Below are positions 1 to 64,000 of a stretch of DNA of 64,000 nucleotides, one piece after another; within the stretch, counting starts at the first letter, position 1; each line of letters opens with the position of its first letter. Under the pieces are notes generated by a model that did no database searches, was not told the origin of the DNA, and was given only the letters and a program-made list of their open reading frames with translations. The position numbers and the translations under genes are program-made. Origin of the DNA: Gemella sanguinis ATCC 700632 (GTDB lineage: Bacteria; Bacillota; Bacilli; Staphylococcales; Gemellaceae). Where the stretch lies: the NCBI RefSeq assembly GCF_000701685.1, contig NZ_JNJO01000004.1, forward strand, positions 90,000-153,999, given 5' to 3'.

Positions 1-751
1 TTCTAATGTTATCTTTTTTGAAATCTGAACAAAATTTTTCAAATTGCTCATTTGTACCGAAATACGGATCAACATTAAAATAATCTGCTGTAGAATATCT
101 GTGATTTTCAGGGCTTTCCATAATAGGATTTAAGTATATACTTTCTATATTTAGTTTTTTAAAATAATCTTTTTCTTCTTCAATACCTAAAAGGTTACCC
201 ATATAGAAATCTTTTGCACCATAATTTTCATGTGTAATAGAAGAGTGAGGAATGTCATTCCAATTATCATGGCGGATTCTTGTTTCTTCGTTTTTCGCAA
301 TAGTTGCTTTGTATTTATCACTGCGCTTGAACCTATCTGGGAAAATTTGATACATTATAGTACCTTTATACCAATCTGGGGTAGTGAAGTTATAATCATA
401 AACTGTAAGTTGCCAATCAGGAAGTTCGTCAGAATTTTGAACCAATTTAGAATTTAAATTATCATTTTTTAGATAAGCTGTGAAACTATCAAAATGAACT
501 TCAAAATGATAGTAATATAAACCTATATCAAAAGGATCTAATTTTATAGAATATTTAAGATAATCATTCTCAGTTTTTTCGACGAATTTCAAACTTTCTG
601 ATATATAGTTTCCAGTAAATTCATTTTTTAAAATAATACGTAAGTCATTAAAATAAAAATTCTCTTTAATAAAAATATCAAAATTTACAAAGTCTTTATT
701 AGTGACTGCACCACTAGGTTTTTTGTTGTGAATAGGGTTATAGATTAACAT
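1..751 (-). CDS. GH13 alpha-glucan hydrolase (neopullulanase/maltogenic-amylase type), 3' end outside window
   Basis: Reading the minus strand from an ATG at 751, about 250 codons stay open to the window edge, so only the N-terminal part is visible. AGGAG sits about 6 nt before the start. The first ~120 residues look like an N-terminal beta domain. They are followed by WYKGTIMYQIFPDRF, the entry of the GH13 catalytic barrel, and by a stretch reading YLNPIMESPENHRYSTADYF then VDPYFGT, the first conserved region of neopullulanase/cyclodextrinase-type enzymes. The catalytic Asp/Glu residues lie beyond the edge. Such enzymes cut alpha-1,4 (sometimes alpha-1,6) links in maltodextrin or glycogen. 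Divergence from the glycogen operon supports a role in glycogen or maltodextrin turnover. No signal peptide is visible, so it is probably cytoplasmic. The exact specificity cannot be told from this part. Confidence 0.85.
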   Translation of the reverse strand, partial: MLIYNPIHNKKPSGAVTNKDFVNFDIFIKENFYFNDLRIILKNEFTGNYISESLKFVEKTENDYLKYSIKLDPFDIGLYYYHFEVHFDSFTAYLKNDNLNSKLVQNSDELPDWQLTVYDYNFTTPDWYKGTIMYQIFPDRFKRSDKYKATIAKNEETRIRHDNWNDIPHSSITHENYGAKDFYMGNLLGIEEEKDYFKKLNIESIYLNPIMESPENHRYSTADYFNVDPYFGTNEQFEKFCSDFKKDNIR

Positions 752-794
752 AGCTATCTCCTAAATAATTATTATATAAATTAATTTCATATAC

Positions 795-823
795 ATTGTA
801 TAATAAAAAAAGACGAATGTAAA
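795..823 (-). promoter_or_regulatory. sigma-A-type promoter of the divergent GH13 gene
   Basis: On the minus strand TTTACA (818-823) and TACAAT (795-800) are separated by exactly 17 bp, about 45 bp upstream of the ATG at 751. Confidence 0.6.
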
Positions 824-908
824 ACTTTTGAAATGTTAATATTTAATTTTATTATTATAGTGTTAATGTAAAGAATATAAAAAATTTTAATGTAAGTTAA
901 GAAATTAA

Positions 909-937
909 TTTACTAAATATACTATGTATGTTATAAT
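909..937 (+). promoter_or_regulatory. promoter of the glgBCDAP operon
   Basis: TATAAT at 932-937 is preceded by TGT, giving an extended -10 (TGTTATAAT). TTTACT lies 17 bp upstream at 909-914. Transcription would start near 944 and leave a leader of about 110 nt that contains the operator candidate at 993-1015. Confidence 0.65.
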
Positions 938-992
938 GAAAATGTATAAAGATAAAAGAAATGTTTTTATTTTTTTATATTTGATTTTTTTT

Positions 993-1015
993 TGAACGAA
1001 AAGAAAGCGTTCACA
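993..1015 (+). promoter_or_regulatory. cre-like site / inverted repeat in the glgB leader
   Basis: AGAAAGCGTTCACA at 1002-1015 fits the catabolite-responsive element consensus TGNAARCGNWWWCA except at the first base and one W position. The same bases also form a spaced inverted repeat, TGAACG-N9-CGTTCA (993-998 and 1008-1013). It lies 50-70 bp downstream of the predicted transcription start, a position where CcpA or another LacI-family repressor would act as a roadblock. Which protein binds is inferred. Confidence 0.5.
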
Positions 1016-1053
1016 AAAAAAGAACTTTTATTTAATTTAGAGGGGGTTATACA

Positions 1054-2904
1054 ATGAATAGTATGGCAGAATATCTATTTCACGAAGGAACAAATTATCA
1101 TTCTTATGATTTTTTAGGTTCATTCTTGGTAGATGATAAATGTACATTTAGAGTTTGGGCACCAAATGCAAAAAAAGTATATGTGACAGGTGATTTTTGT
1201 GATTGGGATGCCAGAAAATATGAAATGTCACCAATAAATGATAAAGGTATTTATGAAGTTACTATTGAAAATATAAAGGAGTTTGACGCATACAAGTATG
1301 TAATAATATCTAGTTATGGACAGGAAATTTGGAAAGCTGATCCATATGCTGTACATGCTGAAACAAGACCGAAAACAGCTTCAAAAGTCTATTCTTTACC
1401 TGATTATACATGGAATGATGAGAAGTGGATGACTAAAAGAAGAGTTCCATATCATGAAGCTATGAATATATATGAAGTTCACATAGGCTCATGGCGTTAT
1501 GATGAAAATGGAAATCCTTTAAGCTACCGCCAATTAGCAGAGGAACTTATTCCATATGTAAAAGATATGAGTTATACTCATGTTGAATTATTACCAGTTA
1601 CAGAATATCCTTATGATAAATCGTGGGGTTACCAAGCTACAGGTTATTTTGCACCAACATCAAGATATGGTACACCAGAAGATTTTATGTACTTTGTAGA
1701 TAAGTGTCATCAAAACAATATAGGGGTTATTTTAGACTGGGTTCCAGGGCATTTTACAAAAGATGCACATGGTCTTTATGAATTTGATGGTACATGCTGT
1801 TATGAATATTCTGATACTAGAAAAATGGAGCATAAAGGTTGGGGTACAAGAGTATTCGATTATGGAAGAAATGAAGTTATGTCATTTTTAACTTCTAGTG
1901 CTGTATACTGGTTAGAAAAATATCATATAGATGGTTTAAGAGTTGATGCTGTTAGCTCAATGATATTCTTAAATTATTGCCGTGAGGAACATGAATCAGC
2001 AAGAAATATACATGGAGGTTTTGAAAATCTAGAAGCAATAGAATTCTTAAAGAATTTAAATCTTTATGTGAAAGAAAAATATCCGGGTGTATCAATGATT
2101 GCTGAGGAATCAACAAGTTATCCAAAAGTAACTGCAGGTGTAGACCAGGGTGGACTAGGTTTTGACTTCAAGTGGAATATGGGATGGATGAATGATAGTC
2201 TTGATTATATAGAAGTGGATCCTTTCTTTAGAAAAGATTCACACAATAAATTTACGTTTTCTATGATGTATGCTTTTTCAGAAAACTATATTTTACCAAT
2301 TTCTCATGATGAAGTAGTTCATGGAAAAAAATCATTAATTGATAAAAACCCAGTAGCGTACGAAGATAAATTCTCAAGCTTAAAAGCATTCTTAGGATAT
2401 ATGTATGCTCATCCTGGGAAAAAACTAGCATTTATGGGGATTGATATAGCTCAGTTTATTGAATGGGATGAAGAAAGACAATTAGATTGGTTCTTGCTAC
2501 AATATCCTAAACATGGATTTACACACCGCTATGTGAAAGAATTAAATAAATATTATAAGAATACTGCAGCACTTTGGCAAAATGATTGTAACTGGCATGG
2601 ATTCAGATGGCATGTAGTGGATGATAATGTTAATAATATATTTGCATTTTCTAGAATTGATAACAGCGGTAAAGAAGTTTTAGTAATTAGTAATTTCTCA
2701 GGTCAAAGCTTGCATTCTTATCCAATAGGAGTAAATACTTGGGGGAGTTATAAAATAGCATTAAATTCAGATGCTAAGAAATTTGATGGAAGTGCATTAC
2801 AAAATAGGAATTTAAAAACAATTAATAAGAAAACTAAAGACTTTGAATATACATTAAATGTTAACATACCAGCATTTTCGACTATGTATATTGAGAAAAA
2901 ATAA
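1054..2904 (+). CDS. glgB: 1,4-alpha-glucan branching enzyme
   Basis: It forms the alpha-1,6 branches of glycogen by cutting an alpha-1,4 chain and re-attaching it. The protein has 616 residues: an N-terminal CBM48-type beta domain (about residues 20-110), a GH13 barrel, and a C-terminal beta domain. Catalytic residues are visible: D298 in GLRVDAV (nucleophile), E351 in AEEST (acid/base) and D419 in SHDEVVHGKKS. AGAGGGGG precedes the ATG by about 9 nt; a second Met at codon 4 is possible but less well spaced. It is the first gene of glgBCDAP, 27 bp before glgC, the usual order for glycogen synthesis in low-GC Gram-positives. The length is typical of the short bacterial form. Confidence 0.97.
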   Translation: MNSMAEYLFHEGTNYHSYDFLGSFLVDDKCTFRVWAPNAKKVYVTGDFCDWDARKYEMSPINDKGIYEVTIENIKEFDAYKYVIISSYGQEIWKADPYAVHAETRPKTASKVYSLPDYTWNDEKWMTKRRVPYHEAMNIYEVHIGSWRYDENGNPLSYRQLAEELIPYVKDMSYTHVELLPVTEYPYDKSWGYQATGYFAPTSRYGTPEDFMYFVDKCHQNNIGVILDWVPGHFTKDAHGLYEFDGTCCYEYSDTRKMEHKGWGTRVFDYGRNEVMSFLTSSAVYWLEKYHIDGLRVDAVSSMIFLNYCREEHESARNIHGGFENLEAIEFLKNLNLYVKEKYPGVSMIAEESTSYPKVTAGVDQGGLGFDFKWNMGWMNDSLDYIEVDPFFRKDSHNKFTFSMMYAFSENYILPISHDEVVHGKKSLIDKNPVAYEDKFSSLKAFLGYMYAHPGKKLAFMGIDIAQFIEWDEERQLDWFLLQYPKHGFTHRYVKELNKYYKNTAALWQNDCNWHGFRWHVVDDNVNNIFAFSRIDNSGKEVLVISNFSGQSLHSYPIGVNTWGSYKIALNSDAKKFDGSALQNRNLKTINKKTKDFEYTLNVNIPAFSTMYIEKK

Positions 2905-2931
2905 GAAATTTATAGAATGGGGGTCTAATTT

Positions 2932-4104
2932 ATGGGACGTAAAAAAGAAATCGTAGCTATGTTATTGGCAGGAGGTCAAGGGACAAGACTTCAAGTTTTA
3001 ACAAAGGATATGGCAAAACCAGCAGTTCCATTTGGAGGAAAGTATAGAATTATTGATTTTCCTCTTTCAAACTGTGCAAACTCAGGAATTTCAACAGTAG
3101 GAGTTCTAACTCAGTTTATGCCTTTAGAGTTAAACTCATATATGGGAAATGGTTCACCTTGGGACCTTGATAGAATGGATGGTGGGTTATCAATACTACC
3201 TCCTTATACAGCTGGAAAAACAGGTGAATGGTATAAAGGAACAGCTAATGCAATTTACCAAAATATTAAATATATTGAACAATATGATCCTGAATACGTA
3301 CTTATATTATCTGGTGACCATATTTACAAAATGAATTATAAGGAAATGCTAAATTTCCATAAGGAAAAGGGCGCTGATTTAACTATTGCACATATTAATG
3401 TACCAATTGAAGAAGCAAGTCGTTTTGGAATTTTAAATACTGATGACAATTTAAAAGTTACTGAATTTTTAGAAAAACCAGAAAATCCAATCTCTACTAA
3501 AGCATCAATGGGAATTTATATCTTTAGTTGGAAACAACTTAAAGAATATTTAATTAGGGACGAAGAAAATGAATTAAGTGAAAAAGATTTTGGTAAAAAT
3601 ATTATTCCGATGATGTTAAATGAAAATAAAAATATTTATGCATACCCATTCTATGGATATTGGAAAGATGTTGGTACAATTGAAAGTTTATGGGAAGCTA
3701 ATATGGATTTAATTAAAGCTAAAGAAAGTTTTAATATCGATGATAAATTATGGAGAATCTACTATCGTCATGCTGGTGTTATGCCACAATACTTAAGTGA
3801 AAATGCTAATGTTAAACGATCAATGATTTCTGATGGAACTAGTGTTTCTGGTACAGTTTTAGATTCTATTATTTCTTCTGGAGTTGTTATTGAAGATGGA
3901 GCAGAAGTAATAGGGAGTATTATAATGCAAGATGCTGTAGTTAAAAAAGGTGCAAAAGTTTACAATTCTATTATTGCAGAAGGTGCAATAATAAATGAGA
4001 ATATAGAAGTTGGTAATAAAGAAATTACATTAGGGAAAGAACAAATTACAGTTATCGGAAAAGACGAGGTTGTTTCTAATAATATAAGAGTGGAGGGAAA
4101 ATAA
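2932..4104 (+). CDS. glgC: glucose-1-phosphate adenylyltransferase, catalytic subunit GlgC
   Basis: It makes ADP-glucose from ATP and glucose-1-phosphate, the committed step of bacterial glycogen synthesis. The nucleotide-binding signature GGQGTRL is at residues 14-20, followed by [15 protein letters not shown], which carries conserved substrate-binding residues. Hexapeptide repeats forming a left-handed beta-helix occupy the last ~100 residues (pattern such as [20 protein letters not shown]). The length of 390 aa is normal. A GGGG-type ribosome site lies 10 nt before ATG. The stop codon is one base from glgD, so the two subunits are probably translationally coupled, consistent with the GlgC/GlgD heteromer known in Bacilli. 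Confidence 0.97.
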
Positions 4105-4105
4105 T

Positions 4106-5221
4106 ATGGTAAATGCTTTTTGTGTATTATTTGCAGATAATTATAGAAATGATGATTTACAAGGATTAGTGAGAAATAGAACATTAGCTTCATTATCAGT
4201 AGCCTCAAGATATAGAATGGTTGACTTTATGTTATCTTCACTAGTTAAAGCAGAGGTATCTAATATAGCAGTTGTAACAAACCATCATTATAAATCTTTA
4301 ATGGATCACTTAAGTTGGGGGAAAGACTGGGATTTAAATAGAAAAAATAGTGGATTAAAATTTATAACGCCAATGTCAAATCACCTTTCTAACAGAGTAA
4401 ATCATAATAAGATAGAGGCTTTGGAAGACACATTACTTTATGCAGATGGTTTATTAGAAGAATATTGTATATTAGCAGATGGAAATATCGTAGGGAACGT
4501 TGATTTTAAAGATATGTTAAGATATCATAAAGAAACACATGCAGATGTAACATTAGCATATACTTATAGAAAACCTCAAGCTTATGAATCACAAATTATT
4601 TTTGATGAAAATGGAAAAGTTTATGATTCAATGTACCATCCACAAGGATATAATGAAACATGTGCAACTCAAGTAAAAATTTATATTATGTCTAAAGAAC
4701 TATTTAAAGAGGTTGCAAAAAAAGGAATTTCTTTAGGATGGGAAGATATATTAAAAGATTTTATTTCTAAAAATTTACATGGTTTAAATGTTTTCTCATA
4801 TGAAATTAAAAATTATAATAGAACTATAAATAGTGTACAAGAATACTATAATTTTAATAGAGATCTTTTAAAACCTGAAATTTTAAGAGAACTATTCTTA
4901 TCAGGAACAGATATACTTACAAGGGTTCAAGATAGTGTACCAACAACTTATGGAGAAAATGCTATTGTAAAAAATTCAATACTGGGAGATGGCTGTGAAA
5001 TTAATGGTATTGTTGAAAATAGTATTCTATTTAGAGATGTTGTAATTGAAGAAGGTGCAGTTGTAAGAAATTCAATAATAATGCCTAATACTGTAATTAA
5101 AAAGGCTGCATATATAGATTATGTTATTTCTGACAAAGCAGCAGTAGTATCAGAAAAAGTTGAATTAAAAGGGACAGAAAATTGTCAAGTTATTATAGAA
5201 AAAAATAAAGTAGTAGAATAA
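4106..5221 (+). CDS. glgD: GlgD, regulatory paralogue of ADP-glucose pyrophosphorylase
   Basis: It is a 371-residue homologue of GlgC with the same fold: a nucleotidyltransferase N-terminus and a C-terminal hexapeptide beta-helix. The catalytic loop GGxGxRL of GlgC is replaced around residues 10-25 (ADNYRNDDLQGLVRNRTLA), and the KPAVPFGG segment is reduced to VASRYRMVDF. It is therefore expected to be non-catalytic. In Bacillus and Streptococcus GlgD joins GlgC and alters its activity and regulation. It follows glgC by one base. A large inverted repeat lies just after its stop, before glgA. Confidence 0.95.
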   Translation: MVNAFCVLFADNYRNDDLQGLVRNRTLASLSVASRYRMVDFMLSSLVKAEVSNIAVVTNHHYKSLMDHLSWGKDWDLNRKNSGLKFITPMSNHLSNRVNHNKIEALEDTLLYADGLLEEYCILADGNIVGNVDFKDMLRYHKETHADVTLAYTYRKPQAYESQIIFDENGKVYDSMYHPQGYNETCATQVKIYIMSKELFKEVAKKGISLGWEDILKDFISKNLHGLNVFSYEIKNYNRTINSVQEYYNFNRDLLKPEILRELFLSGTDILTRVQDSVPTTYGENAIVKNSILGDGCEINGIVENSILFRDVVIEEGAVVRNSIIMPNTVIKKAAYIDYVISDKAAVVSEKVELKGTENCQVIIEKNKVVE

Positions 5222-5224
5222 TAA

Positions 5225-5321
5225 TTAGAGTTAGAGTAATAGGGAGCTTATAAATCTTCGATTTTATTATAAAAATACAGTATAATAAAAGAAGTAGTAA
5301 TTTCGATTACTCTAACTCTAA
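5225..5321 (+). repeat. 16-bp inverted repeat enclosing a -10-like box, between glgD and glgA
   Basis: TTAGAGTTAGAGTAAT (5225-5240) and its exact reverse complement ATTACTCTAACTCTAA (5306-5321) flank a 65-bp A+T-rich segment. The segment contains a TATAAT (5281-5286) without a convincing -35. No T-run follows the right arm closely enough for a typical terminator (it is followed by ATTTTTTAGG). Possible roles are a long-range hairpin that trims or stabilises the glgBCD part of the message, a weak terminator, or a small repetitive element. No second copy was noticed in the window. Confidence 0.75.
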
Positions 5322-5364
5322 ATTTTTTAGGTAAAATATAAATAACGAATAAGGAGAAATTAAA

Positions 5365-6783
5365 ATGAAAGTATTATTCGTAGCAGCAGAGGCAGCACCT
5401 TTTGTCAAAGTTGGAGGATTAGGTGATGTTATTGGATCTCTACCAAAAGCGTTACAAGATGAAAATGTAGAAGCAAGGGTTGTACTGCCATTGTACTCAT
5501 CAATTGATAGAGAAAAATATAATCTTCAATACAAACAACATATATTTATTGATTTAGGTTGGAGACATATTTATTGTGGTATATTTGAAACAGAAGTTAA
5601 TGGTGTAAAATATTATTTTATTGATAATGAACATTATTTTAATAGAAGTAGTGTATACGGACAAGATGATGATGGTGAAAGATTTGCATTCTTTTCAAAA
5701 GCAGCATTAGAAATACTACCATTTATAGACTATAAACCAGATATTTTAAATGCTAATGATTGGCACACAGCATTATCTATTATTTATTTAGATGATTTTA
5801 AATCAAGAGGATTAGATTTCTATAAAGATATTAAGAGTGTCATTTCTATTCATAATATAGAATTCCAAGGTAGATTTAATCCATATGAAATGGGTAATTT
5901 ATTTGGACTAGATAATAAATATTTTGATGCACTTATTTATAATGGTGATTTGAACTTGCTAAAAGGTGCAATCCAATTATCAAATAGAATAAGTACTGTT
6001 AGTGAAACTTATGCACATGAAATATTAGATCCATATTTCTCTTATGGATTAGATAGCATTCTAAAAATTGAACAAGGAAAACTACATGGTATTGTTAATG
6101 GTTTAGATATAGATAAATTTAATTCAGAAACTGATGAGCATATATATAAAAACTTCAGTATAAGTACTTTAAAAGACAAAGTAGAAAACAAATTAAAATT
6201 TCAAGAAGAACTTGCCCTTGAAGTTAATGAGAATATACCGATGATTGGTATGGTTACACGTTTAACACATCAAAAAGGAATTGATTTAGTTTTACATGTT
6301 GCAGATGAAATATTAAAAACAGGTGCGCAGTTAGTAATTTTAGGAACTGGAGATAGTCATTATGAAGATGCACTTCGTGCATTAGAATATAGACGTCATG
6401 ATAAAGTTCGTAGCTTAATAATGTTCTCATCAGCAATGTCGTCGAAAGTTTATAGTTCATGTGATATGTTCTTAATGCCGTCTAAGACAGAACCATGTGG
6501 TTTATCTCAGTTAATTTCAATGAGGTACGCTACTGTTCCTATCGTCCATAGAGTAGGTGGATTACGTGATACTGTAGAACCATTCGATGGTAAGAATGGA
6601 ACAGGATTTACATTTGAAAGCTTTGATGCATATGATATGTTAGATGCAGTTTATAGAGCAACATATTGTTATTATCAAGAAAGACATAATTGGAACAAGA
6701 TAATGAAAAACACAATGAAACAGGATGTAAGTTGGAAAAAATCTGCACTAAAATATATAAATATGTATAATGAAATAGTATAA
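5365..6783 (+). CDS. glgA: glycogen synthase (ADP-glucose type)
   Basis: It elongates alpha-1,4-glucan from ADP-glucose. The 472-residue GT5 protein has the N-terminal KVGGLGDV motif (residues 15-22) that binds ADP-glucose, a central NDWHT motif, and the C-terminal GT-B signature around SKTEPCGLSQLISMRY with the conserved Glu. The length matches the family (about 475). GGAG is spaced 7 nt before ATG. It lies 143 bp after glgD, across the inverted repeat, and 44 bp before glgP. Confidence 0.97.
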   Translation: MKVLFVAAEAAPFVKVGGLGDVIGSLPKALQDENVEARVVLPLYSSIDREKYNLQYKQHIFIDLGWRHIYCGIFETEVNGVKYYFIDNEHYFNRSSVYGQDDDGERFAFFSKAALEILPFIDYKPDILNANDWHTALSIIYLDDFKSRGLDFYKDIKSVISIHNIEFQGRFNPYEMGNLFGLDNKYFDALIYNGDLNLLKGAIQLSNRISTVSETYAHEILDPYFSYGLDSILKIEQGKLHGIVNGLDIDKFNSETDEHIYKNFSISTLKDKVENKLKFQEELALEVNENIPMIGMVTRLTHQKGIDLVLHVADEILKTGAQLVILGTGDSHYEDALRALEYRRHDKVRSLIMFSSAMSSKVYSSCDMFLMPSKTEPCGLSQLISMRYATVPIVHRVGGLRDTVEPFDGKNGTGFTFESFDAYDMLDAVYRATYCYYQERHNWNKIMKNTMKQDVSWKKSALKYINMYNEIV

Positions 6784-6827
6784 TTGTGGTACAATAAACG
6801 ATAAAAAAATTATAGGAGAGAATTTTA

Positions 6828-9221
6828 ATGAAGAATAAAAAATTCGTAGAAAAACTAGAGAAGTATCTTAAAAGACAATTTGGGGTAACTATCTCAAATG
6901 CAAGTAAACGTCAAGTCTATGAAGCATTAATGAGCACAGTAAGAGATGATCTATCAGAAAAGAAATTTTCTTATGAACAAGAGTTAAAAAAAACAAAACA
7001 AAAAAGAGCTTACTATATGTCAATGGAGTTTCTTGTTGGTAGAACATTAAGAAATAATTTATTTAATCTAGGATTAGAAAATGATGTTAAAGAATATCTT
7101 GATAAAAATAAATTTAATTTAGATGAGATTTATGACATCGAGCCAGATCCAGGATTAGGGAATGGAGGTTTAGGTCGTCTTGCTTCATGTTATTTAGATG
7201 CTTTAACTAGCAGTGATTATCCAGTGACTGGATTTTCTATATTATACGAATATGGTATTTTCAAACAAGTAATAAATAATGGTTGGCAACAAGAATTTCC
7301 AGATTATTGGTTAGATTTAGGTAAATATGGACTTGTATATCGTAATGATGAAGAGGTAGAAGTAAGGTTTTATGGAAGAGTAGAAGAAAAATTAACAGAA
7401 AATGGATTTGTAGTTGAACATAAAGATTATACTTCTATTCAAGCTGAACCTTATGATTTACTAATTTCAGGCTACAAAACTGATACAGTAAATACTCTTC
7501 GTTTATGGGAAGCAAAAGCAAAAACTGGTTTTAATATGAAATTATTTGAACGTGGTGAGTATTCAAAATCTTCTGAAGCGGAAGCAATTGCTTCATCAAT
7601 TTCAAAATTATTATATCCAGCAGACAGTACAAATGAAGGTAAAGAATTACGTATTAAGCAACAATACTTCTTTATAAGTGCATCTTTACAACAACTTCTT
7701 AAAAATCATTATAATGAGTTTGGAACACTTGAAAACTTATCAGATCATGTTGCTCTTCATATAAATGACACACATCCAGCTATGGGTGTACCTGAACTTA
7801 TGCGTTTATTACTAGACGAATATGGTTATTCATGGGATAAAGCGTGGGATATTACAACAAAAACATTCGCATACACTAATCACACAATTATGGCTGAAGC
7901 ATTAGAAAAATGGTCAGTAGATCTATTTAGACCTTTATTACCACGTATTTACTCAATTATTGAGGAAATTAATAAGAGATTCTGTCAATGGGTAATAGAT
8001 CAAGGTAAAGATTATACATTAGCAGAAACAGCAATTATTTATGATAATCAAATAAGAATGGCTAACCTTTCGATAGTAGGTAGTCACCATGTCAATGGAG
8101 TATCTAAGCTACACAGTGAAATATTAGTTGAATCTACTTTTAAAGCATTTTGTGAGTTATATCCTACTAGATTTGGAAATGTTACAAACGGTATTGCACA
8201 TAGAAGATGGTTAGGTCAAGCAAACCCAGAGCTTGCTGAATATTTAGAAGAACTTATTGGAAATGATTTTATTAAAGATTTATCTAAAATAGATAAATTA
8301 AATAAATATAAAGATGATAAAAAAGTAACTAAAAAATTATTAGAAATTAAGAAAATTAAAAAAGAACAATTAGCTAAGTATATACAGAATACCACTGGTA
8401 TAACTGTGAATACTGATTCAATATTTGATGTTCAAGTTAAGAGACTTCATGAATATAAACGTCAACTATTAAATGCATTACACATCGTTTATTTATACCG
8501 AGAAATTAAGTATAATGGACTACGTCCAGTGCCAAGAACATTTATATTTGCGGCAAAAGCCTCTTCAGGTTATCAAATGGCTAAAAATATAATTAAATTT
8601 ATTCATTCAATATCACAAATGATAGAAGCTGATGAATTAGTACGTGAATACATAAAAGTTGTGTTCCTACCAGACTATAAAGTTACTCTAGCAGAAAAAA
8701 TTATTCCTGCAGCTGATGTTAGTGAACAAATTTCTCAAGCAGGGAAAGAAGCAAGTGGAACTGGTAATATGAAACTTATGTTAAATGGAGCATTAACTCT
8801 CGGAACTCTTGATGGAGCGAATGTTGAGATACATGAAGCGGTTGGAGATGAAAATATATTTATCTTTGGTTTAGAAACTCCTCAAGTTGAAGAATTAAAT
8901 CGTCAAGGATATAAACCTTGGGAATACTATATGAATTCAGAAAAAATTAAAAATACGTTAGATTTCATTAGAACAATGACTGTAGGCGGAATGAATTTTA
9001 GTTTCATTGTAGATTACTTATTAACTAAAGATAATTATATGTGTTTAGCTGACTTTGAGAGCTATGTAGCAGCACAAGAACGAGTTGCAGAAACTTATAG
9101 TAATAAAGAAAAATGGGGACGTATGAGTCTTATTAATACAGCTAATGCAGGTATATTCTCTGCAGACCGTTCAGTTGAAGAATATGCAAAAGATATTTGG
9201 AACATAAAAAAAGTAAAATAG
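6828..9221 (+). CDS. glgP: glycogen/maltodextrin phosphorylase
   Basis: It releases glucose-1-phosphate from the non-reducing ends of glycogen or maltodextrin. The protein is 797 aa, GT35 family. The pyridoxal-phosphate lysine is K649 in GTGNMKLMLNGALTLGTLDG, and the GNGGLGRLA motif near residue 110 is intact. An AGGAGAG ribosome site precedes ATG. It is the last gene of the operon and is followed by a strong terminator at 9232. Its presence allows both storage and mobilisation from one transcript. Confidence 0.97.
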   Translation: MKNKKFVEKLEKYLKRQFGVTISNASKRQVYEALMSTVRDDLSEKKFSYEQELKKTKQKRAYYMSMEFLVGRTLRNNLFNLGLENDVKEYLDKNKFNLDEIYDIEPDPGLGNGGLGRLASCYLDALTSSDYPVTGFSILYEYGIFKQVINNGWQQEFPDYWLDLGKYGLVYRNDEEVEVRFYGRVEEKLTENGFVVEHKDYTSIQAEPYDLLISGYKTDTVNTLRLWEAKAKTGFNMKLFERGEYSKSSEAEAIASSISKLLYPADSTNEGKELRIKQQYFFISASLQQLLKNHYNEFGTLENLSDHVALHINDTHPAMGVPELMRLLLDEYGYSWDKAWDITTKTFAYTNHTIMAEALEKWSVDLFRPLLPRIYSIIEEINKRFCQWVIDQGKDYTLAETAIIYDNQIRMANLSIVGSHHVNGVSKLHSEILVESTFKAFCELYPTRFGNVTNGIAHRRWLGQANPELAEYLEELIGNDFIKDLSKIDKLNKYKDDKKVTKKLLEIKKIKKEQLAKYIQNTTGITVNTDSIFDVQVKRLHEYKRQLLNALHIVYLYREIKYNGLRPVPRTFIFAAKASSGYQMAKNIIKFIHSISQMIEADELVREYIKVVFLPDYKVTLAEKIIPAADVSEQISQAGKEASGTGNMKLMLNGALTLGTLDGANVEIHEAVGDENIFIFGLETPQVEELNRQGYKPWEYYMNSEKIKNTLDFIRTMTVGGMNFSFIVDYLLTKDNYMCLADFESYVAAQERVAETYSNKEKWGRMSLINTANAGIFSADRSVEEYAKDIWNIKKVK

Positions 9222-9231
9222 TTATTTATAG

Positions 9232-9275
9232 AACTTAGTATAGCATTATGTTATACTAAGTTTTATATTTTATTT
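9232..9275 (+). terminator. intrinsic terminator of the glg operon
   Basis: AACTTAGTATA (9232-9242) pairs perfectly with TATACTAAGTT (9252-9262) around a 9-nt loop and is followed by a T-rich tail. Confidence 0.85.
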
Positions 9276-9293
9276 TATAGGGGTGAAAAAACA

Positions 9294-9932
9294 ATTAAAA
9301 ATAATAAGATACCTAAAAAAGGTAAAATTAGAAGAAAAAAATCAAAAAATAATAATATAAATCCAAATAAAACAAAAAAATATAATAATAGAGACAATAA
9401 GAGCAAGATTACTTTAATATTTACGGCAATCCTGTTGTTATTATGTGGAGCATTTTTGGTAGGGGAATATTATAATGGAAAATCTAAAATTATTATTCAA
9501 AGACAGTTAACTGGAAGTAATAATATAGAGAAAGCTTGGAATTTTTATATAGCGGAAGGATTTAGTAAAGAAGCTACAGCAGGAATATTAGGAAATTATA
9601 TGAGAGAAAGTAAAATGGATCCTACAATTGAGGAGAAAGGAAATAATATAGGTTTTGGACTTGCACAATGGAGTTTTTCTAGAAGAACAGATTTGGAAAA
9701 GTGGACAAAAGAAAATGATTTTCTACCATCTAGTTTAGAGGGACAACTTAATTTTAGTCTCATAGAAATGGAAAAAATGAAATTTGGAAAATATAAATAT
9801 AATGATTTTAAAAGAGTAAATAATGTAAAAGAAGCAACAATTTTATTTGAGAAATATTATGAAAGAGCTGGGGTAGTTGCTTTAGAAGAGCGGATAAAAA
9901 ATGCTGAGGAAATTTATAAAAAATATTCATAA
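9294..9932 (+). CDS. membrane-anchored phage-tail-type lysozyme domain protein (copy 1), probable AUU start
   Basis: The C-terminal ~140 residues match the phage tail lysozyme fold (Phage_lysozyme2 type): NNIEKAWNFYIAEGFSKEA, then GILGNYMRESKMDP with the likely catalytic Glu, then GFGLAQWS. The only conventional start (TTG 9435) would cut the transmembrane helix in half. The frame stays open upstream with no ATG/GTG/TTG. An AGGGGTGA Shine-Dalgarno (9279-9286) lies 7 nt before an in-frame ATT at 9294. That start gives 212 aa: a Lys/Asn-rich cytoplasmic tail of about 40 residues, one TM helix (ITLIFTAILLLLCGAFLVG) and an external lysozyme domain. A GTG at 9283 would reach this frame if the A6 run at 9286-9291 had one more A. 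The protein is inferred to act on peptidoglycan at the cell surface. It is not part of a prophage here. Confidence 0.75.
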   Translation: MKNNKIPKKGKIRRKKSKNNNINPNKTKKYNNRDNKSKITLIFTAILLLLCGAFLVGEYYNGKSKIIIQRQLTGSNNIEKAWNFYIAEGFSKEATAGILGNYMRESKMDPTIEEKGNNIGFGLAQWSFSRRTDLEKWTKENDFLPSSLEGQLNFSLIEMEKMKFGKYKYNDFKRVNNVKEATILFEKYYERAGVVALEERIKNAEEIYKKYS

Positions 9933-10109
9933 GTATAAATAAAATTAAAAACTATATGCTAAAATAGTCTTTGAGAAAACTATGATAATAGTAGAATTAA
10001 CATCTATAAACTATAAATTAAGAAAAGTACACTAAAATTCTTAAATACATTAGAAATTGTAATTAAAAGAGACTAATTTAAAGTACTTTTAAGTTAATAT
10101 TAATTAGAG

Positions 10110-10709
10110 ATGATAGAATACTCTTATAATGATACGTTAGGAGTGATTACAATAAATATAAATAATATTAACATAAAAAAAAGAGGATTGTTTATAATAA
10201 CTGCTTTTGTTGTAGCATTAAGTATGATAACGTTTACTAGTCAATATTGTGAAGCTAGAACAAAAGCAACTAATCAAACACAGATAGCAGCAAGTAATAA
10301 TGTCGAAAAAGCGTGGAATTTTTATATTTCACAAGGATTTAGTAAAGAAGCTACAGCAGGTATATTAGGGAATTATATGAGAGAAAGCAGAATGAATCCA
10401 TCTATTGTAGAAAGAGGAAATAATATTGGATTTGGAATTGCTCAATGGAGTTTTGCAAGAAGAATAAATCTTGTAACTTGGTTGAATAAAAACAATTATG
10501 CTGCATCTAGTCTAGAAGGACAACTTAGATTTAGTATTGTAGAAATGCAGAAAATGTCATTTGGAAAATATAATTATTCTAGTTTTAAACGAATAAATAA
10601 TGTAAAAGAAGCTACAGCAGTCTTTGAAAAGTATTTCGAAAGAGCTGGGGTAGTAGCAATTGATGAACGAACTAAGTATGCTGAAGAAATTTATAGAAAG
10701 TATGCATAA
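10110..10709 (+). CDS. secreted phage-tail-type lysozyme domain protein (copy 2)
   Basis: It is a paralogue of the previous gene, with near-identical blocks such as KAWNFYISQGFSKEATAG, LGNYMRESRMNP (putative catalytic Glu), NNIGFGIAQWS and ERAGVVA. The N-terminus is a signal peptide: KKRG, a hydrophobic core FIITAFVVALSMITF, then CEA as a probable cleavage site. The only in-frame ATG is 10110, but its AGAG abuts the codon and a perfect TATAAT (10125-10130) lies inside the first codons. A better Shine-Dalgarno, TTAGGAGTGA (10137-10146), points to ATA at 10152 (or ATT at 10146), the same position as the AUU of copy 1. The true start is therefore probably 10146-10152 and the protein about 185 aa. 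It ends at a strong terminator. Confidence 0.8.
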   Translation: MIEYSYNDTLGVITININNINIKKRGLFIITAFVVALSMITFTSQYCEARTKATNQTQIAASNNVEKAWNFYISQGFSKEATAGILGNYMRESRMNPSIVERGNNIGFGIAQWSFARRINLVTWLNKNNYAASSLEGQLRFSIVEMQKMSFGKYNYSSFKRINNVKEATAVFEKYFERAGVVAIDERTKYAEEIYRKYA

Positions 10710-10724
10710 AATAAAAATAGAGAA

Positions 10725-10770
10725 AACTTATTGTTAAACATATCGCGTTAACGATAAGTTTTTTATTTTA
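10725..10770 (+). terminator. intrinsic terminator after lysozyme-domain gene 2
   Basis: AACTTATTGTTAA (10725-10737) and TTAACGATAAGTT (10748-10760) form a 13-bp stem with one G-U pair, followed directly by TTTTTATTTT. Confidence 0.88.
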
Positions 10771-10843
10771 GATAAATTATTTTAAATTTTATTATTAAAA
10801 TATCTTAACACATAGCGAAAAATATATTAATATGGTAAAATTA

Positions 10844-10899
10844 AATAGGTAATAATTATAATAATAAATGTAATAGGTAATAATTATAATAATAAATGT
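10844..10899 (+). repeat. two perfect tandem copies of a 28-bp unit
   Basis: A 28-bp A+T-rich unit beginning AATAGGTAATAATTATAATA occurs at 10844-10871 and again, without change, at 10872-10899. It lies in the leader of tlyA, between an extended -10 (TGGTAAAAT, 10833-10841) and the ribosome site. It may be a simple replication duplication. Confidence 0.9.
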
Positions 10900-10922
10900 A
10901 TTAGTAATTTAAAGAGGTATTT

Positions 10923-11732
10923 ATGGCAAAAGAAAGAGCAGATGTCCTTTGTGTTAATCAAGGATTGTTTGAATCAAGAGAGAAAGCAAAAAGAGCAATT
11001 ATGGCAGGGATTGTCTTTAATGATAATATAAGAATAGATAAGGCTGGAGAAAAAGTTGAATCAACAGCGGAATTAAGAATAAAAGGTAAACAAATGCCCT
11101 ACGTTAGTCGTGGTGGATTAAAACTAGAAAAAGCTATAAATGAATTAGGATTTGATGTTAAAGATAAGGTAATGTTAGATATAGGATCTTCTACTGGTGG
11201 CTTTACTGATTGTGCTTTGCAAAATGGAGCAAAGTTTGTTTATGCATTAGATGTTGGAACTAATCAATTAGTTTGGAAATTAAGAACTGATGAGCGTGTG
11301 AAAGTAATGGAACAGACTAACTTTAGACATTCTGTGAAAGAAGATTTTGATGTTTTTGATATAGATATAGCATCGATTGATGTTTCTTTTATCTCATTAT
11401 CACTAATCTTACCCAATCTTTCAGAGATAATTAAAGAAGGTGGAGAAGTTTGCGCATTAGTTAAACCACAATTTGAAGCTGGAAGAGAAAAAGTCGGTAA
11501 AGGTGGAATAGTAAGAGACAAAAAAACTCAAATTGAAGTAGTAGAGAAGGTGCTCCTTTTGGCGAACAGTGTAGGGTTTAGTATGATTAATTTTTCGTAT
11601 TCACCAATTACAGGGGGAGAGGGAAATATTGAGTTTCTTATGATTCTAAAATATAATTCTGAAAAATTAATAGAAAATAAAAATATTAATATTGAGCATA
11701 TTATCAATAATGCTCATAATCATTTTAAATAG
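10923..11732 (+). CDS. tlyA: TlyA family rRNA (cytidine-2'-O)-methyltransferase / hemolysin-like protein
   Basis: It is 269 residues: an N-terminal S4 RNA-binding domain (about 1-60) and an FtsJ/RrmJ-like SAM methyltransferase domain with the motif MLDIGSSTGGFTDCAL near residue 85. TlyA methylates ribosomal RNA in studied bacteria; the Firmicute protein (YqxC) is less well characterised, so the exact target here is inferred. AAAGAGG precedes ATG. It lies 11 bp upstream of recN, an order common in Firmicutes, although the argR gene usually found between them is absent. Confidence 0.92.
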   Translation: MAKERADVLCVNQGLFESREKAKRAIMAGIVFNDNIRIDKAGEKVESTAELRIKGKQMPYVSRGGLKLEKAINELGFDVKDKVMLDIGSSTGGFTDCALQNGAKFVYALDVGTNQLVWKLRTDERVKVMEQTNFRHSVKEDFDVFDIDIASIDVSFISLSLILPNLSEIIKEGGEVCALVKPQFEAGREKVGKGGIVRDKKTQIEVVEKVLLLANSVGFSMINFSYSPITGGEGNIEFLMILKYNSEKLIENKNINIEHIINNAHNHFK

Positions 11733-11743
11733 GAGGTTTAGGT

Positions 11744-13441
11744 GTGCTAATTCAATTAAATATAAAGCAATTTGGAATTATAGAAAATGCTACTATAGAG
11801 TTGAAGAATGGATTAACTGTTCTTAGTGGAGAGACTGGTGCAGGGAAATCTATGATTCTAGCAGCTATTTCACAGTTATCAGGTCAAAGGACATCAACTT
11901 CTTATATAAGGTATGGTGAGGAAAAAGCAAGTGTAGAAGGAGTTTTTGATTTTCCTAAAAATAAAGCTGTTGTTAATATTTTTAAAGAGTTGGATTTGGA
12001 TATAGAAGATGAAGTTATTATAATTAGAAGAGATATATATAGTAGCGGGAAAAGTGTCTGTAGAGTAAATGGGACAATAGTTAATTTATCAACCCTAAAA
12101 AGAATATCAGCATACTTACTAGATATTCATGAGCAGCATGATAATCAAATTTTACTGGTTGAAAAAAATCATCTTAATTTAATTGATTCATTTAATAAAG
12201 AAAATATTAATCCAATTTTTAAGAATTATCAAGAAAAATATAAAGAATACAAGTTAATTAATGAAAAAATAGAAAATTTAAAACAACAAGAAAGTGATGT
12301 CTTACAAAAGGTTGATTTTTTAAAATTTCAATATCAAGAATTAGCTCAAATGAAATTAAAGAAAGATGAAGATTTAGTCCTTGAAAAAGATATAGACTAT
12401 TTGGAAAATTTTGAAAAAGTAAATACCTTGGCTTATAGTATTACTGATGGAATAGATGGAGAATATGGAATACTATCTAAATTAGCAGATATTAGATCTA
12501 AGTTAGGTGAATTAAGTAGATACAATTCAAATTTTGAAGAAAAATATGAAGAAATTACTAATTTATACTATATATTAGATGATTTAAAATATGAAGTCTC
12601 TAGCTATACAGATGAAATTGAATACGATGAAGAAAAATTAGATCAGTTTATATATCGATTGGATAAAATTAAAACTCTTGAGAAAAAATATTCTAAACCT
12701 TTGAATGAATTAATAGTTTTTAAAGAAACTATTAAAGAAGAGTTAGAAGAACTTGAAAATTATGAAGAAAATTTTGAAAATTATTTAGAAGATCGTAAAA
12801 GAATAGAAAAAGAATTAAAAGTAATAGCTCAAGATTTAACAAATATTAGAAAAGAAACAGCTCAAAATTTAGAGAAATTAATTCAAGAAGAATTAAAATT
12901 TTTATATATGGATAAAAGTACAATAAAAGTAAACTTTAGAGAAAAAGAGTTTTCTAATGACGGTCAAGATGAAGTAAAAATATTGATAAGTGCCAACTTA
13001 GGCGAACCATTAAAATCTTTATCTAAGGTTGCATCTGGTGGAGAACTTTCTAGGGTAATGTTAGCATTAAAAATAATTTTTTCTAGAAGTATTGAAGCTA
13101 CATCTATTATTTTTGATGAAATTGATACAGGAGTTAGTGGTAGAGTATCGCAAAGAATGGCAGAAAAAATGTATCAATTAGGAGTTGATTCTCAAGTATT
13201 ATGCATATCTCACTTACCACAAACTACTGCACTAGCAGATACCAATTTATTAATAAGTAAATCTGTAACTGATAAGAGAACAATTACTTCGATAAAAGAA
13301 TTAAATAAAGAACAAAAAATTGAAGAAGTTGCTAGAATGGTTTCGGGTGACTCAATGACAAAAATTTCTGAAGAACATGCAATTGAAATGTTGAAGATAG
13401 CGGATAAAATTAAAGCGGAAATTAGAAGTAAAAGTATATAA
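11744..13441 (+). CDS. recN: DNA repair protein RecN
   Basis: It is an SMC-like ATPase acting early in double-strand break repair. Walker A GETGAGKS is at residues 29-36. A long charged, coiled-coil-rich middle (about 150-400) separates it from the C-terminal signature ASGGELSRVMLALK and the Walker B stretch IIFDEIDTGVSG. It has 565 residues, normal length. The start is GTG at 11744, placed 7 nt after AGGAGG. It is co-transcribed with tlyA and rsgA by spacing. Confidence 0.96.
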   Translation: MLIQLNIKQFGIIENATIELKNGLTVLSGETGAGKSMILAAISQLSGQRTSTSYIRYGEEKASVEGVFDFPKNKAVVNIFKELDLDIEDEVIIIRRDIYSSGKSVCRVNGTIVNLSTLKRISAYLLDIHEQHDNQILLVEKNHLNLIDSFNKENINPIFKNYQEKYKEYKLINEKIENLKQQESDVLQKVDFLKFQYQELAQMKLKKDEDLVLEKDIDYLENFEKVNTLAYSITDGIDGEYGILSKLADIRSKLGELSRYNSNFEEKYEEITNLYYILDDLKYEVSSYTDEIEYDEEKLDQFIYRLDKIKTLEKKYSKPLNELIVFKETIKEELEELENYEENFENYLEDRKRIEKELKVIAQDLTNIRKETAQNLEKLIQEELKFLYMDKSTIKVNFREKEFSNDGQDEVKILISANLGEPLKSLSKVASGGELSRVMLALKIIFSRSIEATSIIFDEIDTGVSGRVSQRMAEKMYQLGVDSQVLCISHLPQTTALADTNLLISKSVTDKRTITSIKELNKEQKIEEVARMVSGDSMTKISEEHAIEMLKIADKIKAEIRSKSI

Positions 13442-13463
13442 TATATTAAGTATAGGAGGATTA

Positions 13464-14345
13464 ATGACTAAAGAAGGAAAAATATTAAAGGCATTAAGTG
13501 GTTTTTATTACGTTCAATGTGAAGAAGGACTTGTGACTTGCCGAGCACGTGGGAATTTTAGAAATGATAATATTACTCCACTAGTTGGTGATAATGTTAT
13601 AATTCAAATGAGTGATAATAATACAGGTTATGTAATAGAAATTCTAGAGAGAAAAAATGAACTATTGAGACCTAAAGTGGCAAATATCGATTATAGTGTT
13701 ATTATTGTATCTGTGAAAGATCCAGATTTCTCGAGTAAACTTTTAAATAAGATAATCTGTTTAAATGAAAATAGTAATGTTGAGATAATTATTATATTCA
13801 CAAAGCTAGATTTATTGTCATCTGAAGAATTTGAAAATATTCAAAGAATAATGAACTATTATAAAGAAATAGGATATAACGTTTTTAGTAATAATGATGA
13901 AGATATTGATGAATTTAAAAATCTAGTTTCTCAAAAATATGTTTCAATATCAGGACAATCAGGAGCAGGTAAATCAACATTTATTAATAAAATTTCTAGT
14001 AATCTAGATATAGAAACAGGAGAAATCTCAAAACATTTAGGGCGTGGTCGTCATACAACAAGACATACAGAATTTTATAGAATAGATGATTTCTATATTG
14101 CTGATACCCCTGGTTTTTCATCGTTAGATTTAACATTTATAGAAAAAGAGGATATTCAATATTTATTTAAAGAATTTTCTAAATATGAATGTAAATTTAA
14201 GCCTTGTAATCATATAGAAGAAATACAATGTGGAGTTAAACATGCAGTAGAAGAGCAAGCTATACTACAAAGTCGTTATGATGATTATAAAGCATTATTT
14301 AAGGAAAAAGAAACACAAAAAAGAAAATATATAAAGGAGAAATAA
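13464..14345 (+). CDS. rsgA: small ribosomal subunit biogenesis GTPase RsgA
   Basis: It is a circularly permuted GTPase that checks late 30S assembly. The 293-residue protein has an N-terminal OB fold (1-75) and then permuted G motifs: FTKLD (G4) before GQSGAGKS (G1, residues 164-171) and DTPGFSS (G3). The C-terminal zinc-binding region contains C...CNHIEEIQCGVKHAV. AGGAGG lies 6 nt before ATG. The stop is one base from rpe, an arrangement (rsgA-rpe-thiN) shared with Bacillus. Confidence 0.96.
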   Translation: MTKEGKILKALSGFYYVQCEEGLVTCRARGNFRNDNITPLVGDNVIIQMSDNNTGYVIEILERKNELLRPKVANIDYSVIIVSVKDPDFSSKLLNKIICLNENSNVEIIIIFTKLDLLSSEEFENIQRIMNYYKEIGYNVFSNNDEDIDEFKNLVSQKYVSISGQSGAGKSTFINKISSNLDIETGEISKHLGRGRHTTRHTEFYRIDDFYIADTPGFSSLDLTFIEKEDIQYLFKEFSKYECKFKPCNHIEEIQCGVKHAVEEQAILQSRYDDYKALFKEKETQKRKYIKEK

Positions 14346-14346
14346 A

Positions 14347-14991
14347 ATGAAAAAAATACTACCATCAATTTTATCAGCTGATTTTGCAAATTTAGAAAGA
14401 GATATTAGTGAGCTTGAAGAAATAGGAATTGATATGTTTCATATAGATGTTATGGATGGGAATTTTGTTCCCAATATTTCATTTGGTTTTCCAATTATTG
14501 AGGCAATAAGACCTAAAACAAATAAAATATTTGATTGTCATTTAATGATTGCTAATCCTGAAAACTATGTTGAAAGATTTTGTCAAGCAGGCTGTGATAT
14601 GGTCTCATTTCATATAGAGGCAACTAACCATGCTGATAGAGTGATTCAAGTTATTAAAAATTGTGGTAAAAAGGCAGGAATAGTTTTAAATCCACAAACT
14701 CCAATAGAGCAAGTTAAATATTTATTACCAAAATTAGATTATGTACTAATAATGACAGTAAATCCAGGATTTGGAGGTCAGAAATTCATCCCTGAAATGT
14801 TAGAAAAAATTGAAGAATTAGCTAATATTCGAGTGAAAAATAATTATGACTTTTTAATTCAAGTTGATGGTGGGGTAAATACGGAAACATCAAAACTTTG
14901 TCGTGACAAAGGTGCTGACTTATTAGTTTGTGGTTCATTTTTATTTGGAGCTGAAGATAAGAAACATACTTTAAGTGAGTTGTTAAAATAA
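14347..14991 (+). CDS. rpe: ribulose-phosphate 3-epimerase
   Basis: It interconverts ribulose-5-phosphate and xylulose-5-phosphate in the pentose phosphate pathway. It is a 214-residue TIM barrel with the signatures LSADFANLERDI, HIDVMDGNFVPNISFG, MTVNPGFGGQKF and DGGVN. Metal-binding His and Asp residues sit in HIDVMDG and in the HLM motif of DCHLMI. A GGAGAAATAA context precedes the ATG. It overlaps the next gene by one base (TAATG). Confidence 0.96.
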   Translation: MKKILPSILSADFANLERDISELEEIGIDMFHIDVMDGNFVPNISFGFPIIEAIRPKTNKIFDCHLMIANPENYVERFCQAGCDMVSFHIEATNHADRVIQVIKNCGKKAGIVLNPQTPIEQVKYLLPKLDYVLIMTVNPGFGGQKFIPEMLEKIEELANIRVKNNYDFLIQVDGGVNTETSKLCRDKGADLLVCGSFLFGAEDKKHTLSELLK

Positions 14992-15623
14992 TGGGAAATA
15001 ATAATGTAATGAACGTAATGTTAGGAGGGCAGTTCCCAGAAGAACTGCCTGAATCTAATTTATGGTGTGGAGTAGATAGAGGAGCTTTGTATTTAATTGA
15101 AAATGGAATTAAACCAGATATTAGCTGTGGAGATTTTGATTCTGTTAGCAATGAACAAATAAGTAGTGTAAAAGAATATTCTAAAAATTTTTTTGTAAAA
15201 GATAATCAAGACGAAACGGATACAGACTTTGCTTTAAAACAAATAATTAAGCTATATCCTGAAGTATCGAAAATTAATCTATTTGGAGCGACAGGTAAAA
15301 GATTAGATCATTTTTTTGGTAATATACTATTATTAAATAATAATTATGATAAATTAGATTTAAGAATAATGGATGATTATAATATTATTTTTGTATCAAA
15401 ATGTGGAGAAAGTACGTTTTCAAGTAAAAAAAATTATAAATATTTTTCTATTGTTCCAATATATCAAGATACTATTATGACTATCAAAAATTCAAAATAT
15501 GAAGCAGAGAATATGCTCTTAAGTTTCGATAGACCTAATGCAACGAGTAATGAATTCGTAGAAGGTAAGGATATAGTTTTAAATGTAAATAAAAAAGTAT
15601 TGGTTATATATTCAAAAGACTAG
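14991..15623 (+). CDS. thiN: thiamine pyrophosphokinase
   Basis: It transfers pyrophosphate from ATP to thiamine to give the cofactor TPP. The 210-residue protein has GVDRGALYLIENGIKPDISCGDFDS near residues 27-50 and DETDTDFALK near residue 77, both hallmark motifs, followed by LFGATGKRLDHFFGN. It is translationally coupled to rpe through the TAATG overlap. Its cofactor product serves the transketolase encoded at 46875. Confidence 0.93.
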   Translation: MGNNNVMNVMLGGQFPEELPESNLWCGVDRGALYLIENGIKPDISCGDFDSVSNEQISSVKEYSKNFFVKDNQDETDTDFALKQIIKLYPEVSKINLFGATGKRLDHFFGNILLLNNNYDKLDLRIMDDYNIIFVSKCGESTFSSKKNYKYFSIVPIYQDTIMTIKNSKYEAENMLLSFDRPNATSNEFVEGKDIVLNVNKKVLVIYSKD

Positions 15624-15638
15624 ATAAGTGAGGTTATT

Positions 15639-16487
15639 ATGGTAGAAATTCTACAATTTATGGTTATAGCTATTCTGGCAGGATTTTTGGGATCCCTTGT
15701 TGGAATTGGAGGAGGAATGATAATAACTCCAGCTTTAACTATTTTGTTTGGTATAGATATAAAATATGCTATAGGAGCAAGTATTATTGCAGTAATAGCG
15801 ACAAGTAGTGGATCAGCAATAGCATTTGTTAGAGACCATGTAAGTAATATGAGAGTAGGTATGCTTCTTGAAATATTTACAACTGCAGGAGGAATTGTTG
15901 GTGCATTAATGGCAGGAGTCTTTTCTTCAAAATTATTATATATCTTCTTTTCATTGATTTTACTTAATTCATTTTATGGAATGTTGAAGAAAACAGGATT
16001 AATTAGTAAGAAGAAAATTAAAGAAGAAGTTGTAAAAAATGATAAATATGCAGATAAATATCGATTAAACTCTGCGTATTACGATAAAGCTACTGGACAA
16101 ATGGTAGAGTACAATGTAGATAATGTTCCACAGGGTTCATTAGTTATGTTTGGTGCAGGATTTGCCAGTGGTCTACTAGGAATAGGAAGTGGCGCATTTA
16201 AAGTAATTGCTTTAGATAATTATATGAAACTCCCAATTAAAGCGAGTACTGCGACAAGTAATTTTATGATGGGTGTTACTGCTACAGCAAGTGCATTAAT
16301 ATATTTTTTTAATGGGACAATTAATCCTATGATTGCTGCTCCTATAGCTGTAGGGACTTTAATAGGTTCAAGAACAGGAGCAAAAGTGATGCAACATTTA
16401 GAGGCGAAGTATATTAGATATATATTTTTACCAATTTTATTATTTACTATTGTTAATATGTTTTTAAAAGGAGTGGGGGTATTGTAA
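15639..16487 (+). CDS. TauE/SafE family membrane transporter
   Basis: It is a 282-residue integral membrane protein with about eight hydrophobic segments and two related halves. The glycine-rich repeats LGSLVGIGGGMIITPAL (near residue 20) and ASGLLGIGSGAFKVIAL (near residue 175) are typical of TauE/SafE (DUF81) proteins, thought to export sulfite, sulfonates or other anions. The substrate here is unknown. The next gene, a DUF1634-like protein, starts on the following base, and this pairing occurs in other bacteria, suggesting a functional unit. Confidence 0.85.
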   Translation: MVEILQFMVIAILAGFLGSLVGIGGGMIITPALTILFGIDIKYAIGASIIAVIATSSGSAIAFVRDHVSNMRVGMLLEIFTTAGGIVGALMAGVFSSKLLYIFFSLILLNSFYGMLKKTGLISKKKIKEEVVKNDKYADKYRLNSAYYDKATGQMVEYNVDNVPQGSLVMFGAGFASGLLGIGSGAFKVIALDNYMKLPIKASTATSNFMMGVTATASALIYFFNGTINPMIAAPIAVGTLIGSRTGAKVMQHLEAKYIRYIFLPILLFTIVNMFLKGVGVL

Positions 16488-16841
16488 ATGAAGAAAGAAA
16501 AAGATATTACAATTACAATCTCTAATATTTTAAAAGTTGGTGTGTATATTAGTTCGTTTTTAATATTAGTAGGTATTATATTAACATTTATATCAGGTAC
16601 AGGAGAAAATCTATCGATAGAGAGATATACATTTCAAGAAATGATAACAGGTTTGTTTAAATTTGATCATTATTCATATATGATGTTTGGAATTTTTGTT
16701 TTAATACTAACACCAGTATTAAGAATTTTAGGATTACTTGTTGTATATTTAAAAGAAAAAGATTATAAATTTGTGTGTATTTGTATTATAGTGTTACTAA
16801 TTTTGTGTATTAGTTTAGCCTTAGGTGTTACACATAATTAA
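16488..16841 (+). CDS. DUF1634-type small membrane protein
   Basis: It is a 117-residue protein with three predicted membrane segments (about residues 17-37, 57-79 and 90-112). The N-terminal ILKVGVYISSFLILVGIIL and the central FDHYSYMMFGIFVLILTPVLRI are typical of DUF1634 proteins found next to TauE/SafE transporters. No catalytic motif is visible. The ATG immediately follows the stop of the transporter gene, so coupling is likely. An accessory role to the transporter is inferred from position only. Confidence 0.75.
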   Translation: MKKEKDITITISNILKVGVYISSFLILVGIILTFISGTGENLSIERYTFQEMITGLFKFDHYSYMMFGIFVLILTPVLRILGLLVVYLKEKDYKFVCICIIVLLILCISLALGVTHN

Positions 16842-16910
16842 TTAAAATAATATGATTTAGCCTTAATAATTCAATATTACGACTGTTTGTGTCTAAAATG
16901 TGAACAAAAG

Positions 16911-16956
16911 ATGTTAAAATGTAGTTTTATACTATATTTTAGCATTTTTTGTTTTG
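16911..16956 (+). terminator. intrinsic terminator before cydABDC
   Basis: ATGTTAAAAT (16911-16920) pairs with ATTTTAGCAT (16936-16945; one G-U pair), followed by TTTTTGTTTT. Confidence 0.65.
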
Positions 16957-16981
16957 AAATATTTCATATATATTATACAAT
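16954..16981 (+). promoter_or_regulatory. promoter of cydABDC
   Basis: TTGAAA (16954-16959) and TACAAT (16976-16981) are separated by 16 bp, about 50 bp before the cydA start. No convincing Rex or other redox operator was found next to it. Confidence 0.5.
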
Positions 16982-17034
16982 GATTATTGTAATATTTACT
17001 TAAAATATAATTTAAATCAAAAGGAGGTATGTTC

Positions 17035-18417
17035 ATGTTGGATCCACTATTACTTGCTAGGATACAATTCGCAGCAACAACAGTGTTCCACTTCTTCTTC
17101 GTACCTATTACTATAGGTATGGTATTCTTAATCGCGATTTTTGAGAGTATTTATGTTAAAACAGGCGATGAGCATTACAAAAGAATAACTAAGTTTTTTG
17201 GGCACCTATTCCTAATTAACTTTGCAGTTGGTGTTGTAACAGGTATCTTGCAAGAGTTCCAATTTGGTATGAACTGGTCAGAATATTCTTCATTCGTAGG
17301 AGATGTATTTGGACCATCACTTGCGATAGAAGCATTACTTGCATTCTATCTTGAATCAACATTTATAGGTATTTGGATTTTCTCTTGGGAGAAAATTAAT
17401 AAAAAACTACATGCAATGTGTATTTGGTTAGTAGGGATTGGTACAGTAATGTCAGCATTCTGGATTTTATCAGCTAACTCATTTATGCAACACCCAGTTG
17501 GTGTTAAATATGTAGAAAATAACGTAATTGGTACAAAAGCAGAGATGGTAGACTTCTTTGCAATTATAAAAAACCCATACTTATGGAATCAATTCCCTCA
17601 CGTTATAACAATGGCAATAACTGTAGGTGCATTTACAATTGCTGGTATTGCAGCATGGAAAATGGTTCGTAAGCATGAAGTTGCAATATTTAGAAAAGCA
17701 TTTAAAGTTTCAATAGTTGCTGCTTTAATAGGTTCTACAGGTTTACTATGGACAGGGCATTCACAAATGCAATATTTAGTAAGAGAATATCCTATGAAAG
17801 TTGCTGCTGCTGAGGCATTATATGAGGATACAGGAAATCCGGCACCATTCTCAGTATTAGCTAAAATTGATCAAAAACAACAAAAAGCTGATCACTATAT
17901 GGAAGTACCTGGACTATTAAGTTTCTTATCATACGATAAGTTTGAAGGAAGCTTAAAAGGTATGAAAACTCTTCAAAAAGAAATGGATGAAAAATATTAT
18001 CCAGTAGTTGGAAAGCATATTGATTATACACCACATGTTCCTACTATTTATTATACATTTAGAATAATGTCAGGATCAGCAGGTATTTTATTCTTAGTAT
18101 CACTTCTTGGAACTATTTTCTCATTTAGAGGTACAGAAATTAAGAAACGTTGGTTCTTAAAATTAATGCCTTGGATGCTTTTAGTTGCTGAAGTTGCAAC
18201 TGCTTGTGGATGGATTATGGCTGAGATGGGACGTCAACCATTCTTAATCTTCGGTGTAATGACTACTGAATCTGGAGTTTCACCAAACTCAGGAGCATCA
18301 GTACTATTCTCATTATCAGTATTCTGTGTATTATATACAATCCTTGGAATAGCACAATATGTTCTATTCAAACACATGATGAAGAAAAAAGAAGTAACTG
18401 TAAGGGAGGTAGCATAG
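17035..18417 (+). CDS. cydA: cytochrome bd ubiquinol/menaquinol oxidase subunit I
   Basis: It is the haem-binding subunit of the bd oxidase, a membrane quinol:O2 oxidoreductase. I place the start at ATG 17035, 7 nt after AAGGAGG; an in-frame ATG at 17029 would touch the Shine-Dalgarno. With this start the first conserved His (TTVFHFFFV) is residue 19, as in well-studied CydA proteins. About nine hydrophobic segments are present, and the signature WIMAEMGRQP lies near the C-terminus. It has 460 residues, with a short Q-loop form as usual in Firmicutes. cydB follows one base after the stop. Confidence 0.96.
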   Translation: MLDPLLLARIQFAATTVFHFFFVPITIGMVFLIAIFESIYVKTGDEHYKRITKFFGHLFLINFAVGVVTGILQEFQFGMNWSEYSSFVGDVFGPSLAIEALLAFYLESTFIGIWIFSWEKINKKLHAMCIWLVGIGTVMSAFWILSANSFMQHPVGVKYVENNVIGTKAEMVDFFAIIKNPYLWNQFPHVITMAITVGAFTIAGIAAWKMVRKHEVAIFRKAFKVSIVAALIGSTGLLWTGHSQMQYLVREYPMKVAAAEALYEDTGNPAPFSVLAKIDQKQQKADHYMEVPGLLSFLSYDKFEGSLKGMKTLQKEMDEKYYPVVGKHIDYTPHVPTIYYTFRIMSGSAGILFLVSLLGTIFSFRGTEIKKRWFLKLMPWMLLVAEVATACGWIMAEMGRQPFLIFGVMTTESGVSPNSGASVLFSLSVFCVLYTILGIAQYVLFKHMMKKKEVTVREVA

Positions 18418-18418
18418 T

Positions 18419-19447
18419 ATGGATTGGTCAGTAGCATTACCAAATATATGGTTCTTACTAATTACAGTATTATTCACAGGGTTTTTCGTATTAGAAGGTT
18501 ATGATTTTGGTGTTGGGGTACTAGCTCAACTACTTGGAAAAGATGATGTTGAAAAACGTGTTTATTTCAATACAATTGGACCTTTCTGGGATGCCAACGA
18601 AGTTTGGCTATTAACTGGAGGAGGAGCAATGTTTGCAGCATTCCCTATCTGGTACGGTAAATTATTCAGTGGATACTATATTGCCTTTGTTTTAATGTTA
18701 GTAGCATTAATCTTACGAGGTGTATCATTTGAATTTAGAGGTAAATTAGGGGATAATAGAAAATGGATTAAAGCTTGTGACTTCGCAATGTTTATTGGTA
18801 GCTTATTACCGCCAGTATTATGGGGTGTAGCTGTAGCTAACTTTATGACTGGTGCAAATCTTGACAAAGGAAAAAATCTTGTTGATGGATTCCTAGGTTT
18901 ATTATCACCATTTACAATTTTAGGTGGAATAATGATGTTACTATTAATGTTAGTTCATGGAGCTCAATTCTTAGCACTAAAAACTACAGGTGAATTAAGA
19001 AATGCAGCTCGTGCTACATCAGCATTATTGTTCCCATTCGCGGCAATTGTAACATTGATATTTGCAATTTGGGCATTATTTAAAACAGATATTTTCACTG
19101 GAAATTACTACATTGGATTAATATTAGCTGTTATTGCAGTAGTATTTTTCGTAGTATCATTTGTATTAAACTTCCAAGGGAAAGATCTTAAAGCATTCTT
19201 ATGTACTTCTGGTACATTAGCGTTCTTAACTTTAAGCGTCTTCGCTGGAATGTTCCCAAGAGCTATCATAAATAGTAATGATGTCACACAATCACTATTT
19301 ATATATGATGCTGCTAGCGGAATTTATACACTAAGACTTATGACAATAGTTGCTTTATTCTTATTGCCATTTGTTTTAGGATACCAAGTTTGGTCATATT
19401 CTATTTTTAGAAAACGACTAACAAAAGAAGATGAATTGGAGTATTAG
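18419..19447 (+). CDS. cydB: cytochrome bd oxidase subunit II
   Basis: It is the second subunit of the bd oxidase, 342 residues with about eight membrane segments. Typical motifs are LEGYDFGVGVL near residue 25 and NEVWLLTGGGAMFAAFP near residue 60. AAGGGAGG ends 9 nt before ATG, inside the end of cydA. The adjacent cydD and cydC encode the transporter needed to assemble the oxidase. Confidence 0.96.
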   Translation: MDWSVALPNIWFLLITVLFTGFFVLEGYDFGVGVLAQLLGKDDVEKRVYFNTIGPFWDANEVWLLTGGGAMFAAFPIWYGKLFSGYYIAFVLMLVALILRGVSFEFRGKLGDNRKWIKACDFAMFIGSLLPPVLWGVAVANFMTGANLDKGKNLVDGFLGLLSPFTILGGIMMLLLMLVHGAQFLALKTTGELRNAARATSALLFPFAAIVTLIFAIWALFKTDIFTGNYYIGLILAVIAVVFFVVSFVLNFQGKDLKAFLCTSGTLAFLTLSVFAGMFPRAIINSNDVTQSLFIYDAASGIYTLRLMTIVALFLLPFVLGYQVWSYSIFRKRLTKEDELEY

Positions 19448-19450
19448 TCA

Positions 19451-21166
19451 ATGAAAAAAAAGGAAGCAAAATTAAAACTTCCTGTTAAAAAAAGTCTTAC
19501 ATTGACACTATTAATATTATCAATAATGGAAGCAGCTTGTATAATTATACAAGCTGCTTTTTTAGCTAAAGCAATTGTAGGGCTTTTCTATAAAAATTTT
19601 GATAATGTTGTACGTGACAGTGTTCTTTTTTTAATAGGTTATACATTTAGAACTGTATTTTTACATTTACAGCAATATTACACAGAGAAACATGCTATTG
19701 ATTTTGAGAAAGAACTAAGAAAAAAATTACTACAAAGTTATTTTAATTTAGGGCCTGATTTTGCTTCAAGAGAAGGTTCTGGGAAATTAGTTACTTTAGC
19801 TATTGATGGTATTGGTAAAGTAAAGCAATATTTTGAACTAAATGTTTCGAAACAAATTAGAGGAGCGATCATACCAACTCTTATAGTAATTTTTATATTC
19901 TATACAGATTATGTTTCGGCACTAATGATAATATCTGTTATACCAGTTATAGTAATTTTTATGATTTTATTAGGTATAAATGCCAGAGATATGGCGAATC
20001 GACAGTATAAAAAATATAGGGCATTATCTAACAACTTTATAGATACAATTAGAGGTGTTGAAACTCTAAAATTTTTAGGTGTAAGTAAAAACTACCTACC
20101 AATTATGGAAAAGAAAAATAAAGAGTATAGACAAAGTACAATGAAGACTTTAAGTGTGGCATTCTTAAATAGTTTTGCACTAGATTTCTTAACAACTATT
20201 GCAATTGCTCTTTTAGCTGTTAGATTAGGGATTTTACTTCTTGATGGGAGTACATTCTTATTACCCTCGTTAACCGTATTAATAATTGCGCCTGAGTTTT
20301 TCTTACCTATGAAACAGGCTGCAACCGACTATCATGCTACACTTGATGGTCAAATGGCATATGAAGATATTAATAGAATGATTATAGATAATGAAAAAAA
20401 TATTAAAGAGAAAGTAACAATTGATAATGTAGAAAGCATTAAATTAGTAGATATCACCCTTGAAAAAGACGATAAAAAAATACTTGAAAATATTTCTATG
20501 TCTATAAATATGGGTGAGAAAATTTGTTTGGTTGGACAAAGTGGAAGTGGTAAAACTTCATTGATTTCAATATTATCTGGATTTAATGAACAAACTGACG
20601 GAGAAATATTAATTAACAATGAAAAAACTAATTTAAAAAATATTAATTGGGCAAATAATATTTCTTATATTTCACAGTTCCCATATATTTTTCCTGATAC
20701 AATTCGAAATAATATTTTATTTTATTCAAATGAGGAAATAACTAATGAATTTTTAAATGAAGTAACTTCTTTAGTGGGATTAGATGAATTTATTAATAAT
20801 CTACCTGAAGGTTATGAAACAAAGATAGGAGAAGGTGGTCAAGAATTAAGTGGTGGTCAAGCACAACGTATTGCTATAGCAAGAGCACTAATAAGTAATA
20901 GAGAAATTATTATACTTGATGAGCCTACAAGTCACTTAGACATAGAAACAGAATTCGAAATTAAAGAGAAGTTATTAGAATTATTTAAAGGAAGAACAGT
21001 TATTATAGCGACGCACAGACTGCATTGGTTGCATAATGTTGATTATGTTTTAAATTTAGAACATGGAAAAGTTGTAGATTTTGAAAAAGTTATAGATTTT
21101 AAAAATAGTCCTCGCTTTAAAAAATTAAAAAATAATTTAGTAGGAGGTGGCTACAGTGAAAAATAA
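19451..21166 (+). CDS. cydD: ABC transporter CydD (cysteine/glutathione exporter for bd oxidase assembly)
   Basis: It is a 571-residue half-transporter with an N-terminal six-helix membrane domain and a C-terminal ATPase. Walker A GQSGSGKTS, signature LSGGQAQR and Walker B IIILDEPTSHLD are intact. In E. coli CydDC exports thiol compounds and is required for haem insertion into cytochrome bd. Position after cydAB supports CydD rather than another ABC exporter. Only 3 bp separate it from cydB, and its 3' end overlaps cydC by 11 bp. Confidence 0.93.
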   Translation: MKKKEAKLKLPVKKSLTLTLLILSIMEAACIIIQAAFLAKAIVGLFYKNFDNVVRDSVLFLIGYTFRTVFLHLQQYYTEKHAIDFEKELRKKLLQSYFNLGPDFASREGSGKLVTLAIDGIGKVKQYFELNVSKQIRGAIIPTLIVIFIFYTDYVSALMIISVIPVIVIFMILLGINARDMANRQYKKYRALSNNFIDTIRGVETLKFLGVSKNYLPIMEKKNKEYRQSTMKTLSVAFLNSFALDFLTTIAIALLAVRLGILLLDGSTFLLPSLTVLIIAPEFFLPMKQAATDYHATLDGQMAYEDINRMIIDNEKNIKEKVTIDNVESIKLVDITLEKDDKKILENISMSINMGEKICLVGQSGSGKTSLISILSGFNEQTDGEILINNEKTNLKNINWANNISYISQFPYIFPDTIRNNILFYSNEEITNEFLNEVTSLVGLDEFINNLPEGYETKIGEGGQELSGGQAQRIAIARALISNREIIILDEPTSHLDIETEFEIKEKLLELFKGRTVIIATHRLHWLHNVDYVLNLEHGKVVDFEKVIDFKNSPRFKKLKNNLVGGGYSEK

Positions 21167-22889
21167 TTCTATTATTAGAAAAGAGTTAAAAAACAATAAA
21201 AATATGATGAGTGCTGTAGTCTTTTTAGGACTGATGTCAGTTGTTAGTGGAGCAGCATTAATGTATGTTTCAGGTTTTCTAATTAGTAAATCTTCTCTTA
21301 GAATTGGTAATATACTTATGCTGCAAGTACCAACAGTTCTGACTAGAACATTTTCACTAGCTCAGTCAACATTTGCCTATGTACAGAGGCTGCTAAGCCA
21401 CAATTTAGTTTTAGGTATTATTGAAAAGATGCGTAGCAGAGTATATAAGATTTTGGAACCTAAGGCTTTAAAACTAAAAAAAGAGTATAAGTCAGGTGAT
21501 TTATTAGGTTTAATATCTGAAGATATTGAACATATGCAAAATATTTATTTAAAAACTATTTTCCCTAGTATTATCTCATTAATATTATATGTAATTTTTG
21601 TCACAGTAATGTTTGGTTACGATATGAACTATGCAATATTAGCACTATTATTTGGATTATTCATTATATTTGTTGTACCATTTGCTTCACTAACTGTAAC
21701 TAGAAATAATTTCCAATTAATGAAAGAAGCAAAATATAATCTTTACCGTGACTTTACAAGTGCAATTTTTGGATTAAGTGATTGGATTTCTTCTAATAAA
21801 GTAAATGAATTTATGGATGATTATCAGCTTAAAGAAGAGAAGTTACTAAAAAGAGAAAGAAAAATTAAAACTTTTGTACACTTAAGAGAAAACTTTGTTA
21901 ATTTACTAGCAGGTATAACTGCATTTCTAATGATTTACAGTTGTTGGAACATGACTATAAATAATGTAATAGAAAATGTATATATTGCATCATTTTGTAT
22001 GATGGTGCTTTCGGTATTAAGTGTTTCGGTAATGACTAGTGATGCCGTTTCACATATTCCAGGTTACGAAGTATCTATAAATCGTGTAAAAGATTTCTAT
22101 GAACAAGAGAGTGATGAAAATAAAGAAATCATTGATTTAAAAAATACAGATGGTAATATTATTGATATAAAAGATTTATCTTTTGAATATGAAGAAGGAA
22201 AAAGTATCTTAAATAATATTTCATTAACAATTAAAAAAGGTGAAAAGGTAGCTATTCTTGGAAGAAGTGGAGTAGGTAAATCTACATTAGTCAAACTTCT
22301 TACAGGTACCTATTCTGACTATAAAGGTGAGATTATAGTACTAAACAAAAAACCTAATGAATCTATGTTAGGAACTGACATTTCATTATTAAATCAGAAA
22401 CCATATCTTTTTGATATGACTATTAGAGAAAACCTTAAACTTTCTTTATTAGATTCAGATATCGATGAATCACAAATTGATCAAAAAATTAATGATAGTT
22501 TAGAAAAGTCACAGTTAACTAATCTAATTAATAATTTACCAGAAGGAATTGATACAAATGTTTTTGAAACAGGAAGTAGATTTTCTGGGGGAGAACGTCA
22601 GCGTATAGCTTTTGCTAGAAGTATTATTCAAAATAATGAATTATTATTATTAGACGAGCCTACTGTTGGACTAGATCCAAAAACAGAGCATGAATTATTA
22701 ACTACTATTTTTGAATCTAGTAAAGACAAGACTATTGTTTGGATTACACATCATTTAAATTCAATTGAATATATGGATAGAATAATATTCATAAAAGATG
22801 GAGAAATTGAAATGGATGGTAGTCATAGAGAATTATATGAGAATAATGAAAAATATAAAAAATTATACGATATGGATAATATAAAATAA
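21156..22889 (+). CDS. cydC: ABC transporter CydC, partner of CydD
   Basis: It is the second half of the CydDC heterodimer: six-helix membrane domain, then an ATPase with GRSGVGKST, FSGGERQR and LLLLDEPTVGLD. I choose GTG 21156 as the start, 8 nt after AGGAGG; the in-frame GTG at 21147 lies within the Shine-Dalgarno itself. The protein is then 577 residues. The overlap with cydD suggests coupled synthesis of the pair. A hairpin terminator begins at the stop codon. Confidence 0.92.
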   Translation: MKNNSIIRKELKNNKNMMSAVVFLGLMSVVSGAALMYVSGFLISKSSLRIGNILMLQVPTVLTRTFSLAQSTFAYVQRLLSHNLVLGIIEKMRSRVYKILEPKALKLKKEYKSGDLLGLISEDIEHMQNIYLKTIFPSIISLILYVIFVTVMFGYDMNYAILALLFGLFIIFVVPFASLTVTRNNFQLMKEAKYNLYRDFTSAIFGLSDWISSNKVNEFMDDYQLKEEKLLKRERKIKTFVHLRENFVNLLAGITAFLMIYSCWNMTINNVIENVYIASFCMMVLSVLSVSVMTSDAVSHIPGYEVSINRVKDFYEQESDENKEIIDLKNTDGNIIDIKDLSFEYEEGKSILNNISLTIKKGEKVAILGRSGVGKSTLVKLLTGTYSDYKGEIIVLNKKPNESMLGTDISLLNQKPYLFDMTIRENLKLSLLDSDIDESQIDQKINDSLEKSQLTNLINNLPEGIDTNVFETGSRFSGGERQRIAFARSIIQNNELLLLDEPTVGLDPKTEHELLTTIFESSKDKTIVWITHHLNSIEYMDRIIFIKDGEIEMDGSHRELYENNEKYKKLYDMDNIK

Positions 22890-22926
22890 AGAGATATCAA
22901 GGTGAGACTTTGATGTCTCTTTATTC
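22888..22926 (+). terminator. hairpin at the end of cydABDC
   Basis: AAAGAGATATCAA (22888-22900) pairs with TTGATGTCTCTTT (22910-22922), one mismatch-like G-U position. The T-tail is short, so termination may be partial. Confidence 0.7.
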
Positions 22927-22967
22927 TTAAATTGGATTTAGTTTACTTATATATAATCTATATTTTG

Positions 22968-22976
22968 TGTTATAAT
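22968..22976 (+). promoter_or_regulatory. extended -10 promoter of uvrA
   Basis: TGTTATAAT (22968-22976) is a full extended -10 element, about 65 bp before the uvrA ATG. No good -35 at standard spacing, as is common for extended -10 promoters. Confidence 0.55.
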
Positions 22977-23039
22977 ATTATAGTTAGAATGAAATTTAAT
23001 AATGTTTGTTAAATATTTACTAATAGTTAGAGGTAGCAA

Positions 23040-25865
23040 ATGAAAAAGAAGAATAAAATAATAATACAAGGTGCAAGAGAAAATAATTTAAAAAATATAA
23101 ATTTAGAAATACCTCGTGATCAGTTCGTCGTAATTACAGGACTTAGCGGGAGTGGGAAAAGTTCGTTAGCTTTTGATACTATATATGCAGAAGGACAACG
23201 TCGATATGTTGAAAGCTTAAGCGCATATGCTAGACAATTTTTAGGTAATATAGAGAAACCTGATGTTGATTTAATAGAAGGATTATCTCCAGCAATATCA
23301 ATAAATCAAAAAACAACTTCGAAAAATCCAAGATCAACTGTGGCGACTGTCACTGAAATTTATGATTATCTTAGATTATTATATGCAAGAATTGGTGAAA
23401 TTTATTGTCCTAATCATCATGAAAAAATCGAGAGTAGCTCAATAAGTCAAATAGTAGATTCCATTATGGAAATGCCTGAGAGAAGTAGAATACAAATAGT
23501 TTCACCAATTGTAAAAGAGAAAAAAGGAACACATAAAAAATTAATTGATAAACTAATTAAAGAGGGGTATATTAGATTTAAAATTAATGATGATTTGTAT
23601 GAAGTTGGTGATATTCCGGAATTAGATAAAAATAAAAAGCACTCTATAAGTGTAATTATTGATAGAATAGTTATAAAAGAAGGTATAGAAACAAGACTAG
23701 CGGATTCACTAGAAACATCACTTAATTTATCTAACAATGATTTAGTTGAAATAGATGATGTTAAAGAAAATACGACCCAATTATTCTCAACAAAATATAG
23801 TTGTAAACATTGTGATTTTACTTTAGGTGATTTAGAACCTAGAATTTTTTCTTTTAATAACCCTCAAGGTGCGTGTCCTGATTGTGATGGTCTAGGAATG
23901 CATGAAACAGTTGATGTTAATAAAATTATACAGAAGGATTTATCGATAAATGATGGAGCAATTATAGTATATAATAATGCAACATCAACTTATTATCCTA
24001 GTTTAATAAAATGTGTATGTGAACACTTTAAGATAGATATGAATCTTCCTTTTAAAGAATTATCAAAAGAGAAACAAGACATTATTTTGTATGGTAATAA
24101 AAATGAGGAAATTAAACATACTTATATAAATGATGATGGTGTACAACGTACAAGATTTGTTTATTTTGAAGGTGTAGCAAATAATATTTTTAGACGCTAC
24201 AAATCTGGTATGACAAAAGCTACAAGAGAAGCAATGTCTAAATATATAAAAGAAGATTTATGTAATAGCTGTAAAGGTCAACGTTTAAAACCTGAGATAT
24301 TATCAGTATATGTTTCAGGAAAAAATATTGCAGATATTTGTAAGATGTCAATTCAAGATAGTTATAAATTTTTCAATGAGATTCAATTAAGTGAAAAAGA
24401 TTATACTATTGCAAAATTAGTATTAAAAGAAATTAAATCAAGGTTGCAATTCCTAAATGATGTAGGACTAGATTATCTAACACTTGACAGAGCTTCAGGA
24501 ACACTTTCTGGTGGTGAAGCACAGCGAATTCGACTTGCGACACAAATAGGTTCAAAATTAATGGGTGTAACTTATATACTTGATGAACCTTCAATTGGAC
24601 TTCACCAGAGAGACAATGAAAAGCTTATTAATACTATGTTATCAATGCGTGATTTAGGTAACACTGTATTAGTAGTGGAGCATGATGAAGAAACAATGTT
24701 AGCATGTGATTATATAATTGACATAGGACCAAAAGCAGGAGAGCAAGGTGGAGAAGTAGTTGCAGTAGGAACACCAAAAGAAGTTATGAGAAATAAAAAA
24801 TCTATAACTGGAGCATACTTATCAGGAAGAAAAAAAATTGAAGTTCCTACAGTACGTCGTGAAGGTAACGGAAACTTTATTGAAATTAATAGAGCTAAGA
24901 AAAATAATCTAAAAGATATATCAGTAAGATTTCCACTTGGTAAGTTTATTGGAGTAACTGGAGTTTCAGGTAGTGGTAAGTCAACATTAGTAAATGAAAT
25001 CTTATTTAATTCTGTAAAAAATATTTTAAATAAAGAAAATATTGATTCAACAGTAGTTAAATCAGTTAAGGGTGTTGAGGGGAATATTGATAAAATTATT
25101 GATATTGATCAAAGCCCAATAGGAAGAACGCCAAGAAGTAATCCTGCAACATACACTGGAGTTTTTGACGATATTAGAGATTTGTTTGCAAGTACTAACG
25201 AATCGAAATTACGTGGATACAAAAAAGGTAGATTTAGTTTTAATGTAAAAGGTGGCCGTTGTGAGGCCTGCACAGGAGATGGTATTCTAAAAATAGAGAT
25301 GCATTTTCTACCTGATGTTTATGTGCCATGTGAAATATGTAAAGGTAAAAGATACAATAGAGAAACTTTAGAGGTTAAATATAAAGGTAAGAGTATAAGT
25401 GACGTTTTAGACATGACTATAAAAGAAGCATATGAATTTTTTGAAAATATACCTAAGATTAAAAATAAGCTTGAAACACTTGTTAATGTTGGTCTAGATT
25501 ACATAAGGTTAGGGCAAAGTGCTACGACCTTATCTGGAGGAGAAGCACAACGTGTAAAACTTGCAAGTGAATTGTATAAAAAGTCTACGGGAAAAACTCT
25601 TTATATACTAGACGAACCAACTACTGGATTACATATAGATGATATTAGCAGATTAATAAAAATTATAGATAAATTAGTTGATGGTGGTAATACGGTAATT
25701 GTCATTGAACATAACCTTGATGTAATAAAATGCTGTGATCATTTAATTGATTTAGGTCCTGAAGGTGGAATAGGTGGAGGAACAATTTTAGATGAATGCA
25801 CACCGGAAAAATTAATTGAAAATAAGCAAAGTTACACCGGAAAATTTTTGAAAAATATATTGTAA
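23040..25865 (+). CDS. uvrA: excinuclease ABC subunit A
   Basis: It recognises DNA damage in nucleotide excision repair. The 941-residue protein has two ABC ATPase halves: Walker A GLSGSGKSS near residue 33 and GVSGSGKST near residue 640, with signature motifs LSGGEAQRIRLA and LSGGEAQRVKLA. Zinc fingers are visible as CKHC...CPDC and CEAC...CEIC. Length is normal for UvrA. It is probably a single-gene unit here; uvrB is not adjacent, unlike in many Bacilli. Confidence 0.98.
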   Translation: MKKKNKIIIQGARENNLKNINLEIPRDQFVVITGLSGSGKSSLAFDTIYAEGQRRYVESLSAYARQFLGNIEKPDVDLIEGLSPAISINQKTTSKNPRSTVATVTEIYDYLRLLYARIGEIYCPNHHEKIESSSISQIVDSIMEMPERSRIQIVSPIVKEKKGTHKKLIDKLIKEGYIRFKINDDLYEVGDIPELDKNKKHSISVIIDRIVIKEGIETRLADSLETSLNLSNNDLVEIDDVKENTTQLFSTKYSCKHCDFTLGDLEPRIFSFNNPQGACPDCDGLGMHETVDVNKIIQKDLSINDGAIIVYNNATSTYYPSLIKCVCEHFKIDMNLPFKELSKEKQDIILYGNKNEEIKHTYINDDGVQRTRFVYFEGVANNIFRRYKSGMTKATREAMSKYIKEDLCNSCKGQRLKPEILSVYVSGKNIADICKMSIQDSYKFFNEIQLSEKDYTIAKLVLKEIKSRLQFLNDVGLDYLTLDRASGTLSGGEAQRIRLATQIGSKLMGVTYILDEPSIGLHQRDNEKLINTMLSMRDLGNTVLVVEHDEETMLACDYIIDIGPKAGEQGGEVVAVGTPKEVMRNKKSITGAYLSGRKKIEVPTVRREGNGNFIEINRAKKNNLKDISVRFPLGKFIGVTGVSGSGKSTLVNEILFNSVKNILNKENIDSTVVKSVKGVEGNIDKIIDIDQSPIGRTPRSNPATYTGVFDDIRDLFASTNESKLRGYKKGRFSFNVKGGRCEACTGDGILKIEMHFLPDVYVPCEICKGKRYNRETLEVKYKGKSISDVLDMTIKEAYEFFENIPKIKNKLETLVNVGLDYIRLGQSATTLSGGEAQRVKLASELYKKSTGKTLYILDEPTTGLHIDDISRLIKIIDKLVDGGNTVIVIEHNLDVIKCCDHLIDLGPEGGIGGGTILDECTPEKLIENKQSYTGKFLKNIL

Positions 25866-26016
25866 AAAATATTAAATAATATTTTTTATTATAGTTTTTA
25901 AAGTCATAAATAAGTAAAATATTTTCTTGTTTATTAAAACCTATTTACATAAACAACAAATAATAAACCGAAAATATTTTTGATAAATATAGTATAAAAT
26001 TAAATAAATTTTGATA

Positions 26017-26045
26017 TTGTCTAAACAACTTAGTTATGGTAAAAT
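26017..26045 (+). promoter_or_regulatory. promoter of the 6S-like RNA
   Basis: TTGTCT (26017-26022), 17-bp spacer, TAAAAT (26040-26045) with an upstream TGG extension of the -10. Transcription would start near 26052. Confidence 0.65.
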
Positions 26046-26051
26046 ATAAGT

Positions 26052-26233
26052 AACAACTGGAGCACATGTATGACTTGCTATACATTCGGGCCTAACACTT
26101 TTTAATAGGGAATGAGAATCGCTTATTAGTATAAAATGCTTCCTTGAGAAGACTTTAGAAGGTAAGGCTATCATACCCACCTGATTATATCAGGACCAAT
26201 TAAGGCAAGATACTACGGTGCTTTGGTTTTTTT
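26052..26233 (+). ncRNA. ssrS: 6S-like regulatory RNA (candidate)
   Basis: This is a ~180-nt transcription unit without an open frame, bounded by a near-consensus promoter and a T7 run. Its ends pair: CTGGAGCAC near the 5' end with GTGCTTTGG just before the T-run, giving a closing stem as in 6S RNA. An internal hairpin ATGTAT...ATACAT lies near the 5' side and CCTGAT...ATCAGG near the 3' side, with large unpaired regions between. The length and the location beside tcdA (yrvM) fit the 6S RNA of Bacilli, which binds sigma-A RNA polymerase in stationary phase. I cannot align it to a covariance model, so the identity is provisional; the existence of a small RNA is better supported. Confidence 0.55.
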
Positions 26234-26262
26234 AGACTGGTAGAATAATCCGGTCTTTTTTA
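26234..26262 (+). terminator. second terminator behind the 6S-like RNA
   Basis: AGACTGG (26234-26240) and CCGGTCT (26250-26256, one G-U pair) form a stem followed by T5-6. It stands directly after the T-run of the RNA, so the unit is doubly terminated before tcdA. Confidence 0.75.
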
Positions 26263-26290
26263 ATTTTAAATAATATTAATGGAGTAAGAA

Positions 26291-27058
26291 ATGTTACATC
26301 AATTTTCAAGAAATGAGTTAATTATAGGAACTCAAGGATTAGAGATATTAAAAGATAAAAGAGTAGGAATCCTTGGAATTGGAGGAGTCGGTTCATTTGC
26401 TGCAGAAGCATTAGCGCGTTCTGGGATAGGTTCATTAGTACTTATGGACAAGGATGATATCGATATAACTAATGTGAATAGGCAAATACATGCAACTACA
26501 AAAACTGTTGGTTGCAGTAAAGTACAAGAAATGAAAAAAAGAATACTTGATATTAATCCTGATTGTGAAGTTATTGCCATACAAGACTTTTATACTGAAG
26601 AAACATTCAATGTATTTTATGAAAAAAAATTAGATTTTGTTATAGATGCTTGTGATACTGTAACTTTTAAAATTCATTTAATCAAGTATTGTTTAAAAAA
26701 TAATATAAAGTTTATAAGTGTTATGGGTTCAGCAAACAAAATGGATCCTACAAAATTTAAGGTAGCAGATTTACAAAAAACTACAGTTTGTCCACTAGCA
26801 AAAGTTATAAGAACAAAATTAAAAAAAGAAAGAGTGACAGGAAAAATACCTGTAGTGTACTCTACAGAAAGTCCAACAAAAGCCAATAAAGAATATTTAA
26901 GCAAAATAGGTAAACAGGATTCTGAAATTCGTAAGGCAAAAATACCTCCTGCATCAAATGCGTTTTGTCCATCTGTAGCAGGATTAATTGCAGCAAATTA
27001 TGTATATGTTAATTTATTAGAAAATATAAAAATATTAACAATAGAAAAACCAGAATAA
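26291..27058 (+). CDS. tcdA: tRNA threonylcarbamoyladenosine dehydratase
   Basis: It is a 255-residue E1-like (ThiF/MoeB fold) ATP-dependent enzyme that cyclises t6A37 of tRNAs to ct6A. The Rossmann motif GIGGVGSFAAEALARSG starts near residue 30, followed by DKDDIDITNVNRQIHA, which carries the adenylation residues. DACDTVTFK near residue 118 is also typical. The C-terminal ubiquitin-carrier regions of ThiF are absent, which favours TcdA. A G+C-rich terminator follows. Confidence 0.92.
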   Translation: MLHQFSRNELIIGTQGLEILKDKRVGILGIGGVGSFAAEALARSGIGSLVLMDKDDIDITNVNRQIHATTKTVGCSKVQEMKKRILDINPDCEVIAIQDFYTEETFNVFYEKKLDFVIDACDTVTFKIHLIKYCLKNNIKFISVMGSANKMDPTKFKVADLQKTTVCPLAKVIRTKLKKERVTGKIPVVYSTESPTKANKEYLSKIGKQDSEIRKAKIPPASNAFCPSVAGLIAANYVYVNLLENIKILTIEKPE

Positions 27059-27064
27059 AAATTA

Positions 27065-27096
27065 AAAGCAACGCTTTCATTAGCGTTGCTTTTCTT
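27065..27096 (+). terminator. intrinsic terminator of tcdA
   Basis: AAAGCAACGCT (27065-27075) pairs perfectly with AGCGTTGCTTT around a 6-nt loop; a T-rich tail follows. Confidence 0.9.
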
Positions 27097-27212
27097 TGGT
27101 TAAAGGTTGACATATACATCTTTTCGAGATTTTCTGTAAACTTTACATGAAATTCGAAAATAATATTATTTGCATTTTCATAAAAAAAAATCTCAAAAAT
27201 TTATAATTTTAT

Positions 27213-27241
27213 TTGATTTTTTATATCAAACATTGTATAAT
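27213..27241 (+). promoter_or_regulatory. promoter of the XRE regulator gene
   Basis: TTGATT (27213-27218), 17-bp spacer, TATAAT (27236-27241), about 28 bp before the TTG start. Confidence 0.6.
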
Positions 27242-27268
27242 AATTATAGATGAGAAAGGAGGATTACT

Positions 27269-27631
27269 TTGAAGAATAAAGGAACATTACTGGCACAAAA
27301 TCTTAAAAAGCTTCGAAAAATGAACAATTACTCTATGTCAGCGGTAGCAGATAAGCTAGAGTTGTCATCTCATGGTGTATATGCTAACTGGGAATACGGC
27401 AGAAACGAACCCAATGTTGCTACTCTAGTATCTATTGCGAAATTATATAATGTCACAATAGATGAGTTAGTGGGCTACAAAACTGAAAAAGTAGAACGTT
27501 CAGAGTTAGAAGGTACACACTTTGAAGTAATTGATATGATTAAGGCTTTAGATAGCGAAGATTGTAAACTAGTAGAAGAAGTTTTAAGAAGATTTAGGGG
27601 ATATTCTTTTTCTAGGCACTTGAATCTATAA
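27269..27631 (+). CDS. XRE-family helix-turn-helix regulator
   Basis: It is a 120-residue protein whose first ~65 residues form a Cro/CI-type HTH: LAQNLKKLRKMNNYSMSAVADKL, then a recognition-helix region SSHGVYANWEYGRNEPN and LVSIAKLYNVTIDELVGY. The C-terminal 50 residues are charged and resemble no domain I recognise. The start is TTG, 6 nt after AAAGGAGG. It lies just upstream of the comG operon, separated by a terminator, so a role in competence can only be guessed. No neighbouring operator palindrome was obvious. Confidence 0.88.
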   Translation: MKNKGTLLAQNLKKLRKMNNYSMSAVADKLELSSHGVYANWEYGRNEPNVATLVSIAKLYNVTIDELVGYKTEKVERSELEGTHFEVIDMIKALDSEDCKLVEEVLRRFRGYSFSRHLNL

Positions 27632-27693
27632 AATAAATTCAAATTACTTAGGCTATATGGGTTATATGTAGTATATTAAATTAATAGTTTGAG

Positions 27694-27742
27694 ATATAGG
27701 CTAGGTTAAAAAAATAACTTAGCCTATATTTTCTTTTTCTTT
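27694..27742 (+). terminator. strong hairpin between the XRE gene and comGA
   Basis: ATATAGGCTAGGTTA (27694-27708) pairs with TAACTTAGCCTATAT (27715-27729; one G-U pair) around a 6-nt A loop, followed by TTTCTTTTTCTTT. It ends only 14 bp before the comGA start, so any comG transcript starting upstream would have to pass it. Confidence 0.85.
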
Positions 27743-27755
27743 AAGGATAAAGGGC

Positions 27756-28751
27756 GTGATAACTATAAATACAAAAAATTTGATGATGAAGATTTTAAAT
27801 GAAGCCATAGAAAAGAAAGCCAGTGATATCCATATTTATCCGAATATAACAGGATATTCCTTTATAAAACTCAGAGTAATGGGGAATCTGAGTAAATATG
27901 AAAAATATTCTAATAGGGAGTTAGAAGCAGTTATTTCATTATTGAAATATAATGCTAATATAGACATTTCAAGAAATAAAGAACCACAAAGTGGTAAGTT
28001 TGTTTATAGGCTCTTAGGTAAAGAATATTATCTAAGAGTTTCTACTTTACCTTTAAGTGAATTATTTGAAGGTTGTGTAGTGAGAATTTTTACAAATGAA
28101 ATTGAAGATGTTAAATATAGTATATTTTCAAAAGATAATATATTTATAGATAGACTTGCTTCAAAAGCAAATGGTCTTATACTCTTTTCAGGACCAACAG
28201 GGAGTGGTAAGTCAACATCAATGTATAAATTGGCAAGTAGATGTGCTCAATTAGGGAAACAAGTACTTACAATTGAAGATCCTGTAGAAAAAAATATTAA
28301 TAATTTGATTCAAATGCAGATTAATGAGAAAGCAGGGATAACCTATGAAAATGCTTTGAAATCAATGTTACGATGTGATCCAGATGTTCTTGTAGTTGGA
28401 GAAGTTCGAGATTATAAAACTGCGGGACAAGTTATAACATCTACTTTTTCTGGACATTTAGTTTTGAGTACAATTCATGCAGAAAATTCTATAGGTGTGA
28501 TAAATAGGTTAAGGGATTTAAATTTATCACATGAAGATATAAAACAAACTATAATCTGTATTGTCTCTCAAAGATTAGTTAGATTAACTAACAATAAAAG
28601 GGGATTAATTACCGAAATATTAACAAAAGAAGAAATTCAAAATTATATTGATAATAAAATTAGAAATAATAATTCTTTACAACATAAATTTAATATAGCC
28701 TATGAGAAGGAGATAATATCGCTTAATGAAAAAGAAAAATGGGGATATTAG
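27756..28751 (+). CDS. comGA: competence type IV pilus assembly ATPase ComGA
   Basis: It is the GspE-type traffic ATPase that powers assembly of the DNA-uptake pilus on the inner face of the membrane. The 331-residue protein has an N-terminal domain with KKASDIHIYP, Walker A GPTGSGKST (146-154), an Asp box around LTIEDPVE and Walker B with LRCDPDVLVVGEVRD. The GTG start at 27756 has only a modest AAGG/GGG signal before it. It overlaps comGB by 26 bp. The usual tetra-cysteine zinc motif of larger GspE proteins is absent, as normal for ComGA. Confidence 0.95.
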   Translation: MITINTKNLMMKILNEAIEKKASDIHIYPNITGYSFIKLRVMGNLSKYEKYSNRELEAVISLLKYNANIDISRNKEPQSGKFVYRLLGKEYYLRVSTLPLSELFEGCVVRIFTNEIEDVKYSIFSKDNIFIDRLASKANGLILFSGPTGSGKSTSMYKLASRCAQLGKQVLTIEDPVEKNINNLIQMQINEKAGITYENALKSMLRCDPDVLVVGEVRDYKTAGQVITSTFSGHLVLSTIHAENSIGVINRLRDLNLSHEDIKQTIICIVSQRLVRLTNNKRGLITEILTKEEIQNYIDNKIRNNNSLQHKFNIAYEKEIISLNEKEKWGY

Positions 28752-29772
28752 CAAAATTCTTGATGAAGAGAATAAAATCTATTTTATTCAAAGGTTATCT
28801 GAATTAATCGAGCATGGTTATATGCTTGAAGATTCAATTGAATTTCTATTGTTTCAATATGATGTTTCTTTAGAAAAAATTGACAGTTTAAAATTAGAGC
28901 TCTCTCATGGTAAAAAATTATCGGATTTATTAAGATATCTAGGATATTCTACATTTGTTACAAGCAAAATGAAGTTTGCAGAAGATTATGGTAGCATAGA
29001 AGATATGCTTTTAGAAATTGAAAATTATCTAAGAATAAAAAAAGAACAAAAAGAAAAAGTAATAAAAACTTTAAGATATCCTTTAATTCTTACCATTGCA
29101 TTAATTACTTTAATCATGGTATTTAACTTGTTAGTAATTCCGCAGTTTGAAAATATTTATACATCATCTAGTATAAAAATGGATATTCAAACGATTCTTC
29201 TAATAAAAATTATTTATTACACCCCTAAAATTATATCTATTATAGTGATCTTGTCAATAATAGTATTAGTTTATATGATATATATATATAAATATAGGAA
29301 GAATATATTTTTAAATACACTTATGTATATTCCAAAAATAAGAGTTTATGCTAGACTATATTATTCATATAAATTCACTTTGGAATTGAGTTTATTTCTA
29401 ATGAGCGGTTTTTCATTAAAAACTGCATTAGAAGTTATTATAGAAGAAAACTATGACTATTATTTGACCTATTTTTCTAAAAAAATAATGAGAGATTTAG
29501 ATAAAGGACTTAGCTTTGAAGAAGCAATTGCCAGTATTAAGTTTTTTGATAAATCAGTAGAAAAATTTGTAATTCATGGTATAAATAATGGATTAATTGA
29601 TAGGGAGTTGAAATTGTTTAGTGAATTAATGTTAGATACTTTTTTAACATCACTAGATAAAATGTTAAGAAAATTTCAGCCAGTGTTATTTGCTATATTA
29701 GCATTTGTAATAATAGGTTTATATATGGTTATACTAATGCCTATATTTAATATGGCAAGTTCGCTGAAATAA
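28726..29772 (+). CDS. comGB: competence pilus platform protein ComGB
   Basis: It is a 348-residue GspF-family polytopic membrane protein with three main hydrophobic segments (near residues 125, 170 and 325). It forms the inner membrane platform through which ComGA drives pilin assembly. Duplicated GspF-type domains are recognisable: the pattern LSELIEHGYMLEDSIEFLL is echoed by LSLFLMSGFSLKTALEVI. It overlaps comGA and precedes comGC by 10 bp. Confidence 0.93.
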   Translation: MKKKNGDISKILDEENKIYFIQRLSELIEHGYMLEDSIEFLLFQYDVSLEKIDSLKLELSHGKKLSDLLRYLGYSTFVTSKMKFAEDYGSIEDMLLEIENYLRIKKEQKEKVIKTLRYPLILTIALITLIMVFNLLVIPQFENIYTSSSIKMDIQTILLIKIIYYTPKIISIIVILSIIVLVYMIYIYKYRKNIFLNTLMYIPKIRVYARLYYSYKFTLELSLFLMSGFSLKTALEVIIEENYDYYLTYFSKKIMRDLDKGLSFEEAIASIKFFDKSVEKFVIHGINNGLIDRELKLFSELMLDTFLTSLDKMLRKFQPVLFAILAFVIIGLYMVILMPIFNMASSLK

Positions 29773-29782
29773 GGAGAGAAAT

Positions 29783-30115
29783 ATGACAAAGAAAGTTCTT
29801 AAAATTAAAGGTAAAGAAGCTTTCACGCTTATAGAGATGTTGATAGTCTTATTTATCATAGCAATACTACTTATTTTAATTATTCCTAATATAACAAAAA
29901 ATATAGATAGTGCTAAAGATAAAAGTTCAGAAGCATATGAAAAGACTGTTCAATCACAAGTTACTGCTTATGAAATTAATGAAAAAGATCCTGATGTAAC
30001 ATTCGATAAGTTAGTAAATAAACATTATTTAGAAGGCCCAGTAGAAAAGGCGAGTAAAGCCCCTAATGGGAAACAAATAATAATTTCAAATGGAAAAGCT
30101 ACATTACAGAGATAA
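29783..30115 (+). CDS. comGC: major competence pseudopilin ComGC
   Basis: It is a 110-residue prepilin. The class III signal is KEAFTLIEMLIVLF: cleavage falls before Phe, with Glu at mature position 5 and Ala instead of Gly at -1, as also seen in streptococcal ComGC. A hydrophobic helix follows (IVLFIIAILLILIIPNI). It is the main subunit of the competence pilus and needs a prepilin peptidase (ComC) not found in the window. AGGAGAG precedes ATG. It overlaps comGD by 26 bp. Confidence 0.95.
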   Translation: MTKKVLKIKGKEAFTLIEMLIVLFIIAILLILIIPNITKNIDSAKDKSSEAYEKTVQSQVTAYEINEKDPDVTFDKLVNKHYLEGPVEKASKAPNGKQIIISNGKATLQR

Positions 30116-30530
30116 TTCAGCATTTAGTTTAATTGAAATGATGGCTGTATTATTTATAGTAGGTATTTTAATAATCATTTTATCGATGATTACTATATCT
30201 AATTATTCTAAGTATAAGGATAGGATGGCGTTAAATGAAGTTATTTCTGATATATACCTCGTTCAAACAGACAGTTTAAAAAGTAACAATTCTTACATTG
30301 ATTTTTTTACTAGAGATAATGAGTATATTGTTTATTCAAATGGCAAAAAAGTATGGAAAAAAATACCACGTGGTGGTAGGACATTACTTAATGGAAACAC
30401 AATTAGATTGAAATATAGACATGGTAATTTGGTTTCAAAAGCTAATACTATAGATGTAAAACTATCATCATGTAAATATAGGGTAATAGTTCATTTAGAT
30501 TCAGGATATATTACTGTAGATGAAGTCTAG
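30090..30530 (+). CDS. comGD: minor competence pseudopilin ComGD
   Basis: It is a 146-residue protein with the prepilin signal NSAFSLIEMMAVLFIVGIL near the N-terminus (Ala at -1, Glu at +5), followed by a mainly beta-rich, poorly conserved tail. Assignment as ComGD rests on order (third pilin-type position after comGA-GB-GC) and size. It is a minor pilin probably needed to initiate pilus assembly. The start lies inside comGC. Confidence 0.88.
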   Translation: MEKLHYRDNSAFSLIEMMAVLFIVGILIIILSMITISNYSKYKDRMALNEVISDIYLVQTDSLKSNNSYIDFFTRDNEYIVYSNGKKVWKKIPRGGRTLLNGNTIRLKYRHGNLVSKANTIDVKLSSCKYRVIVHLDSGYITVDEV

Positions 30531-30804
30531 AAATAATGGTTTTACATTTATAGAGATAATGGCTGCTTTGTTTATATGTTCATTAATATTTGTTTATTTG
30601 ATACCAAATATGGTAAAACAATATTCTAATTTATCAAAAGCAGAAAAAGAATTAGAGATGCGAGAACTTCTTTATGAAGAAATAAGTAATCATAAAGGTC
30701 AGAAACATTTTAAAGTAAGAAGAGAAAGCTATGTGATAATAGTTAGTGGAAATAGAGCTGAAATATATGATGAGAAAACAAGGAATAAGATTAAGTATGG
30801 GTAG
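30520..30804 (+). CDS. comGE: minor competence pseudopilin ComGE-like
   Basis: It is a 94-residue protein starting MKSRNNGFTFIEIMAALFI, a normal prepilin signal with Gly at -1 and Glu at +5, then one hydrophobic helix and a short charged tail. Sequence beyond the helix is too divergent to identify; name follows order and size. It overlaps comGD by 11 bp and comGF by 8 bp, so the run is tightly coupled. Confidence 0.8.
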   Translation: MKSRNNGFTFIEIMAALFICSLIFVYLIPNMVKQYSNLSKAEKELEMRELLYEEISNHKGQKHFKVRRESYVIIVSGNRAEIYDEKTRNKIKYG

Positions 30805-31243
30805 AAAAAATGATGGTTTTACTCTAATAGAATTGATAGTATCTTTATTTTTATTAACTATCTTATCAGTGCTTCTTATGTTAATATTAGAAACTACTGT
30901 TAAAACATCAAAAAGATTTATGAATTATACAGATTATGAATATGCTTTAGCACATAAAAAAATTTTTGAAATCTATAATGCAAGTAATGTGGTTGATAGG
31001 TTTAGCAATCACATCGTTATGGAATCAAAAGATAATAAAGAAGAAGTATTACTAATCTTTAGGGGAGATAGAGTATTCCTAGAAAAAAAGAAAAATACAA
31101 ATTCGTATGTAGGCAATATTTTACTTTTAAAAAAATTAAAAGGGTATTCTATAAACCAAGATGGAAATTTATTAAAGATAAGTATAATTGATAGAAATAA
31201 CAAAAAGCGTATTTTACATCTAAAATTAAAAAATAATAAATAA
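30797..31243 (+). CDS. comGF: minor competence pseudopilin ComGF-like
   Basis: It carries a prepilin signal KNDGFTLIELIVSLFLLTIL. I place the start at ATG 30797, which gives the usual short leader (8 residues before Phe) and 148 residues in total; the longer in-frame GTG at 30746 would add 17 unlikely residues. AAGGA lies 12 nt upstream, a little far. The tail contains KGYSINQDGNLLKISII, consistent with a beta-sheet minor pilin. The name is by order. Confidence 0.82.
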   Translation: MGRKNDGFTLIELIVSLFLLTILSVLLMLILETTVKTSKRFMNYTDYEYALAHKKIFEIYNASNVVDRFSNHIVMESKDNKEEVLLIFRGDRVFLEKKKNTNSYVGNILLLKKLKGYSINQDGNLLKISIIDRNNKKRILHLKLKNNK

Positions 31244-31381
31244 ATATTAAACAACAGAATAAATAAGTAAAAATACTATTAAATAGAGAAGATTTAATTT
31301 AAGTAAAGTAAAGTGGTGGTACAAAAAACTTAAAAAATCCTCCCTAAATAAAGAACTCCAACACAAGAAAGAGATGTAAAT

Positions 31382-31555
31382 ATGAATAAAGAAGGAAATG
31401 CTATTATAATTTCAATAATGACATTACTTTTTGTCATAATTGTTATGTTTAGCATAATAGGAATATACATAAATAAATTTTATAGTATAAAAAGTTTAAA
31501 TGATTATTATGATAAAAATATAGTATTACAATTGAAAATTAATAATTCTAAATAA
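31382..31555 (+). CDS. comGG: short ComGG-like membrane protein (57 aa)
   Basis: It is an ATG-initiated 57-codon frame: MNKEGNAIIISIMTLLFV, a single hydrophobic helix to about residue 28, then YINKFYSIKSLNDYYDKN and a short tail. This resembles ComGG, the last minor pilin-like protein of comG, which has a helix followed by a Tyr-rich amphipathic region and no clear prepilin site. Position between comGF and the operon terminator at 31561 supports this. GAAAGAG lies about 9 nt upstream. It is shorter than known ComGG proteins (usually 90-130 aa), and a 138-bp gap separates it from comGF, so it may be truncated. Confidence 0.6.
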   Translation: MNKEGNAIIISIMTLLFVIIVMFSIIGIYINKFYSIKSLNDYYDKNIVLQLKINNSK

Positions 31556-31560
31556 TGGAA

Positions 31561-31602
31561 AATACGGCTTTAAAAGATATAGGTTTTAAAGCTGTATTTT
31601 TT
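31561..31602 (+). terminator. intrinsic terminator of the comG operon
   Basis: AATACGGCTTTAAAA (31561-31575) pairs with TTTTAAAGCTGTATT (31584-31598; one G-U pair) and is followed by T4. Confidence 0.88.
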
Positions 31603-31692
31603 AATGATATCTAACATATATTTATTGCTTTGTTTAGGCAAATAGTTTAAAATGTTATTATATTATGTGTAATAAGTTAAAGGAGAATATTA

Positions 31693-31947
31693 ATGAGTAA
31701 AAAATCTATTTTAGCATTGACAGTAGTAGGAATAGGTGCTTTAGCGACAGTAGCTATTTTTACTAAAAATGATCAAATCAATAAAGAAGATGAACAAAAA
31801 ATAAAAGAATCAAAAGAATATCTTGAATCTAAGGGTTATGTAATTAGTAGAAATGGTTTTCCTATAAATGGATTTGATTTTCTTTCCGTTTCAAGTTTAC
31901 CAACATATTATAAAGTAGCTAAAACAGTAGCTAAGTATGTATTATAG
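31693..31947 (+). CDS. hypothetical protein with N-terminal membrane helix
   Basis: It is an 84-residue protein: MSKK, a hydrophobic helix (about residues 5-23), a strongly charged linker (KEDEQKIKESKEY) and a short C-terminal part containing GYVISRNGFPINGFDFLSV. I do not recognise the family. The AAAGGAG ribosome site is good and codon use matches its neighbours, so it is probably expressed. It ends 3 bp before the YihY-family gene and may be co-transcribed with it. Location is likely the membrane, with the C-terminus on one face. Confidence 0.7.
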   Translation: MSKKSILALTVVGIGALATVAIFTKNDQINKEDEQKIKESKEYLESKGYVISRNGFPINGFDFLSVSSLPTYYKVAKTVAKYVL

Positions 31948-31950
31948 ACT

Positions 31951-32856
31951 ATGTTTATTCCAGAAAAGAATTATTCATTTTATGAAGCGGAACCTAAAGG
32001 TAAATTAACAATAAAAAAATTCTGTAAGGAAATGTATTATAGGATAATGTATGATGAAATTTCGTTATTATCAGCAAATTTGAGCTATTATTTTATATTA
32101 TCTTTATTTCCTATGTTGATAGTTGCAGTGGCATTAACACCTTACTTTAACATAGATCAGAAGTTTTTACTTGATAAAATTCAAAGTTTTGCACCTGGTG
32201 AATTAGGTGATTTTATATTTGGAATGATTTCTGAAGTATTAAATAGTAAAAATAATAATACTATTATTACCTTAGGTATTGTATTTACCTTATGGTCTGC
32301 ATCAAATGGTATTTATGGTATAATTATAGCATTTAACAATGCATTTAGAGTAAGAGACGGAAGGATATGGATAGTAACTAAGTTAATAAGTATATTATTT
32401 ACTGTATTGTTTTTAGTAGGTATGTTTCTAGTTTTAGCTCTAGTGGTTTTTGGAAAACAACTTACATATTTACTATTTCATAAGTTAAACTTAGATGAAG
32501 GTTTTTATAATGTATGGTCATATTTGAGCTATAGTTTTCCAATTATGTTTACTTTTATAGTTTTCGTATTTTTATATATATTAGGTCCTAATTTACGCTT
32601 GAAATTAATTAGCATTTTCCCAGGAGCTGTATTTTCTACAATTTCTTGGACACTTGTCAGTAGATTATTTGGATATTACATTGATCATTTTTCAAGTTAT
32701 ATTAAAACCTACGGAACAATTGGAGCATTAATGGCGTTTATTATCTGGCTATATATTACAGGTTATATTTTAATTTTGGGTGCAGAAATTAATGCTATTT
32801 TTCATAATTATAAAGTTGAACACAGGGTTTTTGAAGAGACACATACGATCGAATAA
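31951..32856 (+). CDS. YihY/UPF0761 family integral membrane protein
   Basis: It is a 301-residue protein with about six membrane helices. The conserved stretch LSANLSYYFILSLFPMLI near residue 45, GILFTLWSASNG-like segment near 110 and IWLYITGYILILGAEINA near the C-terminus identify the YihY family. The family was once called ribonuclease BN in error; its real role is unknown, possibly transport or envelope-related. The ATG has no clear ribosome site, and it begins 3 bp after the previous stop, so translation may depend on coupling. A long hairpin follows. Confidence 0.9.
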   Translation: MFIPEKNYSFYEAEPKGKLTIKKFCKEMYYRIMYDEISLLSANLSYYFILSLFPMLIVAVALTPYFNIDQKFLLDKIQSFAPGELGDFIFGMISEVLNSKNNNTIITLGIVFTLWSASNGIYGIIIAFNNAFRVRDGRIWIVTKLISILFTVLFLVGMFLVLALVVFGKQLTYLLFHKLNLDEGFYNVWSYLSYSFPIMFTFIVFVFLYILGPNLRLKLISIFPGAVFSTISWTLVSRLFGYYIDHFSSYIKTYGTIGALMAFIIWLYITGYILILGAEINAIFHNYKVEHRVFEETHTIE

Positions 32857-32897
32857 AATAATGACAGGGTTGATTATTCAATCCTGTCATTATTCTT
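32857..32897 (+). terminator. long hairpin after the YihY-family gene
   Basis: A 17-bp stem (AATAATGACAGGGTTGA with TCAATCCTGTCATTATT, one G-U pair) encloses a 4-7 nt loop. The tail TCTTAAGG is poor in T, so it may be a weak or bidirectional terminator or a 3' stabiliser. Confidence 0.75.
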
Positions 32898-32989
32898 AAG
32901 GTCAATATTATGTTAAAATTTTTAAACTTATAGTATAATAAATTCATAACTAGTAATTAATTTAGTAATTATGAAAGGTAATATATAAT

Positions 32990-33478
32990 ATGATAAAAGA
33001 AGTATATTTAGCAGGTGGATGTTTTTGGGGAGTAGAAGGATATTTTGCTCAATTAAATGGTGTAATTGAGACAAAAGTAGGTTATAGTAATGGTCAGACA
33101 GAAAAAACAAATTATAATTTAATTAAGTCGACTGACCATGCAGAAGTTATTTACTTAAAATATAATGATGAAATACTACCATTAACTGATGTTTTACGTC
33201 ATTATTTTAGAATTATTGACCCTACTAGTGTTAACAAGCAAGGGGGGGATGTTGGACGTCAATATAGAACAGGAATATATTATATTGACGAAGATACAGC
33301 TGAAATAGCAAGACAGTTTATTGATGAACTGCAGAAAAAAATTGATAAGAAAATAGTTGTTGAAGTTGAAAAAGTAAACAATTATATAGATGCTGAAGAA
33401 TATCATCAAAAATATCTTGAAAAAAATCCAACAGGTTATTGCCATGTTGATTTAAGCTTAGCTAAGAAAAGTTTATAA
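32990..33478 (+). CDS. msrA: peptide-methionine (S)-S-oxide reductase
   Basis: It repairs oxidised methionine residues in proteins. The 162-residue protein has the catalytic GGCFWG motif at the N-terminus (Cys11) and DPTSVNKQGGDVGRQYRT, typical of MsrA. It is a stand-alone domain without a fused MsrB. A possible -10 TATAAT lies at 32934-32939. GAAAGG precedes ATG by about 12 nt. Confidence 0.96.
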   Translation: MIKEVYLAGGCFWGVEGYFAQLNGVIETKVGYSNGQTEKTNYNLIKSTDHAEVIYLKYNDEILPLTDVLRHYFRIIDPTSVNKQGGDVGRQYRTGIYYIDEDTAEIARQFIDELQKKIDKKIVVEVEKVNNYIDAEEYHQKYLEKNPTGYCHVDLSLAKKSL

Positions 33479-33505
33479 TTAACAGTTTAAAACTAAGAAA
33501 TGTTT

Positions 33506-33534
33506 TGAAAAAAAATAAAAAAAAAGGTAAAATA
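33506..33534 (+). promoter_or_regulatory. promoter of ppaC
   Basis: TTGAAA (33506-33511), 17-bp A-rich spacer, TAAAAT (33529-33534), 33 bp before the ppaC start. Confidence 0.6.
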
Positions 33535-33567
33535 ATAGATAAGTATATTTAATAGAGGAGTTAAAAA

Positions 33568-34494
33568 ATGACAAATATTTTAATTTTTGGACATAAAAAT
33601 CCAGATACAGACACAATTTGTTCTGCTATCGTTTATAACAATTTAAAAAGACTTCAAGGTATGGATACAGAAGCAGTAAGACTTGGAGAATTAAATGATG
33701 AAACTAAATATGCACTAGAATACTTTGGTGTAAGTACACCTCGTCTAGTAGAAAGTCTTAAAGAAGGACAACATGTAATATTAGTCGATCATAACGAATT
33801 CCAACAATCAGCTAATGGAATTGAAAATGCAGTAATTCGTGAAGTTATTGATCACCATAGAATTGCTAACTTTGAAACTGCAGCACCATTATATTACAGA
33901 GCAGAACCACTTGGATGTACTGCAACTATCTTAAAGAAAATTTATGAAGAACAAAGTGTACATATAAATAAACAAATGGCTGGACTTATGTTATCAGCAA
34001 TTATCTCTGATTCATTATTACTTAAATCACCAACATGTACATTACGTGATAAAGTTGCAGCAGAAGAATTAGCTGCTATTGCAGAGGTTAATTTAGAAGA
34101 ATATGGATTAGCAATGCTAAAAGCAGGAGCGTCTACTAAAGATAAAAAAGCTGAAGAATTAATTTCATTAGATGCTAAAGAATTCATCTTAGGAGATGAC
34201 AAACTGATCGTTGCGCAAATAAATACAGTAGATGAGAAAGAAGTATCTGAACGTAAAGAAGAACTAGTTAGTGCTATAAATAAAGAAATCTCAGAAAAAG
34301 GATTATCTGCATTTGTGTTTGTTATTACTAATATCTTAACTTCAAACTCTGAAGTTTTAGTACTAGGAGATAAAAAAGATAAAGTCGCTTCAGCATTTAA
34401 TAAGGCTTTAAACAATGATTTTATGTTATTAGAGGGAGTAGTTTCACGTAAAAAACAAGTAGTTCCTCAAATTACAGAAGAGTTTACAAAATAA
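33568..34494 (+). CDS. ppaC: manganese-dependent inorganic pyrophosphatase
   Basis: It hydrolyses pyrophosphate to phosphate, driving biosynthetic reactions. It is a family II (DHH) enzyme of 308 residues: metal-binding motifs GHKNPDTDT (H9, D13, D15), VDHNE and IDHHR, then a C-terminal DHHA2 domain with SRKKQVVP near the end. Length is normal for Bacilli. AGAGGAG precedes ATG. It appears to be a single-gene unit with its own promoter and a hairpin terminator. Confidence 0.97.
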   Translation: MTNILIFGHKNPDTDTICSAIVYNNLKRLQGMDTEAVRLGELNDETKYALEYFGVSTPRLVESLKEGQHVILVDHNEFQQSANGIENAVIREVIDHHRIANFETAAPLYYRAEPLGCTATILKKIYEEQSVHINKQMAGLMLSAIISDSLLLKSPTCTLRDKVAAEELAAIAEVNLEEYGLAMLKAGASTKDKKAEELISLDAKEFILGDDKLIVAQINTVDEKEVSERKEELVSAINKEISEKGLSAFVFVITNILTSNSEVLVLGDKKDKVASAFNKALNNDFMLLEGVVSRKKQVVPQITEEFTK

Positions 34495-34508
34495 TTTAGA
34501 ATATTTTT

Positions 34509-34540
34509 GAAAGTGGGACTAGTTTCCACTTTCTGTATTA
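34509..34540 (+). terminator. hairpin after ppaC
   Basis: GAAAGTGG (34509-34516) and CCACTTTC (34526-34533) pair perfectly; the T-tail is weak. Confidence 0.7.
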
Positions 34541-34583
34541 TATGAGCTTAAAAGAATTTTAAGAATGAAAAAGAGGATTATAA

Positions 34584-34970
34584 ATGAAAAATAGTAAATC
34601 TTTACTTTGGACTTTTATTAAGAGTACTGTAGTAAATTGCTTAATAGTTATTGCATTTTCAGGTCTATTTAATGGAAGTCTTAGGATTGATAAACCAATA
34701 TACGGGTTCTATGGTGCATTGCTCTTAACTATATTGTATATGTTCATTAGACCGATAATATTGATGGTAAGTATAGTTCCAATTATTATGACTTTTGGTA
34801 TTTTTATAGTTATAATTAATGCTTTATTGATTATGCTTGTGTCATATTTATTGTCACCCCATTTTGAAGTGGCGTCATTTGGCTCAGCATTTTTCTTAGC
34901 AATATTTATATCTATATTTAATGCATTATTAAATAGTAATGATAGAAAGATAATAATAAAAAAATTCTAA
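34584..34970 (+). CDS. YvlD-type 4-TM holin-like membrane protein
   Basis: It is a 128-residue protein with four hydrophobic segments and a short basic C-terminus. It fits the phage-holin superfamily IV group (YvlD of Bacillus). Typical features are TVVNCLIVIAFSGLF and a PIYGFYGALLLTILYMFIRPII segment. In Bacillus the homologous gene also sits directly upstream of hprK and lgt, which supports the call. The function is unknown; a link to envelope stress is suggested in Bacillus. AGAGGA precedes ATG. Confidence 0.82.
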   Translation: MKNSKSLLWTFIKSTVVNCLIVIAFSGLFNGSLRIDKPIYGFYGALLLTILYMFIRPIILMVSIVPIIMTFGIFIVIINALLIMLVSYLLSPHFEVASFGSAFFLAIFISIFNALLNSNDRKIIIKKF

Positions 34971-35024
34971 AGGTAGATAGATAACCTTAATATAATCTAA
35001 ATAAAAAATAGTAAGGAAAACTAA

Positions 35025-35972
35025 ATGAAAATAGTAACAACAAAAGATCTAATTGATAAATTAGATTTAGAAGTAATTAGTGGAGAAAAAGGGCTAGATA
35101 GGGAAATAACTACAGGGGAGTTGTCTCGACCTGCATTACAGTTGGCAGGTTACTTTTCACATTATAACCCCCAAAGAGTACAGATTCTTGGTACGAGTGA
35201 GTTATCTTTCTTTAAGTTATTAACTGACGCAGAAAAAAGTTCTAGAATGGGTATGTTATGTACAAGGATTACTCCTTGTATAATTGTTTCACGAGGTTTA
35301 GATATTCCTCATGAATTAATAGAAGCCTCTAATAAATATGATACTCCAGTACTACGTAGCAACTCTGAAACTACTAAGTTAATGGGATTTATTACATATC
35401 ATCTGCAAAATATGTTTGCTCCAACTACATCGGTACATGGTGTATTTATTGAGGTTTACGGGATCGGCATACTATTAACTGGAGAAAGTGGTATTGGTAA
35501 AAGTGAAATAGCATTAGAACTAATAAAAAGGGGGCACCGCCTAGTAGCAGATGATAGAGTAGATATTAGGGAGCTTCAGAAAGATTACTTAATTGGAACA
35601 TGCGAATCTCCTTTGATTAAGCACTTATTAGAAATAAGGGGACTAGGGATTATCAATGTAATGACATTATTTGGAACTGGGGCAGTTCGAAATGAGAAAC
35701 GACTTCAACTAAATATTCATTTAGAAACATGGGATGAGTCTAAACAATATGATCGTATTGGTTTAAATAATGAAAAACAAGAAATATTAAGTTCTAAAAT
35801 AGAGAAAAAAACTATTCCAGTTAGACCAGGACGAAACGTTGCAATTATTATTGAATCTGCAGCAATGAATTATCGTTTAAATCAAATGGGAACAAATACT
35901 GCAGAAGATTTTACTAGCAGGTTAAAAGAGGAAATAAAAAGAAATAACACAGAAAGTAGCAAAGGAGAATAA
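35025..35972 (+). CDS. hprK: HPr kinase/phosphorylase
   Basis: It phosphorylates and dephosphorylates HPr on Ser46, setting carbon catabolite repression through CcpA. The 315-residue protein has an N-terminal MurF-like domain and a kinase domain with Walker A GESGIGKS (153-160), the capping loop LVADDRVDI and the signature [11 protein letters not shown]. Its action would bear on the cre-like site in front of glgB. It precedes lgt by 2 bp. Confidence 0.97.
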
Positions 35973-35974
35973 AA

Positions 35975-36778
35975 ATGAGTTTAGGATATATTAATCCAAT
36001 TGCATTTCATTTATTTACAAAACCTATTTATTGGTATGGAATTATAATTGCTACGACAGTGTTAGTAGCATATTTAATGGCTGAACGAGAAGCTTCAAAA
36101 AGAGGATTACCAAAGGATACGATGTTAGATCTTTTATTAATGGCTCTTCCAGTAGCTTTTATTTTCGCTCGAGCCTATTATGTTGTATTCAGATGGGATT
36201 ACTATTCAAATCATAAAGATGAAATAATTGCAATATGGGACGGAGGAATAGCTATCTATGGTGGCCTATTAGGTGGCTTTATTGTATTATATTTCTTCGC
36301 TAGAAAAAGAAAAATTAAAATAATAAAGCTTTTAGATATTATTGCACCAAGTTTATTAGTAGGTCAAATGCTTGGACGTTGGGGTAATTTCTTTAATCAT
36401 GAAGCTTTTGGTGGAGAAGTGAGTCGTTCATATTTAGAAGATAGATTTATTCCAAAATTTATAATAGATAATATGTTTATAGATGGAGCATACAGACAAC
36501 CTACCTTTTTATACGAGAGTTTCTGGTGCTTTATAGCGGTAACTATATTATTAATATTAAGAAATAAATTATCTCAAAGTGAAGTGTTTGCTTCGTATAT
36601 CATATTATATGGTGTAGAGAGATTTATCGTTGAAGGTATGCGAACAGACTCTTTATATATAGGTAGTTTACGTATTTCACAAGTACTTTCACTGGTATTT
36701 GTAGTTGGAAGTTTGATATACTTAATAGTGCTTAATACAAAGTTTAAAGACAAAAAAATATTGTATAAAGAATCATAA
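35975..36778 (+). CDS. lgt: prolipoprotein diacylglyceryl transferase
   Basis: It adds a diacylglycerol from phosphatidylglycerol to the lipobox cysteine of prelipoproteins. The 267-residue protein has about seven membrane helices and the Lgt signature GRWGNFFNHEAFGG with the conserved Arg and Asn. GGAG ends 8 nt before ATG. The hprK-lgt-trxB order is shared with Bacillus relatives. Confidence 0.97.
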   Translation: MSLGYINPIAFHLFTKPIYWYGIIIATTVLVAYLMAEREASKRGLPKDTMLDLLLMALPVAFIFARAYYVVFRWDYYSNHKDEIIAIWDGGIAIYGGLLGGFIVLYFFARKRKIKIIKLLDIIAPSLLVGQMLGRWGNFFNHEAFGGEVSRSYLEDRFIPKFIIDNMFIDGAYRQPTFLYESFWCFIAVTILLILRNKLSQSEVFASYIILYGVERFIVEGMRTDSLYIGSLRISQVLSLVFVVGSLIYLIVLNTKFKDKKILYKES

Positions 36779-36794
36779 AAAGAGGGTGGAAACT

Positions 36795-37718
36795 ATGACA
36801 GAAAAAATTTATGACTTAATTATTGTTGGAGCAGGTCCAGCGGGTATGACAGCATCAATTTATGCTTCACGTGCAAATATGTCTGTTCTAATGTTAGAGA
36901 GAAAGTATCCAGGTGGACAAATGCAATCTACAGAAGAAATTGAAAACTATACTGGGTATGAGCATATTACAGGACCTGAATTATCAGAAAAAATGTTTGA
37001 ACATTCTAAGAAATTTGGTACTGAATTTGCATTTGGAAATATTACCAAAATAGAAGTAAAAGAAGATTTAAAATATGTTACTGCAGGATCTACAGTATAT
37101 ATAGCTAAAACAGTTATTGTTGCTACAGGATCTGAACATAGAAATCTTAATGTACCAGGAGAAGAAGAATTCTCAGGTAAAGGAGTAAGCTACTGTGCTG
37201 TTTGTGATGGAGCTTTCTTTAGAAATAAAGAAGTAGTAGTAGTTGGTGGAGGTGACTCTGCTGTTGAAGAAGCACTATATCTATCTAATCTTGTCTCTAA
37301 AGTTACAATTGTTCATAGACGTGATGAATTAAGAGCACAAAAAATCTTACAAGATAGAGCATTTGCTAAAGATAATATTGAATTTATTTGGGACAGTGTG
37401 GTCACTGAAATTAAAGGTGAAAGAAAAGTTTCATCAGTTGAGATTCGTAATGTGAAAACAGAAGAAATCAGTTCTATTCCTGCAGATGGGATATTCATAT
37501 ACGTAGGAATGATACCTCAAACTAATGATTTTACTGAGTTAGGAATTACAAATTCTTCAGGGTATATACCTACTAACGAAAAACTTGAAACGACAATTCC
37601 TGGAATTTTTGCAGCTGGTGATGTTAGAGAAAAAGAAATAAGACAAGTAGTAACAGCTACGTCTGACGGTGCAATAGCTGCACAAGGAGCATATAGTTTT
37701 GTAGAAAGCTTAAAATAA
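36795..37718 (+). CDS. trxB: thioredoxin reductase
   Basis: It transfers electrons from NADPH through FAD to thioredoxin. The FAD motif VGAGPAG lies near residue 10, the redox centre is CAVC (C134/C137), and the NADPH motif GGGDSA follows. I choose ATG 36795 because GAGGGTGG upstream is its Shine-Dalgarno; the in-frame GTG at 36786 lies inside that site. The protein is then 307 residues, standard length. Confidence 0.97.
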   Translation: MTEKIYDLIIVGAGPAGMTASIYASRANMSVLMLERKYPGGQMQSTEEIENYTGYEHITGPELSEKMFEHSKKFGTEFAFGNITKIEVKEDLKYVTAGSTVYIAKTVIVATGSEHRNLNVPGEEEFSGKGVSYCAVCDGAFFRNKEVVVVGGGDSAVEEALYLSNLVSKVTIVHRRDELRAQKILQDRAFAKDNIEFIWDSVVTEIKGERKVSSVEIRNVKTEEISSIPADGIFIYVGMIPQTNDFTELGITNSSGYIPTNEKLETTIPGIFAAGDVREKEIRQVVTATSDGAIAAQGAYSFVESLK

Positions 37719-37721
37719 AAA

Positions 37722-37752
37722 ATGGACTCAAGAATTTCTTGAGTCTATTTTT
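37722..37752. terminator. bidirectional terminator between trxB and the pseudouridine synthase gene
   Basis: GGACTCAAGAA (37724-37734) pairs with TTCTTGAGTCT (37736-37746). A-run on the left and T-run on the right serve both converging genes; the hairpin overlaps the stop codon of the minus-strand gene. Confidence 0.85.
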
Positions 37753-38602
37753 CTATTATAAATTCTGTTCTTAACGAAGAGTTTATTTCAAGTTTATCGT
37801 TAGTTACTGGATGATTAAATACAACCTTTAATGCACCAAGGTACATTTTATCATACTTATAACCATCGTGTGAATAGAGTTTATCTCCAATAATTGCGTT
37901 ACCGATTGAAGACAAGTGAACTCGAATTTGATGAGTTCTTCCTGTATCTAGCGAAATTGTAACCATAAACTTATTTTGATCTATTTTTTCACAAGAGAGT
38001 ATATTTGTTATAGCTTTTTTTCCTTTGTTTGTAACTGCCATTTTATTTTTTTCACGGCTATCACGACCTATATTATTTTTTATAGTCTGTGGTTTTATAT
38101 TATTTTTTGTAAGTGCTGTATAATATCTTTTAATTTCCCGATTTTCTAACATATGATCGAGTTTTGATTTTATTAAGGGAGTTTTAGACAAAATTACCAG
38201 TCCACAAGTATCAATATCTAATCGATGAATTGGCTCTAGATATTGATAGTCAGAAATTAAATAATTAACTAATGTGTTATCTTCAGTACTAATATCATTT
38301 GGATGAGTTTTAATTCCAAATGGTTTTGAAACTACTAGTAGATATGAATCTTCATATTCTTTTATTATTGATAAGCTTTTATTTATTAAATAGTTTGATT
38401 TTGATAATTCTATATTTAGTTTAAGAATATCATTTTTCGATAATGGTGTGTTAAGTTTTGCGATATCATTATTAATTAAAATTGTATTTTTGTCTTGATG
38501 TGATTGCATTCTTATAATGTGAAGATTTTTCTTTGAAATTTTTAAAAATTTAACTAAATAATCCTCTACACTTTTATAATCATTTAAAACTTTAAAATGC
38601 AT
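37745..38602 (-). CDS. RluA-family pseudouridine synthase
   Basis: It is a 285-residue enzyme that converts specific uridines in rRNA or tRNA to pseudouridine. The signature HRLDIDTCGLVILSK contains the catalytic Asp. GRTHQIRVHLSSIG and KPFGIKTHP are also family motifs. The N-terminal ~65 residues look like a weak S4-type domain. RluA-family members cannot be told apart by motif alone, so the target site is open. On the minus strand AAAGGAG lies 6 nt before ATG. It is the only complete minus-strand gene in the window. Confidence 0.92.
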   Translation of the reverse strand: MHFKVLNDYKSVEDYLVKFLKISKKNLHIIRMQSHQDKNTILINNDIAKLNTPLSKNDILKLNIELSKSNYLINKSLSIIKEYEDSYLLVVSKPFGIKTHPNDISTEDNTLVNYLISDYQYLEPIHRLDIDTCGLVILSKTPLIKSKLDHMLENREIKRYYTALTKNNIKPQTIKNNIGRDSREKNKMAVTNKGKKAITNILSCEKIDQNKFMVTISLDTGRTHQIRVHLSSIGNAIIGDKLYSHDGYKYDKMYLGALKVVFNHPVTNDKLEINSSLRTEFIIEK

Positions 38603-38907
38603 AATTGCTCCTTTTATAATTATTAAATATTGAAAATATAGTCGTAGTATGTTTTTAATAATACAATTGAGAATATTTTAGAGAATATTCATAATAACGT
38701 AATGTTCTTCTAGTTTTAGTAGCTTTAATTATATAATACTTTAGGTAATCAATAAAGTAAAAAGAGAGAATCATAAAAAGGTTATTTAGTATAATAATTT
38801 ATATATATTATTATTACCTGTTGTTAAAGTGTAAAAGTTGAAAGTTATAAATTTATAAAAATATAATAAATTTAATTTATCTAAAGTATGATTATAACAA
38901 TATTATT

Positions 38908-38973
38908 ATAAGGTTAGTAACAGATTGGTCTACAACGGAAGAGGATATAGATAAGGTAATAAAATTATTTTAA
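38908..38973 (+). pseudogene. C-terminal relic of a low-specificity L-threonine aldolase gene
   Basis: The frame reads IRLVTDWSTTEEDIDKVIKLF and then stop. This is the ending of pyridoxal-phosphate threonine aldolases (typically RLVTSxxTTEEDVD...). Upstream the frame has no recognisable aldolase sequence and the 300 bp before it are A+T-rich and stop-filled, so the rest of the gene is lost. The original terminator persists at 38986. This marks a deletion that removed most of the gene. Confidence 0.6.
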
Positions 38974-38985
38974 AATTAAATTTTT

Positions 38986-39020
38986 AAGAAGCTAGGCATA
39001 AAGAACTAGTTTCTTTTTTT
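38986..39020 (+). terminator. terminator left behind the threonine aldolase relic
   Basis: AAGAAGCTAG (38986-38995) pairs with CTAGTTTCTT (39006-39015; one G-U pair), followed by a T-run. Confidence 0.75.
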
Positions 39021-39089
39021 ATCTATATATTTATAAATTAATGCATTAAAATTTAAATTTACTGTTGATTTTAAAGCTTATTTATAGTA

Positions 39090-39172
39090 TTATTAAACTT
39101 GTATTTAGTAAAAGTAAACTAATAGTTTAATAACAGAATACTTTCAAGACAAAAAGTTTATTAATATTAAAC
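39090..39172 (+). promoter_or_regulatory. cluster of TATTAAAC motifs upstream of the pot regulator (operator candidate)
   Basis: TTATTAAACT (39090-39099) has its exact inverse AGTTTAATAA at 39124-39133. A third palindromic element GTTTATTAATATTAAAC lies at 39156-39172. Thus TATTAAAC occurs three times in alternating orientation within 83 bp, ending about 70 bp before the regulator gene. The spacing suggests cooperative binding by the encoded XRE-cupin protein. The remaining part of 38603-39244 shows nothing else recognisable apart from the aldolase relic and its terminator. Confidence 0.5.
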
Positions 39173-39244
39173 CTTCATAACAAAAAGTAAGATAATAATA
39201 AACTTAGTAATAGCAATTTTGTTATTGTTAGGAAAGGAGATAAG

Positions 39245-39790
39245 ATGTACTCAATAGGAGAAAGATTGAAAAGATTGAGAATTCAAAAAAATCTCACCCA
39301 AGAAGAATTAGGAGAACGTACAGATTTAAGTAAAGGATATATTTCACAAGTAGAACGTGACTTAGCTTCACCATCTATGGAAACATTTTTTAACATTTTA
39401 CAGGTTCTAGGTTGTGCTCCAAAAGATTTTTTTGATAAAGAAAGTTCAAGTCAAAAAGTGTACTACTCATTAGAGGATCAAACTAGCTATGAAGAAACTG
39501 ATGAAGGTTATGAATTAACTTGGTTAGTACCAGAATCTAATGAAAAAGAAATGGAATCATTAATTCTTAAATTAGAGAAAAATAGCAATTATAAAACTTT
39601 TTCACCTTCAGAATCAGAAACATTATGTTATGTTTTGCGAGGAAAATGTAAACTAAAACTTGGAGAAGAGGAATATATTGCTTCAGAAAAAGAATCATTT
39701 TATTTTTTAGCTACTTCAGAACACAGGTTATCAAATCCATTTGATCAAGAATGTGAAATTTTGATAGTAGCAACTAATTCGTATTTATAA
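39245..39790 (+). CDS. XRE-cupin transcriptional regulator of the polyamine operon
   Basis: It is a 181-residue protein with an N-terminal HTH ([20 protein letters not shown], then [20 protein letters not shown]) and a C-terminal cupin domain (about residues 110-178, with [17 protein letters not shown]). This is the PuuR-like architecture; such proteins sense polyamines or related small molecules. It lies 10 bp upstream of potA and is co-directional with potABCD, so it probably regulates the operon and itself. AAAGGAG precedes ATG. Confidence 0.88.
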
Positions 39791-39800
39791 GGAGAAAATA

Positions 39801-40889
39801 ATGGCAAATATTGTTGAATTTAAAGATGTATCAATGTCGTTTGGTAATAATAAAGTTTTAAAAAATATTGATTTAGAAATTGAAAAAGGTAATTTTTATA
39901 CTTTATTAGGACCAAGTGGTTGTGGTAAAAGTACAATTTTAAAATTAATAGGTGGATTTTTAAGTCCAACTTCAGGAGATGTACTATTAGATAATAAAGT
40001 GGTAAATGATTTACCGGCTAATAAACGTCAAGTTAATACTGTTTTCCAGGATTATGCATTATTTCCACACATGAATGTATTTGAAAACGTAGCTTTTGGT
40101 TTAAAAATAAAAAATGAAAAAAAAGAAGTTATAAATAAAAAAGTAAAAAAAGCTTTAAAACAAGTTAACCTTGTAGGTTTTGAAAAACGCGATATTAGTG
40201 AAATGAGTGGAGGGCAAAAACAACGTGTTGCAATTGCCCGCGCAATTGTAAATGAGCCGGAAATTATTTTACTTGACGAATCATTATCTGCTCTTGATTT
40301 AAAATTACGACAAGAGATGCAATATGAACTTCGTGAGTTACAACAACAAACAGGTATAACTTTCATTTACGTGACACATGACCAAGAAGAAGCTTTAGCA
40401 ATGAGTGATTATATCTTTGTTATGAATAATGGTAAAATTGAACAAAGTGGAACCCCTCTGGATATTTATGATGAACCTGTAAACAGATTTGTTGCTGACT
40501 TTATAGGAGAATCTAATATTGTTAATGCAGTAATGATAGATGACTATTTAGTAGAAATTTACGGAAAACAATATGAATGTGTTGATGCTGGTTTAGATAA
40601 AAATAAACGAGTAGAAGTAGTAATTAGACCAGAAGATTTAGAAATTACTTCTCTTGAAAAAGGAAAAATCAACGTTGTAGTAGATACACAATTATTCAGA
40701 GGTGTACATTATGAAATTTGTTGTTTAGATGATCAGTATAACGAATGGATTGTACATTCTACTAAAGAAGCAAAACCTGGTTCTGCTGTCGGACTAAACT
40801 TTGATCCTGAAGCAATACATATCATGGTACCAGGAGAAACAGAAGAAGAATTTGACGCACGTTTAGAATCATATGAAGAGGAGGAATAA
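39801..40889 (+). CDS. potA: spermidine/putrescine ABC transporter ATPase
   Basis: It energises polyamine uptake. The 362-residue protein has Walker A GPSGCGKS (37-44), signature [14 protein letters not shown], Walker [13 protein letters not shown] and a C-terminal TOBE domain (VRPEDLEI region, from about 270). The ATPase Walker B ends DES instead of DEP, as in other PotA proteins of Firmicutes. AAGGAG precedes ATG. potB starts 2 bp after its stop. Confidence 0.96.
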
Positions 40890-40891
40890 TA

Positions 40892-41710
40892 ATGTTTAAT
40901 AAAAAAACACGCTCACTTTTCATGATTCCATATATAATGTGGATGTTACTTTTTGTAGTATTTCCAATTTTACTGATTGTTTATTATTCTTTTAGAGATA
41001 TTAATGGTAATTTTACCCTTTCAAACTATCAAGTATTTTTTAGTAGCACATATGTATTAATGACGCTTTATAGTTTTTGGTATGCTTTTTTAATTACTCT
41101 AATTTGTTTAGTAATAAGTTATCCTTTAGCTTTTATAATTAGTAAAAGCAAATATAGCGAATTGCTACTTTTACTTATTATATTACCGACATGGATTAAT
41201 ATATTGTTAAAAACATACGCGTTCTTAGGATTATTTGGAGAATATGGAACAATTAACAGTTTCTTAGAATATATAGGAATAGGTACGCAAAGTTTATTAT
41301 TCAACTCATTCAGTTTTGTATTTGTATCTAGTTACATATTCCTACCATTTATGTTATTACCAATTTATAACTCAGTAGTAGGAATTAATAGAAACTTGAT
41401 AGAAGCTTCATATGATTTAGGGGCAGATTTTAAAACTACATTTAGAAAGATTATATTTCCTTTAAGTATTAATGGTGTAAAAACTGGTATACAGGTTACA
41501 TTTATTCCAGCATTATCTCTATTTATGATAACAAGGCTTATTGCAGGTAACAAAATTATAAACTTAGGTACTGCCATTGAAGAGCATTTTCTTGTTACAC
41601 AAAACTGGGGATTAGGATCTACAATAGCTGTGTTCTTAATAGTTGTAATGGGAATTATAATGGTATTAACAAATACTAAAGATAAAGTAACTATAGGAGG
41701 AAAAAAATAA
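40892..41710 (+). CDS. potB: spermidine/putrescine ABC transporter permease PotB
   Basis: It is a 272-residue permease with six hydrophobic segments and the EAA-type loop EASYDLGADFKTTFRKIIFP, which contacts PotA. It overlaps potC by one base (TAATG). AGGAGG lies upstream of ATG within potA. Confidence 0.95.
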   Translation: MFNKKTRSLFMIPYIMWMLLFVVFPILLIVYYSFRDINGNFTLSNYQVFFSSTYVLMTLYSFWYAFLITLICLVISYPLAFIISKSKYSELLLLLIILPTWINILLKTYAFLGLFGEYGTINSFLEYIGIGTQSLLFNSFSFVFVSSYIFLPFMLLPIYNSVVGINRNLIEASYDLGADFKTTFRKIIFPLSINGVKTGIQVTFIPALSLFMITRLIAGNKIINLGTAIEEHFLVTQNWGLGSTIAVFLIVVMGIIMVLTNTKDKVTIGGKK

Positions 41711-42510
41711 TGAAATTAACTTCAAAATTATATTTAATAGTTATTTTTGCAATATTATATATACCTCTAGTTTATTTAGCGTACTATTCATTTAACTCTG
41801 GAAAAACAATGATAGATTTCGAAGGATTCTCATGGAAACACTATGTAGAATTGTTTGAAAATACTCGTATGATGGTAATTGTTATTAATACTTTAGTAGT
41901 TGCTTTACTTTGTGGATTATTTTCAGCTGTTTTAGGAACATTAGGAGCATTAGGTATATACTCACTTAAATCTAACAAAAAGAAAAATAGCTTTTTAATT
42001 GGTAACAATATTTTAATTGTGAGTCCAGACGTAATAATTGGGTGTTCATTCTTACTTATGTTCACATTTATAGGAAAACAGTTAGGAATTGATAGTATTC
42101 AAGGTTTTTGGTCAGTTCTACTATCGCATATAGCTTTTAGTATACCGATAGTAGTATTGATGGTATTACCAAAATTATATGAGATGCCAAAATCTATAAT
42201 TGATGCAGCTGTTGACCTTGGGGCAACATATCCACAAGTTTTAAGTAAAATCGTTATTCCGTATATTACTCCTGGAATTCTAGCAGGGTTCTTTATGGGA
42301 CTAACTTATTCACTTGATGACTTTGCGGTAACTTTCTTCGTTACTGGTAATGGATTCCAAACACTATCAGTAGAAATTTATTCAATGGCAAGACAAGGAA
42401 TAAACTTACAAATCAATGCATTATCAACAGTCTTAACTCTTTTTGTTGTAATTGCAGCAATTATATACTATATAATTAATACAAGTAAGTTGAAAAGGGA
42501 GGTAAGATAG
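41710..42510 (+). CDS. potC: spermidine/putrescine ABC transporter permease PotC
   Basis: It is a 266-residue permease with six hydrophobic segments and the EAA-like loop DAAVDLGATYPQVLSKIVIP. It pairs with PotB to form the membrane channel. AGGAGG lies 7 nt before the ATG, within the end of potB. One base separates its stop from potD. Confidence 0.95.
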   Translation: MKLTSKLYLIVIFAILYIPLVYLAYYSFNSGKTMIDFEGFSWKHYVELFENTRMMVIVINTLVVALLCGLFSAVLGTLGALGIYSLKSNKKKNSFLIGNNILIVSPDVIIGCSFLLMFTFIGKQLGIDSIQGFWSVLLSHIAFSIPIVVLMVLPKLYEMPKSIIDAAVDLGATYPQVLSKIVIPYITPGILAGFFMGLTYSLDDFAVTFFVTGNGFQTLSVEIYSMARQGINLQINALSTVLTLFVVIAAIIYYIINTSKLKREVR

Positions 42511-42511
42511 T

Positions 42512-43588
42512 ATGAAAAAATTACTTATTTCTGCTTTATCAATCTTAGTTATTTGTTTAGGATTATTATACAGTAGAGATTTCATTGATAGCTCAAGTAG
42601 TGGAGAAAAACAAACTCTTACAATTTTCAACTGGGGTGAATATATTGATCCAGACTTAATTAAAAAATTTGAAGCTGAAACTGGAATAAAAGTTGTTTAT
42701 GAAACTTTCGATTCAAATGAGGCTATGCTAACAAAAATACAGTCAGGATCTACACCTTATGATTTAGTTGTACCTTCAGATTATATGATTAAAAAAATGA
42801 AGAAATTAGATTTATTAAAAAAACTAGATCATAGTAAACTAGAAGGTTTTGATAATATAGATAAACAATTTATAAATCTTTCTTTTGACCCTAACAACGA
42901 ATACTCTGTTCCATATTTTTGGGGTACATTAGGAATAGTTTATAATAAGACAAAAGTTCCAAGTGATTTGAAATTTGAAAAATGGGATGACTTATGGGAC
43001 GCTCGTTTAGAAAATAATATTCTTCTTATTGATGGCGCAAGAGAAATGATGGGAATTGCTTTACAATCTGAAGGTAATTCTGTAAATGATACTAATGAAG
43101 TTAATCTTAATTTAGCTGAGAAAAAATTAGAATTATTACATAAAAATGTTAAAGCAATAAATGCTGATGAGAAAAAAATGCTAATGATTAATAATGAAGC
43201 TTGGGTTTCAGTTGTCTTTTCAGGTGATGCATCAGCAATAATGACAGAAAATGAAAATATGGTATATTCAGTACCTAAAGAAGGAACAAACCTTTGGTTT
43301 GATAATATAGTTATACCTAAAACTTCAAAAAACGAAGATGCAGCTTATAAATTTATAAACTTTATGCTTAGACCAGAAAATGCAGCTCAAAATGCAAAAT
43401 TCATTGGATACGCTACTCCAAATGAGAAAGCTAAAGAATTATTACCAGAAGAAGTTACATCTGATGAACAGTTCTATCCCGATTTAAGTAGTATAGGAAA
43501 AGCAGAAGTTTACGAAGATTTATCGCCAGCAATGCTTCAGTTATACAATGACTTATTCTTGAAATTTAAAATAAATAATAGAAATTAA
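42512..43588 (+). CDS. potD: spermidine/putrescine-binding protein PotD
   Basis: It is a 358-residue extracytoplasmic solute-binding protein. An N-terminal hydrophobic segment (residues 4-20) holds ILVIC, a poor lipobox because Ile precedes Cys, so lipid anchoring by Lgt is uncertain. The mature part begins near LTIFNWGEYIDPDLI, the PotD signature, and has a VPYFWGTLGIVYN segment. It delivers polyamine to PotBC. GGGAGG is 7 nt before ATG. The operon ends at a strong terminator. Confidence 0.95.
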   Translation: MKKLLISALSILVICLGLLYSRDFIDSSSSGEKQTLTIFNWGEYIDPDLIKKFEAETGIKVVYETFDSNEAMLTKIQSGSTPYDLVVPSDYMIKKMKKLDLLKKLDHSKLEGFDNIDKQFINLSFDPNNEYSVPYFWGTLGIVYNKTKVPSDLKFEKWDDLWDARLENNILLIDGAREMMGIALQSEGNSVNDTNEVNLNLAEKKLELLHKNVKAINADEKKMLMINNEAWVSVVFSGDASAIMTENENMVYSVPKEGTNLWFDNIVIPKTSKNEDAAYKFINFMLRPENAAQNAKFIGYATPNEKAKELLPEEVTSDEQFYPDLSSIGKAEVYEDLSPAMLQLYNDLFLKFKINNRN

Positions 43589-43597
43589 TATGAATTA

Positions 43598-43647
43598 AGA
43601 TAAAGTAGATTATTTATAAAAAATGAAATCTACTTTATCTTTTTTAT
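43598..43647 (+). terminator. intrinsic terminator of the pot operon
   Basis: AGATAAAGTAGATT (43598-43611) pairs perfectly with AATCTACTTTATCT (43627-43640), followed by T6. Confidence 0.92.
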
Positions 43648-43649
43648 AG

Positions 43650-43679
43650 TTGTAATAACTAATCATCTTGTCATATAAT
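43650..43679 (+). promoter_or_regulatory. promoter of the small membrane protein gene
   Basis: TTGTAA (43650-43655), 18-bp spacer, TATAAT (43674-43679), 34 bp before the ATG. Confidence 0.55.
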
Positions 43680-43712
43680 AAATATAAATAGTAGAGAAGG
43701 GAGAATTATTAT

Positions 43713-44045
43713 ATGAAGAAAAGTACTGCACTATTAATTATAATATTACCAATAGAATTAATGACGTTATTGTTATTTTTTTTACCTGAAAGATATCTAG
43801 CAACTGGAACTATGATAATGGTACTATATTTTGGAATAATTTTTTTGATTTTAGGAAAATATATAAAAAGAGGAGATAATGCTCATTTGATTAATGGCAT
43901 CGATATTAGTTTTGAAGAGGCAAAATTACCAGAAAATATTGAAAAGTATTCTAAAGATAGTAAGATTGTAGGAAATATATGTTTTGGAATGGGTAGTATA
44001 TGTTTTCTTGTTGTAATAGTGTACTTTATTGTAATCAGTATTTAG
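43713..44045 (+). CDS. small three-helix membrane protein of unknown function
   Basis: It is a 110-residue protein with hydrophobic helices at about residues 5-24, 32-50 and 87-109, and a polar loop containing KRGDNAHLINGIDISFEEA. The layout (membrane helices around a loop of INGxxxxSxEE type) is faintly like DUF3784 proteins, but I cannot confirm it. AGAAGGGAG precedes ATG. It has its own promoter and a strong terminator, so it is a single-gene unit. Confidence 0.75.
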   Translation: MKKSTALLIIILPIELMTLLLFFLPERYLATGTMIMVLYFGIIFLILGKYIKRGDNAHLINGIDISFEEAKLPENIEKYSKDSKIVGNICFGMGSICFLVVIVYFIVISI

Positions 44046-44048
44046 TTA

Positions 44049-44085
44049 AAAGCATAGTGAAAAATTTTTCACTATGCTTTTTTTA
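44049..44085 (+). terminator. intrinsic terminator before dnaX
   Basis: AAAGCATAGTGAAAA and TTTTCACTATGCTTT form a perfect 15-bp stem with a tiny loop, followed by T4. Confidence 0.92.
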
Positions 44086-44106
44086 CTATAAGTAATATAT
44101 AAAATA

Positions 44107-44115
44107 TGGTATAAT
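44107..44115 (+). promoter_or_regulatory. extended -10 promoter of dnaX
   Basis: TGGTATAAT (44107-44115), 30 bp before the dnaX ATG. Confidence 0.55.
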
Positions 44116-44145
44116 TATATAGTTAAGTTTATATAGGAGGATTGT

Positions 44146-45846
44146 ATGTTTCAGGCTTTATATAGAAAATATCGACCACAATCATTTAAAGATATTGTAG
44201 GTCAAAATCATATAGTTTCAGTACTAAATAATGCAATTGAAAAGAATCAAATTAGCCATGCGTACTTGTTTTATGGACCTAGAGGAACTGGTAAAACTTC
44301 TGTTGCAAAAATATTTGCTAATGAAGTGAATAAAAATGAAGTATATCAAAAAGAAAATGTAGATATAATAGAAATTGACGCTGCAAGTAATAATGGTGTT
44401 GATGAAGTTCGTGATATTAAAGAAGCCATTAAATTTTTGCCAAGTGAAGGTAGATATAAGGTTTATATAATCGATGAGGTTCATATGCTTACAACAGCAG
44501 CATTTAATGCTCTGCTAAAAACGTTAGAAGAACCTCCAGCACATGTTATTTTTATTTTAGCTACTACTGAGATTCATAAAATACCAGCAACAATTTTATC
44601 AAGATGCCAAAGATTTGAGTTTAAAAATTTATCAGTTAAACAATTAGAGGATAGATTAAAATATATCTCAGAAAATGAAAGTCTAGATATAGAAGAAGAT
44701 GCAATAAAGAAAATTGCAACCTTAGCTAAAGGTGGTTTGAGAGATGCAATAAGCATACTTGATCAAGTATCTAATTATTCTGAAAAAATCACTTTAGAAA
44801 ATATCTTAGAAGTAACATCATCTATTAGTGAAGACAATATCTTAGAGTTTTATAAATATTTATTACAAGGAGATGTGACAAAATCACTACTTATGTATAA
44901 TGATTTTGTCGCACAAGCTAAAGACACTAAACTTTTACTTAATGATTTAATAAATATTACAAGGGATATTGTAGTTTATAAAAATTTAAATAACACAAAT
45001 TATACAAATTATAATGTGAAAATAATTGAGGATGTTGTAAAAGATGTTCCGTTTGATTATTTTTATAAAATAATTGAATATTTATCACAAACAGAGCAAT
45101 ATATAAGATTTTCAACTGAATATATGAGTTATATGCAAATATGTATAGTTAAAATATGTTCAAAAGCTAATTATAGCAATACTAAAGTAGATGTTGTATC
45201 AAATGAGGGTAGTAACATAGTTGTTAATACACAGATACAAGAACTAGAAAGTAGAATTATATTATTGGAAAAAAAATTACTACAGATGAAAAATCAAAAA
45301 GTAGAATTAAATAATAAGACAGAAAATTCAGATACTACTAAAGATTCATATTTATCTAACAATGTTGAAATAAAAGAGGTTATTATAAAAGATAAAAGTA
45401 AAATAGTGGAATTAATTAATAGTTCTAATGATAACTTTACTAATTATGCTTCTAATGTATTTGGTAGAATTATTAATGATAGTTTCTCTACGGATAACAA
45501 TGAAATGTATGCTATGGGAGAGATATTTAAATCTTGTAAGTTAGTAGCTTCTTCGAAAATAGCAGGGTTACTTGTATTTAATGAAGCAGAAAGTATGATG
45601 AAAATGGCTCCAAATTCTAAATATAAGAAATATTTAGAGGAATTATTTAGAAGATATATTGGAGTAGATTATGCTATATATACTTTACAAGATCATCAAT
45701 ATAACACTCTACTAGATGAAATTAAAAATATTTCACCTAAGAAAGATAGTTTAGTTGAAATTAAAGAAGAACAAGAAGAGAAAGAAGACTCAAAAAACAA
45801 ATCAAAAATTGAACAATTATTTTCAGATATTATAGTTGAAAAATAG
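44146..45846 (+). CDS. dnaX: DNA polymerase III subunit gamma/tau, zinc module missing
   Basis: It is the clamp-loader ATPase of the replisome, 566 residues. Walker A GPRGTGKT is at 44-51, then IIDEVHMLT, LLKTLEEPP and the SRC motif (ILSRCQRF). Between Walker A and IIEIDAASN the family normally has about 35 residues with four zinc-binding cysteines. Here only ~20 residues remain (NEVNKNEVYQKEN) and no cysteine, so the zinc module is deleted. Domain III is followed by a charged, low-complexity tau region. An A8 run (45269-45276) near residue 375 could allow frameshifting to a gamma-like form. AGGAGG precedes ATG. ebfC and recR follow, the usual order. Confidence 0.95.
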   Translation: MFQALYRKYRPQSFKDIVGQNHIVSVLNNAIEKNQISHAYLFYGPRGTGKTSVAKIFANEVNKNEVYQKENVDIIEIDAASNNGVDEVRDIKEAIKFLPSEGRYKVYIIDEVHMLTTAAFNALLKTLEEPPAHVIFILATTEIHKIPATILSRCQRFEFKNLSVKQLEDRLKYISENESLDIEEDAIKKIATLAKGGLRDAISILDQVSNYSEKITLENILEVTSSISEDNILEFYKYLLQGDVTKSLLMYNDFVAQAKDTKLLLNDLINITRDIVVYKNLNNTNYTNYNVKIIEDVVKDVPFDYFYKIIEYLSQTEQYIRFSTEYMSYMQICIVKICSKANYSNTKVDVVSNEGSNIVVNTQIQELESRIILLEKKLLQMKNQKVELNNKTENSDTTKDSYLSNNVEIKEVIIKDKSKIVELINSSNDNFTNYASNVFGRIINDSFSTDNNEMYAMGEIFKSCKLVASSKIAGLLVFNEAESMMKMAPNSKYKKYLEELFRRYIGVDYAIYTLQDHQYNTLLDEIKNISPKKDSLVEIKEEQEEKEDSKNKSKIEQLFSDIIVEK

Positions 45847-45878
45847 AACTGAAATAAAATGAAAGATATTGAAAATTA

Positions 45879-45907
45879 TTGACAATTTATGGGTTTTTAA
45901 ATAGAAT
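45879..45907 (+). promoter_or_regulatory. promoter between dnaX and ebfC
   Basis: TTGACA (45879-45884) and TAGAAT (45902-45907) with 17-bp spacing. A TATAAT at 45908-45913 is an alternative -10 but is 23 bp away. It would let ebfC-recR-tkt be transcribed independently of dnaX. Confidence 0.55.
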
Positions 45908-45940
45908 TATAATATAACAAGATATTTAGGAGGAAATAAT

Positions 45941-46258
45941 ATGCGTGGAATGGGAAATATGCAACAAATGATGAAAAAAATGCAAAAAATGCAAAAGGAT
46001 ATGTTAGCAGCCCAAGAAGGATTAAAAGATCAAACAGTTGAAGGTACAGTTTCTGGAGGAATGGTTACTGCAATAGCTAATGGAGATGGGAAAATTTTAG
46101 ATATTAAAATTAAAGAAGAGGTAGTTGATCCAGAAGATATCGAAATGTTACAAGATATGGTTTTAACAGCAGTAAATGACGCATTAGAAAAATCTACTCA
46201 ACTTAAAGAAGAAACTTTAGGTAAATTTACAAATGGATTAAATATTCCGGGACTATAA
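45941..46258 (+). CDS. ebfC: YbaB/EbfC family nucleoid-associated protein
   Basis: It is a 105-residue DNA-binding protein of the YbaB/EbfC family. It has a Met/Lys-rich N-terminus ([14 protein letters not shown]) forming a helix, then [25 protein letters not shown], the conserved beta region. The dnaX-ebfC-recR cluster is conserved across bacteria. AGGAGG lies 7 nt before ATG. Confidence 0.95.
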
Positions 46259-46259
46259 G

Positions 46260-46856
46260 ATGCAATATCCAAAACCAATATTAGACTTGATAGATAGTTA
46301 TTCACTTTTACCTGGAATAGGGAGAAAAACAGCCATTCGTCTTGCGTTTCATACGTTAAAGATGAATGATAATGATATAAATAATTTTGCTAAATCTTTA
46401 GTGGAATTAAAAGAAAAACTTACAAATTGTGAAGTTTGTCATAGATTATCTGAAACATCTGTATGTGATATTTGTACAGATAATTCACGTGATAAATCAA
46501 CAATATGTGTTGTGGCTAACGACAATGATTTAGTTGCTATGGAAAATATGCAACAATATAGAGGAGTCTACCACGTTTTAGATGGCTTGATATCCCCTAT
46601 GGATGGTATCGGTCCTTTAGACATTAATATTAAATCATTGTTTGAAAGAGCTCAAGATCCAATTGTTAAAGAAATAATTCTTGCGACAAATTCATCTCCA
46701 GAAGGAGAAGGGACAGCAAGCTTTATTTCAAAATATTTGAAGAATACGGATATAAAAGTAACTAGAATTGCTCAAGGAATATCATTTGGTAGTGATATAG
46801 AATATGTAGATGAGGTAACATTATCTAGAGCAATTTCTGGTCGAATAGAAATATAA
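46260..46856 (+). CDS. recR: recombination mediator protein RecR
   Basis: It acts with RecF/RecO to load RecA at gaps. The 198-residue protein has an N-terminal helix-hairpin-helix (LLPGIGRKTAIRLAFH), a four-cysteine zinc motif (CEVC...CDIC) and a Toprim domain beginning ICVVANDNDLVAME. It starts one base after the ebfC stop. Length is standard. Confidence 0.97.
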   Translation: MQYPKPILDLIDSYSLLPGIGRKTAIRLAFHTLKMNDNDINNFAKSLVELKEKLTNCEVCHRLSETSVCDICTDNSRDKSTICVVANDNDLVAMENMQQYRGVYHVLDGLISPMDGIGPLDINIKSLFERAQDPIVKEIILATNSSPEGEGTASFISKYLKNTDIKVTRIAQGISFGSDIEYVDEVTLSRAISGRIEI

Positions 46857-46874
46857 TTTTAGGAGGGCATAAAT

Positions 46875-48851
46875 ATGTCACAAAAATCAGTAAATGCAAT
46901 TAAAGTTTTGGGTGTAGATGCTATTAACAAAGCAAAATCAGGGCATCCTGGGGTAGTAATGGGAGCTGCACCTATGGCCTACTCACTATTTGTCAATCAT
47001 TTAAGAGTAAATCCAAAAAAAGAAGATTGGATTAACAGAGATAGATTTGTTTTATCTGCTGGTCATGGTTCAATGTTACTATATTCATTATTACATCTTT
47101 CTGGATTTGAAGATGTTTCATTAGAAGAAATTAAAAACTTTCGTCAATGGGGATCAAAAACTCCAGGGCACCCAGAATTTGGACACACAAAAGGTGTAGA
47201 TGCGACTACAGGTCCATTAGGTCAAGGAGTATCAACAGCTGTAGGAATGGCTTTAGCTGAAAGATATTTAGCAGCTAAGTATAATAAAGAAGGATATAAT
47301 TTATTTGATCACTACACATATGTAATTTGTGGTGATGGTGATATTATGGAGGGTGTTGCCTCTGAAACAGCAAGTTTTGCAGCAATTCAAAAATTAAATA
47401 AATTAGTAGTACTATATGACTCAAATGATATTTGTTTAGATGGTGAAACAAAAGATGCATTTTCTGAAAGTGTTCGTGCAAGATATGAAGCTTATGGTTG
47501 GAACACAATTCTAGTAGAAGAAGGATCTAATGTTGATGCTATAAGTAAAGCCTTAGAAGAAGCAAAAAAATCTGATAAACCAACTCTTATTGAAGTTAAA
47601 ACTATTATAGGTGCGGGTTCACCTAATAAACAAGGAACAAATGGAGTTCATGGTGCTCCATTAGGAGAAGAAGAAACTGCATTATTTAGAAAAGAAATTG
47701 GTTGGGAATATGATCCATTTGAAATTCCAACTGAAGTATATGCAGACTTTAAAGAAAAAGTTGCTGATCGTGGAGAAGCTGCTTATAAATCATGGGAAAA
47801 ATTATATGATGACTATAAAGCTAAATATCCAGAATTAGCATCTGAATTAGAAGAAGTATTATCAAGAAAAGATATTGAGCGCTTATCTAAAGAAAGCTTT
47901 GGATTCAAGAATGTTGGAGAAGCTCAAGCGACACGTAATTCATCACAAGATGCAATTAATAGCATAGCTGCAGTTTTACCTACATTCTTTGGAGGATCAG
48001 CAGACCTTTCTCACTCAAATATGACATTTATAAAAGGAGAAGGGCTTCAAGATAATGAAAATAGAGTAGCACGAAATGTACAATTTGGTGTACGTGAGTT
48101 CGGTATGGCAACTATCCTAAACGGATTAATGTTACACGGTGGAGTTCGTGTATTTGGAGGTACATTCTTCGTATTCTCTGATTACCTAAAAGCTGCACTA
48201 AGATTATCAGCTTTACAAGGACTTCCAGTAACATATGTATTTACTCATGATAGTATTGCAGTTGGTGAAGATGGTCCTACACATGAACCAATCGAACACC
48301 TAGCTTCATTAAGAACAATTCCAAATACTTATGTATTTAGACCAGCAGATGCAACTGAAACACAAGCTGCATGGTATTTATCACAAAAAGTTAATAATAA
48401 ACCAACTTCATTAGTATTAACTCGTCAAAATCTTCCAGTTTTAGAAAATACTTCATTTGAAAAAGTATCTAAAGGTGCATATGTTGTTTATGAAACATCT
48501 TCAGATTTTGATACAATTTTAATAGCTACAGGATCAGAAGTTGCATTAGCAGTCGATGTAGCTCGTGAACTAGAAAAAGAAGGTTCTAAAGTACGTGTAG
48601 TAAGTATGCCATCTGTAGAATTATTTGAAGAACAATCTAAAGAATATAAAGAAGGATTATTACCACGTAATGTCCGTAGACGTGTATCTTTAGAAATGGG
48701 TAATACAGCTTTATGGTACAAATATGTTGGATTAGACGGATTAGCTATAGGTATCGACAATTTTGGTGCTTCTGCTCCAGCAAATAAAGTAATTGAAGAA
48801 TATGGATTTACTGTAGCAAAAGTAGTAGAGAGAATAAAAAATGAGCTATAA
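46875..48851 (+). CDS. tkt: transketolase
   Basis: It transfers two-carbon units in the pentose phosphate pathway using thiamine pyrophosphate. It has 658 residues: KAKSGHPGVVMGAAPMAY near the N-terminus, the TPP motif GDGDIMEGVASE around residue 155, and a pyrimidine-domain stretch VRYFGEFGM-like (RNVQFGVREFGMA). C-terminal domain follows. AGGAGG precedes ATG. It overlaps the S1-domain gene by 11 bp. Rpe and ThiN for the same pathway and cofactor are encoded near 14-15 kb. Confidence 0.96.
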   Translation: MSQKSVNAIKVLGVDAINKAKSGHPGVVMGAAPMAYSLFVNHLRVNPKKEDWINRDRFVLSAGHGSMLLYSLLHLSGFEDVSLEEIKNFRQWGSKTPGHPEFGHTKGVDATTGPLGQGVSTAVGMALAERYLAAKYNKEGYNLFDHYTYVICGDGDIMEGVASETASFAAIQKLNKLVVLYDSNDICLDGETKDAFSESVRARYEAYGWNTILVEEGSNVDAISKALEEAKKSDKPTLIEVKTIIGAGSPNKQGTNGVHGAPLGEEETALFRKEIGWEYDPFEIPTEVYADFKEKVADRGEAAYKSWEKLYDDYKAKYPELASELEEVLSRKDIERLSKESFGFKNVGEAQATRNSSQDAINSIAAVLPTFFGGSADLSHSNMTFIKGEGLQDNENRVARNVQFGVREFGMATILNGLMLHGGVRVFGGTFFVFSDYLKAALRLSALQGLPVTYVFTHDSIAVGEDGPTHEPIEHLASLRTIPNTYVFRPADATETQAAWYLSQKVNNKPTSLVLTRQNLPVLENTSFEKVSKGAYVVYETSSDFDTILIATGSEVALAVDVARELEKEGSKVRVVSMPSVELFEEQSKEYKEGLLPRNVRRRVSLEMGNTALWYKYVGLDGLAIGIDNFGASAPANKVIEEYGFTVAKVVERIKNEL

Positions 48852-49209
48852 AGAGATTGCACCCGGAGATATAATCAAGGTTAAAGTTACTGCTGTAAAA
48901 CCATATGGAGCATTTATTGAAACTAGAGATGGTCAGGTTGGATTAATTCATATTTCAGAGATAACAAATTGTTTCATTTTTGATATTAGTAGTTATATTA
49001 AACAAGATGAAATTTTAGAAGTTAAAGTATTATCAATTAAAGATAACAAAATAAATGCTACTCTAAATTTCAAACAAAAAAAATCATCAAATAAAAAAGA
49101 AATAAATAGTCTAGATACTCTTAATTTTGTATATGGATTTGATACAATAAAGAGAAATATGAAGTTTTGGCAGAAAAAAGCAATGATTGAAATGAGAAAT
49201 TCAAAATAA
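48841..49209 (+). CDS. S1-domain RNA-binding protein (YugI/CvfD type)
   Basis: It is a 122-residue protein with one S1 domain at residues 5-75: GDIIKVKVTAVKPYGAFIET, GLIHISEI and VKVLSIKDNKINATLNF. A basic C-terminal tail follows. Similar proteins (general stress protein 13, YugI, CvfD) bind the ribosome or mRNA and tune translation. The start lies in the end of tkt, so translation is probably coupled. It is the last gene before the alaS T-box unit. Confidence 0.85.
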   Translation: MSYKEIAPGDIIKVKVTAVKPYGAFIETRDGQVGLIHISEITNCFIFDISSYIKQDEILEVKVLSIKDNKINATLNFKQKKSSNKKEINSLDTLNFVYGFDTIKRNMKFWQKKAMIEMRNSK

Positions 49210-49214
49210 ATCTA

Positions 49215-49243
49215 TTGACAAATTTATTACAAATGTATATAAT
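49215..49243 (+). promoter_or_regulatory. consensus promoter of alaS
   Basis: TTGACA (49215-49220), 17-bp spacer, TATAAT (49238-49243): a perfect sigma-A promoter. Confidence 0.9.
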
Positions 49244-49258
49244 GAATTTACATATCAA

Positions 49259-49480
49259 ATGAAGTTTAGGAATTGAAAGTAATTAAATATTATTTTCAGA
49301 GAGAGTCTAGCGGTGAGAAAGATTCATAATATTACTTTGATGCTACCTATATTTCACTTCATCGGCAGCTAAGCCGTTATAAACACTAATGAGGAGTACA
49401 AAAAATACTCGAATTAGGGTGGTAACACGATTAAGGTCGTCCCTTGTGTAATTAATTTTACACAAGGGACTTTTTATTTT
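49259..49480 (+). promoter_or_regulatory. alanine T-box leader of alaS
   Basis: Stem I is closed by ATGAAGT (49259-49265) with ACTTCAT (49356-49362). An AGAGAGAGTC block lies on its 5' side. The specifier triplet GCT (Ala) is at 49342-49344 in the sequence GATGCTACC. A small CGGC/GCCG hairpin follows. The T-box motif is TGGTAACACG at 49420-49429, changed from the usual TGGNACCGCG but keeping TGGT, which fits an A-ended tRNA-Ala. The terminator stem GTCCCTTGTGTA/TACACAAGGGAC (49439-49450 and 49459-49470) plus T5 ends the leader. Uncharged tRNA-Ala would bind and open alaS expression. Confidence 0.93.
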
Positions 49481-49500
49481 TATAATTTAAGGAGAAAAAA

Positions 49501-52122
49501 ATGAAACAATTAACATCAACAGAAATAAGAAGAATGTTTTTAGACTTCTTTGTAGTAAAAGGACATAAAATAGAACCTAGTGCTTCACTAGTTCCAGTGG
49601 ATGACCCTACATTATTATGGATTAACTCTGGTGTAGCAACTTTAAAGAAATATTTTGATGGACGTGTGATACCTGAAAATCCTAGAATTACAAACTCACA
49701 AAAGTCAATACGTACTAATGATATTGAGAATGTAGGTAAAACAGCTCGTCACCATACTTTTTTTGAAATGTTAGGAAACTTTTCAATTGGAGATTACTTT
49801 AAACCTGAAGCAGTTGCTTGGGCTTGGGAATTTTTAACATCTGAAAAATGGTTAGGTTTAGAGAAAGAAAAATTATCAGTAACTATACACCCTGAAGATA
49901 CTGAGGCTTACGATATTTGGCGTAATCAAATTGGATTACCCGAAGAAAGAATTATTCGTATTGAAGGTAACTTCTGGGATATAGGAGAAGGACCATCAGG
50001 GCCTAATACTGAAATTTTCTATGACCGTGGTGAAGAAACAGATACAAAATCACCAAAAGAAGAGATGTATCCAGGTGGTGAAAACGAAAGATATCTAGAA
50101 GTTTGGAATGTAGTATTTAGTCAATATAACCATAATGCGGATGGTACTTATACAGAACTTCCTGCCAAAAATATTGATACAGGTATGGGACTTGAAAGAA
50201 TAGCTTCTGTATTACAGGATGTTCCAACAAACTTTGATACTGATTTATTTATGCCTATAATAAATGAAATTGAAAAATTATCTGGGAAAAAATATGGTGT
50301 TAATAATGAACAGGATGAAGCATTTAAAGTTATTGCTGACCACATTAGAACAGTTGTATTTGCTATTGCTGATGGAGCACTTCCATCTAATGAAGGTAGA
50401 GGATATATTCTAAGAAGATTACTTCGTAGAGCTGTTAGATATGCAAAAGTTTTAGAATTAAATAATTCATTTATGTATAAACTAACTGATGTAGTTGCAG
50501 AAATAATGAATGATTATTATCCAAATGTAAAAGAATCAGCTGATTTTGTTAAAGATGTAATTCTAAAAGAAGAAGATAGATTCCATGAAACTCTTAATGA
50601 GGGAGAAGCTATTTTAAATGGTATTGTTAGTGAAGTTAAAGATACTACAAAAATCATTTCAGGTAAAGATGCATTTAAGTTATATGATACTTTTGGTTTC
50701 CCAATTGAATTAACAGAAGAATATGCTGAAGAATATGGTTTAAAAGTTGATATCGATGGATTTAATGAAGAAATGGAAAAACAAAAAGAACGAGCAAGAT
50801 CATCAAGACAAGATGATTCATCAATGCAAGTTCAATCAGATTTATATAGCAGAATTATTGGAAATAGTGAATTTATAGGATATACTCAATTTGAAGTATC
50901 TTCTAAGCTATTAGCTATAGTTGATAAAGAAGATAATTTATTAGATAAATACTCTGACGAAGAAGTTGTAAAAGTTGTATTTGAAAAAACACCATTTTAT
51001 GCAGAGAGTGGAGGTCAAATTGCGGACCATGGTGAAATCTTAGCTAATGGATTTAAAGCCAAAGTACTTGATGTTAAAAAACTACCTGATAAACGTCATA
51101 TTCACTTTGTAAAAGTACTAGAAGGTGAATTTGAAGTTGGAAAAGATTATGAACTAATCGTAAGCAGAGACTTTAGATTGAATGTTGAGAAAAACCATAC
51201 AGCTACCCACTTATTAAATGAAGCACTACGACATGAAGTAGGTTCACATATAAAACAAGCTGGATCTCTTGTAACTGATGAGAAACTAAGATTTGACATT
51301 ACTCATTTTGCACCTTTAACAAAAGAAGAAATTGAAAAAGTAGAGCAAGAAGTTAATAAACAAATTTGGAATGCTTTAGAAATTAAAACTGAAGAAATGC
51401 CAATTGCTGAAGCAAGAAAATTAGGAGCTCAAGCATTGTTTGGTGAAAAATATGGGGATATAGTTCGAGTTGTCTCAATTGGTGATTATTCAATAGAATT
51501 ATGTGGTGGTACACATAATTCAAACAGTAGCGAAGTAGGAATTTTCAAAATTGTTTCTGAAACTGGTGTTGCTGCAGGGGTTCGTAGAATAGAAGCTTTA
51601 ACTGGAAAAGCTGCTTATGAATATTTAAGACAACAAGAAGAGACACTTCGTACAGTTGAAAAATTAACAAAAGCTAATGCTTCAAATGTTGTAGAAAAAG
51701 TAACTAATTTACAAACTGAAATTAAAAAACTTTCTAAAGAAAAAGAAAGTTTACAACAAAAAATTGCTAATGCAGAGTTAAATAATTTAGTAAACAATAT
51801 TAAAGAAGTTAATGGTATAAACGTACTTACAAGCGTTGTAGAATCTGAAAATATGAATCATTTAAAACAACTTGTAGATAATGCTAAATCTAAATTAGAA
51901 AATTATGTTATTGCCTTTGCTTCAATTAATGATGATAAAGTTAACTTTGTAGTTGCAGTAGATAAAGCTATTACAGATAAATATAATGCTGGAAAACTTG
52001 TAAATGTTTTAGCAACTGTATGTGAAGGTCGAGGCGGTGGACGTCCAGACATGGCACAGGCTGGAGCTAAGAATAAAGACAATATAGATAAAGCATTTGA
52101 AGAATTAATAGCTAATATTTAA
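49501..52122 (+). CDS. alaS: alanyl-tRNA synthetase
   Basis: It charges tRNA-Ala. The 873-residue class II enzyme has the catalytic core (LLWINSGVATLKKYF, NPRITNSQKSIRTNDIENVGKT-type region), an editing domain with the zinc motif NHTATHLL and later CGGTH, and a C-terminal coiled coil plus DHHA1 domain ending GRGGGRPDMAQAG. Length is normal. AAGGAG lies 7 nt before ATG. It is controlled by the T-box upstream. Confidence 0.98.
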   Translation: MKQLTSTEIRRMFLDFFVVKGHKIEPSASLVPVDDPTLLWINSGVATLKKYFDGRVIPENPRITNSQKSIRTNDIENVGKTARHHTFFEMLGNFSIGDYFKPEAVAWAWEFLTSEKWLGLEKEKLSVTIHPEDTEAYDIWRNQIGLPEERIIRIEGNFWDIGEGPSGPNTEIFYDRGEETDTKSPKEEMYPGGENERYLEVWNVVFSQYNHNADGTYTELPAKNIDTGMGLERIASVLQDVPTNFDTDLFMPIINEIEKLSGKKYGVNNEQDEAFKVIADHIRTVVFAIADGALPSNEGRGYILRRLLRRAVRYAKVLELNNSFMYKLTDVVAEIMNDYYPNVKESADFVKDVILKEEDRFHETLNEGEAILNGIVSEVKDTTKIISGKDAFKLYDTFGFPIELTEEYAEEYGLKVDIDGFNEEMEKQKERARSSRQDDSSMQVQSDLYSRIIGNSEFIGYTQFEVSSKLLAIVDKEDNLLDKYSDEEVVKVVFEKTPFYAESGGQIADHGEILANGFKAKVLDVKKLPDKRHIHFVKVLEGEFEVGKDYELIVSRDFRLNVEKNHTATHLLNEALRHEVGSHIKQAGSLVTDEKLRFDITHFAPLTKEEIEKVEQEVNKQIWNALEIKTEEMPIAEARKLGAQALFGEKYGDIVRVVSIGDYSIELCGGTHNSNSSEVGIFKIVSETGVAAGVRRIEALTGKAAYEYLRQQEETLRTVEKLTKANASNVVEKVTNLQTEIKKLSKEKESLQQKIANAELNNLVNNIKEVNGINVLTSVVESENMNHLKQLVDNAKSKLENYVIAFASINDDKVNFVVAVDKAITDKYNAGKLVNVLATVCEGRGGGRPDMAQAGAKNKDNIDKAFEELIANI

Positions 52123-52148
52123 TATTATATTGCCTTACCTTACCTTAA

Positions 52149-52197
52149 GAACAAGGGTGCTATAGTTTTAATTATAGTACCCCTTGTTCATTTTTTA
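52149..52197 (+). terminator. intrinsic terminator of alaS
   Basis: GAACAAGGG...CTATA and TATAG...CCCTTGTTC pair with one small bulge, followed by a six-T tail. Confidence 0.88.
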
Positions 52198-52243
52198 TAA
52201 TATAAATAAATATGTTATTTTACTCCCTTTTTTTATGAAAATA

Positions 52244-52252
52244 TGGTATAAT
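52244..52252 (+). promoter_or_regulatory. extended -10 promoter of the Asp23-nusB unit
   Basis: TGGTATAAT (52244-52252), about 100 bp before the Asp23-family gene; no clear -35. Confidence 0.5.
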
Positions 52253-52353
52253 GGTGTAGATTATTATGGATATAATAATCTTTATAGTAATTTAATTTAA
52301 CAATAAATTATTATAGTATAGATTATTTAAGATAAATTAGGAGGTTTCTTAAT

Positions 52354-52659
52354 ATGGAAAACAAAAAATTAGGAAAAGTAGAAATTAATCCAAGTGCTTT
52401 AACTGTTATTGCAAATATTGCAGCAAGTGAAGTTGAAGGTGTATCAAAATTATTAGGAAAAAAAGTATACTCTAAAGGAGTAGAACTAGAATTCGTAGGT
52501 GAGGAATTACTTATCGATGTATACTGTAATTTAAAATCAGGATATTCAATTGCTAAAACTGCAAGAAAAATTCAAGAAAATGTGAAAAATTCTATTTTTA
52601 ATATGACAGAAATCAATACTAAAACTGTTAATGTGAATATTATAGGAATTGATTTTTAA
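52354..52659 (+). CDS. Asp23/YloU-family (Gls24) envelope stress response protein
   Basis: It is a 101-residue soluble protein of the Asp23/Gls24 family, with GKVEINPSALTVIANIAASEVEGVSKL at the start and VNVNIIGIDF at the end. In Staphylococcus Asp23 is membrane-tethered through AmaP; in Bacillus the homologue upstream of nusB is YqhY, tied to lipid metabolism. Position 13 bp before nusB fits the YqhY type. AGGAGG precedes ATG. Confidence 0.9.
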   Translation: MENKKLGKVEINPSALTVIANIAASEVEGVSKLLGKKVYSKGVELEFVGEELLIDVYCNLKSGYSIAKTARKIQENVKNSIFNMTEINTKTVNVNIIGIDF

Positions 52660-52672
52660 TTAGGAGATACTA

Positions 52673-53068
52673 ATGAAAAGTAGACATGAATTAAGAGAAT
52701 CAGTATTTAAAATTTTATTTCAGGTAGAAAATACAGATTTAGATTATAGAGAATTATTAGAGTTTGAAGTGGACGATGTTTCAGGTAGTGAATATGTAAC
52801 TAGAACTTTAGATGATATTTTTGAGAAAAAAAATGAAATTGATGAAATAATAACTAATAACTTAAAAGATTGGAAGTTAGAACGTTTATCAAAAATGGAT
52901 AGACAAATTTTAAGAATATCTACATATGAAATTTTATTTACAGATATTCCTTACAAGGTTTCTATAAATGAAGCTGTAGAACTTTCAAAAAAATATAGTG
53001 AAAAAGATGATAGCTATAAATTTATCAATGGAGTATTAAAAGGTATAGTTGAAACTTCAACTAAATAA
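52673..53068 (+). CDS. nusB: transcription antitermination factor NusB
   Basis: It is a 131-residue all-helical protein that binds boxA with NusE (S10) to aid rRNA transcription. Conserved features are SRHELRESVFKILFQ at the N-terminus, LSKMDRQILRISTYEI and INEAVELSKKYS in the C-terminal half. Length is standard. TTAGGAG precedes ATG. Confidence 0.95.
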   Translation: MKSRHELRESVFKILFQVENTDLDYRELLEFEVDDVSGSEYVTRTLDDIFEKKNEIDEIITNNLKDWKLERLSKMDRQILRISTYEILFTDIPYKVSINEAVELSKKYSEKDDSYKFINGVLKGIVETSTK

Positions 53069-53080
53069 GAGGTAATATTA

Positions 53081-54340
53081 TTGGAAGAAAAAGCATATTT
53101 AACTGTTACGGCATTAAATAAATATATTGAGAAAAAGTTTATTTTAGACCCTTATCTAGGTGAAATAAATATAAAGGGCGAGATATCAAATTTTAAACTA
53201 CACAATAATAACAATATTTATTTTTCTATTAAAGATGAAAATACAAGAATAAATGCCGTTTGGTTCGGTGCTAAGAGTCGTGAGTTTAAAGACGGTGATA
53301 CAGTTTTAATTAAGTCTAAAATAAACTTTTACTTTCCAAGAGGTGAACATAACCTAATAGTTATCGATATGAAAAAAGATCGTATTGGTGAACTATATCA
53401 GAAGTTTTTAGAATTAAAAGAAAAGCTTGAAAAAGAAGGATTATTCTCGTCAGAGTTTAAAAAGGATATTCCAAAATTTAGTCAAAAAATTGCTTTAATA
53501 ACAGCAAAAACAGGTGCTGCTATACAAGATATGACTAGAACAATACAAAGAAGATTTCCAATTGCTAAAATTAATGTTTATTCAACGTTAGTTCAAGGAG
53601 AAAACTCAGTTGAAGATATTGTAAAAAATATTGTTCTTGCTGATAGTGAAGATAATGATGTAATTATATTAGGACGTGGTGGAGGATCGATTGAAGATTT
53701 GTGGAGTTTCAATACTGAAGAAGTTGTCCGAGCAATCTTTAATTGTAAAACTCCTATTGTAACAGGAATTGGCCATGAGACAGATACAACGTTATCAGAT
53801 TTTGTATCAGATGTTAGGGCATCAACGCCGACTGCTGCTGCAGAATTAGTAACCCCAAATATAATTGATATAAAAAATAGATTATCTTTTAATAGTGATA
53901 AATTAAATAGAAGAATGTCTTATATATTGGAAGAATATAGAACTAGGATAGCAAATAGTAATTCAAATCCTTACTTTAGAAATTACACAAATATTTATAA
54001 TATTTATAAAGAAAAAGTTTGTTTATTAGAGAAAGAATTATCCAAAGGGTTAAATAACTTACTTAAGGAAAAGAAATCTGAATTAACTATTTCTAAAGAA
54101 ATATTCCAAAAGATAGATGTTATAGGTCCATATAAAGAATATTTCATTAAAAAAGTTGATAGCCTTGAGGCGAATTCTCCTATTAATATATTAAAAAAAG
54201 GATACTCAATTACATATTTAAATGATAATAAAATTACATCAGTAAAAAGTGTTAACAAAAATGATAATATATCTGTAAGGCTTTCAGATGGTTTATTAGA
54301 ATGTAATGTAATTGATACAATAGAAGAAGGAGTAGAGTAA
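53081..54340 (+). CDS. xseA: exodeoxyribonuclease VII large subunit
   Basis: It degrades single-stranded DNA together with XseB. The 419-residue protein has an N-terminal OB fold (1-100: LTVTALNKYIEKKF, INIKGEISNFK) and the catalytic region with ARTG-like GAAIQDM, ILGRGGGSIEDLW, GIGHETDTT and DVRASTPTAAAELV. The start is TTG at 53081, 8 nt after AGAGG. It overlaps xseB by one base. Confidence 0.96.
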   Translation: MEEKAYLTVTALNKYIEKKFILDPYLGEINIKGEISNFKLHNNNNIYFSIKDENTRINAVWFGAKSREFKDGDTVLIKSKINFYFPRGEHNLIVIDMKKDRIGELYQKFLELKEKLEKEGLFSSEFKKDIPKFSQKIALITAKTGAAIQDMTRTIQRRFPIAKINVYSTLVQGENSVEDIVKNIVLADSEDNDVIILGRGGGSIEDLWSFNTEEVVRAIFNCKTPIVTGIGHETDTTLSDFVSDVRASTPTAAAELVTPNIIDIKNRLSFNSDKLNRRMSYILEEYRTRIANSNSNPYFRNYTNIYNIYKEKVCLLEKELSKGLNNLLKEKKSELTISKEIFQKIDVIGPYKEYFIKKVDSLEANSPINILKKGYSITYLNDNKITSVKSVNKNDNISVRLSDGLLECNVIDTIEEGVE

Positions 54341-54540
54341 TGGCTAAAGAAAGTTTTGAGTCGAATTTAATTAATCTTGAAAAAATTGTTTCTGAATTAG
54401 AATCAGGACAACTCTCATTAGAGGAATCGTTAGAAAAATACAAAAAAGGTATAGACCTAGTAAAAAAATGTAATACAATTATAGAAAATGCAGAAAAAGA
54501 AGTTCAAAGACTAACTGAGGATATTAAAACAAATGAATAG
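54340..54540 (+). CDS. xseB: exodeoxyribonuclease VII small subunit
   Basis: It is a 66-residue helical partner of XseA. The pattern FESNLINLEKIVSELESGQLSLEESLEKYKKG is diagnostic. It starts in the xseA stop (TAATG) and its end overlaps ispA by 8 bp. Several XseB chains bind one XseA. Confidence 0.95.
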   Translation: MAKESFESNLINLEKIVSELESGQLSLEESLEKYKKGIDLVKKCNTIIENAEKEVQRLTEDIKTNE

Positions 54541-55393
54541 TTTCGAGCAATTTATAAATGAAAATAGAAATTCTTTAAATATTTATGCAAAAGAATATAT
54601 TGAAAACCTAGAAATTCCTGAATTATTAAAGGAATCAATTATTTATTCGTTGGTTAATGATGGGAAAAAAATAAGACCATTATCGTTTTTATATTTATTA
54701 AAATTTTATAAAATAGATTATAAAGAATATTTTGATGTTGCATTAGCAATAGAATTAGTACATACTTACTCATTGGTTCATGATGATTTACCTGAAATGG
54801 ATAATGACGATTATCGCTGGGGAAAACCAACTAATCACCGAGTATATGGACAAGATATTGCAGTTCTAACTGGTGATTCAATGCTAACATTAGCATTTGA
54901 AGTGTTAAGTAAAGCAAATATAAATGATACTCTTAAAGTTAATCTTATCCAACAATTTGCTAATTATTCTGGAGCAATGGGAATGATTGCTGGTCAAGTG
55001 TACGATGTTAAGCAAAAAAACTATCAAGTTGATGCTAATTATCTAAAATTGATGCATAGTTTAAAAACAGGTAGACTAATAGAATTACCGCTTGATTTTG
55101 CTTGTAAAATAGCTCGAAAAGAATCGGATTTAGATTATATAAGAAGTTTTGGTAAAGAGCTAGGTATAGCGTATCAAATAAAAGATGATATTTTAGATTA
55201 TTATGGTGAATTTGAAAAAATAGGTAAATTACCAAGTGATGAAGATATGATTACTTATCTTAGTTTTTATGGAATAGATGAATGTAAAGAGTTACTAGAA
55301 AAACACACAACAAATGCAATAGAAATTTCAAGAAAATTAGAAAACAATTTATTGGAAGATTTTGCTAATTATTTATTGAAAAGAGATAAATAA
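54533..55393 (+). CDS. ispA: farnesyl diphosphate synthase / short-chain polyprenyl synthase
   Basis: It condenses isopentenyl diphosphate with allylic diphosphates. The 286-residue all-helical enzyme has the first Asp-rich motif DDLPEMD (D84-D90) and the second DDILD (D218-D222). GKKIRPL near residue 40 and HDDLPEMDNDDYRWGKPTNH are typical of FPP/GGPP synthases. The xseA-xseB-ispA order is common in Firmicutes; here it is cut off from tlyA-recN by ~40 kb in the reverse order of appearance. A terminator follows. Confidence 0.95.
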   Translation: MNSFEQFINENRNSLNIYAKEYIENLEIPELLKESIIYSLVNDGKKIRPLSFLYLLKFYKIDYKEYFDVALAIELVHTYSLVHDDLPEMDNDDYRWGKPTNHRVYGQDIAVLTGDSMLTLAFEVLSKANINDTLKVNLIQQFANYSGAMGMIAGQVYDVKQKNYQVDANYLKLMHSLKTGRLIELPLDFACKIARKESDLDYIRSFGKELGIAYQIKDDILDYYGEFEKIGKLPSDEDMITYLSFYGIDECKELLEKHTTNAIEISRKLENNLLEDFANYLLKRDK

Positions 55394-55397
55394 AAAT

Positions 55398-55435
55398 AAC
55401 CACGGTAGTTTAGGGGTAAACTTCCGTGGTTTTAT
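55398..55435 (+). terminator. intrinsic terminator of the nusB-ispA unit
   Basis: AACCACGGTAGTTT and AAACTTCCGTGGTT pair (one mismatch) around AGGGGT, followed by TTTAT. Confidence 0.8.
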
Positions 55436-55840
55436 ACAGTAAATATTAACGTAGGGTGGGCACTGGAATTTCTATGTACTATGTTAATATATAATTTTAA
55501 TCATATAAATTGTAGTTACTGGCACAAACATGAGGATTACTGTTAATTGTAAAACTAAAAGTAGTTTGTTAAACAATATATATAATTAAGACTGTATGTT
55601 ATTAATCATAATGATTAAATATGTAGTATTTAACTCTATAGTAAGAGTTTTAAATAATTCCAGGTTGTAAGCCCAAATAAAGTCAAACAACTTTACATAA
55701 ATATTATACTAAAAAAATCATGAAATTTAAAGTATTTGTGTAAAATTAATAAAAGTTTTTTTACTGATTAAGATGGAAATCTAAATTAAATTAATGTATA
55801 ATAAAAAATTAACGAAGTAAAAATAATTAAGGTGGAAGTT
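55436..55840. other. gene-less A+T-rich region before the glycerate kinase gene
   Basis: About 400 bp without a usable open frame. One stretch (55451-55475, GTAGGGTGGGCACTGG) is richer in G than its surroundings, and CACTGG/ACTGGCAC words recur, which hints at decayed coding or leader sequence, but I could not identify it. A TATAAT at 55797-55802 is a candidate -10 for the next gene with a weak -35 (TGGAAA, 55774). Confidence 0.5.
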
Positions 55841-56983
55841 ATGAAAATATTGGTAGCTGTAAATGAATTTAAAGGTTCATTGACCTCAAGGGAAATAGCA
55901 GATTTAATTTCAAAATTAGCTAATAGTAGGTATAAAAATATAGAAATAGTACCTGAAGTAATTGCGGATGGTGGAGACGGTTTTTTAGATATTTTTAATA
56001 ATTTTTCTAAAAAAGAAGTACTAGTCACTAATGCTATGGGTGAGAAAATTAAAGCTAGTTATTTAGTTGATTATAATAATAAGAAAGCAGTTATAGAAGT
56101 AGCAGAAATAATTGGTCTAAAAAAAGTAAGTGAAAAAAATCCGTACCTAGCAAGTACTTATGGTTTAGGAGAAGTAATAAAATCATTACTCCAGGAAAAT
56201 ATTAGAGATTTTATTATAGGCCTTGGAGGAAGCGCAACTAATGATTGTGGCATAGGCATGCTAAGTGCTTTAGGGTATAAATTCTATGATAAAAATAATA
56301 ATGAATGTATACACGGTATAAATGCCTTAAGTAAAATAAATAGGATTGATGACTCTTATTTAAATGAAAATCTAAAAAATGCTAAGTTTACACTCATCAG
56401 TGATGTTGAAAACATTCTATGCGGCCAAGAAGGAGCTACATATGTCTTTTCTAAACAAAAAGGTTTAAAGGAAGAAAATTTTCAGATTGTAGACGATTAT
56501 GTTAATAAATTTACAAGAATAGTGTATAATAAGTACAATACAAATTATTCAAATATTTTAGGTAGTGGTGCTGCAGGTGGTTTAGCTTATGGTTTTCTAA
56601 CTTTTACAAACTCTGAAATAAAAAAAGGTTCTGATTTTATGATAGAATATCTTGAAATAGAAGAGAAAATAAAAGAGATAGATATAGTAATTACTGGAGA
56701 AGGTAAATTAGATTTGCAAAGCTTTATGGGAAAAGCACCTATTGAGATAGCTAGAGTAGCAAAAAAATATAAAAAGAATGTAATATTTTTAGCAGGAACT
56801 ATTGTAGATAAAGAAATAGATACACTTGACACTAATACTAAGAGCATTATAGACGCTTCTTTTTCTATATTGAGAGGGATTTCAACTCTAGATGAAGCTA
56901 TGAATAAAAAAATTGCAATTTCAAACTTAGAAAATACTGTGTCTCAAGTTTTTAATTTATTGGAGATTTTTAAGAATGAATAA
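55841..56983 (+). CDS. glxK: glycerate kinase
   Basis: It phosphorylates glycerate (2- or 3-phosphoglycerate product depending on subfamily). The 380-residue GlxK/GarK-type protein has MKILVAVNEFKGSLTSREIADLI, IADGGDGFLD, GLGGSATNDCGIGM and ITGEGKLDLQSFMGKAP. I choose ATG 55841; AAGGTGG upstream is its ribosome site, and the in-frame GTG at 55832 lies within that site. It overlaps the next gene by 8 bp. Confidence 0.94.
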   Translation: MKILVAVNEFKGSLTSREIADLISKLANSRYKNIEIVPEVIADGGDGFLDIFNNFSKKEVLVTNAMGEKIKASYLVDYNNKKAVIEVAEIIGLKKVSEKNPYLASTYGLGEVIKSLLQENIRDFIIGLGGSATNDCGIGMLSALGYKFYDKNNNECIHGINALSKINRIDDSYLNENLKNAKFTLISDVENILCGQEGATYVFSKQKGLKEENFQIVDDYVNKFTRIVYNKYNTNYSNILGSGAAGGLAYGFLTFTNSEIKKGSDFMIEYLEIEEKIKEIDIVITGEGKLDLQSFMGKAPIEIARVAKKYKKNVIFLAGTIVDKEIDTLDTNTKSIIDASFSILRGISTLDEAMNKKIAISNLENTVSQVFNLLEIFKNE

Positions 56984-57836
56984 TAGTAATATTTTAAAGG
57001 GAATATTTTGTATAATAATTGCTGGATTTGGATTTGCATTAATGTCTTTGTTTGTTAAATTATCTGGTGATTTACCATCCATGCAAAAAGGTTTTTTTAG
57101 AAATATAATAGCTGTATTTATATCTTCGATACCACTTATTAAACATTGGAAAGTTATAAATATTCCAAAAAATAAGACTGGATGGTTAGTACTAATTTCA
57201 AGAAGTGTATTTGGAACTATTGGATTGGTTTTGAATTTTTACGCTATTTCACATATAAGCCTAGCAGATTCTTCGATTATTCAAAAACTGTCTCCTTTTA
57301 TTATTATAATACTATCATATATATTTTTTAAAGAAGAAATGACTAGATTTCAATTTTTCTCAATAATTATTGCTTTTATTGGGATTATATTAATAATTAA
57401 ACCAAGTGGTAATGATATTATTAGTATGGGGGCATTAGCTGCATTATTAGGTGCTTTATGTGCGGGTATTGCATATACTTGTGTAAGATACTTAGGAACA
57501 CATAATATATCGGGTGAGTTTATAATATTTTTCTTTTCTAGTTTATCGTCATTAATGTTATTACCATATCTAATTTTTGATTATAGATCGATGTCATTAT
57601 ATCAATTATCAATGTTATTATTAGCAGGTATTAGTGCTACAATAGGTCAGTATGGTGTAACGTTTGCATATAAATTTGCAGCAGCGAAAAATATTTCAGT
57701 TTTTGATTATTCACAAGTATTATTTTCTGGTATTTTTGGATATATGTTTTTTGGAGAATTTCCAGATTTTCAAAGTTTAATAGGATATATTATAGTAATA
57801 TCAGTAGGTATAGTTTTAGTATTGAGATCTAAGTAA
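56976..57836 (+). CDS. EamA/DMT-superfamily transporter
   Basis: It is a 286-residue protein with ten hydrophobic segments in two EamA repeats. The second repeat starts near FIGIILIIKPSG and IGALAALLGALCAGIAYTCVRYL. Members export metabolites or amino acids; the substrate here is unknown. The start lies in the end of the glycerate kinase gene, so a related substrate is possible. GGAG ends 8 nt before ATG. Confidence 0.9.
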   Translation: MNNSNILKGIFCIIIAGFGFALMSLFVKLSGDLPSMQKGFFRNIIAVFISSIPLIKHWKVINIPKNKTGWLVLISRSVFGTIGLVLNFYAISHISLADSSIIQKLSPFIIIILSYIFFKEEMTRFQFFSIIIAFIGIILIIKPSGNDIISMGALAALLGALCAGIAYTCVRYLGTHNISGEFIIFFFSSLSSLMLLPYLIFDYRSMSLYQLSMLLLAGISATIGQYGVTFAYKFAAAKNISVFDYSQVLFSGIFGYMFFGEFPDFQSLIGYIIVISVGIVLVLRSK

Positions 57837-57845
57837 GGAGGTAAT

Positions 57846-58715
57846 ATGAAGAAAAAATATTTAATTATCTTAATAAGTATACTAGGAATAATTATTTTTT
57901 GTTTTGGCATAAAAAGTATAAATGAATTTTCCGTGAGTAGTAACAAAATAGAAGAAAAAAATAAAAATTCTTTAAAATCGAGAGATGGAATAGTGGGAGT
58001 TAAACAACCGTTTCCTTTCTTAAAAAATAGTAAAGAAGTTGAAAATAATCTACTAGAAAATGCTAAATATAGCATAGAAGATCAATTTATCCTTCTACAA
58101 AAAGATAAATTACCAGTAGCAGAACAAAAACTTTTTGCTAATAATAAAGATTCAAAACAATATATACTAGGTTATTTAGCAGGAAAGAAATCAAAACCTT
58201 ATGAGGAAGGAGAAACTGTTGAGTTAAATAGAAAATATCCTTATTATGTTCAGTGGGATAGAAGATGGAGCTATAATAAACTTGGAGACATAAATATAGC
58301 AATTGGGGGCTGTGGTCCTGCTACAGTATCTATGGCTATAAGTGGTTTATTAAATGATAATACTATAACTCCAGATAAAATTGCAAAAATTGCTGATGAA
58401 AATGGATATTTTACAGATGATGGAATAAAATGGAGTTTCTTCGATTTTATAACAAAAAAATATAATTTGCAGACGAAAAATGTTTCAATAAGTAAAAAGT
58501 CAATAGATGATGTTTTACAAAAAAATAATCCTATTATAACTTCAGTAAAACCAGGTAAATTTACAACAGTAGGCCACATTGTACTAATTGTAGGGAAAGA
58601 TAATGACGGTAATTATATAATAAATGATCCAAATAGCTATGGGAGAACATTAAAAAAATGGAGTTATGATGAGTTGAAAACAGAAATTAAGTCTATGTGG
58701 GAAGTATCAAAATAA
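57846..58715 (+). CDS. secreted or anchored C39-like cysteine peptidase
   Basis: It is a 289-residue protein with an N-terminal membrane helix (residues 5-24), a charged linker and a C-terminal peptidase_C39_2 domain (from about residue 130). YVQWDRRWSYNKLGD introduces the domain; the catalytic Cys is C156 in GGCGPATVSMA, His is H244 in GHIVLIVG, followed by NDPNS. The domain faces outside. Substrates are unknown; related domains act in peptidase, bacteriocin or surface protein processing. GGAGG precedes ATG, 9 bp after the EamA gene. Confidence 0.87.
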   Translation: MKKKYLIILISILGIIIFCFGIKSINEFSVSSNKIEEKNKNSLKSRDGIVGVKQPFPFLKNSKEVENNLLENAKYSIEDQFILLQKDKLPVAEQKLFANNKDSKQYILGYLAGKKSKPYEEGETVELNRKYPYYVQWDRRWSYNKLGDINIAIGGCGPATVSMAISGLLNDNTITPDKIAKIADENGYFTDDGIKWSFFDFITKKYNLQTKNVSISKKSIDDVLQKNNPIITSVKPGKFTTVGHIVLIVGKDNDGNYIINDPNSYGRTLKKWSYDELKTEIKSMWEVSK

Positions 58716-58730
58716 TTTATTAATACAAGC

Positions 58731-58783
58731 AAAATAAACGAATTATATAGTTTTAATAATTATATAATTTGTTTATTTTTTAT
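58731..58783 (+). terminator. intrinsic terminator before the suf operon
   Basis: AAAATAAACGAATTATATA (58731-58749) pairs with TATATAATTTGTTTATTTT (58761-58779) with one mismatch; a T-rich tail follows. Confidence 0.85.
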
Positions 58784-58836
58784 TAGTAAAAACTAAAATA
58801 ATTATAGTTGCTAATAAATGGAAATAGACCAATAAT

Positions 58837-58865
58837 TTGCTAAATATATAGAAAAATATTATAAT
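58837..58865 (+). promoter_or_regulatory. promoter of sufCDSUB
   Basis: TTGCTA (58837-58842), 17-bp spacer, TATAAT (58860-58865), leaving an ~80-nt leader to sufC. Confidence 0.65.
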
Positions 58866-58953
58866 AAATGGTATGTTAAAGGCTTAATAAAGCGATATTT
58901 AAATAATATTAAATAGAAAACCTTAAATAAAATTTATAAATGGAGGAATAATA

Positions 58954-59694
58954 ATGTCTGTTCTAGATATAAAAAATTTAGAAGTATCGATAAATGATAA
59001 GAAAATATTAAAAGGTCTTAATTTAGAAATAAAATCTGGGGAAATTCATGCAGTAATGGGGCCTAATGGGGCAGGAAAATCTACATTAGCGTCAGCTATT
59101 ATGGGACATCCTAAATATGAAGTTGATGGAGGTAGTATTTTACTTGATAATGAGGAAGTGCTAGATATGGAGGTAGATGAGAGAGCTAGAGCTGGATTAT
59201 TCTTAGCTATGCAATATCCTTCAGAAGTTCCTGGAGTACCAACATCTGAATTTATTAAATCAGCTATAAATGCAGGTAGAGAAGAAAGTATTCCACTTAT
59301 GCAGTATATTAAAAAGCTTGATAAAACTATGAACTTTTTAGAGATGGATTTAAAAATGTCTCAACGTTATGTGAATGATGGATTCTCAGGTGGTGAGAAA
59401 AAACGTAATGAAATATTACAAATGATGATGTTAGAACCAAAATTTGCTATTCTTGACGAGATTGACTCTGGATTAGATATAGATGCATTAAAGATTGTAT
59501 CAAAAGGAGTTAATAAAATGCGTGGAGAAGATTTTGGTTGTTTAATTATTACTCACTATCAACGTTTATTAGATTACATTGAACCAGATTTTGTTCATGT
59601 GTTAATGGATGGGAAAATAGTTAAAACAGGAGGACCAGAATTAGCACTTCGCTTAGAAAAAGAAGGATATGATTGGTTAAAAGAAGAGGTTTAA
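58954..59694 (+). CDS. sufC: Fe-S cluster assembly ATPase SufC
   Basis: It is the ABC-type ATPase of the SufBCD scaffold. The 246-residue protein has Walker A GPNGAGKS (36-43), signature [11 protein letters not shown] and Walker [13 protein letters not shown]. It has no membrane partner. TGGAGGA lies 8 nt before ATG. sufD starts one base after its stop. Confidence 0.97.
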
Positions 59695-59695
59695 T

Positions 59696-60991
59696 ATGGA
59701 AAATAATAAATTAAAACTTAGTATAAAAACATTACAGAATATTTTTTCTGATACTAATGAACCTGAGTGGTATTTAAATACAAGAAAATTGGCTTTATAC
59801 AAGAGTTATACTTTACCTTTTCCTAAATTAGAATCAATGAATTTAGAAAATTGGAATCTTTTTAATGTTGATTTTAGTAAATTGCGTATTGTAGAAAATA
59901 CCATTAATATTGAAGAAATATTAGAAAAATATAATGTAAATAGGGATGATTTTGTAGTTATTCAAAAAAATAACACTTTGGTTTATGTGAATATACCGGA
60001 AAAATATGAAAATAAAGTAAAAATAAAAAATATATTTTCTGCTATGAATGATGATCATATTAAAGATAGTTTTATGAGCGTTGTAGACTATGCAGAAAGT
60101 AAAGTAACGTCAGTACATTATACATTATTAAACGCAGGATTATATGTAGATGTAGTTGATAATTCAGAAATTGATGAACCTTTACAATATATAGTTATTT
60201 CAGATGGTGAACAAAGCTTGTTTAATCATGTTACGTTACAAGTTGGAAAGAATGCTAAATTCAACTTTATTGAAAATTATATAAATAATATTGAAAAGGA
60301 TAGTGAACCATTCAATATCGTTACAGAAGTAGTAGCTCATGATGGAGCAAAGATAAATTATAGTTCAATAACTAATCAGCCTGGAGCAAAGAGAGGAACT
60401 ATTTTAAGACGTGGTTTAACATATAGAGATGCATTAATTAACTGGAATGTTGCAGCAATGGATGAGGCTAATGTGTATCATGATAATACAACACATATTC
60501 TAGGTGATGGTTCAGAAGCAAATCTGAAAATTGTTACATTAGGTGTTAAAGAACAGAAGACATATTTTAATAGTGAAGTTGTAAATCAAGGATTAAATTC
60601 AAAAGGAGATATTCTTCAACATGGTGTTCTTCTTGATAGATCACATATAGTATTTAACGGTATTGGTTTTATTGTAAAAGGTGCGACTGGATCTAATGCT
60701 TATCAAAGCTCTAGAATGTTAACTTTATCTTCGGATGCTAAAGCTGATGCAAATCCAATGTTATTAATTGATGAAAATGACGTTATGGCAGGACATGGGG
60801 CTTCTTTAGGGCGTATCGATGAAGAACAATTATATTATTTACAGAGTAGAGGATTGACTAGAAAAGAGTCTAGTAGACTACTTGTTCATGGATTCTTATC
60901 GCCTGTAATTACTGAATTAACTGTTGATAAAATAAAAGACTTAGTAACAATTCTTATTGATGAGAAAATAAATAATAATGAGAGTGAATAA
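59696..60991 (+). CDS. sufD: Fe-S cluster assembly protein SufD
   Basis: It is the scaffold subunit that pairs with SufB, 431 residues. It has the right-handed beta-helix typical of SufB/SufD and the C-terminal motif GHGASLGRIDEEQLYYLQSRGL. It is less conserved at the N-terminus, as usual. GAAGAGG precedes ATG. It is 2 bp from sufS. Confidence 0.95.
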   Translation: MENNKLKLSIKTLQNIFSDTNEPEWYLNTRKLALYKSYTLPFPKLESMNLENWNLFNVDFSKLRIVENTINIEEILEKYNVNRDDFVVIQKNNTLVYVNIPEKYENKVKIKNIFSAMNDDHIKDSFMSVVDYAESKVTSVHYTLLNAGLYVDVVDNSEIDEPLQYIVISDGEQSLFNHVTLQVGKNAKFNFIENYINNIEKDSEPFNIVTEVVAHDGAKINYSSITNQPGAKRGTILRRGLTYRDALINWNVAAMDEANVYHDNTTHILGDGSEANLKIVTLGVKEQKTYFNSEVVNQGLNSKGDILQHGVLLDRSHIVFNGIGFIVKGATGSNAYQSSRMLTLSSDAKADANPMLLIDENDVMAGHGASLGRIDEEQLYYLQSRGLTRKESSRLLVHGFLSPVITELTVDKIKDLVTILIDEKINNNESE

Positions 60992-60993
60992 AA

Positions 60994-62223
60994 ATGAAAG
61001 ATTTAAGCATTTATAGAGATGATTTTCCAATACTAAAAAGAAAAATCAAAAATAATGATTTAATATTTTTTGATAATGGAGCAACAACTCAAAAGCCTAT
61101 TCAAGTAATTGATGCAATAAGTGATTATTATAAAAACTATAATTCTAATATACATAGATCTGTTTACACTCTTGGAGATGAGTCAGAAAAGATATATGAA
61201 GAGTCAAAACATTTAGTTAAAGAATTCATAAATGCTAATAGTCATGAAGAAATTATTTACACTAGCGGAACTACGGAAAGTATGAATTTTATAGCAAGAA
61301 TAATTGAGCAAGATGTTGAAGATGGAGATGAAATTATTCTTACATATATGGAACATCATGCAAATCTTGTACCATGGCAACAATTAGCGATTAGAAAAAA
61401 TTTAACTTTAAGATTTTTAGATTTAGATGAGTTAGGAAGAATTAATATTAACCAATTAAAAGAGTTAATAAACGATAAAACAAAAATAGTTTCTATTTGC
61501 CATGCATCTAACGTATTAGGAAATATTAATCCAGTATATGAAATAGGTAGTTTATTAAAAGATAAAGATATATATTTTGTAGTTGACGCTGCACAATCAG
61601 TTCCTCATATGAAAATTGATGTAGTCAAAATGAATTGTGACTTCCTTGCATTTAGTGCACATAAAATGTGTGGACCAACTGGAATAGGCGTCTTATATGG
61701 AAAAAAGAATCTATTAGAAAAATTTGATCCAGTAGAATTTGGAGGAGGAATGATAGGAGTTGTTGAAGAAAAATCATCAACATGGGCAATTCTTCCAGAT
61801 AAATTTGAAGCAGGTACTCCTTTGTTGGCTGAAGCAGCAGGACTAGGAGCAACGATAAAATACTTAGAAGATATAGGTTTAGAAAATATCGAGAGTTATA
61901 CTAAAGAATTAACTAAGTATTTATATGATGAGTTATCTAAAATAAGTAATATTAAAATATATGGAACAAATGAGATCAGTGATAGAGTATCATTAGTATC
62001 TTTCAATTTAGAAGGAGTTCATCCACATGATTTAACTAGTTTTTTAGATGAAAAAGGAATCTGTATAAGAGCTGGTCATCAGTGTACTCAGCCATTGCTT
62101 GGTAAGTTAGGCACATATTCAGTAGCAAGAGCTAGTCTATATTTTTATAACACAAAAGAAGAAATAGACTTCTTTATTCAAGTGTTAAAAGAAACAAAGG
62201 AATTTTTTGAAAATGAGTTTTAA
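60994..62223 (+). CDS. sufS: cysteine desulfurase SufS
   Basis: It removes sulfur from cysteine for cluster building. It is a 409-residue group II desulfurase. The PLP lysine is K224 in FSAHKMCGPTG. The catalytic Cys is C364 in RAGHQCTQPLL. It delivers sulfur to SufU. It overlaps sufU by 11 bp. Confidence 0.97.
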   Translation: MKDLSIYRDDFPILKRKIKNNDLIFFDNGATTQKPIQVIDAISDYYKNYNSNIHRSVYTLGDESEKIYEESKHLVKEFINANSHEEIIYTSGTTESMNFIARIIEQDVEDGDEIILTYMEHHANLVPWQQLAIRKNLTLRFLDLDELGRININQLKELINDKTKIVSICHASNVLGNINPVYEIGSLLKDKDIYFVVDAAQSVPHMKIDVVKMNCDFLAFSAHKMCGPTGIGVLYGKKNLLEKFDPVEFGGGMIGVVEEKSSTWAILPDKFEAGTPLLAEAAGLGATIKYLEDIGLENIESYTKELTKYLYDELSKISNIKIYGTNEISDRVSLVSFNLEGVHPHDLTSFLDEKGICIRAGHQCTQPLLGKLGTYSVARASLYFYNTKEEIDFFIQVLKETKEFFENEF

Positions 62224-62644
62224 TGGATTAAAAGATTTATATAAACAAGTTATTTTAGATCACAGCAAATATCCCCGTAATAATGGTGAAGTTGTTGATG
62301 GATACAAATTAGAAATGTTAAATCCGTCATGTGGTGATAAAGTTACTGTTAGTATGGATATTGAAGATAATATAATAAAAGATATTAAATTTGTTGGAAC
62401 AGGATGTTCTATTTCATTAGCATCTGCTTCTATGTTAACTGAGGAACTAAAAGGATTATCTGTTTCAGAAGCAAATTTAAAAATTAAAGATTTCCTTAAT
62501 ATGATAATGGGAAATGATTTTAACGAAGATAATTTAGAAGACAGTCTAGCACTTCAAAATATATCTCAACTACCAGCAAGGGTAAAATGTGCTACACTTG
62601 CGTGGAAAATAACTGAAAAAATATTAGAAGAAAACAATAAATAG
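62213..62644 (+). CDS. sufU: sulfur-relay zinc protein SufU
   Basis: It accepts sulfur from SufS and passes it to the SufBCD scaffold in Firmicutes. The 143-residue protein keeps the zinc ligands C40, D42, C65 and C126, in [15 protein letters not shown] and VKCATLAW. I choose ATG 62213 because the in-frame TTG at 62207 has no ribosome site. It lacks the usual lysine-rich insert difference of IscU, which supports SufU. Confidence 0.95.
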
Positions 62645-62661
62645 AAGAAGGAGTGATAGTG

Positions 62662-64000
62662 TTGAATAAAAACGAAGAAATGTTTACCGAGTATCAGTAT
62701 GGGTTCTCAGATAAAGATGTATCTATTTTTAAAACTGAAAAAGGACTAACTAAAGAAATAGTTGAAACTATCTCCAAAAGAAAAGAAGAGCCACAATGGA
62801 TGTTGGATTTCCGCTTAAATGCATTAAAAGAGTTTTATAGAATGCCAATGCCTACATGGGGTGGAGATTTATCAGAAATTGATTTTGAAGACTTAACATA
62901 CTATGTAAAACCATCAGAAAAGACGGAACGTTCATGGGATGAGGTTCCTACTGAAATAAAAAATACATTTGAAAAATTAGGTATTCCTGAAGCTGAGCAA
63001 AAATATCTTGCTGGGGTTTCTGCTCAGTATGAATCTGAAGTTGTTTATCATAACATGCATAAGCAGTTTGAAGAACAAGGAATTATATTTGAGGATACCG
63101 ATACAGCTTTAAAAAACCATGAAGAAATTTTTAAAAAATATTTTTCTAAAGCAGTCGACTTTAATGATAATAAATTTGCTGCATTAAACTCGGCGGTATG
63201 GTCAGGAGGTTCATTTATATATTGCCCTGAAAATGTCTCTATTGAAGCACCGCTTCAAGCATATTTTAGAATTAATAGTGAAAAAATGGGGCAATTTGAG
63301 CGTACACTTATCATTATTGAAAAGAATTCTTCTTTACATTATGTTGAAGGATGTACAGCACCTACATATTCTGCAAGTTCCCTTCATGCAGCAGTAGTTG
63401 AAATTTTTATTAAAGAAAACGCAAGATTTAGATATACGACAATTCAAAACTGGTCAACTAATGTATACAATTTAGTAACAAAACGTGCAATAGTTGAAAA
63501 AAATGGTACTATGGAATGGGTTGATGGAAATCTAGGTTCTAAACTTACTATGAAGTATCCAGCATGTGTATTAGTAGGTGAAGGAGCTAGTGGTAGCACG
63601 TTATCTATTGCAATGGCAAGTGAAGGTCAAGTACTAGATGCTGGTTCTAAAATGATTCATTTAGCTCCTCGTACTTCATCGACTGTAGTTTCAAAATCAA
63701 TGTCAAGACGCGGAGGAAAAGTTAACTATAGAGGTTGGATTAATTTTGGAAAAAATTCAGAAGGTTCTCGTTCGAATATCGAATGTGATACACTAATTTT
63801 AGATGAATATTCAACTTCAGATACTATTCCATACAACATTATTAAAAATTCTGATGTTTCTTTAGAACATGAAGCTAAAGTATCTAAAGTTTCTGAAGAG
63901 CAATTATTCTATCTTATGAGTCGTGGTTTAGATGAAGGTCAAGCTACAGAAATGATAGTAATGGGATTCATTGAACCATTTACAAAAGAATTACCAATGG
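62662..64000 (+). CDS. sufB: Fe-S cluster assembly protein SufB, 3' end outside window
   Basis: It is the main scaffold subunit. About 446 residues are visible, so nearly all of the usual ~465. It carries YEYGFSD-like [10 protein letters not shown] at the N-terminus, the stretch [10 protein letters not shown]-like region ([11 protein letters not shown]) and C-terminal [17 protein letters not shown]. Start: TTG 62662, 8 nt after GGAG; GTG 62659 is a less well spaced alternative. It forms the end of sufCDSUB. Confidence 0.95.

Follow-up and report, generated by a model that had tools for sequence, protein, structure and literature searches.

To our knowledge, very few non-AUG starts have been established in bacteria. 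The classic AUU gene is infC of Escherichia coli, which encodes IF3 and is autoregulated, pcnB of the same species also has an AUU start, and IF3 generally represses initiation at AUU and AUA. The closest precedent for the genes described here comes from Staphylococcus aureus, where cvfC1 (AUU), ccpN (AUA) and infC (AUA) have conserved non-canonical starts with an extended Shine-Dalgarno (SD) motif, i.e., AGGNGT, GGGNGT, AGGNAT or GGGNAT upstream of the start, and where translation from AUU/AUA with a strong or extended SD amounts to ~10% of that from AUG, with a maximum of 30% (ccpN, rich medium) (PMC13009471). In Streptomyces sigR the annotated GTG lies inside the ribosome binding site and the real start is GTC, while the start of E. 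coli infC is AUU (PMC5472188). Gene finders limited to ATG, GTG, and TTG would misplace such starts, and a literature search returned no paper that describes a non-canonical start for comGA or for a lysozyme.

The window, i.e., the whole stretch of 64,000 nucleotides that was analyzed, is part of contig C4 of the 1.8 Mb Gemella sanguinis genome and carries a tandem lysozyme pair between glgP (ending at 9221) and a tlyA-like gene (10923). SD strength was taken as the duplex energy of the 22 bases upstream of a codon with the 16S 3′ end; the anti-SD sequence was taken from the 16S genes of the Gemella genome G005; a search of the draft genome G000 did not recover the 16S 3′ end. The features of the region are as follows:

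9227..9267, + strand: terminator-like hairpin with a 19 bp stem and a U-rich tail, after glgP and just upstream of copy 1
9279..9286, + strand: SD of copy 1, AGGGGTGA, fitting the extended motif AGGNGT; duplex of -11.1 kcal/mol, spacing of 10 to ATT 9294
9294..9932, + strand: lysozyme copy 1 (PF18013), putative ATT start at 9294, 212 aa
10110..10112, + strand: sole in-frame ATG upstream of copy 2; SD duplex of -1.7 kcal/mol, directly adjacent and unusable
10120..10144, + strand: possible SD-covering hairpin, ACTCTTA...TTAGGAGT, with a z of -1.9 that is suggestive only; the loop region includes TATAAT (10125-10130)
10139..10146, + strand: SD of copy 2, AGGAGTGA, fitting AGGNGT; duplex of -10.5 kcal/mol, aligned spacing of 7 to ATA 10152
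10152..10709, + strand: lysozyme copy 2 (PF18013), putative ATA start at 10152, 185 aa, signal-peptide-like N-terminus

Full-length PF18013 matches scored 116.6 and 116.0 bits for the two copies (curated cut-off 28.2), both domains are related to the lysozyme domain of phi29 gp13 (PDB 3csr), and the products of the pair are lysozymes that are either secreted or anchored in the membrane. Just 5′ of the tlyA-like gene, AATAGGTAATAATTATAATAATAAATGTA is present as two direct tandem copies (10847-10901). The lysozyme genes are separated from glgP by the terminator-like hairpin (the sole such site called in the region; folding z = -5.4 for 9222-9330), so that copy 1 must have its own promoter or depend on read-through.

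In copy 1, TAGGGGTGAAAAAACA is followed by ATT at 9294 at a spacing of 10, and no ATG, GTG, or TTG occurs in the 46 codons after this ATT; the earliest in-frame canonical codon, TTG 9435, has no SD and lies deep in the membrane segment. In copy 2, TTAGGAGTGATTACA (10137-10151) directly precedes ATA (10152-10154), which is the in-frame codon at the best spacing from the AGGAG core of the SD (10139-10143), and the frame, which is open from ATG 10110 and includes ATA 10152, ends with the stop codon at 10709. Further downstream, the pairing of TTG 10188 is directly adjacent, with no SD at a workable distance. The initial annotation, which had proposed a non-AUG start in both paralogues, had placed the leader, ATA 10152, TATAAT 10125-10130 and ATG 10110 correctly, and both start codons are indeed preceded by ACA. 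Its further claim that the two starts occupy the same position holds only approximately, as the arrangement is GTGA-N7-ATT in copy 1 vs. GTGA-N5-ATA in copy 2 and the two proteins show a 27-residue difference in their N-terminal part.

The lysozyme family is present in only three of the nine Gemella genomes (four sequences), and syntenic orthologues are located upstream of the tlyA-like gene in Gemella cuniculi (G004) and in G005. An ATG at the position aligned with the proposed starts was sought in both and not found, the near-cognate start being kept as ATT in each. The leader reads TAATAGGGGTGAGG-ATT-ATT-ACG-AAA in G005 (start region AGGGGTGAGGATT-ATT-ACG; SD duplex of -11.1 kcal/mol, spacing of 8 or 5) and TTAAGGGAGGAG-ATT-ATT-GCA-AAT in G. 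cuniculi (start region GGGAGGAGATT-ATT-GCA; -12.8 kcal/mol, short spacing of 5). The only canonical codon near the G005 start is an in-frame GTG inside the SD, 2-3 codons 5′ of the ATTs, while in G. cuniculi nothing canonical appears until a TTG 15 codons on, which has no SD. In all four lysozyme genes, a strong SD is followed at a spacing of 5-10 by an in-frame AUU/AUA codon, while ATG, GTG, and TTG are absent at workable distances from this SD. The extended motif is found in copy 1 (AGGGGT), copy 2 (AGGAGT), and G005 (AGGGGT), and is not fitted by GGGAGGAGAT of G. cuniculi. A second G005 homologue (372 aa, ATG start), in which the lysozyme forms the C-terminal part, has a different architecture and is not an orthologue. 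No further homologues were found in plasmids or in genome contigs beyond G. cuniculi, and viral contigs held distant ones only.

Between the copies and orthologues, dN was 0.21-0.31 and dS 0.9-1.6, the latter near saturation, giving a dN/dS of about 0.13-0.3 that indicates purifying selection; the genes are therefore functional and must be translated. When read from ATT/ATA, the N-termini consist of basic n-regions (charges +15, +3, +2) followed by a hydrophobic segment, an arrangement that the downstream TTG starts destroy.

How rare this pattern is was assessed in the nearly complete G005 genome (1.76 Mb; 1,585 ORFs of at least 90 codons). A canonical ATG, GTG, or TTG at normal distance from an SD was present in 1,464 ORFs, while only four of the 1,585 lacked a canonical start and had an AUU, AUA, or AUC with a strong SD within the first 40 codons (infC, comGA, the lysozyme gene, and an ORF at 771843). 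Nearly all of the 329 ORFs in stretches of three genomes also had a canonical start at normal SD distance. In a control, 0.7% of internal Ile codons had a comparable SD, so that an ATT or ATA beside an SD is by itself unremarkable; what stands out is that alternatives are absent, that the codon lies at the N-terminus, and that the pattern recurs in three species. That a strong SD should have no usable canonical start behind it is not explained by chance (4/1,585 in the relative). As a site signature, the short pattern RGGRGTGA-N5-ATH proved too loose (one occurrence in the window vs. 0.32 expected; for the still looser form RGGNGTGA, two vs. 0.55 expected, and 12 in G005).

The genus as such appears to use AUU-type starts, since each of the nine Gemella infC genes carries one, in agreement with infC of other bacteria: AGGAGGTGCTGATC (or GTC) is followed by ATT AGT at a similar spacing, and the ATT stands behind AGGAGGTGCTG(A/G)TC, where annotation could mistake a GTG inside the SD for the start. 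In comGA (competence ATPase; 27752-27767 in the window), GTGA-N5-ATT/ATA/ATC (GTGG in one case) lies behind an SD in all nine genomes, and its start is ambiguous between AUU-type and GTG because the in-frame GTG inside the SD is conserved too. A gene for a VanZ-like membrane protein (G005 C1 1514789 and others), with a conserved AAGGRGAAATTTTTATTARA and no ATG nearby, is a further candidate for an ATT start, on the basis of four of the nine genomes. The G005 ORF at 771843 (C1) stands behind a hairpin and reads GGAGG-N9-ATA, without a canonical start that has an SD, and a Kelch-like protein gene of G. cuniculi (C3 132990; 349 codons open) has AGAGGAG followed by ATA and no ATG, GTG, or TTG in its first 60 codons.

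Alternatively, copy 2 might be transcribed from upstream and its translation begin at ATG 10110 (199 aa), practically unaided by an SD, copy 1 being poorly expressed or a special case. The codon is in frame and open, which counts against an AUA start, and in an AT-rich region unstructured starts can function without an SD. Nevertheless, we regard this as unlikely: the duplex energy of this ATG is only -1.7 kcal/mol vs. -10.5 for ATA 10152, in line with the earlier statement that it has no usable ribosome site, acidic residues among the 14 extra ones would then precede the signal sequence, no role would remain for the strong SD at 10139, and neither copy 1 nor the G. cuniculi orthologue has any ATG option. 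A transcript starting downstream of ATG 10110 had also been proposed on the basis of TATAAT 10125-10130. The hexamer is present, inside codons 6-7 of the ATG 10110 reading, but it is a weak argument for a promoter of copy 2: no matching -35 was found, promoter calling gave no promoter there, TATAAT occurs in the window at about chance frequency (253 vs. 224 expected), and it possibly forms part of a hairpin loop. In a longer transcript, ACTCTTA would pair with the SD of copy 2 and might mask it, which the folding score does no more than suggest.

Initiation at a GTG within the SD (10143 in copy 2, with equivalents in the G005 lysozyme, comGA, and infC) appears improbable, even though an in-frame GTG is present in copy 2, the G005 lysozyme (where it counts against the ATTs), all nine comGA leaders, and infC, and annotation programs would tend to pick it. 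This codon overlaps the SD, which leaves zero spacing (-4.4 kcal/mol, adjacent, for GTG 10143), copy 1 and the G. cuniculi gene have no in-frame GTG, and a like misannotation was disproved for Streptomyces sigR (PMC5472188). That the genes are decaying or silent, the true ATG lost and AUU/AUA meaningless, is very improbable, since despite the presence of the family in only three of nine genomes, four intact frames are maintained in three species under the dN/dS given above, the GILGN(Y/F)MRES region is invariant, and a strong SD is kept in all.

The best explanation is probably near-cognate initiation at AUU 9294 and AUA 10152, backed by a strong SD and keeping lysozyme synthesis low. Near-cognate initiation in the two paralogues and their orthologues is a well-supported prediction of a kind of start that is already known, and the proposal of the initial annotation is borne out by SD position and strength, N-terminal topology, genome-wide rarity, and ATG-less orthologues in two species. 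Against it count the abundance of Ile codons in an AT-rich genome, the long spacing in copy 1, the short spacing and missing extended motif in G. cuniculi, and a sample of four sequences from three of nine species. Mechanistically, the strong SDs (AGGGGUGA, AGGAGUGA) would position AUU 9294 and AUA 10152 within the P site of the ribosome, to be read there as fMet by the initiator tRNA. Third-base mispairing together with IF3 discrimination would hold translation low, the strong SD would compensate part of the lost initiation, and the likely purpose would be to limit the amount of wall-cutting enzyme made. Sensitivity to IF3 would be predicted from general biochemistry, and a shared IF3-linked control would be a reasonable hypothesis, because infC keeps an AUU-type start in nine genomes and IF3 generally represses AUU/AUA. 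A shared regulatory circuit, or a link of the lysozymes with infC or comGA, is only a suggestion and speculative, and we think it doubtful that a conserved AUU/AUA set (infC, lysozyme, comGA, perhaps the VanZ-like gene) rises together as IF3 activity falls, so that wall lysis and DNA uptake would follow the state of the translation apparatus. Should the starts be real, a few conserved candidates within a single genus would make IF3-linked control testable.

Compared with known systems, the Gemella lysozymes share their domain over its whole length with the PF18013 phage tail lysozyme of phi29 gp13 (Morphogenesis protein 1), but they are chromosomal, small, and equipped with a signal or anchor segment instead of belonging to a phage tail protein. 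They resemble infC in having AUU behind a strong SD, although infC encodes IF3 itself and allows direct feedback, whereas a lysozyme would at most be a passive target. The genes pcnB and sigR, neither of which encodes IF3, are kept at a low level by a near-cognate start, as proposed here, yet their starts are experimentally proven, their products are other ones, and sigR uses another codon; for the lysozymes the starts are predicted from sequence. The likeness is greatest to the S. aureus set, with which they share an AUU/AUA start, a strong SD, recurrence between species and, in three of four leaders, the AGGNGT motif, and low, SD-dependent, IF3-sensitive translation may be expected by analogy (PMC13009471). 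The S. aureus starts were shown by ribosome profiling, for cvfC1 and ccpN also with reporters, in contrast to the sequence-derived starts in Gemella, and the products there are regulators or IF3 instead of a lysozyme. If the prediction is true, a cell-wall lysozyme would join IF3, PcnB, SigR, CvfC1, and CcpN among the genes whose expression is kept down by an inefficient start codon.
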